From NCBI RefSeq assembly GCF_014695715.1, contig NZ_JACJOT010000002.1:62001-126000 (forward strand): a stretch of 64,000 bases of DNA, read 5' to 3'. Each line of letters begins with the position of its first letter. The first letter of the stretch is position 1. This DNA is from Microcoleus sp. FACHB-68 (GTDB lineage Bacteria > Cyanobacteriota > Cyanobacteriia > Cyanobacteriales > Oscillatoriaceae). The notes below the pieces were generated by a model. The model made no database searches. It saw nothing but the letters and a program-made list of their open reading frames with translations, and was not told where the DNA came from. Positions 1 through 64,000 of the stretch are shown piece by piece. A program made the translations under genes and the position numbers.

Positions 1-329
1 AAGTCTGGATAGACACTACTCAAGAAATTGCGAACTTACAAAATGATTTTAATACCACATTGTTAACCTACTGGGGGCAGCAAGAGCTGGATTTTTATAA
101 AAATCAATTTAAAATCGAGGAGCAACTGTTCGGCTTTGGCAAAAATCGGTCGGAGAGAGGGAAAATTTCAGAGATTAAAAAGATTACAGCCATTCCCTCT
201 CAAGGAGTTATCATTGAAACCCAGAACGAACAATATTTATTTGGAAAGCATTTGAGTAAACCTGAAGTGCTTTGGCTAGCTCAAGAAGTTGAAGAGTGGG
301 TTCAGCAAGCCAAAGAGAGGCAAGCGTGA
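1..329 (+). CDS. 3' end of a Ser/Thr kinase-family paralogue (partial)
   Basis: The reading frame is open from base 3 to the stop at 329, so this is the tail of a gene that begins before the window, not an 89-residue gene from the TTG at base 60. The tail resembles the last ~85 residues of the kinase ending at 4628: both have a YLFG-(K/R)-x-LS segment, then WLAQE and a final tryptophan helix. By analogy the missing part is a kinase domain plus two membrane helices. The homology is visible by eye; the kinase identity of the missing part is inferred. The tail looks like a small PH-like beta domain, whose function is unknown. Confidence 0.7.
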   Translation, partial: VWIDTTQEIANLQNDFNTTLLTYWGQQELDFYKNQFKIEEQLFGFGKNRSERGKISEIKKITAIPSQGVIIETQNEQYLFGKHLSKPEVLWLAQEVEEWVQQAKERQA

Positions 330-400
330 AGCGAGGGTTGAAACAGCAAAAAGGAAAAATTTATTTCGCCTTGATACCTAATCACTGAAATTCATTTATT

Positions 401-1738
401 ATGCTGCAAAAAAATCAGGTTCTCCAGAAACGCTATCAACTTAAACAACAATTAGGACACAATGCCAACCGTCAGACTTGGCTAGCAGAAGATTTAGAAT
501 TAAAGGAGCCGGTGATTGTTAAGTTACTGGCATTTAGCCCTCAGATGCAGTGGGACGAAGTCAAGCTGTTTGAAAGAGAAGCTAAAGTCTTAAAACAGCT
601 TCATCATCCTCGAATTCCCCAGTATCTCGATTATTTTGCTGTTGATGAAAACACCGGAGCTGGTTTGCCTTGGTTTGGCTTAGTGCAAGAATATATTCCT
701 GGCAAGTCATTAAAACAGCTTTTAGATGAGGGAAAACAGTTTACAGAATTTCAGGTACGTTCCTATGCCACCGGCATTCTAGAAATTCTGATTTACTTGC
801 ATGAATTGAGTCCGCCGGTTCTTCATCGTGATATCAAACCCAGCAATTTAATTTTAGGCAAAAACGGTAAAATTTATCTTGTCGATTTTGGTGCTGTGCA
901 AGACAAAGCCACCGCAGAAGGTGTGACTTTTACAGTAGTAGGCACCGGCGGCTATGCACCAATGGAGCAATTTTGGGGACGTGCAGTGCCGGCATCGGAT
1001 CTTTATGCGTTAGGTGCCACTTTAATTCATTTATTAACCGGCACAGCACCCGCTGATTTACCGCAGAAGGATTTACGCATTCAATTTAGCGATGTTGTAA
1101 ACCTTAATCCTACATTTTGTCGTTGGATTGAAACACTGACCAATCCAGCTTTAGAACAACGTTTTAGCACAGCCCGTCAAGCCCTAAACGCTCTTAAAAC
1201 AGGCCGATTCTCAGATGAATTTAGGGGAACTAACTCGCTCCGCAGCCCTAAAAATTCAGTGAGTTATCTTCGTTTAGGAAGTTTAGCTGCTCTCCAATTG
1301 TTGCTCGTTGGAATAACTAGCATGATTGTGCCGGCTTTCCTGATCTATAAAACATCTCAGCCTCGTCCTTCAGCAAGAGAAAGAATTGGTTCCATGAACC
1401 GCGCTCAGCAAGCCTATTATTGGGAAAATAATAGCTTTTCTGAGTCAGTTGATAAATTAGGACTGGGCATAAAAACTCAAACAGAAAATTACGAATATTC
1501 AACGCGTAAAACTGCCAATGCTTCGTTCAACTATGCGATAGCCCGGAAGAATAATCTCAAAAGCTATGTTGGCGGTGTCTTCCAAGTAAAGGCTGTGGAG
1601 CAAGGTGTTACAAAAATGACGACCCAAGCTATTTTGTGTGAAGCAAATTCTGTCGGCAAAACTCAATCGCCGCCCCCCATCATTGCTACTAATGGGGACA
1701 GACTCTGTAGCCCTGGTACAACGGAGGTAAAAAACTAA
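401..1738 (+). CDS. Ser/Thr protein kinase fused to a type IV pilin-like domain
   Basis: Residues ~12-270 form a Hanks-type kinase: Lys41 in the VAIK position, catalytic Asp144 in HRDIKPSN, and Asp162 in the DFG motif. The glycine loop is degenerate (LGHNANRQTW instead of GxGxxG), as in its two neighbours. One hydrophobic segment lies at ~293-321. A ~110-residue outer domain follows, beginning with GSMNRAQQAYYWEN, the signature of the cyanobacterial pilin-like G/H family just after the pilin helix. The domain order is cytosolic kinase, membrane helix, pilin-like globular domain, suggesting a receptor kinase that senses something outside the membrane or interacts with pilus components. The ligand is unknown. 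First of three intact tandem paralogues, 60 bp ahead of the next. Confidence 0.88.
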   Translation: MLQKNQVLQKRYQLKQQLGHNANRQTWLAEDLELKEPVIVKLLAFSPQMQWDEVKLFEREAKVLKQLHHPRIPQYLDYFAVDENTGAGLPWFGLVQEYIPGKSLKQLLDEGKQFTEFQVRSYATGILEILIYLHELSPPVLHRDIKPSNLILGKNGKIYLVDFGAVQDKATAEGVTFTVVGTGGYAPMEQFWGRAVPASDLYALGATLIHLLTGTAPADLPQKDLRIQFSDVVNLNPTFCRWIETLTNPALEQRFSTARQALNALKTGRFSDEFRGTNSLRSPKNSVSYLRLGSLAALQLLLVGITSMIVPAFLIYKTSQPRPSARERIGSMNRAQQAYYWENNSFSESVDKLGLGIKTQTENYEYSTRKTANASFNYAIARKNNLKSYVGGVFQVKAVEQGVTKMTTQAILCEANSVGKTQSPPPIIATNGDRLCSPGTTEVKN

Positions 1739-1798
1739 CATCCGTTTACTTCATCAGGATTAATTCAACTAAATTGAGGCTGAAGGAATTGCGAAACT

Positions 1799-2992
1799 AT
1801 GCTGCAAGCCGAACAAGTCTTAAGTGAGCGCTATCAGCTCAAACACAAGTTAGGGAATAATGCTGGTCGTCAAACTTGGCTGGCTGAGGATTTAGCAACA
1901 CCAATTAAAGAGCCGGTGGTTGTTAAACTGCTAGCATTTGGCGGCGATGTTCAATGGGATGACCTCAAATTGTTTGAGCGGGAAGCCCAGGTTCTCAAAC
2001 AGTTAAATCATCCCAAGATACCGAAATACCGGGATTATTTTTCAATAGATGATCGAACGCTGTGGTTTGGGTTGGTGCAGGAATATATTCCGGGAGCATC
2101 TCTTAAAGAACGGCTAGATAAAGGGAAAAAGTTTAGCCCTCAAGAAATTCGTAAAATTGCTTTAGAAGTTCTAAATATTCTGACTTATTTGCATCAGCTT
2201 AGTCCGGCATTGCTTCATCGAGATATCAAACCCAGCAATTTAATTTGTGGTGAAAATAATCAGGTTTATTTAGTAGATTTTGGCGCAGTGCAAGATCGGG
2301 CGGCGGCAGAAGGGGCAACGTTTACTGTTGTGGGAAGTTATGGCTATGCGCCCCTAGAACAATTTGGAGGACGTGCGGTGCCGGCATCGGATCTTTATGC
2401 TTTAGGCGCGACTTTAATTCATTTACTAAGCGGCACCGCACCCGCAGATTTACCTCAAAAGGATTTACGCATTCAATTTAAAGATAAAGTTAGCCTGAAT
2501 TCTAACTTTTTAACTTGGTTAGAGCAACTCACTGAGCCGGCTTTAGAAAAACGATTTAGCTCAGCCCGCGAAGCACTAGAAGCGCTAAAAGTCCCCAAAG
2601 TACCTACCACCCCAAAAATCGAAGTGCTGCCGAGAGTCTCACCGGAAATCGAGAACAATTCGGGTTGCGGTGGCTTATTTTATTCCTCAGTGCCGGTGCC
2701 AGATGAAATTAAAGGTTGGAATTGGGGAGCATTTTTATTGTCCGGTTTTTGGCCTTTAAGTAATCGCGTTGGAATTGGACTTTTGGCGTGGGTTCCTAAT
2801 GTTGGTTTCTTGATGGCAATTGCCCTGGGCGCTAAGGGTAATGAATGGGCGTGGAAAAGCAGAAAATGGCGCAGCATTGAGCATTTTAAAGCTCATCAAA
2901 GAGGCTGGGCAATTGCCGGCATCATGATGGGTCTTCCCATTACGCTGATACTTTGGGGCGCGGCTTATTTTATTATGACTAATTTATTTTAA
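1799..2992 (+). CDS. Ser/Thr protein kinase with C-terminal multi-TM domain
   Basis: The kinase domain (~12-270) is very like the previous gene, with HRDIKPSN, DFGAVQD and APLEQFGG activation-segment motifs and the same degenerate glycine loop (LGNNAGRQTW). The C-terminal ~95 residues form a small membrane domain starting WNWGAFLLSGFWPL and carrying GNEWAWK and a predicted last helix. This kind of domain is widespread in cyanobacterial membrane proteins and has no assigned function. The protein is probably anchored by 2-3 helices with the kinase in the cytosol. It starts with the same MLQ(A)EQVL peptide as its paralogues, which supports the ATG chosen. Confidence 0.87.
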   Translation: MLQAEQVLSERYQLKHKLGNNAGRQTWLAEDLATPIKEPVVVKLLAFGGDVQWDDLKLFEREAQVLKQLNHPKIPKYRDYFSIDDRTLWFGLVQEYIPGASLKERLDKGKKFSPQEIRKIALEVLNILTYLHQLSPALLHRDIKPSNLICGENNQVYLVDFGAVQDRAAAEGATFTVVGSYGYAPLEQFGGRAVPASDLYALGATLIHLLSGTAPADLPQKDLRIQFKDKVSLNSNFLTWLEQLTEPALEKRFSSAREALEALKVPKVPTTPKIEVLPRVSPEIENNSGCGGLFYSSVPVPDEIKGWNWGAFLLSGFWPLSNRVGIGLLAWVPNVGFLMAIALGAKGNEWAWKSRKWRSIEHFKAHQRGWAIAGIMMGLPITLILWGAAYFIMTNLF

Positions 2993-3041
2993 AACATAAA
3001 GTAGGGAGAGTTAGATACTGATTTTCAATTCACTGCGAAAC

Positions 3042-3077
3042 CTATGTATGGGCGTAAAGAAGATTGCCCATACATAG
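3042..3077. repeat. 12-bp perfect inverted repeat between kinase genes
   Basis: CTATGTATGGGC and its exact complement GCCCATACATAG flank a 12-base spacer in the 274-bp gap between the second and third kinase genes. No T-run follows on either strand, so it is not a classic intrinsic terminator. It could be an mRNA processing or attenuation hairpin, or a palindromic mobile repeat. Confidence 0.6.
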
Positions 3078-3266
3078 CGATTGAATGTGAGTTAAACCGA
3101 CTATAAAATCCTTTTAAAAAAGTAAAAAATTAAAATTATTCTTAAGAGCTTATTTATCGAGGCCGATGTAAGTTAAATTTTTCCATGTTTTTGGGAATAC
3201 TAGAGAAAGCTAAAAAAGTTAGGGCTACAGAAAGCTCAACAAAAATCTTAGAGGACGGGTGAGATC

Positions 3267-4628
3267 ATGCTGCAAGCTGAACAAGTATTACACGAGCGTT
3301 ATCAGCTTAAAAAAAAGTTAGGACACAATGCCGGTCGTCAAACTTGGCTAGCCGAAGATTTAGTGACAGAAACCAAAGAGCTTGTTGTTGTTAAACTGCT
3401 AACATTTGGCGGCGATGTTCACTGGGATGACCTTAAATTATTTGAGCGGGAAGCACAAGTTCTCAAACAGTTAAATCATCCCCGAATTCCCAAATACAGG
3501 GATTATTTTTCGATAGATGATCGAACCCTATGGTTTGGACTGGTGCAAGAATATATCCCTGGATCATCTCTGAAAGACAAACTCACGCAAGGAAGAAAAT
3601 TTAGCGCTCAGGAAGTTAGAAAACTGGCGATAGAAGTATTAAATATTCTGATTTATTTGCATGAGTTAAATCCGGCTTTACTACATCGAGATATTAAACC
3701 GAGTAATTTAATTTGGGGGGAAGATAATCAAATTTATTTAGTCGATTTTGGCGCGGTGCAAGATCGGGCGGCGGCAGAGGGGGCAACGTTTACGGTTGTG
3801 GGAACGTATGGTTATGCACCGCTAGAACAATTTGGAGGGCGTGCGGTACCGGCATCGGATCTTTATGCTTTAGGTGCGACTTTAATTCATTTACTAACCG
3901 GCACAGCACCCGCTGATTTACCGCAGAAGGATTTACGCATTCAATTTAAGGATAAGGTGACGGTTAATCCGAGTTTTGTTGATTGGTTAGAACAACTTAC
4001 AGAGCCGGCTTTAGAAAAACGGTTTTCCTCAGCCCGCGAAGTCCTGGAGGCGCTAAAAGTGCGTAAGGCAATTAACACCCCACAGATAGAAGTGCTGCCC
4101 AAACTCCTGTCCCCTAATCTTCGCAAACCCAGGCAGACTTGGGTCATGGTAAGTAAGTCTTCAGGAAATCTAGAAATTATCATGCCGGCACGCAAGATGG
4201 CTGGGTTACATTTAGTAAACTTTTTTGTGACTTTATTATTCTTCTTAATCTGGATAGGTTTTTGTGTTTACTTCGTAGATACCTTATTAATTATTGCTAA
4301 GTTTTGGCCGTTCATATTAATATTACCGGGCTTGTCGGTGGCACTAATTGTGTCAACAATCCGCAATTTTTTTGAATCTACACGGGTTGCCTTTCAGCCT
4401 GACAGTAAATTTTTTATAATAGAATGGCTGTGGTGGGGAAAGACAGTATTTTGGAAAAAGGGGAGACTTTCAGACATATTGTATGCCGGCTGCGAAGTGA
4501 GCAAGGGCGGTACAAAAGTTTTTTTGAGAGGAGAAGGCCCAATAAAATATTTATTTGGCCGGCAATTGAGTGAAGTTGAGTGCGCTTGGTTAGCGCAAGA
4601 GATTCAAACGTGGCTGAGTTTTAAGTAA
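3267..4628 (+). CDS. Ser/Thr protein kinase with two TM helices and PH-like tail
   Basis: A third tandem Hanks-type kinase, again with LGHNAGRQTW in place of the glycine loop, HRDIKPSN and DFGAVQD. After the kinase (~270), a Pro/Arg-rich linker leads to two hydrophobic helices (~311-335 and ~340-365). An ~85-residue cytosolic beta-rich tail follows; it is homologous to the partial gene at the window start. A GGACGG sequence lies a few bases before the ATG. Its 3' end overlaps the convergent gene by 8 bp. The three kinases share long identical stretches, so the array arose by duplication followed by exchange of C-terminal modules. Confidence 0.88.
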   Translation: MLQAEQVLHERYQLKKKLGHNAGRQTWLAEDLVTETKELVVVKLLTFGGDVHWDDLKLFEREAQVLKQLNHPRIPKYRDYFSIDDRTLWFGLVQEYIPGSSLKDKLTQGRKFSAQEVRKLAIEVLNILIYLHELNPALLHRDIKPSNLIWGEDNQIYLVDFGAVQDRAAAEGATFTVVGTYGYAPLEQFGGRAVPASDLYALGATLIHLLTGTAPADLPQKDLRIQFKDKVTVNPSFVDWLEQLTEPALEKRFSSAREVLEALKVRKAINTPQIEVLPKLLSPNLRKPRQTWVMVSKSSGNLEIIMPARKMAGLHLVNFFVTLLFFLIWIGFCVYFVDTLLIIAKFWPFILILPGLSVALIVSTIRNFFESTRVAFQPDSKFFIIEWLWWGKTVFWKKGRLSDILYAGCEVSKGGTKVFLRGEGPIKYLFGRQLSEVECAWLAQEIQTWLSFK

Positions 4629-6888
4629 GTGCAATCTCTGCATTTAAAGGCACGCAAGCATTGACCAACGATAGCACCGGCCCGGTTTGTTCTTGGCCAT
4701 TAACCGCGAGTTCACTGTGACACAGAAACAGACGCTCACCGGCACGAGAGAGCAAATCTAACAAAATTCGCTGCAACCGGCTCTCATCCGCCTGAATGCC
4801 ATCTTCTGCTGTCCAAGGGCGTTCTGGCCAATCTTTGAGAAACAATGGCGCACCAAATCGCAGCGCCTCCCCACTACTCAGCCACAGAGGCGAACCGGCA
4901 TCCAACCAAAAGTGCCAGCGATGAGCGCGGCGATTGAAACGATACTGAAAGATTGTACCCAGTGTAATAGCCCCGCCCGGTGGCCACAATGAAAGCCGGT
5001 AAGGATTTGCGGAGATTGTGCCGCGACGCAGTAGTTGAATAAACTCCCCAACTGTCTCATAAAGCGTTAACCGTTTGTTGGGTTGAATTTGCCGCAACCG
5101 GCCATCAACTTGCCAGTAATGTTGAGCGATGTCAATCAGTTCCCGCAAGGCCGTTAGCTGATCGTAGGGGAGATTGCTGCCTCTCCACAAAAATTCCTGA
5201 ATTGCGCGATCAAGAACCGAAACCGGCCCCGGAATTAGACGTTGTGCTAACTGAGATTTTTGCATTTCCAGCCATTGCAAAATTTCTTGGTAAGCATTGG
5301 TGGCGCGGTATCCTAGCCGATCCCACCGGGGAAACGCTGTCACCGGCAGCAGGCGGGGTTGCTCTAAATCTGGGTAAAAACAGTGATCCACCAACAAGCC
5401 GGCCCGCACTGGGTCAATGTTCGTAGAAAATGAAGATTGAACACTGAATAGTGAAGTGGGAATATTCTCCGGTATGCCTTCTTGATCAACAACGCCTGCC
5501 GGCTGCCGGCTCAAAATCACTAGCATTTCGGCAACGCAATCTCGATCAACCAAGCGCCCTAAACCCGGATAAACTAGCCCCAAAAGCGTTAGCAATGCCC
5601 GAACCGTTGGTGAACTGGCCAGAGGTCGTTGCTCGTTGAGCGATTCTACCGCAATTCCCTGGCTGTTGAGAATTTCAATTAAGCTATAGCGAGCGATGGC
5701 ATCCAAGCCTGGGGTGATCACCGCAATGTCTTGAGGTTGTACTTGCTGGGTTTTGACCCCTTCAATAATGACTTCGGCAGTTTCTCGCAACAGTTGAGCA
5801 CGGGAGATCGTTTGAATCGAGCGCACCGATTCTGGAAAAATAAAGGCGGAAGGAGGAAGGGTGAAGGTACTGAGAACCAACTCCACTGCCGGCTGACCCA
5901 GGCTGCTTCCCAGAGAATCTACAGCCTGCTGGGTTAAGGTTTCCACTTGACAGCGTGAGGAGAGGCCGGTTAAAAAATCTGGGTCAGCATCCAATCCCAA
6001 CCTCACTGCACCGTTGGGATTGCAAGTAAAAGCCCCCCACGTTCCCTGATCCAGCAAAAAATCGAACAGGTAACGCGCAATCGCCGGGTACTCATCCACA
6101 TCATCCGCCATGACTGCCCCATAGCGCCGCGTTAAGTGCTGCTGGTAAGTGGCATCTGGCAGCAGATGACGCCAGTAGAGTTCGCAAATAATCCCGTAGG
6201 TCAGCAACCCTCTTTCTAGGCACCAACCGCGCCAGCGCAGCAGCAACTCTCCCATGTACGGGTAGATTTTGGATGTTGGATTTTGCAACGCGTTGCCATT
6301 TTCCATTTCCCATTCCTCAAGCATTCCTGCTTCCAAGATGCGAGGAACGTCTTCAACCGGCGTCCCGCTAGCGGCTGCTAGCTGCAGTAAGTCCAAAGTC
6401 CGGCGAACGATGCGAGATTCGCTTACCCCCTCCTGCCTGAGAATTCCTGCGTCTAACTCAGGACGCCAGAGTTGGGTGGCCAATTCCTGTTCGGTTTCTG
6501 GCCGCAGTCGTAGGGGAAATTGTGCTCTCAGGTTTAATTGCCGGATTAATAAGGGCCAAAATAAAATGACTTCATCTCGAAAGAAACGCAGGGGTGTTGT
6601 GGTTTGCGCGGGGTATGCGCTTTGGGTGGCGGTTGCGATGCGATCAGCCAGTTCCACCCAGCCATTGGCGGCAAAGACGAGCACTGCCGGCGAGGTGGGC
6701 AACGGGGGATTCTCGATTTTTGGATTTTGGATTTTGTGGGAATTGGGCGATTTTCTCCCCCTCTCTCCTGTTTTTCCCTGCACCCACCGGCACAAATGCT
6801 CAACTAGGCGTGTCGTTTTGCCCGTGCGAGTCGGGCCGGTAATCCAAATGGAATCAGCTTGCACAGCTTTCTTTTGCTCCCGCTTCAT
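4621..6888 (-). CDS. P-loop helicase/nuclease-like protein, UvrD/AddB-type
   Basis: A 755-residue protein with an N-terminal Walker A motif GPTRTGKTT (18-26) and an acidic Walker B-like segment MADDVDEYPA (~260-269) preceded by a helical region. This arrangement resembles the helicase core of UvrD/RecB and AddB proteins. Later helicase motifs are hard to see and no Cys cluster of the AddB nuclease is evident. In cyanobacterial genomes such proteins are often labelled recombinase family. A role in DNA repair or recombination is an inference. Two stretches (residues ~46-60 and ~191-209) are encoded by heptamer-like repeats identical in style to nearby intergenic repeats and look like in-frame insertions. 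Confidence 0.6.
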   Translation of the reverse strand: MKREQKKAVQADSIWITGPTRTGKTTRLVEHLCRWVQGKTGERGRKSPNSHKIQNPKIENPPLPTSPAVLVFAANGWVELADRIATATQSAYPAQTTTPLRFFRDEVILFWPLLIRQLNLRAQFPLRLRPETEQELATQLWRPELDAGILRQEGVSESRIVRRTLDLLQLAAASGTPVEDVPRILEAGMLEEWEMENGNALQNPTSKIYPYMGELLLRWRGWCLERGLLTYGIICELYWRHLLPDATYQQHLTRRYGAVMADDVDEYPAIARYLFDFLLDQGTWGAFTCNPNGAVRLGLDADPDFLTGLSSRCQVETLTQQAVDSLGSSLGQPAVELVLSTFTLPPSAFIFPESVRSIQTISRAQLLRETAEVIIEGVKTQQVQPQDIAVITPGLDAIARYSLIEILNSQGIAVESLNEQRPLASSPTVRALLTLLGLVYPGLGRLVDRDCVAEMLVILSRQPAGVVDQEGIPENIPTSLFSVQSSFSTNIDPVRAGLLVDHCFYPDLEQPRLLPVTAFPRWDRLGYRATNAYQEILQWLEMQKSQLAQRLIPGPVSVLDRAIQEFLWRGSNLPYDQLTALRELIDIAQHYWQVDGRLRQIQPNKRLTLYETVGEFIQLLRRGTISANPYRLSLWPPGGAITLGTIFQYRFNRRAHRWHFWLDAGSPLWLSSGEALRFGAPLFLKDWPERPWTAEDGIQADESRLQRILLDLLSRAGERLFLCHSELAVNGQEQTGPVLSLVNACVPLNAEIALT
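6263..6317. repeat. Intragenic short-repeat insertion in the helicase-like gene
   Basis: Segments such as ATTTTGGATGTTGGATTT and ATTTTCCATTTCCCATT match the AT-rich tandem style of intergenic repeats in this genome but lie in frame within the coding region, encoding a low-complexity Asn/Glu stretch. Confidence 0.5.
6709..6756. repeat. Intragenic heptamer repeat (GATTTTG) in the helicase-like gene
   Basis: Tandem GATTTTTG/GATTTTG units occur here in frame, just downstream of the Walker A codons on the minus strand. The same unit forms the inverted repeat between rplV and rpsC at ~37606-37666. Confidence 0.6.
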
Positions 6889-7144
6889 CGGTTAACCTCG
6901 ACTGCCCTCCACTTTCGATGCATCTGATGGGGGTTGAAATCGCATCACCGTTATACTACAAACTAAGACACAACTTGATCGATTTCATTTTTCCTGGTAG
7001 GCGCTGTTTGGCCAACTCCTGACCCGGTTAAAGCGGCAGACGGCCCTAATTTCAGTGCCCGTGTACCCATTGACTGCCCAACCGCTAGCCGCCTACTGTA
7101 ATTTTAATTTATCCAAGTTCACAAACTCTCAAAACTTTGCCGGC

Positions 7145-8536
7145 ATGAAAATTCCTAAGCTTAACAATATCAAAGGATACTTACGCTCTGCAAATAAGTG
7201 GATTTCAGAGACTCCCGATAGAAATTTGGATGAAGCTTATGATGCTGCTTTAATGATTAGGGCCATTGAAGATGAACATTTTAATGGCAGAAAAATTTCT
7301 GCGGAATCTGCTCGTTACAGCGACAGCATCATGACTTATTTTCAGGGAGAGTTAACAAAATATTTAAATCTTGCAAAACTAAAGTTAGCAGCCTTTAATA
7401 CCAGTCGCTCAGTTTTAAGTTTTTCTCCTTTAAAGACGACAAAAGCTAAAAACGATTACTCGGTTGAATACCATAATTTACATGAACAAGAAGTTAAAGA
7501 TCAAGCGGCGATTGTTTTAGAAAAGCTGAATTTTATTGATGAGGTTTTGGCTAAGTATACTTATAAGCCGGTGAAGTCTGCGACTACCAACTCCTCTACT
7601 TCTGCTTCCTCCTCTTTAGTCGCTGTTTACGAAACACCTACACCTGAAAGCCTCTCTCCGACAGTCCGCACCAGTAGCAGAAATCTGGCCAAGCCTTTAG
7701 CTGATGATGTTAATTCTGATAAATTGTCGGAATCAATTAATGATAAAACCAGTTTCTTGCCCCGATCAATTTTAAGGACGCTAGATCGGCTGAAGCGACA
7801 GCTAGATCCGCAAGCTGAAGAAGAAGTGGTTAGGGATTTTCGCAGCTCTAAAACCAAAACTATCATTTCGATGAAGTTTATTTTATTGCTACTATTAATT
7901 CCCTTACTAACGCATCAAATTTCTAAAAACTTTATTGTCGGGCCACTGATTGATCGATTCCGAGACGAGCAGCCGGCTGAAGTTTTCTTAAATACTGATA
8001 TGGAAGAAGAAGCTTTCTCTGAATTACAGAAATTTGAAGAACACCTCAAATTTAAAAGGTTAATTGGAGTCATTCCACCAATTTCTGAAGAAGAAATGGA
8101 AGAGGAAGTCAGAGATAAAGCTCATGAAATCGCTGAAGAATACCGCAAAGAAAGCGCTAGTGCTATCAAAAATGTTTTTTCCGATCTTCTGTCGGTTGTT
8201 GCTTTTGGCGTTGTGATTTTTTACAGCAAGCGAGAAATTGCTGTTTTAAAATCTTTCATGGACGATATTGTATATGGGTTGAGTGATAGTGCTAAAGCGT
8301 TTATTATTATTTTATTTACAGATATTTTCGTAGGGTTCCACTCGCCGCACGGTTGGGAAGTCATTTTAGAAGGTATATCTCGGCATTTGGGATTGCCAGA
8401 GAATCGGCAATTTATCTTTTTGTTTATTGCTACGTTTCCGGTGATTTTGGATACGGTATTTAAGTATTGGATCTTCCGGTATCTCAATCGGATCTCGCCT
8501 TCTGCTGTGGCAACTTACAGAAATATGAATGAATAA
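7145..8536 (+). CDS. pcxA: Proton extrusion protein PcxA (CemA family)
   Basis: Membrane protein of the PcxA/CotA/CemA family, which supports light-induced proton extrusion and inorganic-carbon uptake at the cytoplasmic membrane. The N-terminal motif TPDRNLDEAYDAALMIRAIEDEHFNG is replaced in position by the family consensus with few changes (this motif spans residues ~17 onward). Four hydrophobic helices follow in the C-terminal half, with the family segments SPHGWE and a terminal KYWIFRYLNR helix. The middle ~100 residues are Ser/Thr-rich and variable. The ATG at 7145 was preferred over the upstream GTG at 7055 because the family homology begins just after it; the extra 30 residues look unrelated to the family. 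Confidence 0.9.
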   Translation: MKIPKLNNIKGYLRSANKWISETPDRNLDEAYDAALMIRAIEDEHFNGRKISAESARYSDSIMTYFQGELTKYLNLAKLKLAAFNTSRSVLSFSPLKTTKAKNDYSVEYHNLHEQEVKDQAAIVLEKLNFIDEVLAKYTYKPVKSATTNSSTSASSSLVAVYETPTPESLSPTVRTSSRNLAKPLADDVNSDKLSESINDKTSFLPRSILRTLDRLKRQLDPQAEEEVVRDFRSSKTKTIISMKFILLLLLIPLLTHQISKNFIVGPLIDRFRDEQPAEVFLNTDMEEEAFSELQKFEEHLKFKRLIGVIPPISEEEMEEEVRDKAHEIAEEYRKESASAIKNVFSDLLSVVAFGVVIFYSKREIAVLKSFMDDIVYGLSDSAKAFIIILFTDIFVGFHSPHGWEVILEGISRHLGLPENRQFIFLFIATFPVILDTVFKYWIFRYLNRISPSAVATYRNMNE

Positions 8537-8617
8537 TCCCTAAGCCATTTTATCGATAGCAAATCTTAGGCTAAAATTTTTCCTGCCGGCACTCTATCAG
8601 CCTCAATTAAGCGTGAG

Positions 8618-9310
8618 TTAAAGCTGAGACAAATTGTTCATCTTTCTCGGATACCGAGACTTGCAAGGATTTCCCCAGCAAACCTGTCCCGCCGGCAGAT
8701 GATTAAGCACACTGCTGCGAACCCCAATCACCGAATTTGCTCCAATTTGAACGCCGGCACCAATAAAACAATCTGCTGCCACCCAAACGCCATTTCCAAT
8801 TGTGATCGGTGCTGTGATTAAACCAAAAGCCGGATCTTGAATATTATGGCTGCCGGTGCATAAATAACATTCTTGGGAAATGACACAATGGGAACCCAGT
8901 TTGATCTGATCAAGACTGTAGAAAACCACATCATCTCCTATCCAACTAAAATCACCAATTTCCAGCTTCCAAGGATAGGTAAATCGGGCAGTTGGACGAA
9001 TTAAAACACCAACACCGATGCGAGCACCAAACAAGCGTAACAACTGCCGGCGAACCCCATGTAAAAAGTGAGGAGTAAGGGGAAATACGACGGCTTGCAC
9101 AAACCACCACAGCAAAATAAACCAACCGGGACGTCCTCGATCAAACCAAGATTGGTCGTATTTACGCAAATCTACCCACGGTTGTGCGTCCAACACCGGC
9201 ATGAATTCTTCCCCATGATTGGATAAACCGGCATCCGGTGTTATATCCAAGTTTTCTAACGCTGCCGGTGGATTATTTTCAGTCTCCGGATCGGGAGTCG
9301 CAGAATTCAT
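8618..9310 (-). CDS. WcaF-type left-handed beta-helix acetyltransferase
   Basis: Residues ~85-215 hold hexapeptide-repeat turns ([IV]-G-x-x-x-x) of a left-handed beta-helix O-acetyltransferase, with an active-site-like His in CTGSHNIQDP. The layout matches colanic-acid WcaF enzymes, which acetylate polysaccharide sugars using acetyl-CoA. The first ~45 residues are a polar Pro/Asn-rich extension. Together with the two glycosyltransferases upstream on the same strand it probably decorates a surface polysaccharide. It resembles the hormogonium-polysaccharide acetyltransferase HpsU from memory; I did not verify that. Confidence 0.8.
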   Translation of the reverse strand: MNSATPDPETENNPPAALENLDITPDAGLSNHGEEFMPVLDAQPWVDLRKYDQSWFDRGRPGWFILLWWFVQAVVFPLTPHFLHGVRRQLLRLFGARIGVGVLIRPTARFTYPWKLEIGDFSWIGDDVVFYSLDQIKLGSHCVISQECYLCTGSHNIQDPAFGLITAPITIGNGVWVAADCFIGAGVQIGANSVIGVRSSVLNHLPAGQVCWGNPCKSRYPRKMNNLSQL

Positions 9311-9418
9311 AAAAACCTAATAAAAAACTAATAAATGCCTCTATAAAGCAATCGCAAAGATTAGTAATAACAAATTATAATTTACATATTGGAATTTTTT
9401 ATGCTTATTTCATACTTT

Positions 9419-10357
9419 CTAAGAATCCGGGTTTTGCAGGGATTTCTGTTTAGCAGCCGATGGTAATGCAACATTTAAATGACCTCCAAATTTGCGTAAC
9501 TCATAAAGTTTTATCCCGATTTGATACTCATACTGACTGATCAGCCGTGCATAAATGTAGCCGGCTCGACCATCCAAAAAACCCAATTGAATAATATAAA
9601 ATACAATAAACCGCAGGATCGGTTTAAAAGGAAGTCGCACCCACGTTCTTTTGAGAAATCGCTTGCGTTGCACAGCATCTCCAAAAAAATTTGCCCCAAT
9701 CGTGCCAGAGTCGTCTTGACCGGCTATCAAATTAAAATAAACTCTAGCCTCCCAGTTTGAGTAACGATTGTGTCGTTCTATCCATTGATAAATGTCTCGA
9801 AAATCCTCATGGATCATATCATTTTGCAAATACCCAACTTGGCCTTTTAAAATAACGTGTTCGTGAACTTCATTATCGCCGGTGTTGGGAACTTCTTCTG
9901 TGCCTAAATTTTCATAACGTCCTTTTTCATGCTTAAACAAACGCAGGTTCCAATCTGGATATTTACCGCCGTGGCGAATCCAGGTTCCCAAAAAAAACAC
10001 GCGCCGGTTTAAATAATAACCATTATAATTCTGGTTGAGAATTGCCTGAGAAATTTCATCCCACAGTTCCTCCGTAATGCGCTCATCACAATCAACGATG
10101 AGTACCCAATCATTTTGAAATTGCAAATTCTCCAGTGACCAGTTTTTCTTCTTAGGCCACCGATTATTAAAATAGAATTGGACAACTTTTGCCCCGTAAT
10201 CCTCGGCAATTTCGCAGGTGCGATCCGTGCTTTGAGAATCTACCAGAAACACTTCATCCGCCCTAGCAACGCTGGACAGACAAGCCGGCAGATTTATCTC
10301 TTCGTTTTTGGCGGGAATGAGAACCGATACCGGAATTTTAGCAGGTTGGATGGTCAT
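9419..10357 (-). CDS. Family 2 glycosyltransferase (WaaE/KdtX-like)
   Basis: GT-A fold enzyme: the nucleotide-binding start VSVLIPAKNEE, the VDSQSTDRT motif (~39-47) and the metal-binding DCDE near residue 90. The sequence HGGKYPDWNLRLFKHEKG is typical of the WaaE/KdtX branch. The C-terminal third has one hydrophobic segment (~ILRFIVFYIIQLGFLDG) that would sit at the membrane. It likely transfers a sugar during assembly of an extracellular or membrane polysaccharide; donor and acceptor are unknown. Transcribed with the acetyltransferase ~108 bp downstream. Confidence 0.85.
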   Translation of the reverse strand: MTIQPAKIPVSVLIPAKNEEINLPACLSSVARADEVFLVDSQSTDRTCEIAEDYGAKVVQFYFNNRWPKKKNWSLENLQFQNDWVLIVDCDERITEELWDEISQAILNQNYNGYYLNRRVFFLGTWIRHGGKYPDWNLRLFKHEKGRYENLGTEEVPNTGDNEVHEHVILKGQVGYLQNDMIHEDFRDIYQWIERHNRYSNWEARVYFNLIAGQDDSGTIGANFFGDAVQRKRFLKRTWVRLPFKPILRFIVFYIIQLGFLDGRAGYIYARLISQYEYQIGIKLYELRKFGGHLNVALPSAAKQKSLQNPDS

Positions 10358-10502
10358 GATAGACAGTTATAACGAGTTATGAGTTATCAGGTATAGATTA
10401 GGAGTTATTTCTTTAATTGAAACCTCTGTGCGGGCAGGTTAACTAAGATATTGATATCAAGTGCGGGTTCTGTAACCCTGTTCTACAAACTCAAAACTCA
10501 AG

Positions 10503-11441
10503 TTAGGGCTGCTCAGTCTCTTTGGGAGCGAACAGCAAGCCTTGAATGGCGGCACTTAAATAACCAATCTGACCGTAGGTATACACTATATTGTCAAAGC
10601 GTTGGGCTGGATCGTTAAAGTATTTCAACGATTTGTACAGCCCTCGCACAAATCGCTCCCCCCCACGCCCTAGCTGGCGCACACCGGCAGAACCGGCTAA
10701 CCGTTCCCGATAGCACTCGCTAATTCCCTGCCACCAGCCTCGCTGCAAAAACCAAGAACGGTTGATGCGATCAGGTGCGACATTGTGAGCGACTAAAGCA
10801 TCAGGGAGATAGGCCACTTGCCAACCCTGCTGTAGGGCGAGTTCTGTCATGTGCAGTTCTTCATTTGATAATAACTTTTTGCCAACGCGACCAAGATTAA
10901 GATCGAAGCCGCCAATTTGCGCCAGAAAAGACCGGCGAATTGAGTAGTTTAACCCTCTTGGGGTCATGCCTGGATTGTTGATATAAATAACATCATCTCC
11001 TAAATCGTAAGCGCCTAAGTTGCCCGCAAGTCCTGGGGAAAGCCAATTGGGGGCAGTCACAGCAGCCGGCCAAAGTAAGGTGACTTTCCCACCGGCAACG
11101 GCTAGTTTTTCATTGCTTTGATAGGCGCAATAAAGCACGCTTAACCAGTTAGGGCCGGCAATGGCATCATCATCGAGATAAGCTAAAATCTCGCCGGCAG
11201 CAACGCTTGCGCCAGTATTCCGTGCCACAGAAAGGCCAAGTACAGGTTCATAAACGTATTTCAAAATCGGATGGGAACGTCGTTCTGCGACAACTTCCTG
11301 GGTACGATCATTCGACGCATTATCCACAACCACTACTTCAAAATCTGGGAAATCCTGCATCAGTAAACTATCAATAGCAGCGCCTAAATAGGTGTCTCGA
11401 TTGTGGGTGCAGATAATCGCAGAAACCAGGGGTACAGGCAT
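10503..11441 (-). CDS. Family 2 glycosyltransferase
   Basis: A 312-residue GT-A enzyme beginning MPVPLVSAIICTHNR, with VVDNASNDRT and the DXD-type YLDDDA motif. Later residues NYSIRR and SNEELHMTEL match the acceptor-side part of this GT2 group, and a soft hydrophobic end may contact the membrane. A reading frame extends 41 codons upstream, but that stretch is low complexity with no family match, so the ATG at 11441 is preferred. It belongs to the same minus-strand polysaccharide block as the two genes at 8618-10357. Substrate unknown. Confidence 0.83.
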   Translation of the reverse strand: MPVPLVSAIICTHNRDTYLGAAIDSLLMQDFPDFEVVVVDNASNDRTQEVVAERRSHPILKYVYEPVLGLSVARNTGASVAAGEILAYLDDDAIAGPNWLSVLYCAYQSNEKLAVAGGKVTLLWPAAVTAPNWLSPGLAGNLGAYDLGDDVIYINNPGMTPRGLNYSIRRSFLAQIGGFDLNLGRVGKKLLSNEELHMTELALQQGWQVAYLPDALVAHNVAPDRINRSWFLQRGWWQGISECYRERLAGSAGVRQLGRGGERFVRGLYKSLKYFNDPAQRFDNIVYTYGQIGYLSAAIQGLLFAPKETEQP

Positions 11442-11627
11442 AAAGTTAGAAAAGTAATTGTTAGTTAGCAGCCGGTTGTGAGTCGTTGCCGGATGTCCGC
11501 AGTGGGTTGTTGCTAATGGGCATTGGGAAAAAGATAATTGTCCGCCTTGATAAACCCTTAACAAGTGACACCCTATAATGACGACTGACCAATAAGCCTT
11601 AGAAAATCAATCCCTAGTTTATCCTTG

Positions 11628-12191
11628 ATGAACACTGAAGCTACATTGCCGGGGCGAGTCACCCTGGTTACCGGCCCGGCCCGATCTGGCAAAAGTGAGT
11701 GGGCGGAAACTCTGGCGGCGCACACCGGCACATCCGTAATTTATGTGGCCACAGCGCAGCGTGATCCCGCTGATGTGGAGTGGCAGACTCGCATCGAACA
11801 ACATCGGCATCGCCGCCCTGCCGCCTGGAGGACTCTAGAAGTGCCGGTGGAGTTGCCGGCCACAATTCGCTCATTCTCCCAAACCGACACTTGCCTACTG
11901 GTTGATTCCCTAGGAACTTGGGTGGCAAACCTTTTAGATCAAGACGATGCTGACTGGGAGAAGACTTTGCAAGATTTGCTGACCAGTTTAGATGACGTTG
12001 CCGGCGAAGTGATTTTTGTGGCTGAGGAAACGGGTTGGGGCGTGGTGCCGGCATACCCTCTCGGTCGCACCTTTCGCGACAGACTTGGCCAGTTAGTTCG
12101 TCGGTTGGGTGCAATTGCCAATCCTGTTTATCTGGTTACAGGCGGCCATGTCTTAAACCTCAGCGTCCTCGGTTCTCCGCTGCCGGTGTAG
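11628..12191 (+). CDS. cobU: Adenosylcobinamide kinase / guanylyltransferase CobU
   Basis: A 187-residue bifunctional enzyme of late cobalamin synthesis: it phosphorylates adenosylcobinamide and then transfers GMP to give adenosylcobinamide-GDP. Visible motifs are the P-loop GPARSGKS (16-23), the RIEQHRHRRPAAW segment that carries the guanylylated His, LLVDSLGTWVAN, and EETGWGVVP. Length and motif order fit the CobU/CobP family exactly. The ATG at 11628 follows a TTG in frame at 11625; ATG is chosen. It stands alone here, with no other cob genes in the window, and is divergent from the glycosyltransferase upstream. Confidence 0.93.
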   Translation: MNTEATLPGRVTLVTGPARSGKSEWAETLAAHTGTSVIYVATAQRDPADVEWQTRIEQHRHRRPAAWRTLEVPVELPATIRSFSQTDTCLLVDSLGTWVANLLDQDDADWEKTLQDLLTSLDDVAGEVIFVAEETGWGVVPAYPLGRTFRDRLGQLVRRLGAIANPVYLVTGGHVLNLSVLGSPLPV

Positions 12192-12843
12192 CCCAACAGC
12201 CCGTCCTAGTCTTAAACCATGTTCCATTCTGTCTAAAGTCTGAGTCTGTGCCGACCATCGGGCATAAGCGCTAGGATAGAAATAAGCCGCTTTCAAAATT
12301 TGAACTGTGTCGCTTATCTGCATCCTTGTGCCTTAACTACTCTCTGTTAAACACAGGATATAAAATTGCAATTTTTTTAAGCCTTCGAGCTTTAGTTAAC
12401 ATTAGGAAAGTATATTCTTGGCTGTTTTTCCTCGAAATTAAGCATTTTTTGAATAAATTGAGCCATGCTAACAAGACTGAAAGCCACATCGGAAATGGGT
12501 TTTATTAGGAAAAATGAAACCGATCAACGTCATTTAACTATTTTTTACTAATATTGTATTTTTTATTTTTAGCTGTAATGAATAATGAACAAAATCAATT
12601 AAAAAGTTTAAACTTTTACTTTAATGAATTTAAATTAAAAATAAGTGATTTTATTGAAAGTAGCTAGTATATTTAATTTAGCTTGCACAAGCTAAATCTT
12701 TCAAATGGAGGATTCCAAAAATAATTAATCCACATTATAGGTAAATAAGCAGAACTCACTCACCCAAGCGCGGGGGATTTGCGAATTCACAAAACCGACA
12801 AGGTTTCACTCCTTTTTTCGTTAAACTCACTTAAACATTACCT
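12192..12843. other. AT-rich intergenic region, no gene seen
   Basis: 652 bp without a convincing gene. It is strongly AT-rich from ~12360 to 12680. A 60-codon frame at 12326-12508 has no recognisable features. The one structured element is the inverted repeat at 12677-12696. Confidence 0.6.
12677..12696. promoter_or_regulatory. Inverted repeat upstream of the 12844 gene
   Basis: TTTAGCTTG and CAAGCTAAA, 9-bp arms with a 2-base centre, ~150 bp upstream of the next start codon. It could be an operator; no regulator is identified. Confidence 0.35.
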
Positions 12844-13383
12844 ATGGCATCCGAACATCAAGTCAGACAATATCTTGCGTATTGGTTTCAGTTGGGCAAG
12901 AAAGTTGTGATTCGCAATGGTCAGGAAGTTTTGCTGCCCAAACCAGTCTTCAACGGTGAGCGCTATAGCTCTGAATTTGAAGAATGCTGGCAGAAAATTA
13001 CTGCTCCAGAATCAGGGGATTGCAATTTGGAAGGAACGGATCAAACCATTGCGGAGTTGCTAACATCGGCTTGGGAATTGGTGATGTGTTCTCGTTGCAC
13101 CATGCCCGTCCCTCTGCCGACTCAGGGAATGCCGCCAGAAGCCTGTCCCTGCTTTGATTTACCCAATTGGCCAAACAATGAAGTTCCGAAACCGCGAGAA
13201 GCTGTTAACACTCAAAAGCAGCTCAATTCTATTCGCGGTCGGTTAATTAGAGCCAATTCTCAGGCGAATGAAGACAAAAAGAATAGTGGCGATAACTCGC
13301 AACTTCCTAATATGGAAATCCCTTTAAATTTGCCCACCTGTCATTGCCCCCAGGAACCGCAAGAAAGCTCAATGCGCTCCTGA
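12844..13383 (+). CDS. Hypothetical cyanobacterial protein next to chlN
   Basis: A 179-residue protein I cannot assign. The first ~60 residues are mixed alpha/beta and begin EHQVRQYLAYWFQLGKKVV, a pattern seen in conserved cyanobacterial hypothetical proteins. The middle has MCSRCTMP and ACPCFDLPNWP, and the end has CHCP, so several Cys pairs could bind metal. The C-terminal part is polar and probably disordered. It converges on chlN, with the chlN terminator in between. A link to chlorophyll synthesis is suggested only by position. Confidence 0.65.
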   Translation: MASEHQVRQYLAYWFQLGKKVVIRNGQEVLLPKPVFNGERYSSEFEECWQKITAPESGDCNLEGTDQTIAELLTSAWELVMCSRCTMPVPLPTQGMPPEACPCFDLPNWPNNEVPKPREAVNTQKQLNSIRGRLIRANSQANEDKKNSGDNSQLPNMEIPLNLPTCHCPQEPQESSMRS

Positions 13384-13402
13384 ATTCTGATTGATCTAAC
13401 TC

Positions 13403-13439
13403 AAAAAATATAAAAAAGGGGCACGGTTCTCGTACCCCT
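13403..13439 (-). terminator. Intrinsic terminator of chlN
   Basis: On the minus strand a 9-bp stem (AGGGGTACG, one mismatch with its partner) with a 5-base loop is followed by a T-rich run, 28 bp after the chlN stop codon. It ends the chlL-chlN transcription unit. Confidence 0.8.
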
Positions 13440-13466
13440 ATCAAGCAATGAGAGCGAATTCAAACT

Positions 13467-14885
<1,419 letters not shown>

Positions 14886-14921
14886 TTATAGGATTGCTGA
14901 AATTGAAGGTTGAACAAGTCC

Positions 14922-16343
14922 TCACAAACCTGACAGCAAATCTTTCATTTCTGGATCATCGTCCGAATCCCATTCGTCCCGTGCCAGCGCATCCAGATCG
15001 GCTTCATCCAAGTCAGAGGAATCTTCACCTAAATCCCCAAAATTCATATCACCCAAGTCATCCTCTGAACCCTCATCGCCCAGAGATGACATATCATCAC
15101 CGAGATCGCCTAGATCCATGTCCCCAAACGCATCGGTAGAATCGTCATCGAGAGCGCCCAAGCCCATATCATCGAGATCGTCGGAAACGCCGGCTCCAAA
15201 CGCATCGCTGGACTCGTCATCAAGATCGCCCAAGCCCATATCATCGAGATCGTCGGAAACGCCGGCTCCAAACGCATCGCTGGACTCGTCATCAAGATCG
15301 CCCAAGCCTATATCATCAAGATCGTCAGAAACGCCGGCTCCAAACGCATCGCTGGACGCTTCTGGCAACCCTCCCAAGCCCATATCATTGAGATCGTCGG
15401 AAACGACGACTTCAAAATCATCGGTGGACTCGTCATCGAGATCGCCCAAGCCCATATCGCTGAGATCGTCGGATGTATCGTCATCAAAGCCCGTGACAGC
15501 CCCTACGCCGAAGTCATCAGTAGATTCTTCAGCAAGCTCATCAAGGCCGATGCCACCTAGCTCATCATCGGATGTATCGTCATCAAAGCCCGTGACAGCG
15601 ACTGCGCCGAAGTCATCAGTAGATTCTTCATCAAGCTCATCAAGGCCGATGCCACCTAGCTCATCATCGGATATATCTTCACCGAAGTCAGCAACAGCCA
15701 CCGCCCCGAAGTTATCAGAAGATTCTTCATCAAGCGCATCAAGCCCCATATCCACCAAATCGTCATCGTCGGAAGACTCTTCATCAAAGTCAGGGGTAGA
15801 CTCTGCTAAGCCAGTAAGACCCATCCCTCCCAACTCATCATCGGGTAAGTCTTCTTCAAACTCATCGGTGGTGTCTTGCATCATTGCCACTGCGGCGGCG
15901 GCTACACCGAGCACGCCAACACCGGCAGCCGCTGCGAGTGGTAAGCCCAAGTTTTCACCCGTTAACTCATCTAAGGTTTCGGTAGCTGGGCTTGTGGATG
16001 CCGGTGTCGAGACGGGTATGGGTGCCGGTTGCTCTTCATAAACTGCCGGTTCGCCGGTTGGGTTATTACCGAGTGCGATGTCTGGATCGAAATTCAACCC
16101 CAACACTTCTATCAGGGTTTCTGCATCTGGATTTAGCTTAGAAAACGGCAACATTAACTGCGCTAGCTTGGGTTCTAGCGCATTCATCGCGCCCAGGATG
16201 AAGTAAGAAGTGGGGCGTCTGCCACCATCGGGGGTTTTAACGGCTGCCACTTTGATATGCAGGCTCAGCCAGTCATGATTGGCTTGGTAATATTGCAACC
16301 ACTTTTGTTTTAAAGCACTTGAGAAGTCATCGAAAAAAGCCAT
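14922..16343 (-). CDS. DUF5331-like protein with long acidic repeats, between chlL and chlN
   Basis: Residues 1-95 form a conserved helical domain starting MAFFDDFSSALKQKWL, found in cyanobacteria as an unknown-function domain and here sandwiched between chlL and chlN. A hydrophobic Ala/Gly/Val segment lies at ~132-155 and may span the membrane. The remaining ~310 residues are extremely acidic repeats of the type DDLDDMGLGDLDDESSDAF, with three almost exact 24-residue copies. The tail is probably disordered and negatively charged. The function is unknown; co-transcription with chl genes suggests a role in dark chlorophyll synthesis or its protection, which is inference. Confidence 0.75.
   Translation of the reverse strand: MAFFDDFSSALKQKWLQYYQANHDWLSLHIKVAAVKTPDGGRRPTSYFILGAMNALEPKLAQLMLPFSKLNPDAETLIEVLGLNFDPDIALGNNPTGEPAVYEEQPAPIPVSTPASTSPATETLDELTGENLGLPLAAAAGVGVLGVAAAAVAMMQDTTDEFEEDLPDDELGGMGLTGLAESTPDFDEESSDDDDLVDMGLDALDEESSDNFGAVAVADFGEDISDDELGGIGLDELDEESTDDFGAVAVTGFDDDTSDDELGGIGLDELAEESTDDFGVGAVTGFDDDTSDDLSDMGLGDLDDESTDDFEVVVSDDLNDMGLGGLPEASSDAFGAGVSDDLDDIGLGDLDDESSDAFGAGVSDDLDDMGLGDLDDESSDAFGAGVSDDLDDMGLGALDDDSTDAFGDMDLGDLGDDMSSLGDEGSEDDLGDMNFGDLGEDSSDLDEADLDALARDEWDSDDDPEMKDLLSGL
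15163..15378. repeat. 72-bp tandem repeats in the acidic protein gene
   Basis: Three near-identical 72-bp units start at 15163, 15235 and 15307, each coding for a 24-residue acidic unit. More degenerate copies continue to ~15880. The near-identity points to recent slippage or unequal recombination. Confidence 0.85.
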
Positions 16344-16372
16344 AGTTGCTATCCCCCGTCTTGCTGCAACAA

Positions 16373-16423
16373 AGTATGATTTTTTTTTGTTTCAAGAACC
16401 GCAGTCTTGTACTGAATCATACT
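16373..16423. repeat. Inverted repeat in the chlL leader-side gap
   Basis: AGTATGATT and AATCATACT, 9-bp perfect arms separated by 33 bp, lie between the acidic-protein gene and chlL. It may form an mRNA hairpin that sets differential expression within the unit; it is not followed by a clear U-run directly after the stem. Confidence 0.45.
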
Positions 16424-16481
16424 AGCCAATCAGCAACCCTCGCTCCCTCTTATCCTGGTTGTTTGGGTGTGCTGCTGTGAG

Positions 16482-17345
16482 CTATACCATCATCAGGTCT
16501 AATTCTTCTTCGCTGGTAACTTTGGGCTGGGTGGGGTTGAGGTAGAAGTCAGACAGCAAGGTGAACAACTCCCGATCTGGGGCGTCGTTGGGCACTACGC
16601 CTTCTGGACGAGCCAGAATTTGGTCGGCGATGTTGAGGTAGTAGTCGCAGACGTAGTTGAGGGAGGGGTCTGTCTCTGCCATTTCAAACAAAGTTTTGCC
16701 TTTGACGCGAGAGACGCGAATATCTTCAATCAGCGGCAAAACTTCCAGCACCGGCATCGGTACGGCTTCGATATATTTTTCGATCAAATCGCGCTTAGAG
16801 GTGCGGTTACCAATTAAGCCGGCGAGGCGCAAGGGGTGTGTCCGGGCTTTTTCCCGCACGGATGCTGCAATTCGGTTGGCAGCAAACAGAGCATCAAATC
16901 CGTTGTCGGTGACGATCATGCAGTAGTCGGCATAGTTGAGGGGGGCCGCAAACCCACCGCAAACCACGTCTCCAAGAACGTCAAATAAAATCACGTCGTA
17001 TTCGTCGAAGGCGTTGAGTTCTTTGAGCAGTTTCACGGTTTCGCCCACGACGTAACCCCCACAACCGGCACCAGCAGGAGGCCCGCCAGCTTCTACGCAA
17101 TCAACGCCGCCATAGCCTTTATAAATGACGTCTTCTGGCCAAACGTCTTCGTAGTGAAAATCCTTTTCTTGCAGCGTGTCAATAATCGTGGGAATCAAGA
17201 AGCCGGTGAGGGTAAAAGTGCTGTCGTGTTTCGGATCGCAGCCGATTTGCAACACTTTTTTGCCGCGACGTGCCAGGGCAACCGAGATGTTACAGCTGGT
17301 TGTAGATTTACCGATTCCGCCTTTTCCGTAAACTGCTAGTTTCAC
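16482..17345 (-). CDS. chlL: Light-independent protochlorophyllide reductase ATP-binding protein ChlL
   Basis: ChlL is the NifH-like dimeric L-protein that hydrolyses ATP and passes electrons to the ChlN-ChlB protein. The P-loop GKGGIGKS is at residues 7-14. Cys95 (in AGAGCGGY) and Cys129 (in VVCGG) are the bridging [4Fe-4S] ligands. The 287-residue length is standard. It is the first gene of the minus-strand unit chlL - acidic repeat protein - chlN. The ATG is preceded by AAGGAGAGCAC on the minus strand, a good ribosome-binding site. Confidence 0.98.
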
Positions 17346-18054
17346 CCTAGTGCTCTCCTTAAATAATTGCGTCTCAAATCTTTAATTTCTATGCAATGCC
17401 GCCCTTGGCCGGCACTTTTAAGCTGCTCTTTCAGTTCAGCTTTGCTTTCGCCTGTTCTTGTTGTTGAAAGCATTATTGTCCATATTCCCCTGAAAAGAAA
17501 GGGGTTAAATCGATAGATCAGGGCTTAAACGCTCTTTGTATCGTTCTTACTCGTCATAATACCGCTTAATCTTCTTTCTATTCTTTTTTAAGCTTTATTA
17601 AATATTTTGAACATAATTTATATATTAATTTTTATAAAAATACGAACAAAAAGCAAAAAAATAAGCGGCTACGCACAAACAACCCCTAGCCGGCAGGCTC
17701 GGATCAAGCGAGCCGATGCACTATTTTCAGCTCAAAGAGCCTGTGGGGATAACATTTTGGTTCAATAATCCCTATCGATCCCAGACCAATTGTCTAGGGA
17801 CATTCATTGCAACGATTCAAGTAAAACTGCCGGATTTAGAGGCTGAGCAATTTATTTGAGATTTTTGTTAAGAATATTTAAATGTTCAAGAAATCTATGA
17901 ACACCCTTCAAATGCGTAGGTCTAGCTAACAACTTTCTTGGCAAATTCTGAGCAATTGATTCTGAGCTGGCCCACCTGGAATCCTCAAAAATTGTTGGTT
18001 AGGCCGGTCACCTGATGATCAGCCCCTCCCAATTGAGCGAGCATCCTCTAGGTC
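17346..18054. other. Intergenic region upstream of chlL, no gene seen
   Basis: 709 bp with no convincing gene. The stretch ~17570-17660 is extremely AT-rich and may hold the chlL promoter. A small 6-bp hairpin (GGCTCG/CGAGCC) is at 17696-17714. The rest shows nothing recognisable. Confidence 0.6.
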
Positions 18055-19734
18055 TTATTCCGTTTTTTTGCCGATCTTTGGCCAAGTAAAGCGAATGGCT
18101 GTCCCTTGACCTTCTTGAGAGTCTACAGAAATGGTGCCGCCTTCACTTTCAACAATTTTCTTGACCAAAGACAACCCAATGCCGGTGTTTTCTGTCGTAT
18201 CGCGTGATTGTAGCGTTTGAAAAATGACAAACACTCGCTCGTGATATTGTGGCGCAATCCCCGGCCCATCATCGGCTACAGAAAACTCGTAGAAATCTTT
18301 TTTCTCTTGAAATGTGACCTTCACACAACCATCTGGACGATCATGGTGTTTGATGGCATTGCTGATCAAATTAGAAAAAACTTGCTCTAAAAGCAACCGC
18401 GAGGTTTTTAACGTTGGCATTCCAGGGCAAACTTCAACCGTAAACGTGGGTGGCGGAGCAACAGAATCGATCACATCTTTGAGGATTACCTCTACAGAGA
18501 CCGTTTCTAACTCCGTCTGCAAGCGCCCCACACGGGAGTATTCGAGGATACCATTAATTAAATTTTCCATGCGATGAACACGCCCTCGCAGCAGATTCAT
18601 TTGGTGTTGCGTGTCCTCGCCCAGCTTGTCGCCCAAATCTTCTTCCAGCCACAGTGAGAGGTTAGCAATTGCCCGCAGTGGCGCTTTCAAATCGTGGGAG
18701 ATCACATACGCAAACTGATCGAGTTCCTGGTTGCGTTTCTCCAAAGCCGCGTTCGTCTGCGTCAGCACAATCGTCAAGCGGGCGAGTTCCTCAGCGCGTG
18801 CTGAAAGTGTTTCCTCTGCTTGCTTAGCTTCAGTGATGTCAATCATCAGTCCTCGCACCTTCACGACAGCGCCTTCGCTATCGCGAACAATATATGCTCT
18901 GTTTCGCAACCACAGTACCTGACCATCTGCTGCCACACACCTATACTCAAACTGATGATCTCTACCTTCGAGGGTTTCCGTTTTCGCTAAAGCTTGCGCC
19001 CAACCCCGATCATCGGGATGGAAAAGCTGCAGCCAGAAATTTGGTTCGCTTGTCCATTTGTCAAGGGGATAGCCCAGAATTTGCTCAGCACTCTGGCTGA
19101 CGAATGTAAATTTCTCAGTGAAGGGATCGGCTTCCCAAAAGATTGTGTGACCTAAACCATTGACTAAATCGCGAAAACGCTGTTCTGCGGCTTCAGCTTG
19201 GGTGCGTGCTGCTTGCTCGCTTTTTAACAATAGATCTTTGAGCCGGTTTGCTGCTTCTAATTGGGCGGTTCGTTCCAGGACTCGTTGTTCTAACTCTGTA
19301 TTCAGACTATAAATTTCTTCGGCTTGTCTTTTGACTTCTGCTGTCTTCTTGAACAGGTCAACAAATACTGAAACTTTAGAGATTAAGATTTCTGGTTCAA
19401 TGGGTTTGAACAGGTAATCTACCGCCCCCAGAGAGTAACCTTGAAATACAAATGAATCGCTTTTGCTAAATGCTGTTAGAAAAATAATCGGGGTGAGCCG
19501 CGTCCGTTGTCTTTCTCTGATCAGCGTTGCTGTCTCAAATCCATCTATCCCTGGCATTTGGACATCAAGCAGGATAACCGCAAAATCTTGATGAAGCAAA
19601 CATCTTAAAGCTTCTTCGCCAGATTGAGCTTTAACTAAATTCTGATCGAGTCCTTCTAGGATGGCTTCTAAGGCCAGCAAGTTTTTGGGATGGTCATCAA
19701 CGAGGAGAATGTTAACTTTTTGTTCGGCTTGCAT
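18055..19734 (-). CDS. Receiver-PAS-histidine kinase
   Basis: Residues ~8-120 form a receiver with phospho-acceptor Asp57 (LLDVQMPGIDG). A coiled coil (~130-185) leads to a PAS/PAC sensor (~185-305), followed by another coiled coil, a HisKA domain with His347 in VISHDLKAPLR, and a HATPase (~440-555) with VADDGPGI and NTGIGLSLVKK. The SHDLKAPLR dimerisation motif is the phytochrome-type class. No membrane helix is visible, so it should be cytosolic. An N-terminal receiver ahead of the kinase suggests it takes phosphate or regulation from another kinase. The PAS ligand is unknown. Confidence 0.92.
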   Translation of the reverse strand: MQAEQKVNILLVDDHPKNLLALEAILEGLDQNLVKAQSGEEALRCLLHQDFAVILLDVQMPGIDGFETATLIRERQRTRLTPIIFLTAFSKSDSFVFQGYSLGAVDYLFKPIEPEILISKVSVFVDLFKKTAEVKRQAEEIYSLNTELEQRVLERTAQLEAANRLKDLLLKSEQAARTQAEAAEQRFRDLVNGLGHTIFWEADPFTEKFTFVSQSAEQILGYPLDKWTSEPNFWLQLFHPDDRGWAQALAKTETLEGRDHQFEYRCVAADGQVLWLRNRAYIVRDSEGAVVKVRGLMIDITEAKQAEETLSARAEELARLTIVLTQTNAALEKRNQELDQFAYVISHDLKAPLRAIANLSLWLEEDLGDKLGEDTQHQMNLLRGRVHRMENLINGILEYSRVGRLQTELETVSVEVILKDVIDSVAPPPTFTVEVCPGMPTLKTSRLLLEQVFSNLISNAIKHHDRPDGCVKVTFQEKKDFYEFSVADDGPGIAPQYHERVFVIFQTLQSRDTTENTGIGLSLVKKIVESEGGTISVDSQEGQGTAIRFTWPKIGKKTE

Positions 19735-19937
19735 ATTGTCTAGTGGATAAATAGTTAAACAGGTAAAATGAATAATAAGGTTAGACTTGCAATTTCAAGT
19801 TGTACCTTAGATAAATTAAATGGATGTAAAAAAGATAGCTGTTAATGAATTGAGTGGAAATTAGCTCACTCTTTTAATCTAAGCGGAATCACGATTTACA
19901 TAAAAAATAAAAAATTCAAACTGCTCCACTCAGACTT

Positions 19938-21344
19938 TTAAGAAGTGAGGGGCAGAAAAACCGTAAATACCGCTCCTTCAGGCGCTTTACTGTGAACGCT
20001 AATATTTCCTCCGTGGGCTACAACAATACGCCGAGCAATGGCCAGTCCCAAGCCGGTTCCACCTTTCTTGCGAGAGGAGTCTGCTGTATAAAACTCTTCA
20101 AAAATATGGGGAAGATCGGTTTCGCTGATCCCGGCTCCCTGATCTCGGATTTGTACAGCAACTTTACAGCCTTCTACTTGACCAGAAACAAATATTCTAG
20201 AGTTTGACACGGAATACTTAATCGCATTATCCAGGATGTTTAAAAAAGCTTGCAGTAAGCGTTCTGGATCGCCTTGGATCTGCACGTCTGGAATATCTTG
20301 CTGGATGCTCATTCCTTTGGATTGCACCCGCAGTTCCATTGCACTGACAGCTCGGTTGATGAGAGATTGAAGACTCAAAGGTTGCTCCTCCAAACGAACA
20401 ACACCGGCTTCAAGCCGGCCTAAATCCAGCAAATCTTGGATCAGTCGTGACAGGCGCACTGTTTCATCCTGTGCGGTTCGGATAAACCGGGTGCGTAACT
20501 CCGGGTCTTCAGCGGCTCCCCTTTCTAGGGCTTCGAGAGTCACTTTAACATTGCTCACTGGAGTGCGGAGTTCGTGAGATACATTTGCCAGGAACGATCG
20601 CCGTTCGTTATCGAGTGAAGCCAGCCGTTCGCTCATCCGGTTCAATTCAATGGCCAATTGTCCAAGTTCATCGCTGCCAAAAATGTTGAGTTTCTCACCT
20701 AAATGACCACTGCCAAGGCGCACGGCAAATCGGGACATAGCTTGGATCGGTGTAGCCATGCTGCGAGCGAGCCATAAACTAATTGCACCACAAAGTAAGA
20801 ACGTTAAGAGCAGGGTTCCTAGAACTGTAGAAATGACCGTTCTAAACTGGCGCTGGAACTGACTGAGGGTTAGGGACATCCGCAACAGACCGATCATTTG
20901 ACCGTTGCGGTTCAGTGGCTGCACGGCAAACACTCTGTCATCGTTTGAAAGAACACCTTTGCCAAAGCCTCGCACCCGCTTGTTTTTAAGTCCTTCTCTA
21001 ACGCCTGGAATTTCTAACCAGTCGGTTATTTGCCAATCTATTTCGGGAGAGGAGGTAGACAAGAGGCGACCTTCTGGCCCAAAGATTCGCAGATTGATGG
21101 TTTCGGGTGCGCCGTAGCGTTTCACGAGCAATTCCACTTGCATCAAATCGTTGTTTTCGAGCGCATCGGCTACGCTTTCACTCAAAGCGGTAGACCACGT
21201 ATCTAATTCTGCCTGTTTTGTTTTCATGAAAGAGGCGTGGAAAGCCCACAAAAGGTAGCCGGCTAGGAGCGATGTACCGAGTGCAGTTAGCCCCAAATAA
21301 GTGGCTAAAAGTTTGGCGTGAATGGAATTCCATTTAATCCGAAT
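19938..21344 (-). CDS. HAMP-type sensor histidine kinase, possible AUU start
   Basis: Membrane sensor kinase: TM1 near the N-terminus, a ~130-residue outer sensor region, TM2 (~LGTLLLTFLLCGAISLWLA), HAMP, HisKA with the phospho-His in NVSHELRTPVSN, and HATPase (DQGAGISE, GGTGLGLAIARR). The only ATG/GTG/TTG candidate in frame near the N-terminus is the TTG at 21296, but it lies inside a well-formed N-terminal segment. The frame continues upstream through RIKWNSIHAKLLATYLG, typical of this kinase type, to an ATT at 21344 with AAGGAGG nine bases ahead; an in-frame stop is at 21351-21353. I therefore extend the gene to the ATT (468 residues). A TTG start gives 452. Confidence 0.8.
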   Translation of the reverse strand: MRIKWNSIHAKLLATYLGLTALGTSLLAGYLLWAFHASFMKTKQAELDTWSTALSESVADALENNDLMQVELLVKRYGAPETINLRIFGPEGRLLSTSSPEIDWQITDWLEIPGVREGLKNKRVRGFGKGVLSNDDRVFAVQPLNRNGQMIGLLRMSLTLSQFQRQFRTVISTVLGTLLLTFLLCGAISLWLARSMATPIQAMSRFAVRLGSGHLGEKLNIFGSDELGQLAIELNRMSERLASLDNERRSFLANVSHELRTPVSNVKVTLEALERGAAEDPELRTRFIRTAQDETVRLSRLIQDLLDLGRLEAGVVRLEEQPLSLQSLINRAVSAMELRVQSKGMSIQQDIPDVQIQGDPERLLQAFLNILDNAIKYSVSNSRIFVSGQVEGCKVAVQIRDQGAGISETDLPHIFEEFYTADSSRKKGGTGLGLAIARRIVVAHGGNISVHSKAPEGAVFTVFLPLTS

Positions 21345-21353
21345 GGTAACTCA

Positions 21354-21360
21354 CCTCCTT
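21354..21360 (-). promoter_or_regulatory. Shine-Dalgarno site supporting an ATT start
   Basis: AAGGAGG on the minus strand, nine bases before the ATT at 21344. The other nearby start, GTG overlapping this site, leads only to a 6-codon frame. No Shine-Dalgarno sequence precedes the TTG at 21296. Confidence 0.55.
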
Positions 21361-21599
21361 AAGGCGATTCGTTAGGGACGATTTGTTATAAAGGATTGAG
21401 ACTTGTGCCGGCATTTAGCTTTCGATTTCGATAAGCCAAAAATTTATTAATTGCACTTTTTTATGGTTGCAGAGAAACAGAGGGCAAACCTAATAAAAAA
21501 CTTGTTAGAAAAGCGAACGATACCTTTCTGTTTCTCACTTGCATCGTGAATCTCAACGCCAAATATTATGCACGATTTTATCCATTTATGGCGATCACA

Positions 21600-21992
21600 T
21601 TATGATTTTGTTTGCGAAGAGTTTGAGCTGCGAGTACACCGGCGCAGAATAGCTTCGATTCGGGCGATCAACTCACGAGTGTTAAAAGGTTTGGTGAGAT
21701 AGTCATCTGCGCCGGCTTTTAACCCCCAAACTTTGTCTGCATCGTGATCTTTGGCAGTTAAGATCAGAATAGGAACCTCAGAGAAAGCACGAATGCGCCA
21801 GCAAAGTTCCATTCCATCCATTCCCGGTAACATCAAGTCCAAGATAATGATATCTGGCACTTTTTGTTTCACCATTTCTAGTGCGCTTAGCCCATCTCCT
21901 GCTGTCATCACTTTATAGCCTTCTTGGACTAAAGAAAACGTGAGACTCGCCCGAAGTGGTTCTTCATCATCAACTAATAAAACGTGAGACAT
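21600..21992 (-). CDS. Stand-alone receiver of OmpR type, no DNA-binding domain
   Basis: A 130-residue receiver with acidic pair DDEE (8-11), phospho-acceptor Asp52 (ILDLMLPGMDG), Thr79 and Lys101 (LTKPF). The last helix LIARIEAILRR is that of OmpR/RpaB-type regulators, but the protein stops ~15 residues later, just where the winged helix would begin. The 255 bp that follow are AT-rich with no visible remnant of such a domain. It sits directly upstream of the sensor kinase on the same strand, so the two probably form a pair, with the output passed on by protein contact. The truncation may be natural or the relic of a deletion. Confidence 0.88.
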   Translation of the reverse strand: MSHVLLVDDEEPLRASLTFSLVQEGYKVMTAGDGLSALEMVKQKVPDIIILDLMLPGMDGMELCWRIRAFSEVPILILTAKDHDADKVWGLKAGADDYLTKPFNTRELIARIEAILRRCTRSSNSSQTKS

Positions 21993-22087
21993 GGCGGATT
22001 TAAAATTGACACTTCAACCTTTAACTTTAAAATTTGGAAGTTAAGAATTGAGAATTTTTGAGGTTCTCAATCCTTCATTTTCTCTGC

Positions 22088-25000
22088 TTACCGATAGAGC
22101 CAGACCCGCAGCAGTGAGAGCAACTGCTCAGTATCAACCGGCTTGGTAATGTAGTCAGACGCACCGGCTTCCAGACATTTTTCCCGATCACCTTTCATAG
22201 CTTTAGCCGTCAGGGCAATAATGGGGAGAGACCGGAAGTTAGAAATTTTGCGGATATGGCGCATAGTTTCATACCCATCCATTGTTGGCATCATTACATC
22301 CATCAAGACAACATCAATGTCAGATATTTTTTGCAACATCGAAATGCCATCAGAACCGTTTTCGGCATATAAGACCTGCATTTGATGGCGCTCTAACATA
22401 CTGGTGAGCGCGAAGATATTGCGGACATCGTCATCTACGATCAAGACTTTTTTGCCGACCAGAAGCGGGTCTATTTGATACAGCTTTTCGATCATCTGTC
22501 GTTTGGGTTCAGGCAAATTCTCTTGAACCCGGTGCAGGAACAAAGCGGTTTCATTAAATAGAGTTTCTGGCGAACCCAAAGCTTTAATGATGATGCTTTC
22601 AGAAATCCGCTTGAGTTCAAATGCTTGCTGTTCAGTTAAGCTTCTGTCGGTATAAACGATAATGGGTAGAGGCACAACACCCCGTGAGCCGGCGGTAAAC
22701 TCCTGAGTGAGCTGCTCAATCAGTTCTAACCCACTCATATCGGGTAGATCCAAATCGATGACGACACAATCGTAGTGCCGGCCTACCGCCTCACCCGTCC
22801 CTGCCTTTAGGGCTGAGAGCGCCTCCTCACCCGTTCCCACCGCAGTGGTTGCGACGTCGCTGTTACCGATCAAATCGACAATATTTTGACGCTGATTTTC
22901 GTTAACAACCACAACCAGCAAGTTCTTCACCGGACGCTCAACAAAACTTTTGATATTCACCAACCCCTCAATTAGCGCCTCGCGGGTAACAGGCTTTTGT
23001 AGATAAGCCAGTGCTCCCATTTTCAACCCCCGTTGCCGCGCCGCCTCAACCGTGAGAATATGAACCGGGATATGACGCGTTGCCGGGTCGTGCTTTAAGC
23101 GATCAAGAACCGTCCAGCCGTCCATTCCTGGCAGCCGGATATCGAGCATGATGGCGTGGGGTTTCAATTCGTGGGCCATCGCCAAGCCGGCTTCGCTACG
23201 CAGCGCCACCAACCCTTTAAAGCCGACCTGTCGTGCCATATCTAACAGGATGCGGGCGAAGTTCATGTCATCCTCCACAATCAACAGCACGCGATCGCCC
23301 GGATGAATATTATCGCGATCATCACTCAGTTGCTGCGAGATCGCTAAGGAGGAAGGGTCGTTCTTGGACTGTGCTAAGACTTCTGCCTCAGGAGTGCTGC
23401 TGGGGGTGGAATTCTCCGGATTCGCGGAGCGAAGCGACCAGCCTTCTTCCCTGCGCCTGTCTGGATTCCACTGCCGGGATTGTGGGAAATTGTTGCTGTG
23501 CCCCCCTTCGGAATCCCCGCGATCCAGCGACAAATAATGCAATTCTTCTGGCTTGGCAGGGTTCGCGGGAGGCATATAGGTGTGGGGCAAGTAAAGCGTA
23601 AAGGTACTGCCGTGGCCGAGGCTGCTAACTAAGACAATTTCTCCGCCGAGGAGTCGGGCGATTTCGCGGCTGATGGATAAGCCCAAGCCGGTGCCGCCAT
23701 ATTTGCGGCTGGTGGTGCCATCTGCCTGTTGGAAGGCTTCAAAAATGACTTTTTGCTTTTCAGGGGCGATGCCGATGCCGGTGTCCATCACCGAGAAACC
23801 AACGATCGTCTCAGCGCGATTTAATGTCTCCTGCTCAGGACTCCATCCTTGGGTTGCCAGCTCAACTCGCAACCGCACCTCTCCAGAGTCTGTAAATTTA
23901 AAGGCGTTGGAGAGCAGATTTTTCAGCACTTGCTGCAAGCGTTTCGAGTCGGTATAAATCGCCCTTGGCAGTTTCTCATCAAACACAAGGCTGAAGTTCA
24001 AGCCCTTATCTTGGGCGACTTGACGGAATGTTCGCTCCATCTGGTTCGACAAATCTGTGAACAGCAGCGGATCGATTTCCACTGACATGGTTCCCGATTC
24101 AATTTTGGCTAAATCGAGGATGTCATTAATTAACCCCAGCAGATCCGTGCCGGCAGAATGAATCGTGCGAGTGTATTCCACTTGCTTGGCGCTGAGATTG
24201 CCATCGGCGTTATCCGACAGTAGGCGAGCTAAAATTAACAAGCTGTTGAGCGGCGTCCGCAACTCGTGCGACATATTCGCCAAAAACTCCGACTTGTATT
24301 TAGAAGTAAGCGCCAACTGTTCGGCTTTCTCTTCCACAGAGCGTCGCGCCTGTTCAATTTCCCGATTCTTGCGTTCAACTTCCCGGTTTTGAATCGACAG
24401 CAACCGCGCCTTTTCTTCAAGTTCTTCGTTGGTTTGCTGCAACTGTTCCTGCTGGTTCTTCAGCAGTTCCTCAGAGGCTTTCAGCGATTGAGCTTGCTGT
24501 TCTAATCGCTTGTTCGTCTCTGTCAGTTCTTTTTGCTGAGTTTGCAGTTCTTCTGCCAGTGCTGTGGACTGTTTGAGTAATTCCTCAGTCCGCATACTGG
24601 CAGCGATTGTATTGAGCACGATGGCAATACTTTCAGTCAGTTGATCGAAGAATGTGAGGTGAATCTCACTAAAGCGCCGGAAGGAGGCTAATTCAATCAC
24701 CGCCGTCACTTGCCCCTCAAACAACACCGGCAGCACAACGGCATTGAGCGGAGTGGATTCCCCTAACCCAGAGCTGATTTTGATATAGTCGCTCGGCACC
24801 TCAGTCAGCAGAATTCGTTCCCTTTCCAAAGCACACTGTCCGACCAATCCTTCACCCAAGTGGAACTGATTCGCCAGATGCTTGCGCTCGCGATAAGCAT
24901 AAGTGCTGAGAAGTTTCAAAAAGGGTTGATGCGCCACACCGGCTTCCATGAGGTAGAACACCCCATGTTGGGCAGAAACCAATGGAGCCAATTCTGAGAG

Positions 25001-28000
25001 GATAAGTTTGGAAACCGTCTCCAAGTCTCGCTGACCCTGTAGCATCCGGGTAAACTTAGCCAAATTGGTCTTCAACCAGTCTTGCTCAGTGTTTTTCTGC
25101 GTTGTTTCTCGCAGGTTGGCAATCATCTGGTTGATGTTGTCTTTGAGGACGGCCACCTCGCCTTCTGCTTGGACGTTAATGGTTCGGGTCAAATCGCCCT
25201 TCGTCACGGCGGTTGCAATTTCAGCAATCGTTCGGATCTGGGTGGTTAAATTTGCTGCCAGTTCGTTCACGTTGTCGGTTAGCGCCCTCCAGGTTCCCGC
25301 CGCACCAGGCACTTTGGCCTGACCGCCCAATTTCCCTTCAATCCCCACTTCTCGCGCCACTGTGGTAACTTGATCGGCAAAGGTCGCCAGCGTGTCGATC
25401 ATCTCGTTGATCGTGTCGGCTAAGGTTTCAATTTCCCCTTTTGCCTCCAGCATCAGTTTTCGCTTCAAGTCACCATTGGCAACTGCCGTCACCACGCGGG
25501 CGATACCTCGCACTTGGGCGGTTAAGTTGCCGGCCATTGAGTTCACGTTGTCGGTGAGGTCTTTCCAGGTGCCGGCGACGCCCTTGACATCTGCCTGACC
25601 GCCTAATTTCCCTTCCGAACCGACTTCTCGCGCCACCCGCGTGACTTCTGAGGCAAACGAGCTGAGCTGATCCACCATGACGTTGATGGTGTTCTTCAGA
25701 TCCAAAATCTCGCCTTTGACATCGACGGTAATTTTCTTCGAGAGGTCGCCGTTTGCAACAGCTTTCGTCACTTCGGCAATGTTCCGCACCTGGGCTGTCA
25801 GATTGCCGGCCATTGAGTTCACGTTGTCGGTTAAGTCTTTCCAAGTGCCGGCGACCCCCTTAACATACGCCTGCACGCCCAACTTCCCTTCAGTTCCCAC
25901 CTCTCGCGCCACCCGCGTTACTTCCGAGGCAAACGAGCTGAGCTGATCCACCATGATGTTAATCGTGTTTTTCAGCTCTAAAATTTCACCTTTTACGTCA
26001 ACCGTGATTTTCTTAGACAAATCCCCGTTCGCTACAGCCGTCGTCACTTCCGCGATATTCCGCACCTGGGCTGTCAGATTACCGGCCATTGAGTTAACGC
26101 TATCGGTTAAGTCTTTCCAGGTGCCGGCCACCCCTCGCACTTCCGCTTGTACACCTAATTTCCCTTCGGTTCCCACCTCTCGCGCCACCCGCGTCACCTC
26201 TGAGGCGAAGGAGTTGAGCTGATCCACCATGACGTTGACCGTGTTTTTCAGCTCTAAAATTTCACCTTTTACGTCAACCGTGATTTTCTTAGAAAGGTCA
26301 CCATTTGCTACAGCCGTCGTCACAGCGGCAATATTTCGCACTTGGGCGGTTAATGAGCCGGCCATGAAGTTCACGCTATCTGTTAAGTCTTTCCAGGTGC
26401 CGGCAACGCCGCGCACATCTGCCTGACCCCCTAATTTCCCTTCCGAACCGACTTCTCGCGCCACCCGTGTTACTTCTGAGGCAAACGAGCTGAGCTGATC
26501 CACCATGACGTTGATGGTGTTCTTCAGCTCTAAAATTTCGCCTTTAACCTGTACAGTAATTTTCTTGGAGAGGTCGCCATTTGCGATTGCGGTTGCCACC
26601 TCTGCAATGTTCCGCACCTGGGCTGTCAGATTACCGGCCATTGAGTTCACGTTGTCGGTTAAGTCTTTCCAGGTGCCGGCTACCCCTCGCACTTCCGCTT
26701 GCACGCCTAATTTACCCTCGGTTCCCACCTCTCGCGCCACCCGCGTCACTTCCGAGGCAAACGAGCTGAGCTGATCCACCATGATGTTAATCGTGTTTTT
26801 CAGCTCTAAAATTTCACCTCTAACGTCTACGGTGATTTTCTTAGAGAGGTCGCCGTTAGCTACAGCCGTCGTCACTTCCGCGATATTCCGCACCTGGGCT
26901 GTCAGATTGCCGGCCATTGAGTTAACGCTATCGGTTAAATCTTTCCAGGTGCCGGCTACCCCTCGGACTTCTGCTTGTACGCCTAATTTCCCTTCCGAAC
27001 CCACCTCTCGCGCCACGCGCGTTACTTCTGAGGCAAAGGAGTTGAGCTGATCCACCATGATGTTGATGGTGTTTTTCAGCTCTAAAATTTCACCTTTTAC
27101 GTCAACCGTAATTTTCTTAGACAAATCCCCGTTCGCTACAGCCGTCGTGACTTCGGCAATATTCCGCACTTGGGCGGTTAATGAGCCGGCCATGAAATTT
27201 ACGCTATCGGTTAAATCTTTCCAGGTGCCGGCGACCCCCTTAACATCTGCTTGACCGCCTAATTTCCCTTCCGAACCCACCTCTCGCGCCACGCGCGTTA
27301 CTTCTGAGGCAAAGGAGTTGAGCTGATCCACCATGATGTTAATCGTGTTTTTCAGCTCTAAAATTTCACCTTTTACGTCAACCGTAATTTTCTTAGACAA
27401 ATCCCCGTTCGCTACAGCCGTCGTCACTTCCGCGATATTCCGCACCTGGGCTGTCAGATTGCCGGCCATTGAGTTAACGCTATCCGTTAAATCTTTCCAG
27501 GTGCCGGCAACGCCTCGGACTTCCGCTTGTACACCTAATTTGCCTTCGGTTCCCACCTCTCGCGCCACCCGCGTCACTTCCGAGGCGAAGGAGTTGAGCT
27601 GATCGACCATGATGTTTATGGTGTTTTTCAGCTCTAAAATTTCACCTCTGACATCTACGGTAATCTTCTTAGAAAGGTCGCCATTAGCTACAGCTGTCGT
27701 GACTTCGGCAATATTCCGCACCTGGGCGGTTAATGAGCCGGCCATGAAATTAACGCTATCCGTTAAATCTTTCCAGGTGCCGGCAACGCCTCGAACTTCT
27801 GCTTGTACGCCTAATTTCCCTTCCGAACCGACTTCTCGCGCCACCCGTGTCACTTCTGAAGCAAAGGAGTTGAGCTGATCCACCATGATGTTGACGGTAT
27901 TTTTCAGCTCTAAAATTTCACCTTTTACGTCAACCGTAATTTTCTTAGAAAGATCCCCATTAGCTACAGCCGTTGTCACTTCCGCAATGTTCCGCACCTG

Positions 28001-28885
28001 GGCTGTCAGATTACCCGCCATTGAGTTAACGCTATCCGTTAAATCTTTCCAAGTGCCGGCGACTCCGCGCACATCTGCCTGCACACCTAATTTGCCTTCG
28101 GTTCCGACTTCTCGCGCCACCCGTGTTACTTCTGAAGCAAAGGAGTTGAGCTGATCCACCATGATGTTTATGGTGTTTTTCAGCTCTAAAATTTCACCTT
28201 TTACGTCAACCGTAATTTTCTTAGAAAGGTCGCCATTAGCTACAGCTGTCGTGACTTCGGCAATGTTCCGCACCTGGGCTGTCAGATTACCGGCCATTGA
28301 GTTAACGCTATCCGTTAAATCTTTCCAGGTGCCGGCGACGCCTTGAACTTCGGCTTGCACGCCTAATTTCCCTTCTGAACCGACTTCTCGCGCCACCCGT
28401 GTTACTTCTGAGGCGAAGGAACTCAGTTGATCAACCATTGTGTTGACAATCTTGGCAGTTTGAAGGAATTCTCCTTTTAGGGGCCGGCCTTCTATTTCAG
28501 GTGCGATCTTTTGCGATAAATCACCATTTGCAACGGCCCGAATGACTCTGGCAGTTTCGGCTGTGGGCTGAACTAAATCTGTGATTAGAGTATTGACAGA
28601 ATTAACGCTTGCTGTCCAAGAACCGCCGGCGTTTCCAAGCGATGCCCGCTGGGTAATTTTGCCTTCTTTACCCACAACGGTGCCGATTCGCTCTAATTCG
28701 GCGGCCATCCTTTCATTAAGTTCGATGATATCGTTGAGCGTATCCGCAATTTTACCTGCTATGCCGGTTTGGTCGAGGGGCATCCGCACAGAAAAGTCAC
28801 CTTTCTTGACAGCGGCAAGAGTTCTTAATAGCTGCTTTTCATCTAAATCGTCTGTACGTTCTTGGACTGCTTGTGAGCTTGACAT
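22088..28885 (-). CDS. Cytosolic poly-HAMP hybrid histidine kinase
   Basis: A 2265-residue hybrid kinase without membrane helices. Two divergent N-terminal HAMP units are followed by a tandem array of 92-residue units, each containing a canonical half (NGDLSKKI...GEILELKNT) and a second HAMP-like half ([10 protein letters not shown]...GTWKDLTD). Ten are near identical and two more are divergent. Then come a GAF domain (~1270-1425), a coiled coil, HisKA with His1540 ([12 protein letters not shown]), HATPase, and three receivers. Receiver 1 has Asp1915 and receiver 3 Asp2196. Receiver 2 keeps the central Asp but has VNEN in place of the acidic pair. The order recalls fungal group III (Nik1/Os1) kinases, which sense osmotic stress with poly-HAMP arrays. 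Confidence 0.93.
25120..28440. repeat. 276-bp tandem repeats encoding HAMP units
   Basis: About twelve 276-bp units, ten of them near identical (roughly 25680-28440), each giving 92 residues. Codon-level identity between copies is high, suggesting recent duplication and continuing gene conversion. Copy number may vary between strains, and short-read assemblies could miscount it. Confidence 0.9.
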
Positions 28886-29565
28886 AGCTGATTCCTTTTG
28901 CCGGTTGATGAGTGAGCGGTGGTGGGCGAATAATTATTAGATTTACTTATTACAAGTAGCGATTTAACAGGAAAGTTTGATAATATTCCCCTAAGTAAGC
29001 GAATAACTAGCAGCCGTTAACCTGCTAGCTAGTCTTGGTTCGAGTCGCCTGTTGATGGGTGATAGAGACTTTTCCCCATCTTCCCTTCTCTGCTTGTGTC
29101 TAGTGGTATATAGCCTTGAGCGTAGAGAAAGGGAACGACTGTTTTTTGCAACCCTGTATTTACGTCTTTAGATACCGGCTGCCGGTGATTGCTGGTGAAA
29201 TCTCAGGCTTTTAGGAAGTTGATGCCGGTGAGTTCTCTGCTCATTATCTGGCAAAAATGTACCTAGATATCTCTGTCAAAAGGAGGATGATAAAAGTTGG
29301 GCGCAATGTATAGGATAAGCGCTTAGCGGCAAGATGAGTCGCCCTTTAAGCTTTCAATCATCTATCTTGCATATTTTATTGGGTGGTGTATGGGAGTGGT
29401 GCGGGTGCGGTAGAGATAAAAGTTAAAGGTAAAAGACAGTGAAAAGTGACGAGCTTGAATTTTGGTTCGTCACTTTTTACGCTTTAAGGGAAAATAGCTT
29501 TTAACTTTTGCTTACGGGTTTTATGGCTCTCTCCCACACAATATGCAAGTTAATTGCATATCTAC
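28886..29565. other. Intergenic region upstream of the poly-HAMP kinase
   Basis: 680 bp with no convincing gene. It should hold the kinase promoter. The only strong structure is the 11-bp hairpin at 29442-29477, close to the end of the VWA gene. Confidence 0.6.
29442..29477 (-). terminator. Strong hairpin after the VWA gene
   Basis: AAAAGTGACGA and TCGTCACTTTT, an 11-bp perfect stem with a 14-base loop, ~90 bp downstream of the VWA stop codon. A T-rich side lies on both strands, so the direction is uncertain; the minus strand fits the VWA genes. Confidence 0.55.
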
Positions 29566-30174
29566 TCAATCATTAATGGCATTGAGCAGCACTTCTGCTA
29601 GAGTGATATCTGCCATATCATCAATGGTAATCGTGTCGCAAATATCGAATTTTGCGCCGGCACCTTGCAACTCATCATCCAATGCCTTTAAAAATCGGCT
29701 GGCGGTGGCGTCCGATCCAACTTGTATGATAGAAATGCCAAGTTCTTCATCGCGATCCATCCGGCGAGATGCTTCAATAATGGCTTTCATCACGGCTTTG
29801 CGATCATCGGGTTCCCCATCTGTCACCACTAAAATAGTTTCTCCGCCGGCTTTTATTTGTCCCGCTGCTTTACGCTGAAAATATTGATTTGTTGCATCTT
29901 GCAACACAGCAGCAAGGTTTGTTGTGCCGGCAGGATCATTTTCTTGAAAAATCTGTGCAACTTTACTAGAAGTTACATTTTCGTAGCGTTTAAACCGGCT
30001 GGAAAATAGGTAAACTGTAATCCCATCTGGATCAAATTGTTCACATTTTCGTGCTAGCGCCAAAGTAGACTCCTGCGCTGCTTCCCAACGGCTTCTGCCA
30101 CCTACCTGATCTGGGGTAGACATACTGCCGCTTTTATCAATAATTAATGTAAAATCCCGATTTTCTACTGCCAT
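29566..30174 (-). CDS. VWA-domain protein 1 (MIDAS)
   Basis: A 202-residue protein consisting of one von Willebrand A domain. The metal site is complete: DKSGS (13-17), a Thr in AGTTNLA and Asp in VTDGEPDD. Such domains bind a divalent cation and mediate protein-protein contact. No signal peptide or membrane helix is seen, so it should be cytosolic, like the TerY-type VWA proteins of stress clusters. Closely related to the proteins at 30355 and 31894, with identical blocks such as LKALDDELQGAGAKFDI. The ATG has AAAGG six bases upstream. Partner unknown. Confidence 0.88.
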   Translation of the reverse strand: MAVENRDFTLIIDKSGSMSTPDQVGGRSRWEAAQESTLALARKCEQFDPDGITVYLFSSRFKRYENVTSSKVAQIFQENDPAGTTNLAAVLQDATNQYFQRKAAGQIKAGGETILVVTDGEPDDRKAVMKAIIEASRRMDRDEELGISIIQVGSDATASRFLKALDDELQGAGAKFDICDTITIDDMADITLAEVLLNAIND

Positions 30175-30354
30175 AATTGACCTTTCAAAGGTTAGTTGTT
30201 AGCAATGAGTGTAGGTTATTCCCCAAAATCATAATCTGGCTGCCGGTAAGGACGGGTTTAGGGAATTAGCTTTCTCAGGGAAAGTCTATTTTGTTTAAAC
30301 CCGTCCTTGTATAAATTACTGATTTGGAGAATTAATCAAAAAATTCATGGCGAG

Positions 30355-30954
30355 TTAGTCTGAAACCGCATTCAGCAGCACTTCTGTTAAAGTCATCCCT
30401 TCCATGTCATCCAGGGTGACTGTATCGACAATATCAAACTTCGCGCCGGCACCTTGCAACTCATCATCCAAAGCTTTCAGAAACCGGGTGGCTGTTTGAT
30501 CATTGCCAACCTGAATAAATGAGATCGCCAATTCTTCATCTCGATCCATTTGACGGGAGGTATCAATAATTACCTTCATCACCGCCCTACGATCATCGGG
30601 TTCTCCATCTGTTATGACTAAAATTGTTTCACCATTTGCTTTTATTTGACCTCCTGCTTTACGCTTTAAGTAATTACTGGTGGCATCTTGCAGGACAGCA
30701 GCCAGGTTTGTTGTCCCTGATGGATCGTTTTCTTGAAAAATCTGTGCAACTTTACTAGAAGTTACATTTTCGTAGCGTTTGAACTTGCCTGAAAATAGGT
30801 AAACTGTAATTCCATCTGGATCAAATTGCTCGCATTTTCGCGCGAGTGCCAAGGTAGACTCCTGTGCCGTATCCCAGCGACTTCTGCCAGTTGCCTCTGG
30901 AGTAGACATACTGCCGCTTTTATCGATGATTAAGGTGTAATCACGAGCTTCCAA
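30355..30954 (-). CDS. VWA-domain protein 2 (MIDAS)
   Basis: Second VWA paralogue with DKSGSMST, SGTTNLAAVL and ITDGEPDD forming the metal site. I choose the TTG at 30954 (199 residues): it has GGAGG seven bases upstream and gives the N-terminus (M)EARDYTLIIDK, matching VENRDFTLIIDK and LENRDYTLIIDK in its paralogues. The in-frame TTG at 30975 would put the Shine-Dalgarno sequence inside the gene. It lies between VWA1 and the coiled-coil repeat protein, all in one direction, with 170-180 bp gaps. Confidence 0.88.
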   Translation of the reverse strand: MEARDYTLIIDKSGSMSTPEATGRSRWDTAQESTLALARKCEQFDPDGITVYLFSGKFKRYENVTSSKVAQIFQENDPSGTTNLAAVLQDATSNYLKRKAGGQIKANGETILVITDGEPDDRRAVMKVIIDTSRQMDRDEELAISFIQVGNDQTATRFLKALDDELQGAGAKFDIVDTVTLDDMEGMTLTEVLLNAVSD

Positions 30955-30961
30955 AGTATTA

Positions 30962-30968
30962 CCTCCTT
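30962..30968 (-). promoter_or_regulatory. Ribosome-binding site that sets the TTG start of VWA2
   Basis: AAGGAGG on the minus strand, seven bases before the TTG at 30954. Confidence 0.7.
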
Positions 30969-31082
30969 TTACCAAGAGAAAACCTCCTGTGTTATCATGG
31001 CTTCTGAATCTAGCCTATCCCACTTTCTCAACAATCCCGAAGCAATTTTAGATTTTCCGATTTCAATTTTCTAAAATCGCTT

Positions 31083-31697
31083 TTACGGGGCTTCCTGCAA
31101 AGCTTGCAAATAATCAATCGCCGCTTCTTGTTTTGACGGATATTTATAAGCAAACTCTTCAAACCACAGTCCTTCATCTGATAGAGGATCTAAGGTTTTT
31201 AACCACGCTTGCGCTTGCTTGCTGATTGCTTCCCGCTGTTGCTGTTTTAACTTTTCCTGCCGGATCTGTTCTTCTTTAAGCTGTTGCTGTCTCTTCTGTT
31301 CCTCAGCTTTGGCTTCCTCCTCGTACTCGCCTTTAAGTTCCGCTAATAAGTTATTTTCTGGTAAAGAAACTAAATTGTTCTGCAACCCGTTTTCGTGTAT
31401 AGTAGGTGAGAGAAGTTGGGGGAGTGCAGAAATTTCCTCGGTTAAATCAGGCAATGCGTTTACTTTGGCCGGCTTCACAGAACTTAGAGCATTTGTCTCT
31501 TCATACTCGCGCTTAAGTTCGGCTAATAAGTTATCTTCCGGTAAAGTAGAAAAATTGCTGAGCAATACCTTTTCACCAGCAGCCGGCGCTGCAGAGGTTT
31601 GTGCAGTTAAGTTAGGCGGTATTTTTGATTCTGCCGGCTCCACAGAACTCTGATATTCTGTTCTAACGTCAGCTAATAAGCGCTCTATCGAGTCCAT
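31083..31697 (-). CDS. Repeat-bearing coiled-coil protein within the VWA cluster
   Basis: A 204-residue protein with three copies of a short helix motif: LLADVRTEYQ (~7-16), NLLAELKREYEE (~56-67) and NLLAELKGEYEE (~116-127), spaced ~55-60 residues apart. A Gln/Glu/Lys-rich coiled coil (~128-162) follows, and then a C-terminal domain LDPLSDEGLWFEEFAYKYPS. From memory this C-terminus resembles a cyanobacterial salt-stress family named after Slr1339; I could not check that. Its place among three VWA genes suggests it is their partner, perhaps a multivalent ligand. That is inference. Confidence 0.75.
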   Translation of the reverse strand: MDSIERLLADVRTEYQSSVEPAESKIPPNLTAQTSAAPAAGEKVLLSNFSTLPEDNLLAELKREYEETNALSSVKPAKVNALPDLTEEISALPQLLSPTIHENGLQNNLVSLPENNLLAELKGEYEEEAKAEEQKRQQQLKEEQIRQEKLKQQQREAISKQAQAWLKTLDPLSDEGLWFEEFAYKYPSKQEAAIDYLQALQEAP

Positions 31698-31893
31698 AAA
31701 TTTAACCCCTAAAGGTTTTTAACAACCATTGCAACAATGATATTGATAAGCAAGCATTCAGCTATCAGGGATCAACTGTAAAAGGTGACAACTGGAGGGT
31801 TTCTGGCGCTTCAGAATCATTCCCCAGTCTCACGTCTTCTGCCAGCAAGATTTTCAGCGGCTGCCGGCTGAATGCTTTCTTGAGTAGATGCTC

Positions 31894-32499
31894 TTAATCA
31901 ATAATGGCATTGAGCAATACTTCTGTCAGGGTCAGATCTTCCATATCATCCATCGTGATAGTATCGACAATGTCAAACTTCGCGCCGGCACCTTGCAGAT
32001 CGTCATCCAGCGCTTTGAGAAACTGAGTCGCAGTGGCATCTGTACCGACTTGCACGAATGAAATTGCCAATTCTTCATCGCGATCCAGCCGGCGAGACGC
32101 TTCAATGATGACTTTCATCACGGCTTTGCGATCATCCGGTTCCCCGTCTGTCACCACCAAAATTGTCTCCCCATTGGCTTTCGTCTGGCGGGCTGCTTTG
32201 CGTTGAAAATAACTATTAAGGGCATCAACCAAGACGCCGGCTAAATCAGTTCTTCCAGAAGGCTCATTTTCTTGAAATATCTGGGAGACTCTGTTGGAGG
32301 TAACGTTGTCGTAGCGTTTAAACCGACCCGAAAACAAGTAAACTGTTAATCCATCGGGGTCAAATTCCTCACATTTACTCGCTAAAGCCAGGGCAGACTC
32401 CTGCATCGCAACCCAGCGACTTTTACCCCCCTGCTGATCTTTCGTGGACATACTGCCGCTTTTGTCAATAATTAAGGTATAGTCACGGTTTTCTAGCAT
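31894..32499 (-). CDS. VWA-domain protein 3 (MIDAS)
   Basis: Third 201-residue VWA paralogue: DKSGSMST, SGRTDLAGVL (the loop-2 Thr here follows Arg) and VTDGEPDD. It ends in the same LTEVLLNAI peptide as its paralogues. The ATG has GGGGAG eight bases upstream. It is the first of the four-gene minus-strand group and follows ndhN by ~107 bp. The triple duplication with conserved metal sites indicates that all three are functional, perhaps binding different partners. No phosphatase or kinase of the TerY type lies next to them. Confidence 0.88.
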   Translation of the reverse strand: MLENRDYTLIIDKSGSMSTKDQQGGKSRWVAMQESALALASKCEEFDPDGLTVYLFSGRFKRYDNVTSNRVSQIFQENEPSGRTDLAGVLVDALNSYFQRKAARQTKANGETILVVTDGEPDDRKAVMKVIIEASRRLDRDEELAISFVQVGTDATATQFLKALDDDLQGAGAKFDIVDTITMDDMEDLTLTEVLLNAIID

Positions 32500-32558
32500 A
32501 AGTATCTCCCCAATAGACTTAGTTTTCTTTAAAGGTATTAAACCCAGCCAGATGATTT

Positions 32559-32597
32559 AAGGAGTAGGGGGTTGGCGAATCGGTTTCCCCCCTCCTT
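32559..32597 (-). terminator. GC-rich hairpin downstream of ndhN
   Basis: AAGGAG(t)AGGGGG pairs with CCCCCCTCCTT around a 15-base loop, just after the ndhN stop. There is no long U-run, so termination efficiency is uncertain. Confidence 0.55.
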
Positions 32598-32605
32598 CTT
32601 TCCCC

Positions 32606-33082
32606 TTAAGCAGGAACCAACATATTTTTAAGCGGCATCCACCGGAAGACGCGATCGCCACCCATCTCAATTGCAACTTTCACTCGTGGTTCTATGCTAG
32701 GTAAAGTCGTTAAATATTCAATTTCCTGGCGCGACAAGATCTGTCCTTCCAACATCCAAAGCACCAGTCCTTTTGACTTAGGCGGTAAGTGCGCTAATTG
32801 AGTGCTAATCAGTGCCGGCACATAATAGGTATAGCCAACTGCACCCTCATTGCCCGTACCTTTTTTACCGAGGTGAGGGGGACGTACTCCATGAGTGCCG
32901 GTTAAATAGGCTGCCAAATCCCCTAAACCCCGCGCAGAAAGGTTGTAAGTGTTATAGCCGGCTGCCCTTACCCGCCGCTGATAGCGCCCTTCATATCCCC
33001 CTTCTAATGGTACATACAGTCCCAGCGCCCCGTGCTTTTCCAGATCACGGATTAACCCGCCCCCCGTAGTAATCAGTCCCAT
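32606..33082 (-). CDS. ndhN: NAD(P)H-quinone oxidoreductase subunit N
   Basis: NdhN belongs to the oxygenic-photosynthesis-specific part of the NDH-1 complex in the thylakoid membrane, which serves cyclic electron flow and respiration. The 158 residues match the family: start MGLITTGGGLIRDLEKHGALG, centre GTGNEGAVGYTYYVP, end VFRWMPLKNMLVPA. It has no membrane helix, as expected for this cytosolic-side subunit. It is divergent from rplC, an arrangement also known in heterocystous cyanobacteria. Confidence 0.95.
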   Translation of the reverse strand: MGLITTGGGLIRDLEKHGALGLYVPLEGGYEGRYQRRVRAAGYNTYNLSARGLGDLAAYLTGTHGVRPPHLGKKGTGNEGAVGYTYYVPALISTQLAHLPPKSKGLVLWMLEGQILSRQEIEYLTTLPSIEPRVKVAIEMGGDRVFRWMPLKNMLVPA

Positions 33083-34162
33083 AACTGTGCCGTCTACCTT
33101 TTTATAGTTTTGTTAATGCCTGCTGGAATTTTACCGTGAATTGGGGTGGCTGCGGTTGCACAGGGCAAGCCGGTGATACCGAGTTGTTCATACGTGTTGG
33201 GGAAAACTTCGCCCCGACTACAGGGAACTTACAATGCCTGAGTGCGAGTATTGCGGGGAAACGAGCAACGGCATGACACCATAAATTAACAGATTTAGAA
33301 AGGTATCAAATGGAATAAACTTGAGTGACGTTATAGATTCAAAATACTTATTAGGAATATTTTAAAAAGTTTCAAGTAATCGCATCGCATCATTAGGCTG
33401 TGTTTGCTGTTTTTAAATTAAAGAGCAAGTTTTTTTTAACGACAAAAAATATTAATCCTTGACCTTCCCATCAAAATTAATCAACTCAGGTGTCAATCAA
33501 TGTTAGATTAGAAAGATTCAAGTTAAGCTTCCTGAAATCGAAACGGCTGACTCCTGGCGTTGTAAGCGTTAATGCTCTACAGCACAATCAGCCGGCCCAT
33601 TGCCAAACCCGTTGATGTTCGCCTTGGGCCAGAGTTTCATTCCATCGTCTAAATAAATTTTGAGATTTATGTAGACAAGTGCCGCAAGATGGTTTAGTAT
33701 CTTAGATTGTCGGCAAAAATTCAGGCAAAGACCTCTTCGCAAGAGAGGTAAACGCTCGGAAGTGTTGACAGAGGTGGAACAGAACCCCCAAGTCTATCCT
33801 GAGCAGATCCAGAGTATGTGACACTGCGCTTCTAAAGGATCGGCCAAGCAGGAAAAAAGATCGAGGGCACTGTTGTCCCACTGGGTCAGCAAAGCGCTGT
33901 CGCTTCTAAATCGGATACTAAGCAGCAAACTGCTTAAGTCCAAAAGGGAAACCTCCGCAAGCCGAAGTAAATACTCGGCAAATGGCAGCTTTCAAAAGGC
34001 TGATTAAATTGTTGGTAAATCGCCCTCACAGTTAATCTCCTAAAAGTTTAGGGGATTGCTGCTGGCTGGTTGTTCTAACAAAGGTTTATGGGAGCAAAGG
34101 TCATAGTCGCGCCCGTAATCCGAATATATAGTAGTGCGTAAAAAAGGGAGACCCTTAAACCC
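33083..34162. other. 1.1-kb gap between ndhN and rplC; promoters and leader
   Basis: No gene is visible. The first ~550 bp are AT-rich and should carry the divergent promoters. From ~33720 the sequence becomes richer in GC and in hairpins, described separately as a candidate structured RNA or leader of the ribosomal operon. Confidence 0.6.
33721..34055 (+). ncRNA. Candidate structured RNA or leader upstream of rplC
   Basis: Several hairpins follow one another: ACCTCT/AGAGGT at 33731-33749; an extended stem around AAGCAG-CAAA-CTGCTT at 33913-33941; GCCGA/TCGGC at 33961-33979; and CAGC/GCTG at 33986-34002. An imperfect direct repeat is also present (CGCTTCTAAA followed by a CAAGCAGG or TAAGCAGC end). 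No coding frame fits. It may be an autoregulatory leader of the ribosomal operon or a separate small RNA. I do not recognise a known family, and the strand is assumed from the operon direction. Confidence 0.35.
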
Positions 34163-34798
34163 GTGGCTGTAGGTATTATTGGCACAAAACTCGGCATGAC
34201 CCAAGTATTTGACGCTGAAGGGAGATCAATTCCTGTCACCGTCATCCAAGCCGGTCCATGCCCCGTTACACAGATTAAAACCAAACAAACAGATGGCTAC
34301 ACAGCCATCCAAGTTGGGTACGGCGATGTGAAACCGAAAGCTCTTAATAGACCGCTGCTGGGGCATCTGGCCAAGTCCAGTACCACGCCGGTGCGTCACC
34401 TGCTTGAGTATCGCTTGGATAACACCGGCGATTATGAACTGGGGCAGCAACTTAAAGCCGATATGTTCACCGCCGGCCAAATTGTAGATGTCGTTGGCAC
34501 CAGCATCGGTCGGGGCTTTGCCGGCTATCAAAAACGACACAACTTTAAGCGCGGGCCAATGGCTCACGGTTCCAAAAATCACAGACTACCCGGTTCCACC
34601 GGCGCAGGCACAACCCCCGGTCGGGTTTACCCTGGCAAGCGGATGGCCGGTCGCCTGGGTGGCAAACAAGTCACCATTCGCAAGCTGGAAATCGTTCGCG
34701 TAGATGCCGAGCGCAACCTGCTGCTAATTAAAGGAGCCGTTCCCGGTAAACCTGGAGCCTTACTCAGCATCAAGCCGGCAACAACAGTAGGTCGGTAG
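34163..34798 (+). CDS. rplC: 50S ribosomal protein L3
   Basis: First gene of the S10-type cluster. Starts GTG with [15 protein letters not shown], the invariant L3 N-terminus, and contains the extended loop [20 protein letters not shown] that reaches toward the peptidyl-transferase centre. 211 residues is normal. AAGGGAG lies 17-11 bases before the GTG. rpsJ is absent upstream, as usual in cyanobacteria. Confidence 0.97.
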
Positions 34799-34830
34799 TC
34801 ATTTGTCAAGCGTCATTTGCAGGCGAAATA

Positions 34831-34870
34831 AAGACAAAAGACAAAAGACAAAAGACAAAGGACAAAAAAC
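34831..34870. repeat. Heptamer tandem repeat (GACAAAA) between rplC and rplD
   Basis: About five GACAAAA units, the last ones degenerate, running up to the rplD start codon. It is of the short tandem repeat class of filamentous cyanobacteria. Confidence 0.75.
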
Positions 34871-35506
34871 ATGGTTACTTGTGTAGTGCGAGACTGGCAA
34901 GGACAAGAAGTCTCCGAAGCAACGCTAGATTTAAGAGTGGCGAAAGAAGAAAACGCCGCACACATTGTCCACAGAGCATTGAGACTGCAACAGGTCAATG
35001 GGCGGCAGGGAACAGCCAGCGCCAAAACCAGAGCCGAAGTCAGAGGTGGCGGACGCAAACCCTGGCGTCAGAAAGGAACAGGTCGCGCCCGTGCCGGTTC
35101 TATCCGTTCACCCCTGTGGCGGGGCGGCGGCGTAATCTTTGGACCCAAACCCAGAGATTATGACATCAAAATGAACCGCAAAGAGCGGCGTCTGGCGCTT
35201 CGGACCGTTCTCCAAAGTCGGGCCGCCGAAGACATGATCGTGGTGAGCGACTTTAAAGAACAGCTATCACGTCCAAAAACCAAAGAATTATTGGCCGCCT
35301 TCACGCGTTGGGGAATTGAGCCAGACGCCAAGGTTCTGTTGATCTTGGACGAGCGAGAAGAAAACGTTTACTTATCAGCTCGCAACGTCTCGAATTTAAA
35401 GCTCATATCAGCAGCAAACTTGAATATTTTTGATCTGCTTCATGCAGACAAAATTGTTGTGAGTGCAGAGGCACTGGCTAAAATTCAGGAGGTGTACAGT
35501 GAGTGA
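34871..35506 (+). CDS. rplD: 50S ribosomal protein L4
   Basis: L4 lines the exit tunnel with an extended basic loop, here [19 protein letters not shown], the family signature. 211 residues. In some bacteria L4 also represses its own operon; that is not shown here. The stop codon overlaps the start of rplW, indicating translational coupling. Confidence 0.97.
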
Positions 35507-35801
35507 ATACAATCAGCGCGGACTAGCCGATTTAATCCATCGCCCCATCGTTAGCGAAAAAGCAACGATGTTAATGGAACTAAACAAATACACATTTGAA
35601 GTTGTTCCCAAAGCGACCAAACCAGAAATTAAAGCCGCAATTGAATACCTGTTTAATGTCAAAGTCCTGAGTGTCAACACTCAAAGACCGCCGCGCAAAA
35701 AGAAACGGGTTGGCCGATTTGTAGGGTTCAAAGCGCTCTACAAACGTGCAATTGTAACTTTGGCACCGGGTGATACCATCACCTTGTTCCCAGAAGTCTA
35801 A
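35499..35801 (+). CDS. rplW: 50S ribosomal protein L23
   Basis: A 100-residue L23 at the tunnel exit, docking site for trigger factor and SRP. Core [12 protein letters not shown] and the basic [13 protein letters not shown] are diagnostic. The GTG at 35499 overlaps the rplD stop by 8 bp and is preceded by AGGAGGTG; an earlier in-frame start at 35463 adds 12 unrelated residues within rplD and is rejected. Confidence 0.95.
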
Positions 35802-35894
35802 ATTCGCCAGCAGTCAGTGGCATCACCGAAGCGTGCGAAAGGCCACTAAAAGCGGACAGTAGACAACAGACAACTGACAACTGAGAAAAAAGTT

Positions 35895-36758
35895 ATGGGC
35901 ATCCGTTCTTACCGGCCATACACACCAAGCACACGCCAACGCACCGTCTCCGACTTTTCCGAGGTGACGCGTGATGAGCCAGAAAAATCGCTAACCCGCT
36001 CACGACACCGCCCCAAAGGCCGGAATAATCGTGGTGTCATTACAACCCGGCACCGGGGTGGGGGCCACAAGCGCCTGTACCGGATTGTTGACTTTCGCCG
36101 TAACAAGCACAATATCCCAGCGAAAGTTGCAGCTATTGAGTACGATCCGAATCGTAACGCTCGGCTTGCACTGCTGTACTACCAAGATGGAGAAAAGCGT
36201 TACATTCTTCATCCCGTTGGGTTAACCGTCGGCACCCACATCATTTCCGGACCCGAATCCCCGATTGAAATTGGCAACGCCTTGCCTTTGGGCAATATCC
36301 CGTTAGGGACAGGCGTCCACAACGTAGAACTGACACCCGGTCGGGGTGGCCAAATAGTTCGAGCTGCCGGCGCAACCGCTCAGGTAATGGCCAAAGAAGG
36401 CAACTATGTCACCCTCAGACTGCCTTCGGGTGAAGTCCGGATGGTGCGGCGCGAGTGCTATGCCACCATTGGCCAAGTTGGCAACCTTGAGGCCAGAAAC
36501 ATCAAAGTTGGCAAAGCAGGGCGGACTCGGTGGAAAGGCATCCGGCCTACTGTCCGAGGCAGCGTAATGAACCCGGTTGATCACCCACACGGCGGTGGTG
36601 AGGGCAAAGCGCCAATCGGTAGATCCGGCCCAGTGACACCTTGGGGTAAGCCAGCTTTGGGTGCCAAGACTCGTAAGCGCAAGAAACAAAGTAGCGCTTT
36701 AATTGTGCGCCGTCGCCGTAAATCCTCCAAACGAGGGCGTGGCGGTAGAGAGTCCTAG
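35895..36758 (+). CDS. rplB: 50S ribosomal protein L2
   Basis: L2 binds 23S rRNA near the peptidyl-transferase centre. The 287 residues include [33 protein letters not shown] and the conserved [14 protein letters not shown] with its functionally important His. The tail is strongly basic. The gap to rplW contains ACAACAGACAACTGAC-like repeats. Confidence 0.98.
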
Positions 36759-36759
36759 A

Positions 36760-36848
36760 ATTTTCAATTTTAGATTTTCGAGCTTCAAAAAAACCTCCGA
36801 AATCTAGACTCCGCGCATCAATCAAAAATCCAAGATTCAAAATTGAAC
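36760..36848. repeat. AT-rich inverted repeats between rplB and rpsS
   Basis: TTTTCAATTTTAGATTTTCG in the first half pairs loosely with AATCCAAGATTCAAAATTGA in the second. Same repeat style as the rplV-rpsC gap. Confidence 0.5.
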
Positions 36849-36849
36849 T

Positions 36850-37128
36850 ATGGGTCGTTCTCTCAAAAAAGGTCCTTTCGTTGCTGACCATCTGCTTACC
36901 AAAGTAGAAAACTTGAATGCCAAAGGCGAAAAACAGGTCATCAAAACCTGGTCACGCGCCTCAACAATCTTGCCCCTGATGGTTGGTCACACCATCGCCG
37001 TCCATAACGGACGGCAGCACGTACCCGTCTATGTGACCGAGCAAATGGTCGGTCACAAATTAGGTGAATTTGCCCCGACCCGAACTTTCCGGGGACACGC
37101 TAAGGGCGATAAAAAGGCACGTCGTTAG
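36850..37128 (+). CDS. rpsS: 30S ribosomal protein S19
   Basis: 92-residue S19 of the 30S head: [16 protein letters not shown] start, [21 protein letters not shown] and [17 protein letters not shown]. All family blocks are present. Confidence 0.98.
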
Positions 37129-37143
37129 ATGAATTTAGAACAA

Positions 37144-37225
37144 AGAATTAAGAATGAAGAAAGAGATAATCGTTTTTAATTCTTAATTCTTAATTCTCAA
37201 TTCTCAATTCTCAATTCTCAATTTT
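37144..37225. repeat. AATTCTC heptamer repeat with inverted partner
   Basis: AAGAATTAAGAAT (37144-37156) is complementary to ATTCTTAATTCTT (~37178-37190), followed by several AATTCTC units just upstream of rplV. Confidence 0.7.
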
Positions 37226-37228
37226 ATT

Positions 37229-37588
37229 ATGGCTATTGAAACCACTGAAGAAGTCAAAGCGATCGCGCGATACATTCGGATGTCTCCTCATAAGGTGCGT
37301 CGGGTGCTTGACCAGATTCGGGGGCGTTCCTATCGGGAAGCGCTGATTATTCTGGAGTTTATGCCTTACCGTGCCTGTGAGCCGGTGCTGAACGTGCTCC
37401 GCTCAGCCGTCGCCAATGCTGAACACAATCTGGGGCTTGACCCGGCTAAGCTAACGGTCAGTCAGGCATTTGCGGATCAAGGGCCATCACTCAAGCGCTT
37501 CCGGCCTCGCGCTCAAGGTCGCGCTTACCAAATTCGGAAGCCAACCTGTCACATTACCGTGGCTGTGGCTCCTGCATTAGAAGACTAA
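37229..37588 (+). CDS. rplV: 50S ribosomal protein L22
   Basis: 119-residue L22, which together with L4 narrows the exit tunnel. Blocks [33 protein letters not shown] and the hairpin region [16 protein letters not shown] are present in the usual order. Confidence 0.97.
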
Positions 37589-37605
37589 TTTAGAAAGCAG
37601 GAGCG

Positions 37606-37666
37606 GTTTTGGATTTTGGATTTTAGATTTTAGATTCAATCCAAAATCCAAAATCTGAAATCTAAA
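37606..37666. repeat. Inverted heptamer repeat (GATTTTG) between rplV and rpsC
   Basis: TTTTGGATTTTGGATTTTAG units on one arm and AATCCAAAATCCAAAATCTG on the other could form a long hairpin in the operon mRNA. The same unit occurs inside the gene at 4621-6888. Confidence 0.75.
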
Positions 37667-37685
37667 GTCGTTAGAGGACGCATCC

Positions 37686-38417
37686 GTGGGACAAAAAATA
37701 CATCCAGTCGGTTTTCGTTTAGGTGTCACCCAAGAACACCGCTCGCGCTGGTTTGCCGATTCCAATCGTTATCCAGAAGTTTTGCAAGAGGATCACAAAA
37801 TCCGCAAGTACGTGCAGAAAACCCTCAGTAATGCAGGGATTTCTGAAGTGCGTATTGAACGCAAAGCTGACCAGATCGATCTAGAAGTCCGCACAGCCCG
37901 ACCCGGCGTCGTTGTGGGACGGGGTGGCCAAGGTATCGAAAGTTTACGCACCGGCCTTCTAGAAATGCTCGGTGGCGGCAACCGCCAAATCCGCATTAAT
38001 GTTGTGGAAGTGGCTAGAGTAGACGCCGATGCAGCGTTAATTGCCGAATACATCGCCGGACAATTAGAGCGGCGGGTTTCCTTCCGACGAGTTGTGCGCC
38101 AAGCCATCCAACGCGCCCAAAAAGCCGGTGTGGAAGGCATCAAAATACAAGTCAGCGGTCGCCTTAACGGCGCAGAAATCGCCCGCACCGAATGGACTCG
38201 CGAAGGAAGAGTGCCCCTGCACACCTTACGCGCAGACATTGACTACTCCTACTGCACCGCCAAAACCATTTATGGAATTCTTGGCGTCAAAGTTTGGGTT
38301 TTCAAAGGCGAAATCATTCCCGGACAGCAAGACGTGGCTCCGACAAACGTGGCTCAGCCCAAGCGCCGGCAACAGCGACGCCGCCAGCAGTTTGAAGACC
38401 GCTCAAATGAAGGATAA
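37686..38417 (+). CDS. rpsC: 30S ribosomal protein S3
   Basis: 243-residue S3 at the mRNA entry site: [18 protein letters not shown] start from GTG, a KH domain with [13 protein letters not shown], and the C-terminal domain with [10 protein letters not shown]. The tail is Gln/Arg rich. Confidence 0.97.
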
Positions 38418-38450
38418 CTGTAAAACCTCATCAGTTATCTGTTGGGACTG

Positions 38451-38476
38451 TCAGCGGTCAGCGGTCAGCGGTCAGC
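38451..38476. repeat. TCAGCGG heptamer repeat
   Basis: Three exact TCAGCGG units and a partial one, followed by a degenerate inverted copy, between rpsC and rplP. A second tandem (ACTGACA units) precedes rplP at ~38535-38557. Confidence 0.8.
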
Positions 38477-38534
38477 CGCCAAAAGGATCACAGCCAACGA
38501 CTGACAGCTGAGCGCCCGCAGCCGGCATTCTTAG

Positions 38535-38557
38535 AACTGACAACTGACAACTGACAA
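38535..38557. repeat. ACTGACA heptamer repeat before rplP
   Basis: Three ACTGACA units directly upstream of the rplP start codon, leaving no clear Shine-Dalgarno sequence. Confidence 0.75.
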
Positions 38558-38560
38558 ATC

Positions 38561-38980
38561 ATGTTAAGTCCTAAAAGAACAAAATTCCGCAAGCAGCAGC
38601 GCGGACGGATGACAGGTCAGGCAACTAGGGGCAACACACTCAACTTTGGCGAGTTTGCCCTCCAAGCGCTAGAGCCGTCCTGGATCACCTCCCGCCAAAT
38701 TGAAGCCAGCCGTCGTGCCATGACCCGCTACATTCGCCGGGGTGGCAAAATCTGGATTCGCATTTTCCCAGACAAACCCGTAACCATGCGGGCTGCCGAA
38801 ACCCGGATGGGTTCCGGTAAAGGTTCGCCAGAATTCTGGGTAGCCGTGGTCAAACCCGGTCGAATTCTCTTTGAAATTGGGGGCGTCACTGAAGAGATAG
38901 CCCGTGAAGCAATGCGCTTGGCTGCCTATAAGCTGCCCATCAAAACAAAGTTCATCTCGCGTGAAGAGGAGCAGTCATAG
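38561..38980 (+). CDS. rplP: 50S ribosomal protein L16
   Basis: 139-residue L16, which organises the A-site tRNA region of the 50[18 protein letters not shown] start, [18 protein letters not shown] and [20 protein letters not shown] are diagnostic. Only 3 bp separate it from rpmC. Confidence 0.98.
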
Positions 38981-38983
38981 AAT

Positions 38984-39223
38984 ATGCCTTTTCCCAAGAT
39001 TGAAGAAGCAAGAAGCTTAAGTGACGAGGAACTGGGTGAGGAAATTTTGGCTGTCAAACGCCAATTGTTTGAATTGCGGTTGCAGCAAGCGACTCGCCGG
39101 TTAGAAAAATCCCATCAGTTCAAGCACGCCCGACATCGGTTGGCCCAGCTGATGACTGTAGAATCCGAGCGCATGCGGTCATCCACGCAACAAGTCCCCT
39201 CACAAGCGGCAACCCAGGAGTAG
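38984..39223 (+). CDS. rpmC: 50S ribosomal protein L29
   Basis: 79-residue helical L29 with the core LFELRLQQATRRLEKSHQFK and an extended polar C-terminus usual in cyanobacteria. Overlap-free, 6 bp before rpsQ. Confidence 0.93.
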   Translation: MPFPKIEEARSLSDEELGEEILAVKRQLFELRLQQATRRLEKSHQFKHARHRLAQLMTVESERMRSSTQQVPSQAATQE

Positions 39224-39229
39224 GTAAAC

Positions 39230-39475
39230 ATGGCAGTTAAAGAACGAGTTGGCTTGGTTGTCAGCGACAAAATGCAAAAAACCGTTGTGGTGGCTATCGA
39301 AAACCGCTCGCCCCACCCTAAATACGGCAAAATTATGGTTCGCACCCAGCGTTACAAAGTTCACGACGAAGAAAACCGATGTAAGGAAGGCGATCGCGTC
39401 CGCATTCAGGAAACTCGGCCCCTGAGTCGCACCAAACGCTGGACGGTGATCGAAGTTCTCAACAGCGCCTCCTAA
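39230..39475 (+). CDS. rpsQ: 30S ribosomal protein S17
   Basis: 81-residue OB-fold protein binding 16S r[24 protein letters not shown] and [22 protein letters not shown] are typical. Starts ATG, 6 bp after rpmC, and TAGGTAAAC just ahead includes a weak ribosome-binding site. Confidence 0.96.
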
Positions 39476-39499
39476 AACAAGGACAAAGGAAACCGAACC

Positions 39500-39865
39500 G
39501 TGATTCAGCAAGAGACCTACTTAAATGTGGCAGATAACAGCGGTGCACGCAAATTGATGTGCATCCGCGTTCTGGGGGGCAATCGGCGCTATGCCGGTGT
39601 GGGCGATGTGATTATTGCCGTCGTTAAAGATGCCACTCCGAATCAAGCCGTCAAAAAGTCGGATGTCGTGCGTGCTGTCATCGTCCGTACCCGTAAGGGA
39701 CTGCGCCGGGACAGTGGCATGAGCATTCGCTTTGATGATAACGCCGCCGTGATTATTAACCAAGATGGCAACCCGCGAGGAACCCGCGTCTTTGGGCCGG
39801 TGGCTCGCGAACTGCGTGACAAGAACTTCACTAAAATTGTTTCCCTCGCGCCGGAGGTACTCTGA
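39500..39865 (+). CDS. rplN: 50S ribosomal protein L14
   Basis: 121-residue L14, which bridges to the 30[28 protein letters not shown] and the [17 protein letters not shown] block fit exactly. Starts GTG; the last base is shared with the rplX start. Confidence 0.98.
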
Positions 39866-40215
39866 TGGCCAAAAAAAGTGAAAACCCTGTAGTTCGCTAC
39901 AAAATGCACGTCAAAAAAGGTGACACTGTTCAGGTGATCGCCGGCAAGGATAAGGGTAAGGTGGGAGAAATTCTCCAAACCCTTCCTAGAGAAAGCAAAG
40001 TGGTGGTTAAAGGGGTTAACGTCAAAACCAAGCACGTTAAACCCCAGCAAGAAGGTGAATCGGGCAAAATCATCAACTATGAAGCCCCGATCCACAGCTC
40101 CAATGTCATGCTTTACTCCAACAAGCAAAAAGTTGCCAGCCGCGTCTCTTATACCTTTACCGAAGAGGGTCGGAAGGTACGGATGCTCAAAAAGACCGGA
40201 GAAATCATTGATTAA
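39865..40215 (+). CDS. rplX: 50S ribosomal protein L24
   Basis: 116-residue L24, an early assembly protein with a KOW motif ([21 protein letters not shown]). Its ATG overlaps the rplN stop codon by one base, preceded by GGAGGTACTC. Confidence 0.96.
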
Positions 40216-40313
40216 TTGTCATCTGTCCCTTATGCACAGCGCTTTGGACAAATGACTAACGAGAAATGACGAATTCTCTGACCAAGCCCAGGGAAAGTAA
40301 GGATCAAAAAATT

Positions 40314-40859
40314 ATGCCAGGAAAACTCAAAACTCAGTACATCGAGACGATTGTTCCAAAACTGATGGAGCAGTTCAATTATAGGAACATTCATCAGGTG
40401 CCCAAGCTTGTGAAAGTCACCGTTAACCGTGGGTTAGGGGATGCCGCTCAGAATGCTAAGGCAATGGAAGCGTCTATCAAAGAAGTTGGGATTATTACAG
40501 GTCAAAAGCCAGTAGTCACTCGCGCGAAAAAAGCCATCGCCGGCTTTAAAATCCGCAAAGGAATGCCGGTTGGGATTATGGTCACTCTCAGGTCTGAGCG
40601 GATGTACGACTTCGTAGAGCGACTCATTAACCTGTCCCTGCCCCGAATTCGGGATTTTCGAGGCGTTAGTCCCAAGAGTTTTGATGGCCGGGGGAATTAC
40701 ACTCTAGGCGTCAGAGAGCAGCTAATTTTTCCAGAAATCGAATACGACACCATCGATCAAATTCGTGGTATGGACATTTCAATCATCACAACTGCAAACA
40801 CCGACGAAGAGGGCCGCGCCTTGCTCAAAGAAATGGGTATGCCCTTCCGGACTAACTAA
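40314..40859 (+). CDS. rplE: 50S ribosomal protein L5
   Basis: 181-residue L5 of the central protuberance; contains [38 protein letters not shown] and FPEIEYD. The ATG at 40314 gives the family N-terminus [13 protein letters not shown]. An ATG at 40266 adds 16 residues without family match, and its downstream codons overlap the AAGGAT site used by 40314. Confidence 0.93.
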
Positions 40860-40882
40860 AGCAGTTTTATAAGGAGGGAACG

Positions 40883-41284
40883 ATGGCGGTTAACGATACG
40901 ATTGCAGATATGCTAACGCGCATTCGCAACTCCAGCCTAGCGCGGCATCAAACAACTGAGGTGCCGGCCACTAAAATGACTCGCAATATAGCCAAAGTTT
41001 TAAAAGATGAAGGTTTTATTGCTGAGTATGAAGAAGCAGGCGAAGGAGTAACACGGCATCTGGTGATTTCCTTAAAGTACAAAGGAAAGAACCGGCAACC
41101 GATTATTACAGCACTAAAGCGAGTCAGTAAGCCTGGGTTGCGGGTTTACTCAAACCGACAAGAATTACCACGAGTTTTGGGGGGCATTGGTATTGCCATC
41201 ATTTCTACGTCGTCTGGCATTATGACCGATCGCGAAGCTCGGCGAACCGGCGTAGGTGGGGAAGTGCTTTGTTATGTCTGGTAA
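40883..41284 (+). CDS. rpsH: 30S ribosomal protein S8
   Basis: 133-residue S8 binding the central 16S domain. [14 protein letters not shown] start and [26 protein letters not shown] end are invariant. AAGGAGGGAACG precedes the ATG, the strongest ribosome-binding site of the spc section. Confidence 0.98.
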
Positions 41285-41380
41285 AACTCAGAAATCACAA
41301 CTGGGGCGTGAAAAAATCTTTTTCAATCCCCAGTGTGAATTCTGAATTCCCAACTCTGAATTCTTAAGGAGAAACCAGTT

Positions 41381-41929
41381 ATGTCTCGCATTGGCAAGCG
41401 CCCCATTCCTATCCCCAATAAAGTGACGGTCGCAATTGAGGGGCAGCAGGTAGCAGTTAAGGGGCCAAAAGGTGAACTTTCTAGAGTTTTGCCGGCAGAA
41501 GTCACCGTCGAAGAGGAAGATGGCACATTACACGTCAAGCGCAAGGATGAGTCCCGGCCAGCACGTCAGCGCCACGGATTATGCCGAACCTTAGTGTCTA
41601 ACATGGTTGATGGCGTCTCCCAAGGCTTTCAAAAACGCCTGGAAATCCAAGGCGTTGGTTATCGGGCGCAAACCCAAGGGCGAACGCTGATTCTCAACGT
41701 GGGCTACAGCAAACCCGTTGAAATTCAACCGCCTGACGGTATCCAAATCGCCGTGGAAAACAACACAAATGTGGTTGTCAGCGGCATTGATAAAGAAATC
41801 GTGGGAAACACTGCCGCCAGAATTCGCGCTGTCCGACCCCCGGAAGTCTATAAAGGCAAAGGCATTCGCTATGCCGGTGAAGTCGTCAGACGTAAGGTTG
41901 GTAAGGCAGGAGGTAAGGGTAAGAAATGA
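41381..41929 (+). CDS. rplF: 50S ribosomal protein L6
   Basis: 182-residue L6 with two similar beta domains: [14 protein letters not shown] at the start, and the ending [29 protein letters not shown] spread over the last ~30 residues. AAGGAG lies ahead of the ATG. Overlaps rplR by 4 bp. Confidence 0.98.
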
Positions 41930-42288
41930 AGCTGACTCGTACAGAATCAATCAAGCGCCGGCACCGGCGCGTTCGACGCCAGGTGTTTGGCACCCCAGAT
42001 CGTCCCAGACTGGCAGTGTTTCGCTCTCACCAGCATATTTATGCACAGGTGATCGACGATACCCAGCACCAGACCTTAGTGGCGGCCTCGACGATAGACA
42101 CAGAGCTAAAATCAGAAGTGAACTCTGGCTCTAACTGTGAAGCGTCGGCTCAAGTTGGAAAGCTGATCGCACAGCGATTGCTGGCCAAAGGCATTGAGAA
42201 AGTCGTTTTTGATCGCGGTGGCAACCTGTACCACGGTCGCGTCAAAGCGCTAGCAGAAGCCGCTCGTGAAGCCGGCTTAGATTTTTAA
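41926..42288 (+). CDS. rplR: 50S ribosomal protein L18
   Basis: 120-residue 5S rRNA-binding protein: [24 protein letters not shown] and the end [29 protein letters not shown] overlap with rplF indicates coupled translation. Confidence 0.98.
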
Positions 42289-42369
42289 GAGTTTTGAGTT
42301 TTGAGTTTTAAGTTTTGAATGAAATCACGACTCAAAACTCAAAAATCAAAATTCAAAACTAACTTAAAA
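42284..42369. repeat. GAGTTTT heptamer inverted repeat between rplR and rpsE
   Basis: GAGTTTTGAGTTTTGAGTTTTAAG units, then the complementary ACTCAAAACTCAAAAATCAAAATTC. Potential long hairpin in the operon mRNA. Confidence 0.8.
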
Positions 42370-42379
42370 GGACAAAACT

Positions 42380-42919
42380 ATGGCGGAACAACAACAGCAA
42401 CAGCGACGTAAAAAAAGCAGTCGCAATCGCGAAAAAGAAACCGAGTGGCAAGAGCGGGTTGTTCAGATCCGCCGCGTTACCAAAGTGGTGAAAGGCGGTA
42501 AAAAACTCAGCTTCCGCGCGATCGTCGTTGTTGGCAACGAACGGGGCCAAGTGGGTGTTGGCGTAGGCAAAGCAAGTGACGTAATCAGTGCTGTTAAAAA
42601 AGGCGTGGTTGATGGCAAAAAGCACTTGATTGAGGTTCCCCTCACCAAGTCCAATTCCATCCCTCATCCCGCAAATGGGGCGGCAACTGGAGCCAAAGTG
42701 ATGATGCGTCCTGCTTCACCTGGAACTGGGGTAATTGCCGGGGGAGCTGTGCGGACGGTACTGGAACTGGCCGGTGTCCGCAATATTTTAGCCAAGCAAC
42801 TTGGCTCGAACAATCCTCTAAATAATGCCCGCGCGGCAGTCAATGCCTTATCCGGTCTCCGCACCTTTTCTGATGTGGCCGAAGAGCGCGGAATTCCAAT
42901 TGAAAATCTCTACATTTAG
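42380..42919 (+). CDS. rpsE: 30S ribosomal protein S5
   Basis: 179-residue S5, important for decoding accuracy. [32 protein letters not shown] and the [18 protein letters not shown] block are present. The N-terminus is Gln/Arg rich and slightly longer than in E. coli. Confidence 0.98.
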
Positions 42920-43009
42920 TCACTTGTCACTTGTCACCAGTCAAAGGTGTAAAAACCAGGGACGAAGGGCAAACGATGAAGGGCAAAAGACAAAAAACAA
43001 CTGAAGAGT

Positions 43010-43468
43010 ATGAGAATACAAGATGCGGTGCCCAAAAAGGGCTCTACAAAGCGCAAACGCCGCTTAGGTCGGGGTATTGCTGCCGGCCAAGGTGCTAGCG
43101 CCGGCAAAGGAATGCGCGGTCAAAAAGCCAGATCGGGTAGCAGTACCCGGCCCGGTTTTGAAGGTGGTCAAATGCCTCTTTACAGGCGCTTGCCCAAGCT
43201 TAAGCACTTTACCGTCATTAATCGTAAACATTACACTACGATTAATGTAAGATCGCTGGCCTCACTCCCCGCCAACACAGAAGTGACTTTAGCCTCACTC
43301 ATGGAGGCCGGTATTGTCACATCAAATGACGGCTCGCTGAAAATTTTAGGCGATGGGGATTTGAACGTCCCACTTAACGTAAAAGCCTCTGCCTTTACAG
43401 CTAGCGCCCGTTCCAAAATTGAAGCTGCGGGTGGCAGTTGTGAAGTTGTATCTGGAAGGGGAAGTTAG
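43010..43468 (+). CDS. rplO: 50S ribosomal protein L15
   Basis: 152-residue L15: [22 protein letters not shown] and [17 protein letters not shown] are the Gly/Arg-rich family start. The rpmD gene that sits between rpsE and rplO in many bacteria is absent, as normal in cyanobacteria. Confidence 0.97.
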
Positions 43469-43533
43469 CAGCCTTGGCGATTGCTAGGAGTGCCCAGCGT
43501 CCTTGCCAATCTATGTAGGAGAGGGATGCCTGA

Positions 43534-44847
43534 ATGGTCGTTAGTCGAGACAAAGCTCCAACTGCTCAAGAAACCTTTATGCAGATGGCTCAAGCTGCCG
43601 GCCTCCGAGGTCGGCTGCTTGTCACTGTCGGTCTGCTGATATTGGTACGATTGGGCGTATTCTTACCCGTACCGGGCGTTGATCGAAATGCGTTTGAAGC
43701 CAACATTAGCAACAGTCCATTAATTGGTTTTTTGGACTTTTTCTCTGGAGGCGGCATTCGCACTTTGGGAATTTTCGCCCTAGGAATTTTGCCCTACATT
43801 AACGCTTCTATCATTTTGCAGCTGATGACAGCAGCAATTCCGGCTTTAGAGGAGTTGCAGAAAAATGAAGGGGAAGCGGGCCGGCGGAAAATTTCCCAGA
43901 TTACTCGTTATGTGGCCTTGGGATGGGCGATTATTCAAAGTATTGGTATTGCCCTGTGGATTTCTAATTCCCAAGCTGCGATCAATCCTGGCCCTTTATT
44001 TATCGCCTTCACGGCGCTGGCTCTCACTGCCGGTTCTATGTTTGTCATGTGGGTGTCAGAACTGATTACAGAACGGGGGATTGGCAATGGGGCTTCCCTG
44101 TTAATTTTCCTCAACATTGTGGCGGTACTACCCCGCTCCTTAGGGCAAACAATTGAATACGCCCAAACAGGAGGCCGGGAAAACGTTGGTCGCGTCATCA
44201 TGCTACTGATCGTTTTCTTGATCATGATTGTGGGGATTGTATTTGTTCAAGAAGGAACTCGGCGAATTCCCATCATCTCAGCACGCCGGCAAGTCGGTAA
44301 ACGCCTTTATAAAGAGCAAAAAAGCTATTTGCCGCTGCGTTTGAATCAAGGGGGCGTCATGCCCATCATCTTTGCGTCAGCTGTCTTGATTTTGCCTTAT
44401 TCCTTAGCTCAATTCACTCGCAACGATCTGTTAATCAAAATCGCTCAATATCTGAGTCCTGGGGGTCCTATCCCATTTCTCTATGAAGCGTTCTACCTGA
44501 GTTTGATTTTGTTCTTTAGCTATTTCTATGCTTCCTTAATCGTTAACCCAGTGGATATGGCTCAAAACTTGAAAAAGATGGGAGCTAGTATTCCGGGTAT
44601 TCGTCCAGGTCGGACCACGAGTGAGTATGTCGAGCGCGTTTTAAACCGGCTAACCTTCTTAGGTGCTATTTTCCTCGGTTTGGTGGCCATCGTGCCAACA
44701 GTTGTGGAAACGGCGACTCGTGTTAAGACGTTTCAGGGGCTTGGCGCAACCTCACTGCTAATTTTAGTGGGGGTTGCCATTGATACGGCGAAACAAATTC
44801 AAACTTACGTGATTTCCCAGCGATACGAAGGAATGGTGAAGCAGTAG
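43534..44847 (+). CDS. secY: Sec translocase channel subunit SecY
   Basis: 437-residue channel protein of the Sec translocon in the plasma and thylakoid membranes, with about ten hydrophobic helices. Diagnostic parts are the helix-2 region [20 protein letters not shown], the GNGASLLIF helix, and the cytosolic loops [15 protein letters not shown] and [13 protein letters not shown] that contact the ribosome and SecA. The stop TAG overlaps the GTG of adk. Confidence 0.98.
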
Positions 44848-45401
44848 TGACGCGATTGATTTTTTTAGGGCCTCCAGGAGCCGGTAAAGGCACACAAGCT
44901 CATCTACTCGCTGAGCTTTGCCACATTCCCCATATTTCAACCGGCGATATTTTGCGAGCCTGCGTCGCAGAAAAAACTCCTTTGGGTGAAAAAGCCCAAG
45001 GATACATGGATCGCGGCGAGTTAGTGCCTGATGAGCTGATCCTGGAGATGGTGCGGGAACGTCTGGGCCAACCGGATGCTAAAGCCGGCTGGATTTTAGA
45101 TGGCTTCCCGCGTAACGTCACTCAGGCTACCTTTTTGGATAAGCTGCTCCAAGAATTAGAACAGCACTCGGATCGTGTTGTCAACTTAGACGTGCCTGAT
45201 GCCGTCTTGGTGGAACGAATGCTAAGCCGAGGGCGCAAAGATGATAACGAAGAGACCATTCGCCGGCGTCTGGAAGTTTATAGGGAACAAACAGCACCGC
45301 TGATTGACTATTACAGCGGACAGCAGCAGCTCGTTTCTGTTAATGGCAATCAATCGATGCAGGAGGTCACGACCGCACTCAAACAACTCATTGAGTCCTG
45401 A
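44847..45401 (+). CDS. adk: Adenylate kinase
   Basis: 184-residue short-type enzyme that interconverts ATP + AMP and 2 ADP. P-loop GPPGAGKGT (8-16), AMP-binding STGD and DGFPRN, and the short lid [15 protein letters not shown] without the zinc-bearing LID insert. The GTG overlaps the secY stop. Usual position after secY. Confidence 0.97.
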
Positions 45402-45620
45402 TCGGCACGCCAGTGCGCGGGACTGAGGGCGTTGCCTGACCGTTCACTCAAATTCTTCATCTGAGTCAAGACTGCTTGCCTGATAAGTGTCAGACTGCTT
45501 TGGGTGAAAGCTTTGCTAAGATATGTAAAGCTAGAGTGCCCTGAGCAGTTCCAGACTCAGTGGAAAGAAAAAAACTGTTGGGTTGAGTTCTAGATACAGT
45601 CGCGTCAAGGAAAAAACACA

Positions 45621-45845
45621 TTGGCTAAGCAAGATTTAATTGAGATGGAAGGCACGGTGACTGAATCCCTGCCCAATGCGATGTTTCGCGTTGACCTAGA
45701 TAATGGGTTTAATGTTCTCGCTCATATCTCCGGCAAAATCCGGCGCAATTACATCAAAATTTTGCCAGGAGATCGCGTCAAAGTCGAGCTAACGCCCTAT
45801 GACTTGACGAAAGGGAGAATTACTTACCGGCTTCGCAAGAAGTAG
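45621..45845 (+). CDS. infA: Translation initiation factor IF-1
   Basis: 74-residue OB-fold protein binding the 30S A-site. [23 protein letters not shown] and [21 protein letters not shown] are the complete family sequence. The start is TTG at 45621; no ATG or GTG fits. The gap of 219 bp behind adk could carry its own promoter. Confidence 0.96.
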
Positions 45846-45863
45846 CTTTAGATAAAACGGTTT

Positions 45864-45900
45864 AAAAAACTCAGACAAGGAAAAATTTGCTGAGTTTTTT
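45864..45900 (+). terminator. Terminator between infA and rpmJ
   Basis: AACTCAG and CTGAGTT arms with a 15-base loop, flanked by A-run upstream and a run of T downstream, just 20 bp after the infA stop. It would end or attenuate the upstream transcript. Confidence 0.8.
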
Positions 45901-45926
45901 GCAATCCCAACAGAAATTGATATAAT
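45899..45926 (+). promoter_or_regulatory. Promoter for rpmJ and the alpha section
   Basis: TATAAT at 45921-45926, with TTGCAA at 45899-45904, 16 bases apart. It lies directly behind the terminator and 30 bp before the rpmJ ATG, so rpmJ-rpsM-rpsK-rpoA-rplQ may have its own promoter. Confidence 0.6.
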
Positions 45927-45955
45927 ATTACGTTTGTAGTGCTGCCAAAAAAGGC

Positions 45956-46069
45956 ATGAAAGTTAGAGCATCAGTCAAAAAGATTTGCGAGAAATGCCGC
46001 GTCATTCGTCGTCGCGGTCGGGTCATGGTAATTTGTTCTAACCCGAAACACAAGCAACGTCAAGGTTAG
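45956..46069 (+). CDS. rpmJ: 50S ribosomal protein L36
   Basis: 37-residue zinc-ribbon protein at the 50S, read directly from the sequence: starts [14 protein letters not shown] and has Cys11, Cys14, Cys27 and His32, the zinc-binding (C+) form. AAAAAAGGC precedes the ATG. It was found because the infA-rpsM gap looked too long. Confidence 0.96.
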
Positions 46070-46155
46070 CTTACCCAAATCTCACAGAGATGTCCATCTG
46101 GCATCTGCCCATTTGAGATTTTTAGCAACAAAGTAAAGAATAGGGAGAAAAAAAC

Positions 46156-46539
46156 GTGGCACGGATTGCCGGGGTAGACCTTCCTCGCGATAAGCGCGTC
46201 GAAATCGGTCTGACCTACATTTATGGGATTGGGCTATCTAGGTCCAAAGATATTCTAGCCGCCACGGGTGTCAATCCTGACACCCGCATCAAAGATTTAA
46301 GTGACGCGGATGTAGCGGCCTTAAGAGAAGCGGTAGAAAGCGACTATCAAGTTGAAGGGGATCTCAGGCGCTTAGAGGGGATGAACATCAAGCGCCTCAT
46401 GGATATCGGCACCTACCGGGGTCGCCGCCATCGCTTGGGACTGCCAGTTCGGGGACAGAGAACCCGCACAAATGCTCGAACCCGTCGCGGTGCCCGTCGG
46501 ACCGTTGCCGGTAAGAAGAAGGCAGCGGCTAAGAAGTAA
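46156..46539 (+). CDS. rpsM: 30S ribosomal protein S13
   Basis: 127-residue S13 of the 30S head, touching the P-site t[28 protein letters not shown] and [22 protein letters not shown] are complete. GTG start with GGGAG upstream; the tail is Lys/Arg rich. Confidence 0.98.
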
Positions 46540-46592
46540 GCGCCTTCTAGAACTAACAACAATCAACTTAAAACCCTCTCAAACAGACCGAT

Positions 46593-46988
46593 ATGGCGCG
46601 ACAAACACCAAAAAAAACAGGGGCGCGGAAGCAAAAACGGAACGTCCCCAATGGGGTAGCCTACATTCAGTCTACCTTTAATAACACCATTGTCACGATC
46701 ACCGATCAAAACGGTGAGGTGATTTCCTGGGCCTCAGCCGGCTCTAGCGGCTTCAAGGGAGCCAAAAAAGGCACCCCCTTTGCCGCTCAAACAGCAGCTG
46801 AGAGCGCGGCTAGACGAGCCGGCGACCAGGGTATGCGCCAAATAGAAGTGATGGTGAGTGGGCCAGGATCGGGTCGAGAAACTGCGATACGTGCCTTACA
46901 AGGTGCTGGGCTAGAAATCACACTGATTCGGGACATTACCCCAATTCCCCACAATGGCTGCCGCCCACCAAAACGGCGGCGAGTTTAG
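46593..46988 (+). CDS. rpsK: 30S ribosomal protein S11
   Basis: 131-residue S11 at the platform: [37 protein letters not shown], and [16 protein letters not shown] at the end. Directly upstream of rpoA. Confidence 0.98.
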
Positions 46989-47116
46989 GCACTCGACAGC
47001 CAACAGGCAAAACACAACAAAGAATTTCTTTGACTTTTGCCTGAGGAAACACAGCTGGGTATCAAGCCAGCATTCATAGAGGGAGGCTATGTGAGCCTTC
47101 CAGGGATCAAGGAGAA

Positions 47117-47122
47117 GGGAGG
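47117..47122 (+). promoter_or_regulatory. Ribosome-binding site that sets the GTG start of rpoA
   Basis: GGGAGG seven bases before the GTG at 47130; it favours this start over the TTG 93 bases upstream in frame. Confidence 0.7.
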
Positions 47123-47129
47123 TCACTCC

Positions 47130-48077
47130 GTGGCGCAGTTTCAGATTGAATGTGTAGAGTCCAACACTGAGAAAGACCAGGGCCAGTACGGCAAATTTGT
47201 TTTGGAGCCGCTGGAGAGGGGGCAAGGAACCACGGTCGGCAATGCGCTGAGGCGGGTGCTACTGTCTAACCTGGAAGGTGCGGCAGTGACGGCTGTCCGC
47301 ATTGCGGGGGTTAATCACGAGTTTGCCACTATTCCGGGGGTGCGGGAGGATGTGCTGGAAATCCTCCTCAACATGAAGGAAGTTGTCCTCAAAACCTATT
47401 CCTCTCAACCCCAGATTGGTCGATTGCTCGTAAATGGGCCAGCTACCGTTACAGCATCACAGTTCGATCTGCCATCTGAGGTCGAAGTGGTCGATCAGAT
47501 CCAATATGTGGCCACCCTCTCAGAGGGAGCCACTTTGGAAATGGAATTTCGGATTGAAAAAGGCAGAGGCTATCGAGCGGTTGACCGCAGTCGCGACGAA
47601 GCTCCTGCGTTAGACTTTCTCCAGATTGACGCGATCTTTATGCCGGTTCGTAAAGTCAACTACAGCGTTGAGGATGCCCGCGTTGGGGGTTCTCTGGAGA
47701 AAGATCGGCTAATTATGGAAATCTGGACGAATGGCAGCCTCACCCCCCAAGAGGCTCTCAGCCAAGCTGCAAATATTCTGGTTGATCTGTTCAATCCGCT
47801 CAAGGATATCAACCTTGAGACACTGGATAAAGCCGATGAATTCCCAGAAGATCCAACCAGCCAGATTCCAATTGAAGAGTTGCAGCTCTCAGTGCGAGCC
47901 TATAACTGTCTCAAGCGGGCGCAAATTAACTCAGTAGCCGACTTACTGGATTACAGCCAAGAAGATCTTTTAGAGATCAAAAACTTCGGTCAAAAGTCCG
48001 CTGAAGAAGTGATTGAAGCTTTGCAGAAGCGTTTAGGCATTACGCTGCCGCAAGAAAAATCGGCGAAAACCACCTAA
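47130..48077 (+). CDS. rpoA: RNA polymerase alpha subunit
   Basis: 315-residue alpha subunit. The N-terminal domain (dimerisation and assembly) starts at AQFQIECVES and has YGKFVLEPLERGQGTTVGNALRR; the C-terminal domain (~245-310), with LQLSVRAYNCLKRAQINSV and GQKSAEEV, binds UP elements and activators. The GTG at 47130 gives the standard N-terminus; a longer frame from 47037 has no family match in its first 31 residues. Confidence 0.97.
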   Translation: MAQFQIECVESNTEKDQGQYGKFVLEPLERGQGTTVGNALRRVLLSNLEGAAVTAVRIAGVNHEFATIPGVREDVLEILLNMKEVVLKTYSSQPQIGRLLVNGPATVTASQFDLPSEVEVVDQIQYVATLSEGATLEMEFRIEKGRGYRAVDRSRDEAPALDFLQIDAIFMPVRKVNYSVEDARVGGSLEKDRLIMEIWTNGSLTPQEALSQAANILVDLFNPLKDINLETLDKADEFPEDPTSQIPIEELQLSVRAYNCLKRAQINSVADLLDYSQEDLLEIKNFGQKSAEEVIEALQKRLGITLPQEKSAKTT

Positions 48078-48182
48078 AAAAGGGACAAGGGACAAGCACG
48101 CGGGAAAAACTAATTTTCCACTTTTCCCTTCTCCCTTTTTCATTCTGATTTCTCACTTTGTAATTATACTTTAGAATTCCCT

Positions 48183-48533
48183 ATGCGTCACGGTTGTCGT
48201 GTTCCTCAACTCGGTAAGCCGGCAGATCAGCGTCGGGCTTTGCTCAGAGCGCTGACCACCGAGCTGCTCCGCCACGGTCGGATTACTACCACAAAAACGC
48301 GGGCCAAAGCGGTTCGCTCGGAAGCTGACCGGATCATTACCTTGGCCAAAGATGGCTCTCTATCTGCCCGCCGCCAAGCCCTCGGCTATATCTACGACAA
48401 ACAGCTCGTCCATGCGCTGTTTGAACAAGTGGCTACTCGCTATGGCAATCGAAACGGCGGGTATACCCGGGTTCTGCGAACCATGCCCAGACGAGGTGAC
48501 AATGCTGAAATGGCGATTATCGAACTCGTTTGA
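48183..48533 (+). CDS. rplQ: 50S ribosomal protein L17
   Basis: 116-residue L17 with the conserved [22 protein letters not shown] start (Cys in place of the more usual Arg/Lys) and [15 protein letters not shown]. Normal place after rpoA. Confidence 0.97.
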
Positions 48534-48617
48534 TGTCATGGGTCATTGGTCATTGGCGAATGCTAATGGTTGATGGCTAATGGGAATTAGCAATTAGCTG
48601 TTAGTAATTTGCAAAAG

Positions 48618-49496
48618 ATGGATAGCGCACATTGCCCAACCAACACACAGCGAATTGCCCTGGTGATTCAATACCTGGGCACTCATTTTCATGGTTGGCA
48701 ACGGCAACCCCATCATCGAAGTGTGCAGGAAGACATTGAAAAAGTCTTGCAATCTGTACTCAATCGGCCAGTGACTCTTTATGGAGCCGGTCGCACCGAT
48801 GCCGGCGTCCACGCAGCAGCTCAGGTCGCTCACTTTGATGCCACCGGCACCATTCCGGGCCATCGGTGGGCAGCAGTTCTCAATACCAGGTTGCCCAAAG
48901 ATGTTCTGGTTCGGGCCTCGGCCTCAGTGCCTTCAGACTGGCACGCTCGCTTCTGTGCCGAGTGGCGTCGTTATCGCTACAGCCTCTATACAGAAGCGCA
49001 ACCCAACTTGTTTGTGCAACCCTTTGCTTGGCATTATTATCATGCTCCCTTAGATGAATCATTAATCCAAGCAGCCTTAAAACCGCTGGTTGGTTACCAT
49101 CATCTGGCTGCTTTTCACCGAGCTGGATCGCAGCGCAAGCATTCTTGGGTGGAAGTACACGTCGCTGAGTGCTACCGGCAAGGGCCATTCCTTCATATCG
49201 AAGTGCAAGCCAATGGCTTCCTCTATGGCATGATGCGCCTGCTCGTCGGGCTGCTGGTTCAAGTGGGCAGGGGACAGCGGTCGCTGGCCAATTTCCAAGA
49301 ACTGTGGACAAACGAGCGCCGTGAAGAAGTCAAGTATGCAGCACCGGCTCACGGACTCTGCTTGCTAAGAGTTGGCTATCCCGACTCCCCGTTTCCCCCA
49401 GATATCTGGTTTGACACCATGCCCAAATTCGTCTTTGGTTCTTCGTCCCTTGTCCCAGCGCAAATGACAAAAGACGAAAAACAAAAGATTTTTTAA
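48618..49496 (+). CDS. truA: tRNA pseudouridine synthase A
   Basis: 292-residue enzyme forming pseudouridine at positions 38-40 of tRNA anticodon arms. Catalytic Asp61 lies in GAGRTDAGVHA; the C-terminal FLYGMMRLLVGLLVQVG is also conserved. ATG at 48618 preferred over the TTG three codons earlier. The last ~35 residues (after WFDTMPK) are unusual, and their DNA resembles AAAGACGAAAAAC-type repeats, perhaps a repeat-derived tail. Confidence 0.95.
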   Translation: MDSAHCPTNTQRIALVIQYLGTHFHGWQRQPHHRSVQEDIEKVLQSVLNRPVTLYGAGRTDAGVHAAAQVAHFDATGTIPGHRWAAVLNTRLPKDVLVRASASVPSDWHARFCAEWRRYRYSLYTEAQPNLFVQPFAWHYYHAPLDESLIQAALKPLVGYHHLAAFHRAGSQRKHSWVEVHVAECYRQGPFLHIEVQANGFLYGMMRLLVGLLVQVGRGQRSLANFQELWTNERREEVKYAAPAHGLCLLRVGYPDSPFPPDIWFDTMPKFVFGSSSLVPAQMTKDEKQKIF

Positions 49497-49520
49497 AGAT
49501 GACAAAGGACATAATGACAA

Positions 49521-49982
49521 ATGAGCGAAAACAAAACTTTCCTACCCAATCCAACTTCTATCGAGAAAAACTGGTACGTTGTGGATGCCGCTGACCAGCG
49601 CTTAGGCCGGCTGGCTACTGCAGTCGCCATGATTTTACGGGGTAAAAACAAACCCATCTACACCCCTCACATCGATACCGGGGACTTTGTGATCGTGGTA
49701 AATGCCGAAAAAATCAACGTCACCGGCAAAAAACGCACCCAGAAACTCTACCGGCGCACTTCCGGCAGACCGGGCGGCATGAAAACAGAAACCTTCGCCA
49801 AATTGCAAGCTCGCATCCCCGAAAGGATCGTTGAGCAAGCCGTGAAGGGGATGCTGCCCAAAAACAGCCTCGGCAGACAACTGTTTACCAATCTCAAAGT
49901 CTACGCCGGACCCGACCATCCCCACGAAGCTCAAAAACCCCAAACCCTGAATATTCAAACGATTCCCGGAGGACAAGACTAA
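49521..49982 (+). CDS. rplM: 50S ribosomal protein L13
   Basis: 153-residue L13, an early 23S assembly protein. [31 protein letters not shown] and [19 protein letters not shown] are diagnostic. Overlaps rpsI by one base (TAATG). Confidence 0.98.
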
Positions 49983-50395
49983 TGCAAGCAACCGAACAAA
50001 GCGGTCGCGCCATGTACTGGGGCACCGGACGCCGTAAATCATCCGTCGCACGAGTGCGCCTGGTTCCCGGTACCGGCCAGCTGCTCATCAACGGTCGAAC
50101 TGGAGAAGATTACCTGCAATTTAATGCCGGTTATCAAGCTGCCGCCAAGGCTCCCTTAGAAACCTTGGGCCTGGAAAATGAATATGACATCCTGGTTAAA
50201 GTTCAAGGCGGCGGATTGACCGGCCAAGCAGAATCCATTCGTCTAGGCGTCGCCCGTGCCCTTTGCCAGCTAGACCCAGACAACCGCCAACCGTTGAAAA
50301 TCGAAGGGTATTTAACCCGCGATCCCCGCGCCAAAGAACGGAAGAAATACGGTCTGCGTAAAGCCCGTAAGGCACCTCAATACTCTAAGCGCTAA
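49982..50395 (+). CDS. rpsI: 30S ribosomal protein S9
   Basis: 137-residue S9; starts after a short polar leader with [16 protein letters not shown] and ends [18 protein letters not shown], the tail that reaches the P-site tRNA. GGAGGACAAGACTA precedes the ATG. Confidence 0.98.
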
Positions 50396-50517
50396 GTCAA
50401 ACGTCCTTTGTCTTCTGTCCTTTGCCCCTTATTTAAACGCAAAGGACTCAGGGCAAACGATACAGGCCAATGAGCGTTAAAATGATTTCAGAGTCAACCG
50501 ATTAAGAGTCGAAAACG

Positions 50518-50763
50518 ATGGCAAAACCTGATATTCATCCCCAGTGGTATCCCGACGCCAAGGTTTACTGCAACGGGGAATTAGTCATGACGATTGGTTC
50601 CACAAAGCCCGAACTGCACGTTGATGTTTGGTCTGGCAACCACCCCTACTACACCGGCACCCAGAAAATTATTGACACAGAAGGCCGCGTTGAGCGCTTC
50701 TTGCGTAAGTACGGCATGGGAAGCGAAGCTCCTGCAGGCGAGCAAGGCAAAAAGAAAAGGTAG
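50518..50763 (+). CDS. rpmE: 50S ribosomal protein L31 (Cys-poor type)
   Basis: 81-residue L31: MAKPDIHPQWYPDAKVYCNGE and VDVWSGNHPYYTGTQK. Only one Cys (Cys18) is left, so the zinc site of the C+ form is lost, which is common in cyanobacteria. Basic tail. Confidence 0.96.
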   Translation: MAKPDIHPQWYPDAKVYCNGELVMTIGSTKPELHVDVWSGNHPYYTGTQKIIDTEGRVERFLRKYGMGSEAPAGEQGKKKR

Positions 50764-50906
50764 CAGGGCTGTCAGCAAGAAGTTTTGAGGAATTGAGTTT
50801 TGAATTAACTCAAAACTCAGCACTCAGCCCTAGGCCACTAAACACAGTAGCCGCTGAGCGCTAAAAAACGCTGATAAACCCTCCTATTTTGACTGGTGAT
50901 CGCGAC

Positions 50907-52016
50907 ATGGCTGAGACTTATCTGCTCGACAAGCTAAAATCCGTTGAGCAAACCTTCAACGAGTTAACCCGCCGTCTGGCTGACCCAGATGTGGCCAGAG
51001 AGCCGAATGAATACCAGCGGGTGGCTAAGGCTCGTTCTTCTCTAGAAGAAGTGGTCGATACCTATGAGATTTGGAAAACAACTCAGCAGGAATTGATCGG
51101 CACTCGGCAAGTGCTTAAGGAATCAAACAGCGATCCTGATCTGCAAGAGATGGCAGCGCTGGAAGTTGAAGAACTGGAAGCCAAGCTGGAAAGCTTAGAG
51201 ACACGCCTGAAAATATTGTTGCTGCCCCGCGACCCGAATGATGATAAAAACATCATGCTGGAAATCCGCGCCGGCACCGGCGGAGATGAAGCCAGTATTT
51301 GGGCCGGCGATTTACTGCGGATGTATTCTCGCTATGCTGAAAACCAAAATTGGCGAGTCAAGCTGGTGAGCGAATCTTTAGCAGAAATGGGCGGATTTAA
51401 GGAGGCTGTTCTAGAAATTCAAGGCGATCAAGTTTACAGCAAGCTCAAATTTGAAGCCGGCGTCCATCGGGTACAGCGGGTGCCGGTAACAGAAGCCGGT
51501 GGACGTGTCCACACTTCAACGGCAACCGTGGCCGTCATGCCAGAAGTGGATGATGTAGAAGTCCACATTGATCCGAAGGAAATAGAACTGACAACTGCTC
51601 GTTCTGGGGGTGCCGGCGGCCAAAACGTCAACAAAGTGGAAACAGCGGTTGACTTGTTCCACAAACCAACTGGCATCCGCATCTTCTGCACCGAAGAACG
51701 TTCCCAGCTACAAAACAGAGAGCGGGCTATGCAAATTTTGCGGGCCAAGCTTTATGAGCTGAAGCTGCGGGAGCAACAAGAAGCCGTCACATCCATGCGG
51801 CGTTCCCAAGTTGGCACCGGCGCACGTTCGGAAAAGATCCGCACTTACAATTACAAAGATAATCGCGTCACGGATCACCGGCTTGGACAAAATTTCACCC
51901 TTACCCCTGTCTTGGAAGGTGAAATCGAACAGCTTATTCAATCCTGTATAGGCCAAGATCAGCAGGAACGCTTGGAAGAACTCGCCGCTTCCACTTCCGC
52001 GCCGAGTTCAGTTTAA
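50907..52016 (+). CDS. prfA: Peptide chain release factor 1
   Basis: 369-residue RF1 that reads UAA and UAG. The PxT anticodon-like tripeptide is PVT (in [10 protein letters not shown]), and the catalytic GGQ is at 237-239 in [12 protein letters not shown]. The ATG at 50907 gives [17 protein letters not shown], the family N-terminus; the TTG at 50889 would add 6 residues. Last gene of the ribosomal supercluster; a terminator follows. Confidence 0.97.
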
Positions 52017-53427
52017 GGTTGGTTTGAGCTAATTCCCATTGAGGGTGCCGGCATAGCAATTCGCCTAGGTGAATGCTGTGTCCAGCTCATGTTAATTATT
52101 GCTCAGGAGAAACACCCCGATATTAGTGTCGGGGCGCAAATTTTTACGAGAATATTTAAAATTTCTACACTTTTTGGATAGCACTGTTTGACTGCTGCAT
52201 CCTAGCCAACTGGCTTGCGAAAACAAGCTGAGCCACCTTATACCATTTAAGATATTAGATTAAAGAACAATGTTTTCTACTTGTCAATACAAGTGGGGAT
52301 GATACCGGAATTAGGTAATTCTGAAATTTGAAATTCTTGCATCGGGGACAGAATAATTCCGGGGGCAAGTTTTTTGCCGGCTTCTACTCTGAGTGAAGGC
52401 TGTGCCGGCTTTAGCGTGTAAATTTTTGGCGTCTTGCCCACGACTCCTGTGTGAAACCCTGCTGAAGCAACACTAGGGCTGTGTTTGCCCCTTCAAAACT
52501 TCACGATAAAATGGCAAATATTTGGTTAGTAATTAATGATGATGGGAACACTAATAATATCACATTTAGTTCATTCGCAGGCAGAAGGTATATGGATAAA
52601 GCAATTAATCACAAAGGCATGAAGGTGCTGGCTTAAGAAGGAACAACTTTTGGCTCGTGCAGCACCGGCTATCAAGAACATAGTTTTGAACAAGCAAGAA
52701 ATTTACCAAGGACTGGAAACAAGCATTCCCCTGACTGCCTTGGCTAAAATTTTGCTTTTCAATTCAAAAATAGTTTCTCGGTAAGCCATATTAAATAAAT
52801 TAACCTTGAAAATAATATTTTTTAACCAAGTTAAGTGCCAAGTCAACTGTCATACACTACTTTACTTTTTTATAAGTTTAATAACTTTAATTTTTAAATT
52901 ATTGGTTTTTAAATCTAATAAAATTAAAATTGAGTCCAGAAAAATAAGAAAAATAAAAATATTTTTAGATTAACTTCAAGAAACAACTTTAGACACGATT
53001 CATTAAACTAAAGTTAAATTTATTATAGATAGTGCATTTTCGCTCAATAATGGAAAAGCACAGTCAGACAAAGTAAGCCAAATGGCAGCGCATCTATAGT
53101 CATCAAAATCTTATCATGAATTCTAAAAACAAAGAAGTTTTTAGAATAAGGTGCATCCATGCCAACGGCAAAGATTACCTTTAAAATATCAAATTCATTT
53201 AACCGAATAAATAAGTTAGGATAAAAAACAGGAGGTATATCAATAAATCGACTTAGTAAGCGCAAAAACTGGCCGAGGAAGGAGAAACTGAAACCCTCCC
53301 ATCTTGAGTAACAATGACGAGAGCAAGCATGGCCATTTCCTCGTCTAGTGTAGCAGTACCAAGGTTTCGCCATCTAGAAACTTTTACTATTTATTAAGCA
53401 TCCGCTTAGATTCTCAGAGAGGCTGTA
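52017..53427. other. 1.4-kb gap, no secure gene
   Basis: After the prfA terminator the region turns AT-rich (~52760-53040). A 41-codon frame (52511-52636, MANIWLVINDDGNTNNITF start) and a 109-codon minus-strand frame (53044-53373) exist but have no visible support. It may be decayed sequence. Confidence 0.55.
52115..52145 (+). terminator. Terminator of prfA
   Basis: CCCCGA and TCGGGG arms with an 8-base loop, then CGCAAATTTTT. About 100 bp after the prfA stop. Confidence 0.7.
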
Positions 53428-53895
53428 ATGATTGGTAACCTAAACTTAAGAAACAGGATTCTAATCGCCCGTGCTATTTTCGAGATTTTAGTCACCGTCT
53501 TGACAGAGCGCATTTACAGCAGCACCCTTCAAGTTTTGGACAGGTTAAAAGATATCCCAACTGAAGGAAAACCTTTTTTAAAAGAAAGCCATAGGCTGCT
53601 GGGCCTCGGGAAAATCACCCAGACACTCGAATGTTATTTTATTGCAAAATATAAAGAATTTTTAAGAAATAATGAACAAGTTTTCTACCAAAGACGAAGG
53701 CTAGAAGATCAAATAGACGCATTGATTGAACAGTCCCTCACTTTATTAAACACAGGCAAAGCATCTAGGCAATCGCAACTGAGTGGTGCCGGCATAGACA
53801 GCCGAATTATAGAGAAGCTTCCAAATATCCGCCATCAGGTCGCCCAGCCCAAAAGCCAACAGCTAGGCTCATCAGCAGCTATTCCGTTCACTTAA
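53428..53895 (+). CDS. Small hypothetical protein upstream of the cheA-like gene
   Basis: 155 residues, not recognised. Mainly helical: a hydrophobic helix at ~10-30 (ILIARAIFEILVTVLTERI), then amphipathic helices with many Lys/Glu/Gln, and a polar tail. No Cys clusters or known motif. It lies 94 bp ahead of the CheA-type gene and in the same direction, so it may be an operon partner. Coding potential is plausible but modest. Confidence 0.55.
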   Translation: MIGNLNLRNRILIARAIFEILVTVLTERIYSSTLQVLDRLKDIPTEGKPFLKESHRLLGLGKITQTLECYFIAKYKEFLRNNEQVFYQRRRLEDQIDALIEQSLTLLNTGKASRQSQLSGAGIDSRIIEKLPNIRHQVAQPKSQQLGSSAAIPFT

Positions 53896-53989
53896 AGCCT
53901 TTATCTATTAACTAATCGTCAGTTTCTGGGTTTCACAAACATTCTAAACATCAATTACTCCGCCTAACTTTGTAAAGGAGCCGATATTT

Positions 53990-56900
53990 ATGATGATCGA
54001 AGATGAAGAACTCCGAATTACCTTCAAAGATGCCAGCGAAGAACATTTGCAGAAACTTGATGAAGGGCTGCTGCATTTAGAAAAATACCCCGACGATCTA
54101 AGTGGGCTAAATGAATTGATGCGGGAAGCCCACAGCCTGAAAGGAGATGCCAATATGTTAGGCATCAAAGATGTCGGCACCCTAGCCCACCAGCTAGAAC
54201 ATATTCTGGGCACCATAAAGCGCAGCGAAGCCAGCCTCACCCCAGCACTATGTGATCGCTTGTCGGGTGGGTTAAATGCGATTCGTCAACTCGTCCGCGA
54301 AGCCGTCACTGGCGAACCCAGCGGCATCAACACATTTTATGCCCTTGCTCACTTGATGGGAGCCGATACTCAACCCCCAAAACCCCTACAGGTTAAGGAA
54401 GAAACGGTTGAAATTATCAAGCCAACCCCAGAAACAAAGCCCGCACCGGCAGCCCCGACTCATACAAGTGAACAAGAGAGCGAGGTAGCAGCACAACAGC
54501 ACATCACACACCCTAGGCGAGAAACACCTGATCGCTGGCAAAATCATAGATCGCCTATCCCCAACCCTCAACTCCCAACCCCCGCTGAAAACTCACAACT
54601 CATCAGCGGGCAAAAAAGTCATCGCTATATTGAAGACGACGAACTTCGTACCACCTTCAAAATCGTCTGTGAAGAGCATTTACAAAAACTTGATCGCGGC
54701 TTGCTCTTTTTAGAAAAATTCCCCAACGACAATGCCAAATTAGAAGAAATGTTGCGAGAAGCCCACAGCATCAAAGGTGATGCCGGAATGCTGGGCGTCA
54801 AAGATGTGGGCACCCTCGCGCATCAGCTAGAGAATATTTTCACGGCAGTCAAACTTGGCGAACTCAGCTTTACCTCAGCTCTTTGCGATAACTTATCTTA
54901 CGGATTGGATGGCATCCGCCAACTTGTTCACGAAGCCGTCACTGGCGAACCTACCGGCACCAACCCAGCAGACGTCCTCGCCCGGATGTCACCTATCCAG
55001 CAGACGTCCCCATCTGCTGCAACACTTGTGCCCACCCTTGCTGAGGATGGAAACATGATCGCTGCCAGCTCATCAGCAGCGCCAACTGATAGGATGCCGG
55101 CTCAAGTTTTACAAACACCAAACATCACCGCTAACCAGCAACCTCAGCCATTAACCGGCAACGGGTACTTCTCAGCCGCGCCGGTTCAACCGGCAGCCAC
55201 CGGCTTGCAGTTTCCCCCCCCGACTGATGCCGTCAAAATCAGCAGTGATACCTACCGCATCGAAACCATTCGCGTTGAAACTCGAAATCTCGATGCCCTC
55301 ATGACTCAAGCCGGTGAATTAACCGTCGCCAAAATTCGGATCGCCCACCGACTCGGCGAAATCGAGCAAATCGTCAGCTTGTGGGAAGAGTGGAGCCGGG
55401 ATGTTTTTGTCAATCGTTTTGCCCTCGACGAATTAGAGCGGGGCTTGAAAGTCGAAGTTCCAAACGGGCGAAACTCCGACATCAACCCAAAGCTTGCGGG
55501 TAACTTCCACCTGCGCCCCTCAGCTCGCAATGGCACGCTTAAGCAAGTACAAAACTTGCACCATCGAGCTGAAGAACGCTTAGAGCAGTTAGGTTCGCTC
55601 GTTAATCGCCTCAGAAATGCCGTTTATGAAGACACTGCCCGACTCGACACCGTCGCCGATGAATTAGAGGAAGGAATTCGCACCCTGCGCCTGCTGCCTC
55701 TGTCCACAATTTTTAATTTATTTCCCCGCATGGTGCGCGATCTCGCCAGACAGCAAAGCAAAGAAGTAGAACTCGTGATTGAAGGAGGAGAAACCAAGGC
55801 AGATAAGCGCATTTTGGAAGAAATGAAAGATCCTTTAATGCATATCCTTCGCAATGCGATTGATCATGGCATCGAAACACCGGCAGAGCGCTTGCAAATG
55901 GGCAAACCGCCAGTAGCCACCATTCGGCTGCGAGGTTACCAAACCGCCACCAACATTATTATTGAGGTTGCTGATGATGGGCGGGGTTTGGACATCGAAA
56001 GTATTAAACGCACGGCAATCAAACGTGGCATCTGTCGGGAAGAAGAACTGGCAACCATGACACTTCATCAAATTCAGGCTCTGATCTTTGCGCCCGGTTT
56101 TTCAACTCGAACATTTGTAACAGAAGTCTCCGGCAGAGGTGTGGGACTCGATGTGGTGCGAACCAATGTCGAGCACCTCAAAGGCAGCATTCATGTAGAA
56201 TCGGCACCCGGAAAGGGATGCACGTTGCGCCTGAATCTGGGAACGAGCCTGTCTACAGCCCATGTGCTGTTGGTTGCCGTTAATGATATTGCCTATGCTT
56301 TGCCGGTGGAGTTTGTGCAAATGGCTCGGCTGGTGGCTGAGAGTGAGATTTTTACAATTGAAGGCCGCGATACCATAATCTTAGATGGTCAACCTATATC
56401 AGTTGCGCCACTGGCAAATTTGTTGGAAATGCCCTCACTCAACAATAATTTCTCGAAACCAGCGGATGAGGGACAAGAAATAAGAAACGACAAGCAACAG
56501 CCTTGTATTATTTTGAAGATAGGTGAAGAATGCCTGGGGCTGCTGGTAGATGCGCTGCTTGATGAGCAAGATGTGGTGTTAAAACCTCAAAGTAAATTGC
56601 TCCAGCGAGTACGAAATGTTGCCGGCGCAACGATTTTGGGCACGGGTGAAGTCTGTATGGTGTTAAATCCTCAGGATTTGATCAAGTCGGTTCGCCGGCC
56701 ATCTAGGGGGATTAAACCCGTCACTGCAACGGAGCCGGCAGCGGAAAAACAAACGATTCTGCTAGTGGAAGACTCGATCGCCACTCGTACTCAAGAAAAA
56801 CGCATTCTCGAATCTGCCGGTTATGAAGTTGTTACCGCCGTCGATGGATTGGATGGCTACAATAAACTGAAAACCCGCTCTTTTGATGCGGTCGTCTCTG

Positions 56901-57109
56901 ATATTCAGATGCCGAATTTAGACGGCTTGGGCTTGACGGTAAAAATTCGCCAACACAAGGAATATAAAGAATTACCGATTATCCTAGTCACCTCCCTCGC
57001 TACAGACGAGGATAGAAGAATTGGTGCACAAGCCGGTGCTAACGCCTACATTACAAAAAGCACTTTTAATCAAGAAGTGCTGTTAGAAACATTGAGACGG
57101 CTAGTTTAA
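53990..57109 (+). CDS. CheA-type hybrid histidine kinase with two Hpt domains
   Basis: A 1039-residue cytosolic hybrid kinase. Hpt1 (~1-110) has His48 and Hpt2 (~213-325) His259, both in AHS(L/I)KGDA. A Pro/Gln-rich linker (~330-420) leads to the CheA dimerisation and HATPase region (Asn622 in LRNAIDHG, VADDGRGLD, GRGVGLDVVR), a CheW-like domain (~760-890) and a C-terminal receiver with Asp971 (SDIQMPNLDG). Its AHS-type Hpt domains and attached receiver match cyanobacterial CheA-like proteins used for phototaxis and pilus control. AAGGAG precedes the ATG. Followed 128 bp later by cheB; no CheW, CheR or MCP genes are nearby. Confidence 0.93.
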   Translation: MMIEDEELRITFKDASEEHLQKLDEGLLHLEKYPDDLSGLNELMREAHSLKGDANMLGIKDVGTLAHQLEHILGTIKRSEASLTPALCDRLSGGLNAIRQLVREAVTGEPSGINTFYALAHLMGADTQPPKPLQVKEETVEIIKPTPETKPAPAAPTHTSEQESEVAAQQHITHPRRETPDRWQNHRSPIPNPQLPTPAENSQLISGQKSHRYIEDDELRTTFKIVCEEHLQKLDRGLLFLEKFPNDNAKLEEMLREAHSIKGDAGMLGVKDVGTLAHQLENIFTAVKLGELSFTSALCDNLSYGLDGIRQLVHEAVTGEPTGTNPADVLARMSPIQQTSPSAATLVPTLAEDGNMIAASSSAAPTDRMPAQVLQTPNITANQQPQPLTGNGYFSAAPVQPAATGLQFPPPTDAVKISSDTYRIETIRVETRNLDALMTQAGELTVAKIRIAHRLGEIEQIVSLWEEWSRDVFVNRFALDELERGLKVEVPNGRNSDINPKLAGNFHLRPSARNGTLKQVQNLHHRAEERLEQLGSLVNRLRNAVYEDTARLDTVADELEEGIRTLRLLPLSTIFNLFPRMVRDLARQQSKEVELVIEGGETKADKRILEEMKDPLMHILRNAIDHGIETPAERLQMGKPPVATIRLRGYQTATNIIIEVADDGRGLDIESIKRTAIKRGICREEELATMTLHQIQALIFAPGFSTRTFVTEVSGRGVGLDVVRTNVEHLKGSIHVESAPGKGCTLRLNLGTSLSTAHVLLVAVNDIAYALPVEFVQMARLVAESEIFTIEGRDTIILDGQPISVAPLANLLEMPSLNNNFSKPADEGQEIRNDKQQPCIILKIGEECLGLLVDALLDEQDVVLKPQSKLLQRVRNVAGATILGTGEVCMVLNPQDLIKSVRRPSRGIKPVTATEPAAEKQTILLVEDSIATRTQEKRILESAGYEVVTAVDGLDGYNKLKTRSFDAVVSDIQMPNLDGLGLTVKIRQHKEYKELPIILVTSLATDEDRRIGAQAGANAYITKSTFNQEVLLETLRRLV
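54553..54605. repeat. Intragenic short-repeat linker in the cheA-like gene
   Basis: CCCCAACCCTCAACTCCCAACCCCC-like repeats encode SPIPNPQLPTPAENSQ between Hpt1 and Hpt2; they look like the genome's intergenic repeats inserted in frame. Confidence 0.5.
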
Positions 57110-57136
57110 CGGTCATTGATCATTAGTGATCAATTC

Positions 57137-57204
57137 TTGGTTGTTGTTCAAAAACATCCCAGAAATATCGAGTGTTGGTTGTTGTTAAAAAACATCCCAG
57201 AAAT
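57137..57204. repeat. Two 30-bp direct repeats upstream of cheB
   Basis: TTGGTTGTTGTT(C/A)AAAAACATCCCAGAAAT occurs at 57137-57166 and 57175-57204, 38 bp apart. Could be a binding site pair or a repeat remnant. Confidence 0.6.
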
Positions 57205-57237
57205 GGCGGTTGACAGGCGGGTAAGGACAAATGACAA

Positions 57238-58404
57238 ATGACAATTCGTGTTTTGCTGGTAGAAGATTCACCTGTGGCGTTAACCATTCTCAAACGGATG
57301 CTAGCCTCATCCCCTGATATTACAGTCGTGGGAACGGCTCGCACCGGCAAGGAGGGTTTGGCCCTCATTCCTCAACTTCAGCCTCAAGTGATCTGCACAG
57401 ACTTGCATATGCCTCAAATGGATGGGTTGGAATTCACCCAAGAAGTGATGGCAAACTTCCCGCGCCCAATTTTGGTGATTAGTTCTTCAGTACAGCCAGA
57501 AAATACCCACACAGTCTTTCGTCTGCTGCAAGCAGGGGCGGTGGATGTGTTTCCCAAACCGCATGGTGCGCTTGGCCCAAATTATGAATCCATCCGCCAA
57601 GAATTGATCAGCAAAATTAGGATACTATCTGGCGTGGCTGTTTTTACCCTGCGGCGAAGAAAAACCACGGCTGAACCAGTATCTTTTAACCCTCAGCCAA
57701 AGCAGCTGATCGCCAAAGACACAAAGGATCGCGAGAGCAAAATTCCAAAACAACAAACCCACGCCAAACAACCCCCACCTGTCCCCCCCTCTCTCCCTCA
57801 GCAGTCAGCACTCAGCAGTCAGCACTCACCACCCAAAAAAATATTGGCAATCGGGGCATCCACTGGCGGTCCCCAAGCGCTGCACACCATTCTCACTCAA
57901 CTGCCGGCAAATTTCCCAGTGCCGGTGATTTGTGTGCAACACATCAGCGAGGGGTTTTTAAAAGGATTGGTGGATTGGTTAAATGGGGAGTGTTCTCTTT
58001 CCGTAAGAATTGCCACGGCGGGTGAGTATCCATCTGCCGGCACGATTTATTTTCCACCAGAGCAGCACCATTTAGAATTGGATAACAAAGGCCGGTTTCA
58101 CTGTTCGTCTGCGCCACCCGTCTCTGGGCATCGCCCCTCTGTAACCGTTACGTTTAACTCGGTGGCTAATTTTTACGGCAAGTCGGCTGCGAGTGTCCTC
58201 TTAACAGGGATGGGCCGAGACGGTGCAGATGGAATGCTTAGTATCAGCAAAGCCGGCGGTCTCACCATCGCTCAAGATGAGAAGAGTTGCATCGTTTTTG
58301 GGATGCCGAAAGAAGCGATTGCCCTCGGTTCCGCTCAGTATATTTTGCCGCTGACTGAAATTGCTCCGGTGTTATTAAACAAGATCTTGATTAAAAAAAT
58401 ATAG
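57238..58404 (+). CDS. cheB: Chemotaxis-type protein-glutamate methylesterase CheB
   Basis: 388 residues: receiver with Asp55 (CTDLHMPQMDG), a long variable linker (~140-197), and a methylesterase domain with the Ser208 (IGASTGGPQ), His235 (VQHIS) and Asp328 (GMGRDGADGM) triad. It removes methyl groups from chemoreceptors, or deamidates them, when phosphorylated by the CheA-type kinase upstream. The linker contains an in-frame tandem of CTCAGCAGTCAGCA (57797-57824), an intergenic-type repeat. No CheR is seen. Confidence 0.94.
   Translation: MTIRVLLVEDSPVALTILKRMLASSPDITVVGTARTGKEGLALIPQLQPQVICTDLHMPQMDGLEFTQEVMANFPRPILVISSSVQPENTHTVFRLLQAGAVDVFPKPHGALGPNYESIRQELISKIRILSGVAVFTLRRRKTTAEPVSFNPQPKQLIAKDTKDRESKIPKQQTHAKQPPPVPPSLPQQSALSSQHSPPKKILAIGASTGGPQALHTILTQLPANFPVPVICVQHISEGFLKGLVDWLNGECSLSVRIATAGEYPSAGTIYFPPEQHHLELDNKGRFHCSSAPPVSGHRPSVTVTFNSVANFYGKSAASVLLTGMGRDGADGMLSISKAGGLTIAQDEKSCIVFGMPKEAIALGSAQYILPLTEIAPVLLNKILIKKI
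57797..57830. repeat. Heptamer repeats in the cheB linker
   Basis: Two exact 14-mers CTCAGCAGTCAGCA (each two heptamers), then CTCACC. In frame, encoding QQSALSSQHS. Confidence 0.75.
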
Positions 58405-59136
58405 GATTTTGTTCTTTTTTGATTCAATTTTATTTCCTGCACAAACAATGATGGCTCATTCATTCTTCGGAAAGCATGAGTCATCCGCTCGTAAATCTCA
58501 ACAAAAACTTTGCCGGCATCCCCTTCACTCCTGGTATTTCAGCAACCATTCTACAATATTGCAACGCCGGCAGCCGTTAAAGTTTTGCTGGAATTCAAAG
58601 CCACATCTTAAAGTTTTAAAAAAGCTACCTTTATTTAGTTGATAAATTAAAAATCTAAAATTTAAAATGTATTACGATAAGGTGTTGTGTCTAGCGAAGG
58701 AACGGTGAAGCCAAAATCGGACTTGAGAATGTCTGCTAGTCCATAATGTTGACAACGTATAACAGTTTCTTTTGCTGCTCTATAGATCCCCCCAGCTCCG
58801 GGGAGAGAAAGACATTTGTAGGGTTTTAAATTCAAAGCAGAATTAAAAGCTCAGTTTTAGCAAGGTAGATTAAGTGTAAAATCTTATTGCAATAATTGTT
58901 TAATTGTGATATTAGATAACCAAAGAAGTGTAGGGTGCCGGCAGTTACCCAATCAGCAACTTTTTACTATATGCTCAGAGAATAAAACCATTTGGATAGT
59001 GGAGTTAGTAACAAAAGGTAAAGCATTTTGAACGAAGACTTGTGCCTAAAAAGCATAAGATTCCCATAATATTATTTAAAGTGTTAAGACTGAATTAATG
59101 TTTTAACTGGGGTTTAAGCCCTAAACAAAGCCGGCT
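58405..59136. other. Intergenic region, no gene seen
   Basis: 732 bp of AT-rich sequence after cheB. A short CCCC/GGGG hairpin at ~58787-58802 is the only structure noted. It should hold the promoter of the downstream GGDEF gene. Confidence 0.6.
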
Positions 59137-62100
59137 ATGCCCGTGAAAGCAATGCTTTTATACGAGGAAGCAAAAGCGGCTATTAAACAGTTCCACTCTT
59201 CTGATTTTAATGCAAACCATTACAAGCTTGAAGTCGCTGTGCGTGAAAGGAAAGCTGACCTGGGATGGGATCAAACTTTATACGAATTTCTTCCGACTAT
59301 CTGCTTCACGCTCGACGCAGCGGGTGTTGTTATTGATGTTAATCAATTTGGGGCAGCACGTCTTGGATATCCTGCCGGCCAGTTAATTTTAAAATCAATG
59401 GCCCAGATTCTTCATCCTGAAGACCGGCAACAATTAGAAGCGCTCAATACTGCTTATTGGCAACAGCTCGATCAAGTTGTAAGTTGGGAAAGCCGGCTTG
59501 TCTGTGCGAATGGTCAAATTCTCTGGGTAAAAGCCAGCGCCCGTATAGTGCCGGTTTCAGGTGAGGCTGGAAAAGGAGGAGACGATTACTTCAACCCTCA
59601 ACCTTCCTCCGTCATTCTTTTGGTTTGCGAAGACATCACCCAAGCCAAGCAGGCAGAACAACAGCAGCGCGAATGCGAAAAACGCCGATGCCGGCAAACG
59701 CGCACCCTCACAGAATTGGCAAAAAGCCAGATCCTCAACCGGGGCGATCTTGAAGCTGTTGTGAGAGAAATTACAAAAACTGTCGCTGACACGCTTGAGG
59801 TTAAGCGCGTTAGCGTTTGGCTGTATAAAGCTAATAACTCAAAAATTGTCTGCCTCGATCTTTACGAAGCGCCAGACAAGCATCATTCTCAAGGCTGGGT
59901 GTTAGAAGCCGCCAATTGTCCCACTTATTTTCAAGTGCTGGAAAAACAAACAACGATAGTAATAAATCACACCTGTAGCGATTCGAGAACAAAAGAACAG
60001 TCAGATTCTTATTTTTTAAAGCTAGGCATTACAGCTTTTTTACACGTACCCATTCGGCTGCACGGCCAGATAGTAGGCATTATTTGTTACGAACATACCA
60101 CTTCTGAAGATTCTGGCAAAGAATACGAGCGCCAGTGGATGCCAGATGAAGAGTCTTTCGCCATTACAAGCGCCGATTTCATCGCCCTAGCGTTAGAAGC
60201 TGATAGCAGATCGCAAGCAGAGATGCAACGCAGAGAACGCGAACAGATTCTGTTAAGCCAATATTACGAGCAACTTGAGGAAGCGGTTGAAAAACGTACC
60301 GCCGAACTCACTCAGCTCAACGAACAATTGCAGGAAGAAATTATCAAGAGAAGCCAGACAGAGGCGATGCTGCGAAACCAGCAACAAGAACAGCAAATTA
60401 TCTTTGATTCTGTGCCGGCGCTGATTTGGTATAAAGACACCCACAACCGGCTCTTACGGATTAACAAAACTGCCTCGGTTGCAACAGGGGTGCCGGTAGA
60501 AGCGATAGCAAGCGCATCAATTTATGAAATTTCGCCCAACGAAGCAGATCGCTATTACCAAGACGACTTGGAAGTGATCAATTCTGGCTGTCCTAAAAGG
60601 GGAATTATCGAACCACTGCAAACCCTCACCGGGGAAAAACTTTGGATTCGCACTGATAAAATTCCCTACCGTGACAGTGCCGGCAATATCGTTGGAGTCA
60701 TTGTTTTTGCGGTTGAGATTACTGAATTAATACAAGCCGAGGAAGAATTGAGGCAATATCGTGATCACCTGCAAGAGAAAGTAGACGAACACACCGCCGA
60801 ACTAAGACGGGCGAATGAACAATTGCAAGAGGAAATTGCCTGCCGTATCTTAGCAGAGGAGGCGCTCAAGCGAGAGCGAAATTTATTTATTGGAGGGCCA
60901 GTTACTGTATTTCGCTGGCTAGCAACAGAAAATTGGCCAATTGAATATGTCTCACCGAATATTGCTCAATTTGGCTATGAAGCCAGTCAATGCAGCAACG
61001 GTCAATTGTTTTATGCCAGTATTGTTCATCCAGACGACTTAGAAAGAGTATTAGCAGAAGTTAAAGCTTATAGCGAAGCTGGGGCTACTTCCTTTGAACA
61101 GGATTACCGCATTGTTCAAGGCAATGGGGAAAGCCGGTGGGTGTATGACTTCACCGTAGTTGTGCGAAATGAAACGGGAAAAATTACTTACTATGAAGGA
61201 TATATTTTAGATATTACGCAACGCAAGAAAACCGAGGCTGCCTTGAGGGAAAGTGAGGAACAGCTACGGCGGTTTTATGAAGCATCTTTTGAAGCAATTG
61301 TGATCATTGAGAAAGAAAAGATTGTAGATGTTAATAAAAATTTAACCAATTTATTAGGCTACGAATCATCCGAAGCCATCGGAATGAATGTGATGGAATT
61401 TGTTGCCCCGGCATTACATCCGCTCGTAAAAGAAATCATTGCGTCAGGCACAGAAAAAACTTATGAAAGTGTTTGTATCAAAAAAAATGGAAGCGCGTTT
61501 CCCGTAGAAGTTCGGGGAAAAGCAATCACTTATCAAGGCCGCTTAGTTCGGGTGATCGCGATGCGAGACTTAAGCGAACGCAAACAGGCAGAAGCGGAAC
61601 TTGAGCGCTCGCTTTCTCTGCTTCATGCCACGCTAGAATCAACTGCCGACGGCATCGTTGCCATTAACATAGCAGGAGAAATTATTAGCTTTAATCGTAA
61701 ATTTTTACAGATGTGGGGCATTCCTGATGAATTCATGGCCTCGCAAAATAAAACTCGCCTGCTCGCCTTGGCGATCGAGCAGTTGCGAGATCCCGAAGCT
61801 TTCTTGCGAAGAATTAGGGAACTGCCCAACCAGGTAGATGCCGAACTTTACGACATTTTAGAGTTAAAAGACGGTCGGATTTTTGAGCGCTACTCACTTC
61901 CCCAACGTGCCGGTGAAAAAATTATTGGCAGAGTGTGGAGCTTTCGAGATATCACAGAACCTCAGCGAATACAAACCAGCTTGCTGGAAAGTGAAAGACG
62001 TTTTCGTGCAATTTTCAACTCCTCGTTTCAATTTATCGGACTGATGAACCCAGAGGGCACGCTGCTGGAAGCGAACCAGACGGCACTTAATTTTGGCGGA

Positions 62101-63507
62101 CTCACCAGCGCCGATGTGATCGCTCGCCCGTTTTGGGAATGCCGGTGGTGGGTGAGGGATCATCCGCCCACCGAGGAAGCCCTAGAGAGGGCCAGAGGGG
62201 GCGATGGCGACCTCAATCGCACTCAGAAACGCTTGAAAGAGGCGATTTCCCAAGCCGCTGCCGGCCAGGTTGTTCGCTACGAGGTGGAAATGCTTGGGGC
62301 GGGGGATAAAGTCGCAATCATAGACTTTTCCATTAAGCCGGTGTTCAATGAAGCCGGTGAAGTCGTCTTGCTGATTTCTGAAGGCCACGATATTACCGAA
62401 CGCAAGCATTCAGAGATTGCACTGCGGCAGCAAGCAGAGAGAGAACGGCTGCTCGGTGCGATGGCCCAGCGGGTTCGTCAATCGTTGGATTTAGAAGAAA
62501 CGCTTAACACCACAGTGGCAGAAGTGCGACAACTGCTACAGGCAGATCGCGTGATCATTTTCCGCTTTGAATCGAATTTTGATGGAGTGGTTGCGGTGGA
62601 GTCGGTGACAGGGGGTTGGCCGGCAATTCTAGCCACCAATATTCACGACCCCTGTTTTGCGCCGACTTATGCAAAGCTTTACAAACAAGGTCGCATCCGC
62701 GCCACTGACAATATCTATACAGCCAATATGAGTCAGTGTCATGTCAACTTACTGGCTCAGTTTCAGGTTCAAGCAAATTTAGTCGTTCCGATTTTGCTAA
62801 GCGAACAAGCCCTGCAAAATCCCCCATCCCCAACTCGAAATCAGTTGTGGGGATTGCTGATTGCCCACCAGTGTAGTGGCCCTAGGCAATGGCAAACTTG
62901 GGAGGGTGAGTTACTGATGCAACTCACAGAACAGGTGGCGATCGCGATTCAGCAGGCGCAGCTTTACCAACAACTACAGGCGGCTAACCAGGAGTTAGAG
63001 CGTCTTGCGTCTTCAGATGGCCTGACGCTGCTTGCCAACCGTCGCCAGTTTGATAGCTATCTTAAGCAAGAGGTGCGGCGTCTGGCGCAAGGAACCGCTC
63101 CCATCTCCCTGATTATGTGCGATATCGACTGTTTCAAGCCCTACAACGATACTTATGGCCATCAAGCCGGTGATGCTTGTTTGCAGCAGGTTGCTGGGGC
63201 AATTCGTAATGCGCTCCAGCGACCGGCAGATTTGGCTGCTCGGTACGGCGGTGAGGAATTTGCGGTGATTTTGCCGGATACGGACGCTGCCGGTGCAGTT
63301 CGAGTTGCTGAGGCGATTCGCACCAGCGTGCGCTCTTTGCAAATTCCCCACGCTAAATCAGCGGCGGCATCTGTGGTGACTTTGAGTTTGGGGGTTGCCA
63401 GCGCATCGGCTCACAACACAACACCGGCACAGTTAATTGCCGCAGCCGATGAAGCCTTGTATCAAGCCAAGGAAGGGGGACGCGATCAGGTTGTGGTTAA
63501 CGATTAA
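59137..63507 (+). CDS. PAS/GAF/cyanobacteriochrome-type GAF - GGDEF diguanylate cyclase
   Basis: A 1456-residue cytosolic protein: PAS1 (~45-175), GAF1 (~205-365), coiled coil, PAS2-PAS6 (~425-1095), GAF2 (~1100-1280) and GGDEF (~1290-1455). GAF2 carries HDPCF (Cys1173, the DXCF-type second Cys) and QCH (Cys1201-His1202, the bilin-attachment pair), then QANLVVPIL and WGLLIAHQC, as in DXCF-type cyanobacteriochromes. The output has GGEEF (1371-1375) and the product-inhibition I-site RPAD (1362-1365) five residues upstream, so c-di-GMP synthesis is likely active and self-limited. Expected role: light-controlled c-di-GMP production. Chromophore binding is inferred from motifs. Confidence 0.88.
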   Translation: MPVKAMLLYEEAKAAIKQFHSSDFNANHYKLEVAVRERKADLGWDQTLYEFLPTICFTLDAAGVVIDVNQFGAARLGYPAGQLILKSMAQILHPEDRQQLEALNTAYWQQLDQVVSWESRLVCANGQILWVKASARIVPVSGEAGKGGDDYFNPQPSSVILLVCEDITQAKQAEQQQRECEKRRCRQTRTLTELAKSQILNRGDLEAVVREITKTVADTLEVKRVSVWLYKANNSKIVCLDLYEAPDKHHSQGWVLEAANCPTYFQVLEKQTTIVINHTCSDSRTKEQSDSYFLKLGITAFLHVPIRLHGQIVGIICYEHTTSEDSGKEYERQWMPDEESFAITSADFIALALEADSRSQAEMQRREREQILLSQYYEQLEEAVEKRTAELTQLNEQLQEEIIKRSQTEAMLRNQQQEQQIIFDSVPALIWYKDTHNRLLRINKTASVATGVPVEAIASASIYEISPNEADRYYQDDLEVINSGCPKRGIIEPLQTLTGEKLWIRTDKIPYRDSAGNIVGVIVFAVEITELIQAEEELRQYRDHLQEKVDEHTAELRRANEQLQEEIACRILAEEALKRERNLFIGGPVTVFRWLATENWPIEYVSPNIAQFGYEASQCSNGQLFYASIVHPDDLERVLAEVKAYSEAGATSFEQDYRIVQGNGESRWVYDFTVVVRNETGKITYYEGYILDITQRKKTEAALRESEEQLRRFYEASFEAIVIIEKEKIVDVNKNLTNLLGYESSEAIGMNVMEFVAPALHPLVKEIIASGTEKTYESVCIKKNGSAFPVEVRGKAITYQGRLVRVIAMRDLSERKQAEAELERSLSLLHATLESTADGIVAINIAGEIISFNRKFLQMWGIPDEFMASQNKTRLLALAIEQLRDPEAFLRRIRELPNQVDAELYDILELKDGRIFERYSLPQRAGEKIIGRVWSFRDITEPQRIQTSLLESERRFRAIFNSSFQFIGLMNPEGTLLEANQTALNFGGLTSADVIARPFWECRWWVRDHPPTEEALERARGGDGDLNRTQKRLKEAISQAAAGQVVRYEVEMLGAGDKVAIIDFSIKPVFNEAGEVVLLISEGHDITERKHSEIALRQQAERERLLGAMAQRVRQSLDLEETLNTTVAEVRQLLQADRVIIFRFESNFDGVVAVESVTGGWPAILATNIHDPCFAPTYAKLYKQGRIRATDNIYTANMSQCHVNLLAQFQVQANLVVPILLSEQALQNPPSPTRNQLWGLLIAHQCSGPRQWQTWEGELLMQLTEQVAIAIQQAQLYQQLQAANQELERLASSDGLTLLANRRQFDSYLKQEVRRLAQGTAPISLIMCDIDCFKPYNDTYGHQAGDACLQQVAGAIRNALQRPADLAARYGGEEFAVILPDTDAAGAVRVAEAIRTSVRSLQIPHAKSAAASVVTLSLGVASASAHNTTPAQLIAAADEALYQAKEGGRDQVVVND

Positions 63508-63517
63508 TCCCGAATCG

Positions 63518-64000
63518 CTACTTTTGCTCTGGATGAGCAGCTGCCGGCGTGGTGGCACCGATTTGGTTAATCGTGGCGATCAGTTGATACAAGCGCCCTA
63601 AATCTCGCTGGTTGAAGTAAAAAACTAGGCGGGGTAGCTCTGATGTATCATCAGCGGCTTCTTCGGGGAAAGCTTGACTTTTCTCAATGCGTCCTTTCAC
63701 TAAAATGTCGCTGAAATCAGTATTTAACTGTTCAACATCCGCTTCTGAAAGTTCAGACTTCAGACGCATGACAAATTTATCGTTGACGTAGCGGCTGGAG
63801 TGATAAACACGATAGAAGCTGCGGATGACTTCACAGGCAACATCCAAGTTATCGGTAATTGTGTAAAGGCTGGGATCGGCGGGGCTAACCAATCCTCTTC
63901 CGACTAAATGCTTATGAATGTATGCGTTCCAGTCGTGCCAATAATCGCCGCCGGCTCGATCAATTAACACCAAGGGAACCGGGCCAAGCCGGCCTGTCTG
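63518..64000 (-). CDS. C-terminal part of a LOG-family-like protein (partial)
   Basis: The frame is open from the window edge to 63518, so the gene begins beyond the window; the TTG at 63973 is not a real start. The sequence PLVLIDRAGGDYW, the following region, and FYRVYHSSRYVND match the C-terminal half of cyanobacterial LOG-like (lysine decarboxylase-like, cytokinin-activation type) Rossmann proteins. Their phosphoribohydrolase motif would lie in the missing N-terminal part. The function here is therefore unproven. It converges on the GGDEF gene, 11 bp apart. Confidence 0.7.
   Translation of the reverse strand, partial: QTGRLGPVPLVLIDRAGGDYWHDWNAYIHKHLVGRGLVSPADPSLYTITDNLDVACEVIRSFYRVYHSSRYVNDKFVMRLKSELSEADVEQLNTDFSDILVKGRIEKSQAFPEEAADDTSELPRLVFYFNQRDLGRLYQLIATINQIGATTPAAAHPEQK

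Follow-up and report, generated by a model that had tools for sequence, protein, structure and literature searches.

A multi-sensor protein of Microcoleus sp. FACHB-68 with a cyanobacteriochrome-type GAF domain joined to a GGDEF domain

Known systems and layout of the protein

The fusion of a cyanobacteriochrome (CBCR) GAF domain to a GGDEF domain is not new. The published precedent is SesA (Tlr0924) of Thermosynechococcus, a blue-light-activated diguanylate cyclase, and the title of a reference in PMC8846402 reports light-regulated synthesis by a bidomain SesA construct. IsPadC and other phytochrome-linked cyclases also combine a light sensor, a coiled-coil linker largely in heptad steps and a GGDEF domain, the sensor of the IsPadC type being PAS-GAF-PHY, as a passage of PMC9587094 describes. 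The GAF domain of TePixJ (3vv4, 4fof, 4glq) belongs to a protein whose record is labelled methyl-accepting chemotaxis protein, whereas the protein considered here is a candidate cyclase. WspR is a response regulator by its record names and not a GAF protein; it shares the GGDEF domain.

The window, that is, the whole analysed stretch of 64,000 nucleotides of Microcoleus sp. FACHB-68, contains ORF 59137-63507 on the forward strand, encoding a sensor protein of 1456 amino acids. The original prediction concerned the interval 62452-63507, which runs from Leu1106 to the stop codon and comprises the last 351 residues. It described a CBCR-type GAF domain (GAF2) joined directly to a GGEEF domain with an intact RxxD I-site, and this is what the ORF contains. 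All motifs that it named are present: DPCF at 1171-1174, SQCH at 1199-1202, NLVVPIL at 1214, WGLLIAHQC at 1238, RPAD at 1362 and GGEEF at 1371. The Pfam matches on the protein span 1118-1271 (GAF) and 1292-1451 (GGDEF). The region before GAF2, scanned piecewise with Pfam, has the order PAS1, GAF1, PAS2-6, each PAS domain scoring above the curated cut-off of a PAS model. Thus the predicted second GAF domain is found upstream, and there are six PAS domains rather than five. The features are as follows.

59137..63507, forward strand: whole gene, PAS-GAF-PAS(x5)-GAF(CBCR)-GGDEF, 1456 aa; start codon uncertain
59335..59556, forward strand: PAS1 (Pfam PAS_3, 42.3 bits)
59746..60195, forward strand: GAF1 (Pfam GAF, 62.1 bits); its sequence has neither DXCF nor a Cys-His pair
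60403..60729, forward strand: PAS2 (Pfam PAS_4, 45.7 bits)
60946..61203, forward strand: PAS3 (Pfam PAS_3, 63.2 bits)
61294..61578, forward strand: PAS4 (Pfam PAS_9, 58.4 bits)
61618..61803, forward strand: PAS5 (Pfam PAS_8, 30.7 bits against a cut-off of 21.8)
62014..62406, forward strand: PAS6 (Pfam PAS_4, 43.7 bits)
62452..62892, forward strand: GAF2, CBCR-type GAF domain, residues 1106-1252 (homology to CBCR GAFs and predicted fold)
62647..62658, forward strand: DPCF motif with the second cysteine, Cys1173 (TePixJ alignment; Cys in 27/27 homologues with a letter there)
62737..62742, forward strand: canonical Cys1201 and His1202 (TePixJ alignment; both in 27/27 homologues with a letter there)
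62893..63018, forward strand: predicted linker helix, 42 residues, after Trp1252 to Asp1294 (length count and model)
63010..63489, forward strand: GGDEF diguanylate cyclase domain (Pfam GGDEF, 175.5 bits; WspR match)
63220..63231, forward strand: I-site RPAD (RxxD), residues 1362-1365 (motif in sequence)
63247..63261, forward strand: GGEEF active-site motif, residues 1371-1375 (motif in sequence)

The start of the ORF is uncertain, because codon 10 of the aligned frame is a stop in a same-genus genome, G002 (L113, from 6478). The true translation start may lie downstream of the ATG at 59137. A scan of 58300-59250 gave three promoter-like sites, compared to 2.5 in shuffled sequences, and no terminator-like sites. 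The longest ORF listed in the window lies elsewhere (22088-28885, minus strand, 2265 aa).

The TePixJ GAF domain was searched against 388 genomes of the class. Matches at E <=1e-65 were found in seven, with 100% identity in genome G088 and 69-71% in the others. The best match of G088 to the GAF2-GGDEF module lies in a 777-residue open frame. If this protein is counted from the GTG at offset 4, the arginine of its RxxD motif is residue 676, and the I-site arginine of SesA is given as R676 in a passage of PMC5871770. We therefore take the protein to be SesA, given the identical TePixJ match in the same genome and the position of this arginine.

The comparison with SesA covers the GAF-GGDEF piece. 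The two proteins are 45% identical over 346 residues, with no gap in the linker. They share a DXCF GAF domain joined directly to GGDEF, the motif IHDPCF, a cysteine spacing of 28, RxxD, GGEEF, and a linker of 42 residues from Trp to Asp. However, the canonical cysteine is followed by Tyr in SesA and by His here, and SesA has 12 fewer residues before WGLL than GAF2. The N-terminal halves also differ: that of SesA presumably consists of CBS and PAS domains, whereas the 1456-residue protein has six PAS domains and a GAF domain.

The GAF2 and GGDEF domains

The best matches of GAF2 among solved structures are 6oap (2551g3, E 1.4e-50), miRFP670nano (6mgh, 3e-40), the RcaE-type 8k9o (5.3e-39) and TePixJ (3vv4, 9.8e-35). 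The record of 6oap (2551g3) reads dual sensor histidine kinase. The closest solved GGDEF domain is that of WspR (3bre, E 3.9e-50). Given such strong matches to solved CBCR GAFs and to WspR, the identity of the two domains is not a matter of chance.

GAF2 has the sequence features of DXCF cyanobacteriochromes. The second cysteine lies in an Asp-Xaa-Cys-Phe motif, DPCF, which aligns to the DPCF of TePixJ. The canonical cysteine, which in this group precedes His or Tyr, aligns with its neighbour (Cys1201-His1202) to the Cys-His of TePixJ. Both cysteines coincide in the alignment that the original prediction had proposed, and they are 28 positions apart in both proteins. The modelled domain has the CBCR GAF fold (Foldseek match to TePixJ 4glq, TMt 0.90) and is followed not by PHY but by GGDEF according to Pfam. 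The closest solved sequences, 2551g3 and miRFP670nano (6oap, 6mgh), lack the second cysteine and have DQYF and DRYF instead.

Loss of other residues of the bilin pocket had been named as an observation that would speak against the prediction, and the comparison with TePixJ is mixed. Asp492, Cys494, Arg507, Cys522, His523 and Asn535 (TePixJ numbering) are retained, whereas His498, Trp499 and Gln526 are replaced by Thr, Tyr and Leu. The compared set, Asp492 to Asn535, is named around the chromophore in a passage of PMC6955287, where R507 comes from a neighbouring molecule through a crystal contact. The replacements of Trp499 and Gln526 do not speak against bilin binding, since Tyr occupies the former position in 57 of the 71 aligned GAF rows, Phe (35) or Leu (25) occupies the latter in 60 of 71, and Leu is found there in the bilin-binding 2551g3 too.

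Conservation was assessed in 28 homologues, two from the same genus and 26 from loci L024-L046 and L071-L073, each column counting those with a letter. D1171, C1173, F1174, R1186, C1201, H1202 and N1214 are invariant in all 27 such homologues. However, the same holds for C164, C239, C1246, C1328, C1332 and C1348, and thus invariance does not set the two chromophore cysteines apart. C56, C280, C317, C485 and C569 vary, several of the cysteines outside the chromophore positions being retained in the same-genus pair only.

The gene is under purifying selection. Pairwise comparison of the three same-genus genes gave omega values of 0.18-0.19 for the whole gene, 0.08-0.14 for GAF2, 0.11-0.19 for GGDEF, 0.285-0.345 for PAS1-GAF1 and 0.02-0.04 for the 41-codon linker; these values are rough, as the stretches are short, and the first ten codons were left out owing to the in-frame stop in G002.

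The GGDEF domain looks active, judging from its motifs. In the GGDEF alignment, which comprises 38 of the fetched GAF-GGDEF pieces, GGEEF and the catalytic columns D-x-D, F-K, N-D, G-H and G-D are invariant in 38/38 rows. RPAD lies five residues before GGEEF (RPAD-LAARY-GGEEF), at the place of RSSD in the WspR alignment. The protein thus has an RxxD I-site, which is a common but not a required feature of diguanylate cyclases. The position of the I-site arginine could be read in 26 full-length-type homologues; it is R in the two from the same genus and E in the 24 that are more distant. Since the latter lack the arginine, feedback inhibition is not common to the whole group. In a wider set of homologues RxxD occurs in 24 of 54 rows.

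The genome has one match to heme oxygenase and one to ferredoxin-dependent bilin reductases. The latter is PcyA (359.7 bits compared to the cut-off of 206 of the PcyA model). With these two enzymes the genome can make phycocyanobilin, which is therefore the expected bilin.

The absorbed colour is less certain. The residue two positions before Asp1171 is Ile1169, as in TePixJ. Trp at this place is the mark of red/green (XRG) CBCRs, according to a passage of PMC11284453; it is absent here, and Cys1173 is present. However, the same source mentions XRG members in which a DXCF cysteine has reappeared, so the CBCR lineage does not follow from the motif alone. A GAF tree of 58 rows (eight additional ones and 50 from the set of 71, a choice that omits most rows of the Microcoleaceae type) leaves 26 of 55 inner branches open; the bootstrap is unsettled, and SesA and TePixJ themselves stand apart. 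For this reason no colour subfamily is claimed.

The linker and the coupling of the domains

The linker from Trp1252 to Asp1294 has 42 residues. Linker lengths were compared in the window protein and 103 loci, using anchors from profile models built without any of the linker. We dropped 15 linkers already counted, two rows in which over 80 residues separate the modules, and the remaining rows lacking one or both modules. In L105, where the Trp anchor falls in an insertion, a hand count gave 42. The resulting 81 rows with distinct linkers have 42 residues in 78 cases, 35 in two and 56 in one, so that the length is a multiple of seven in 81/81; these rows are not independent, having a common ancestry and having been selected for their similarity to the window protein. 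Judging from the aligned columns, cysteines occupy both chromophore positions in 47 of the 81 rows and not in 34, and the lengths are the same. Since the 34 rows lacking one or both cysteines retain the heptad length, the linker is evidence of rigid helical coupling and not of light.

In the 38 linkers of the GGDEF alignment one heptad register stands out over positions 7-42, with a core-hydrophobic mean of 0.55 (for example, positions 17, 24, 28, 35, 38). The next-best registers reach 0.38, and one of them (11, 18, 25, 28, 35, 39) overlaps the best at 28 and 35. A second register is thus possible but weak.

An AlphaFold2 model of GAF2-GGDEF, built as a single chain without bilin from 38 aligned sequences, has a mean pLDDT of 89.8 and a pTM of 0.66. 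It contains one helix between the domains (model residues 152-190) and a low-confidence loop (123-131). The GAF part matches 4glq at 1.4 Å, and the isolated WspR GGDEF domain (3i5b) is matched with TMt 0.93 at 1.8 Å (both Foldseek). VIA-align gave 3i5b with Z 29.0 (1.4 Å, 167 residues) and 6mgh with Z 23.3 (1.4 Å, 147 residues). The 50 entries listed by VIA-align do not include TePixJ, which is present among the Foldseek rows. The model thus appears to join a TePixJ-like GAF domain to a WspR-like GGDEF domain by one helix. The top six Foldseek rows are chains of IsPadC, with an rmsd of 23-25 Å. This is no superposition, so the domain arrangement of the model differs from that of IsPadC.

Published work explains phytochrome and LOV cyclases by a model of register switching (parts of PMC9587094 and PMC12805367). 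For phytochrome-linked cyclases an excerpt of PMC9587094 gives linker lengths that differ by sevens in 54% of cases and are -4 in 38%; lengths of -4 and +2 occur there, whereas none of the 81 rows considered here is off-heptad. Among the papers listed in a literature search, none dealt, by its title or abstract opening, with linkers of CBCR-GGDEF proteins. We tentatively propose, giving this somewhat less than an even chance, that cyclases linked to CBCR-type GAF domains form one mechanical class, in which the connecting helix varies in seven-residue steps and the bilin GAF domain drives the cyclase through a register shift within a fixed coiled coil, the rule being stricter than in phytochrome-linked cyclases. 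The 1456-residue protein would be a many-input version, its six PAS domains and GAF1 loading the same spine, with I-site feedback varying by lineage. If the heptad-step linker holds widely, it would link CBCR cyclases to the register-switch model of phytochrome and LOV cyclases and provide a rule for building light-switched cyclases.

Function, alternatives and distribution

The observation of GAF2 joined to GGDEF is confirmed, and the first reading of it is supported in part. Its core, a dual-cysteine CBCR GAF domain fused to an intact diguanylate cyclase domain, is well supported, as the protein is built like SesA and the genome can make phycocyanobilin. By its sequence, the protein is probably a multi-input diguanylate cyclase in which, as in SesA, light acts through a bilin on GAF2 to control the activity of the neighbouring GGDEF domain. 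Cys1201 would hold the bilin, and Cys1173 would join and leave its C10 during the photocycle, producing a blue-absorbing state. The change in the bilin would shift the linker coiled coil of a dimer, and the two GGDEF halves would thereby approach each other or separate. At the RxxD site c-di-GMP may limit its own synthesis. The same helical spine presumably also receives other signals, from GAF1 and the six PAS domains. By analogy with the bidomain SesA construct, reported to be light-regulated, GAF2-GGDEF alone may be enough for light control. The colour and the behavioural effect, given in the original prediction as blue/green light and perhaps a choice between motility and sessile life, are inferred, as is the direction of the switch.

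For the colour, blue/green is not secured, since 2551g3, miRFP670nano and RcaE match GAF2 ahead of TePixJ and the tree is open. The same observations agree with a photoactive cyclase of another colour, carrying PCB or a twisted PVB and switching blue/teal, blue/orange or blue/red, and DXCF-type GAFs with green, teal, yellow or orange tuning are reported in a passage of PMC5240096. However, the DXCF motif, the Cys-His core and the isoleucine are as in TePixJ and IHDPCF is as in SesA, both of which are blue/green. We give such a colour an appreciable chance, though well short of even; it is a variant of the light-regulated cyclase and does not exclude it. It is also conceivable that light matters little or no longer, GAF2 binding or having once bound a bilin while the PAS domains or GAF1 mainly control the cyclase. 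GAF2 is preceded by seven other sensor domains, which could dominate in the full-length protein, and the 34 linker rows lacking one or both cysteines come from relatives that retain the linker. However, the homologues show no variation at either cysteine or in the pocket core, and GAF2 evolves more slowly than PAS1-GAF1, which makes this explanation unlikely.

The gene neighbourhood suggests one more explanation. Directly upstream of the cyclase gene, at 53990-58404, lie cheA (two Hpt stretches, kinase, CheW, receiver) and cheB, and the order cheA-cheB-DGC-LOG-IMPDH is retained in all three same-genus genomes examined (that of the window, L113, L114). The protein could then serve cheA-cheB as a c-di-GMP receptor or scaffold and not as a cyclase. 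However, its GGDEF catalytic motifs are intact, cheB is separated from the cyclase gene by 732 bases, and neither cheA nor cheB was found at E 1e-10 in the 26 more distant loci (L024-L046, L071-L073), whose flanks are often short (ten bases in L043). We consider this role very improbable, and because cheA-cheB is found in none of the 26 loci, the neighbourhood was not used further to judge the function. Pfam scans of ten neighbours found neither cheR nor a receptor gene. The 155-aa ORF 53428-53895 before cheA has no Pfam match and is 70-74% identical in the same-genus genomes, compared to 92-93% for cheA and cheB.

If the protein is a light-regulated cyclase, light would be one of several signals setting c-di-GMP in this organism. 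The genome has 31 GGDEF rows and 22 EAL rows (one gene being split over two rows in each), and 41 rows are matched by GAF2. PilZ had no match in the whole genome, whereas the Synechococcus elongatus control was positive. Two matches to ComFB were considered as candidate c-di-GMP receptors; however, ComFB is reported to bind c-di-AMP, and no effector is proposed.

Matches to GAF-GGDEF at E <=1e-60 occur in 42 of 60 genomes, its own included; 34 genomes cover nearly the full query and eight have partial matches only. The nearest named record is the metagenome-assembled Microcoleus vaginatus WJT46-NPBG5 (91% identity). This record and G001 were counted once, and L023 and L114 are likewise taken as one genome. 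The protein may be regarded as a conserved many-domain relative of SesA, added in a Microcoleus-like lineage, with GAF2-GGDEF as the compact piece. Nothing was built on relatives in the plasmid collection, as the best 40 of at least 5000 matches cover nearly always the GGDEF part only; two of these 40 cover at least 80% of the query (Gloeothece verrucosa, 41% identity, and a Deinococcus, 27%).

Two variants were observed among the relatives. The Microcoleaceae-type homologues (L024-L045, L071-L073) have DCCF, with two adjacent cysteines, and lack RxxD; GGEEF is retained where the sequence reaches it. In L012 (G000:C5:85216-88560), a frame of 1181 residues, the rows suggest GGDEF and EAL domains first and then a dual-cysteine CBCR GAF domain (DCCF, PCH), the reverse of the usual order.
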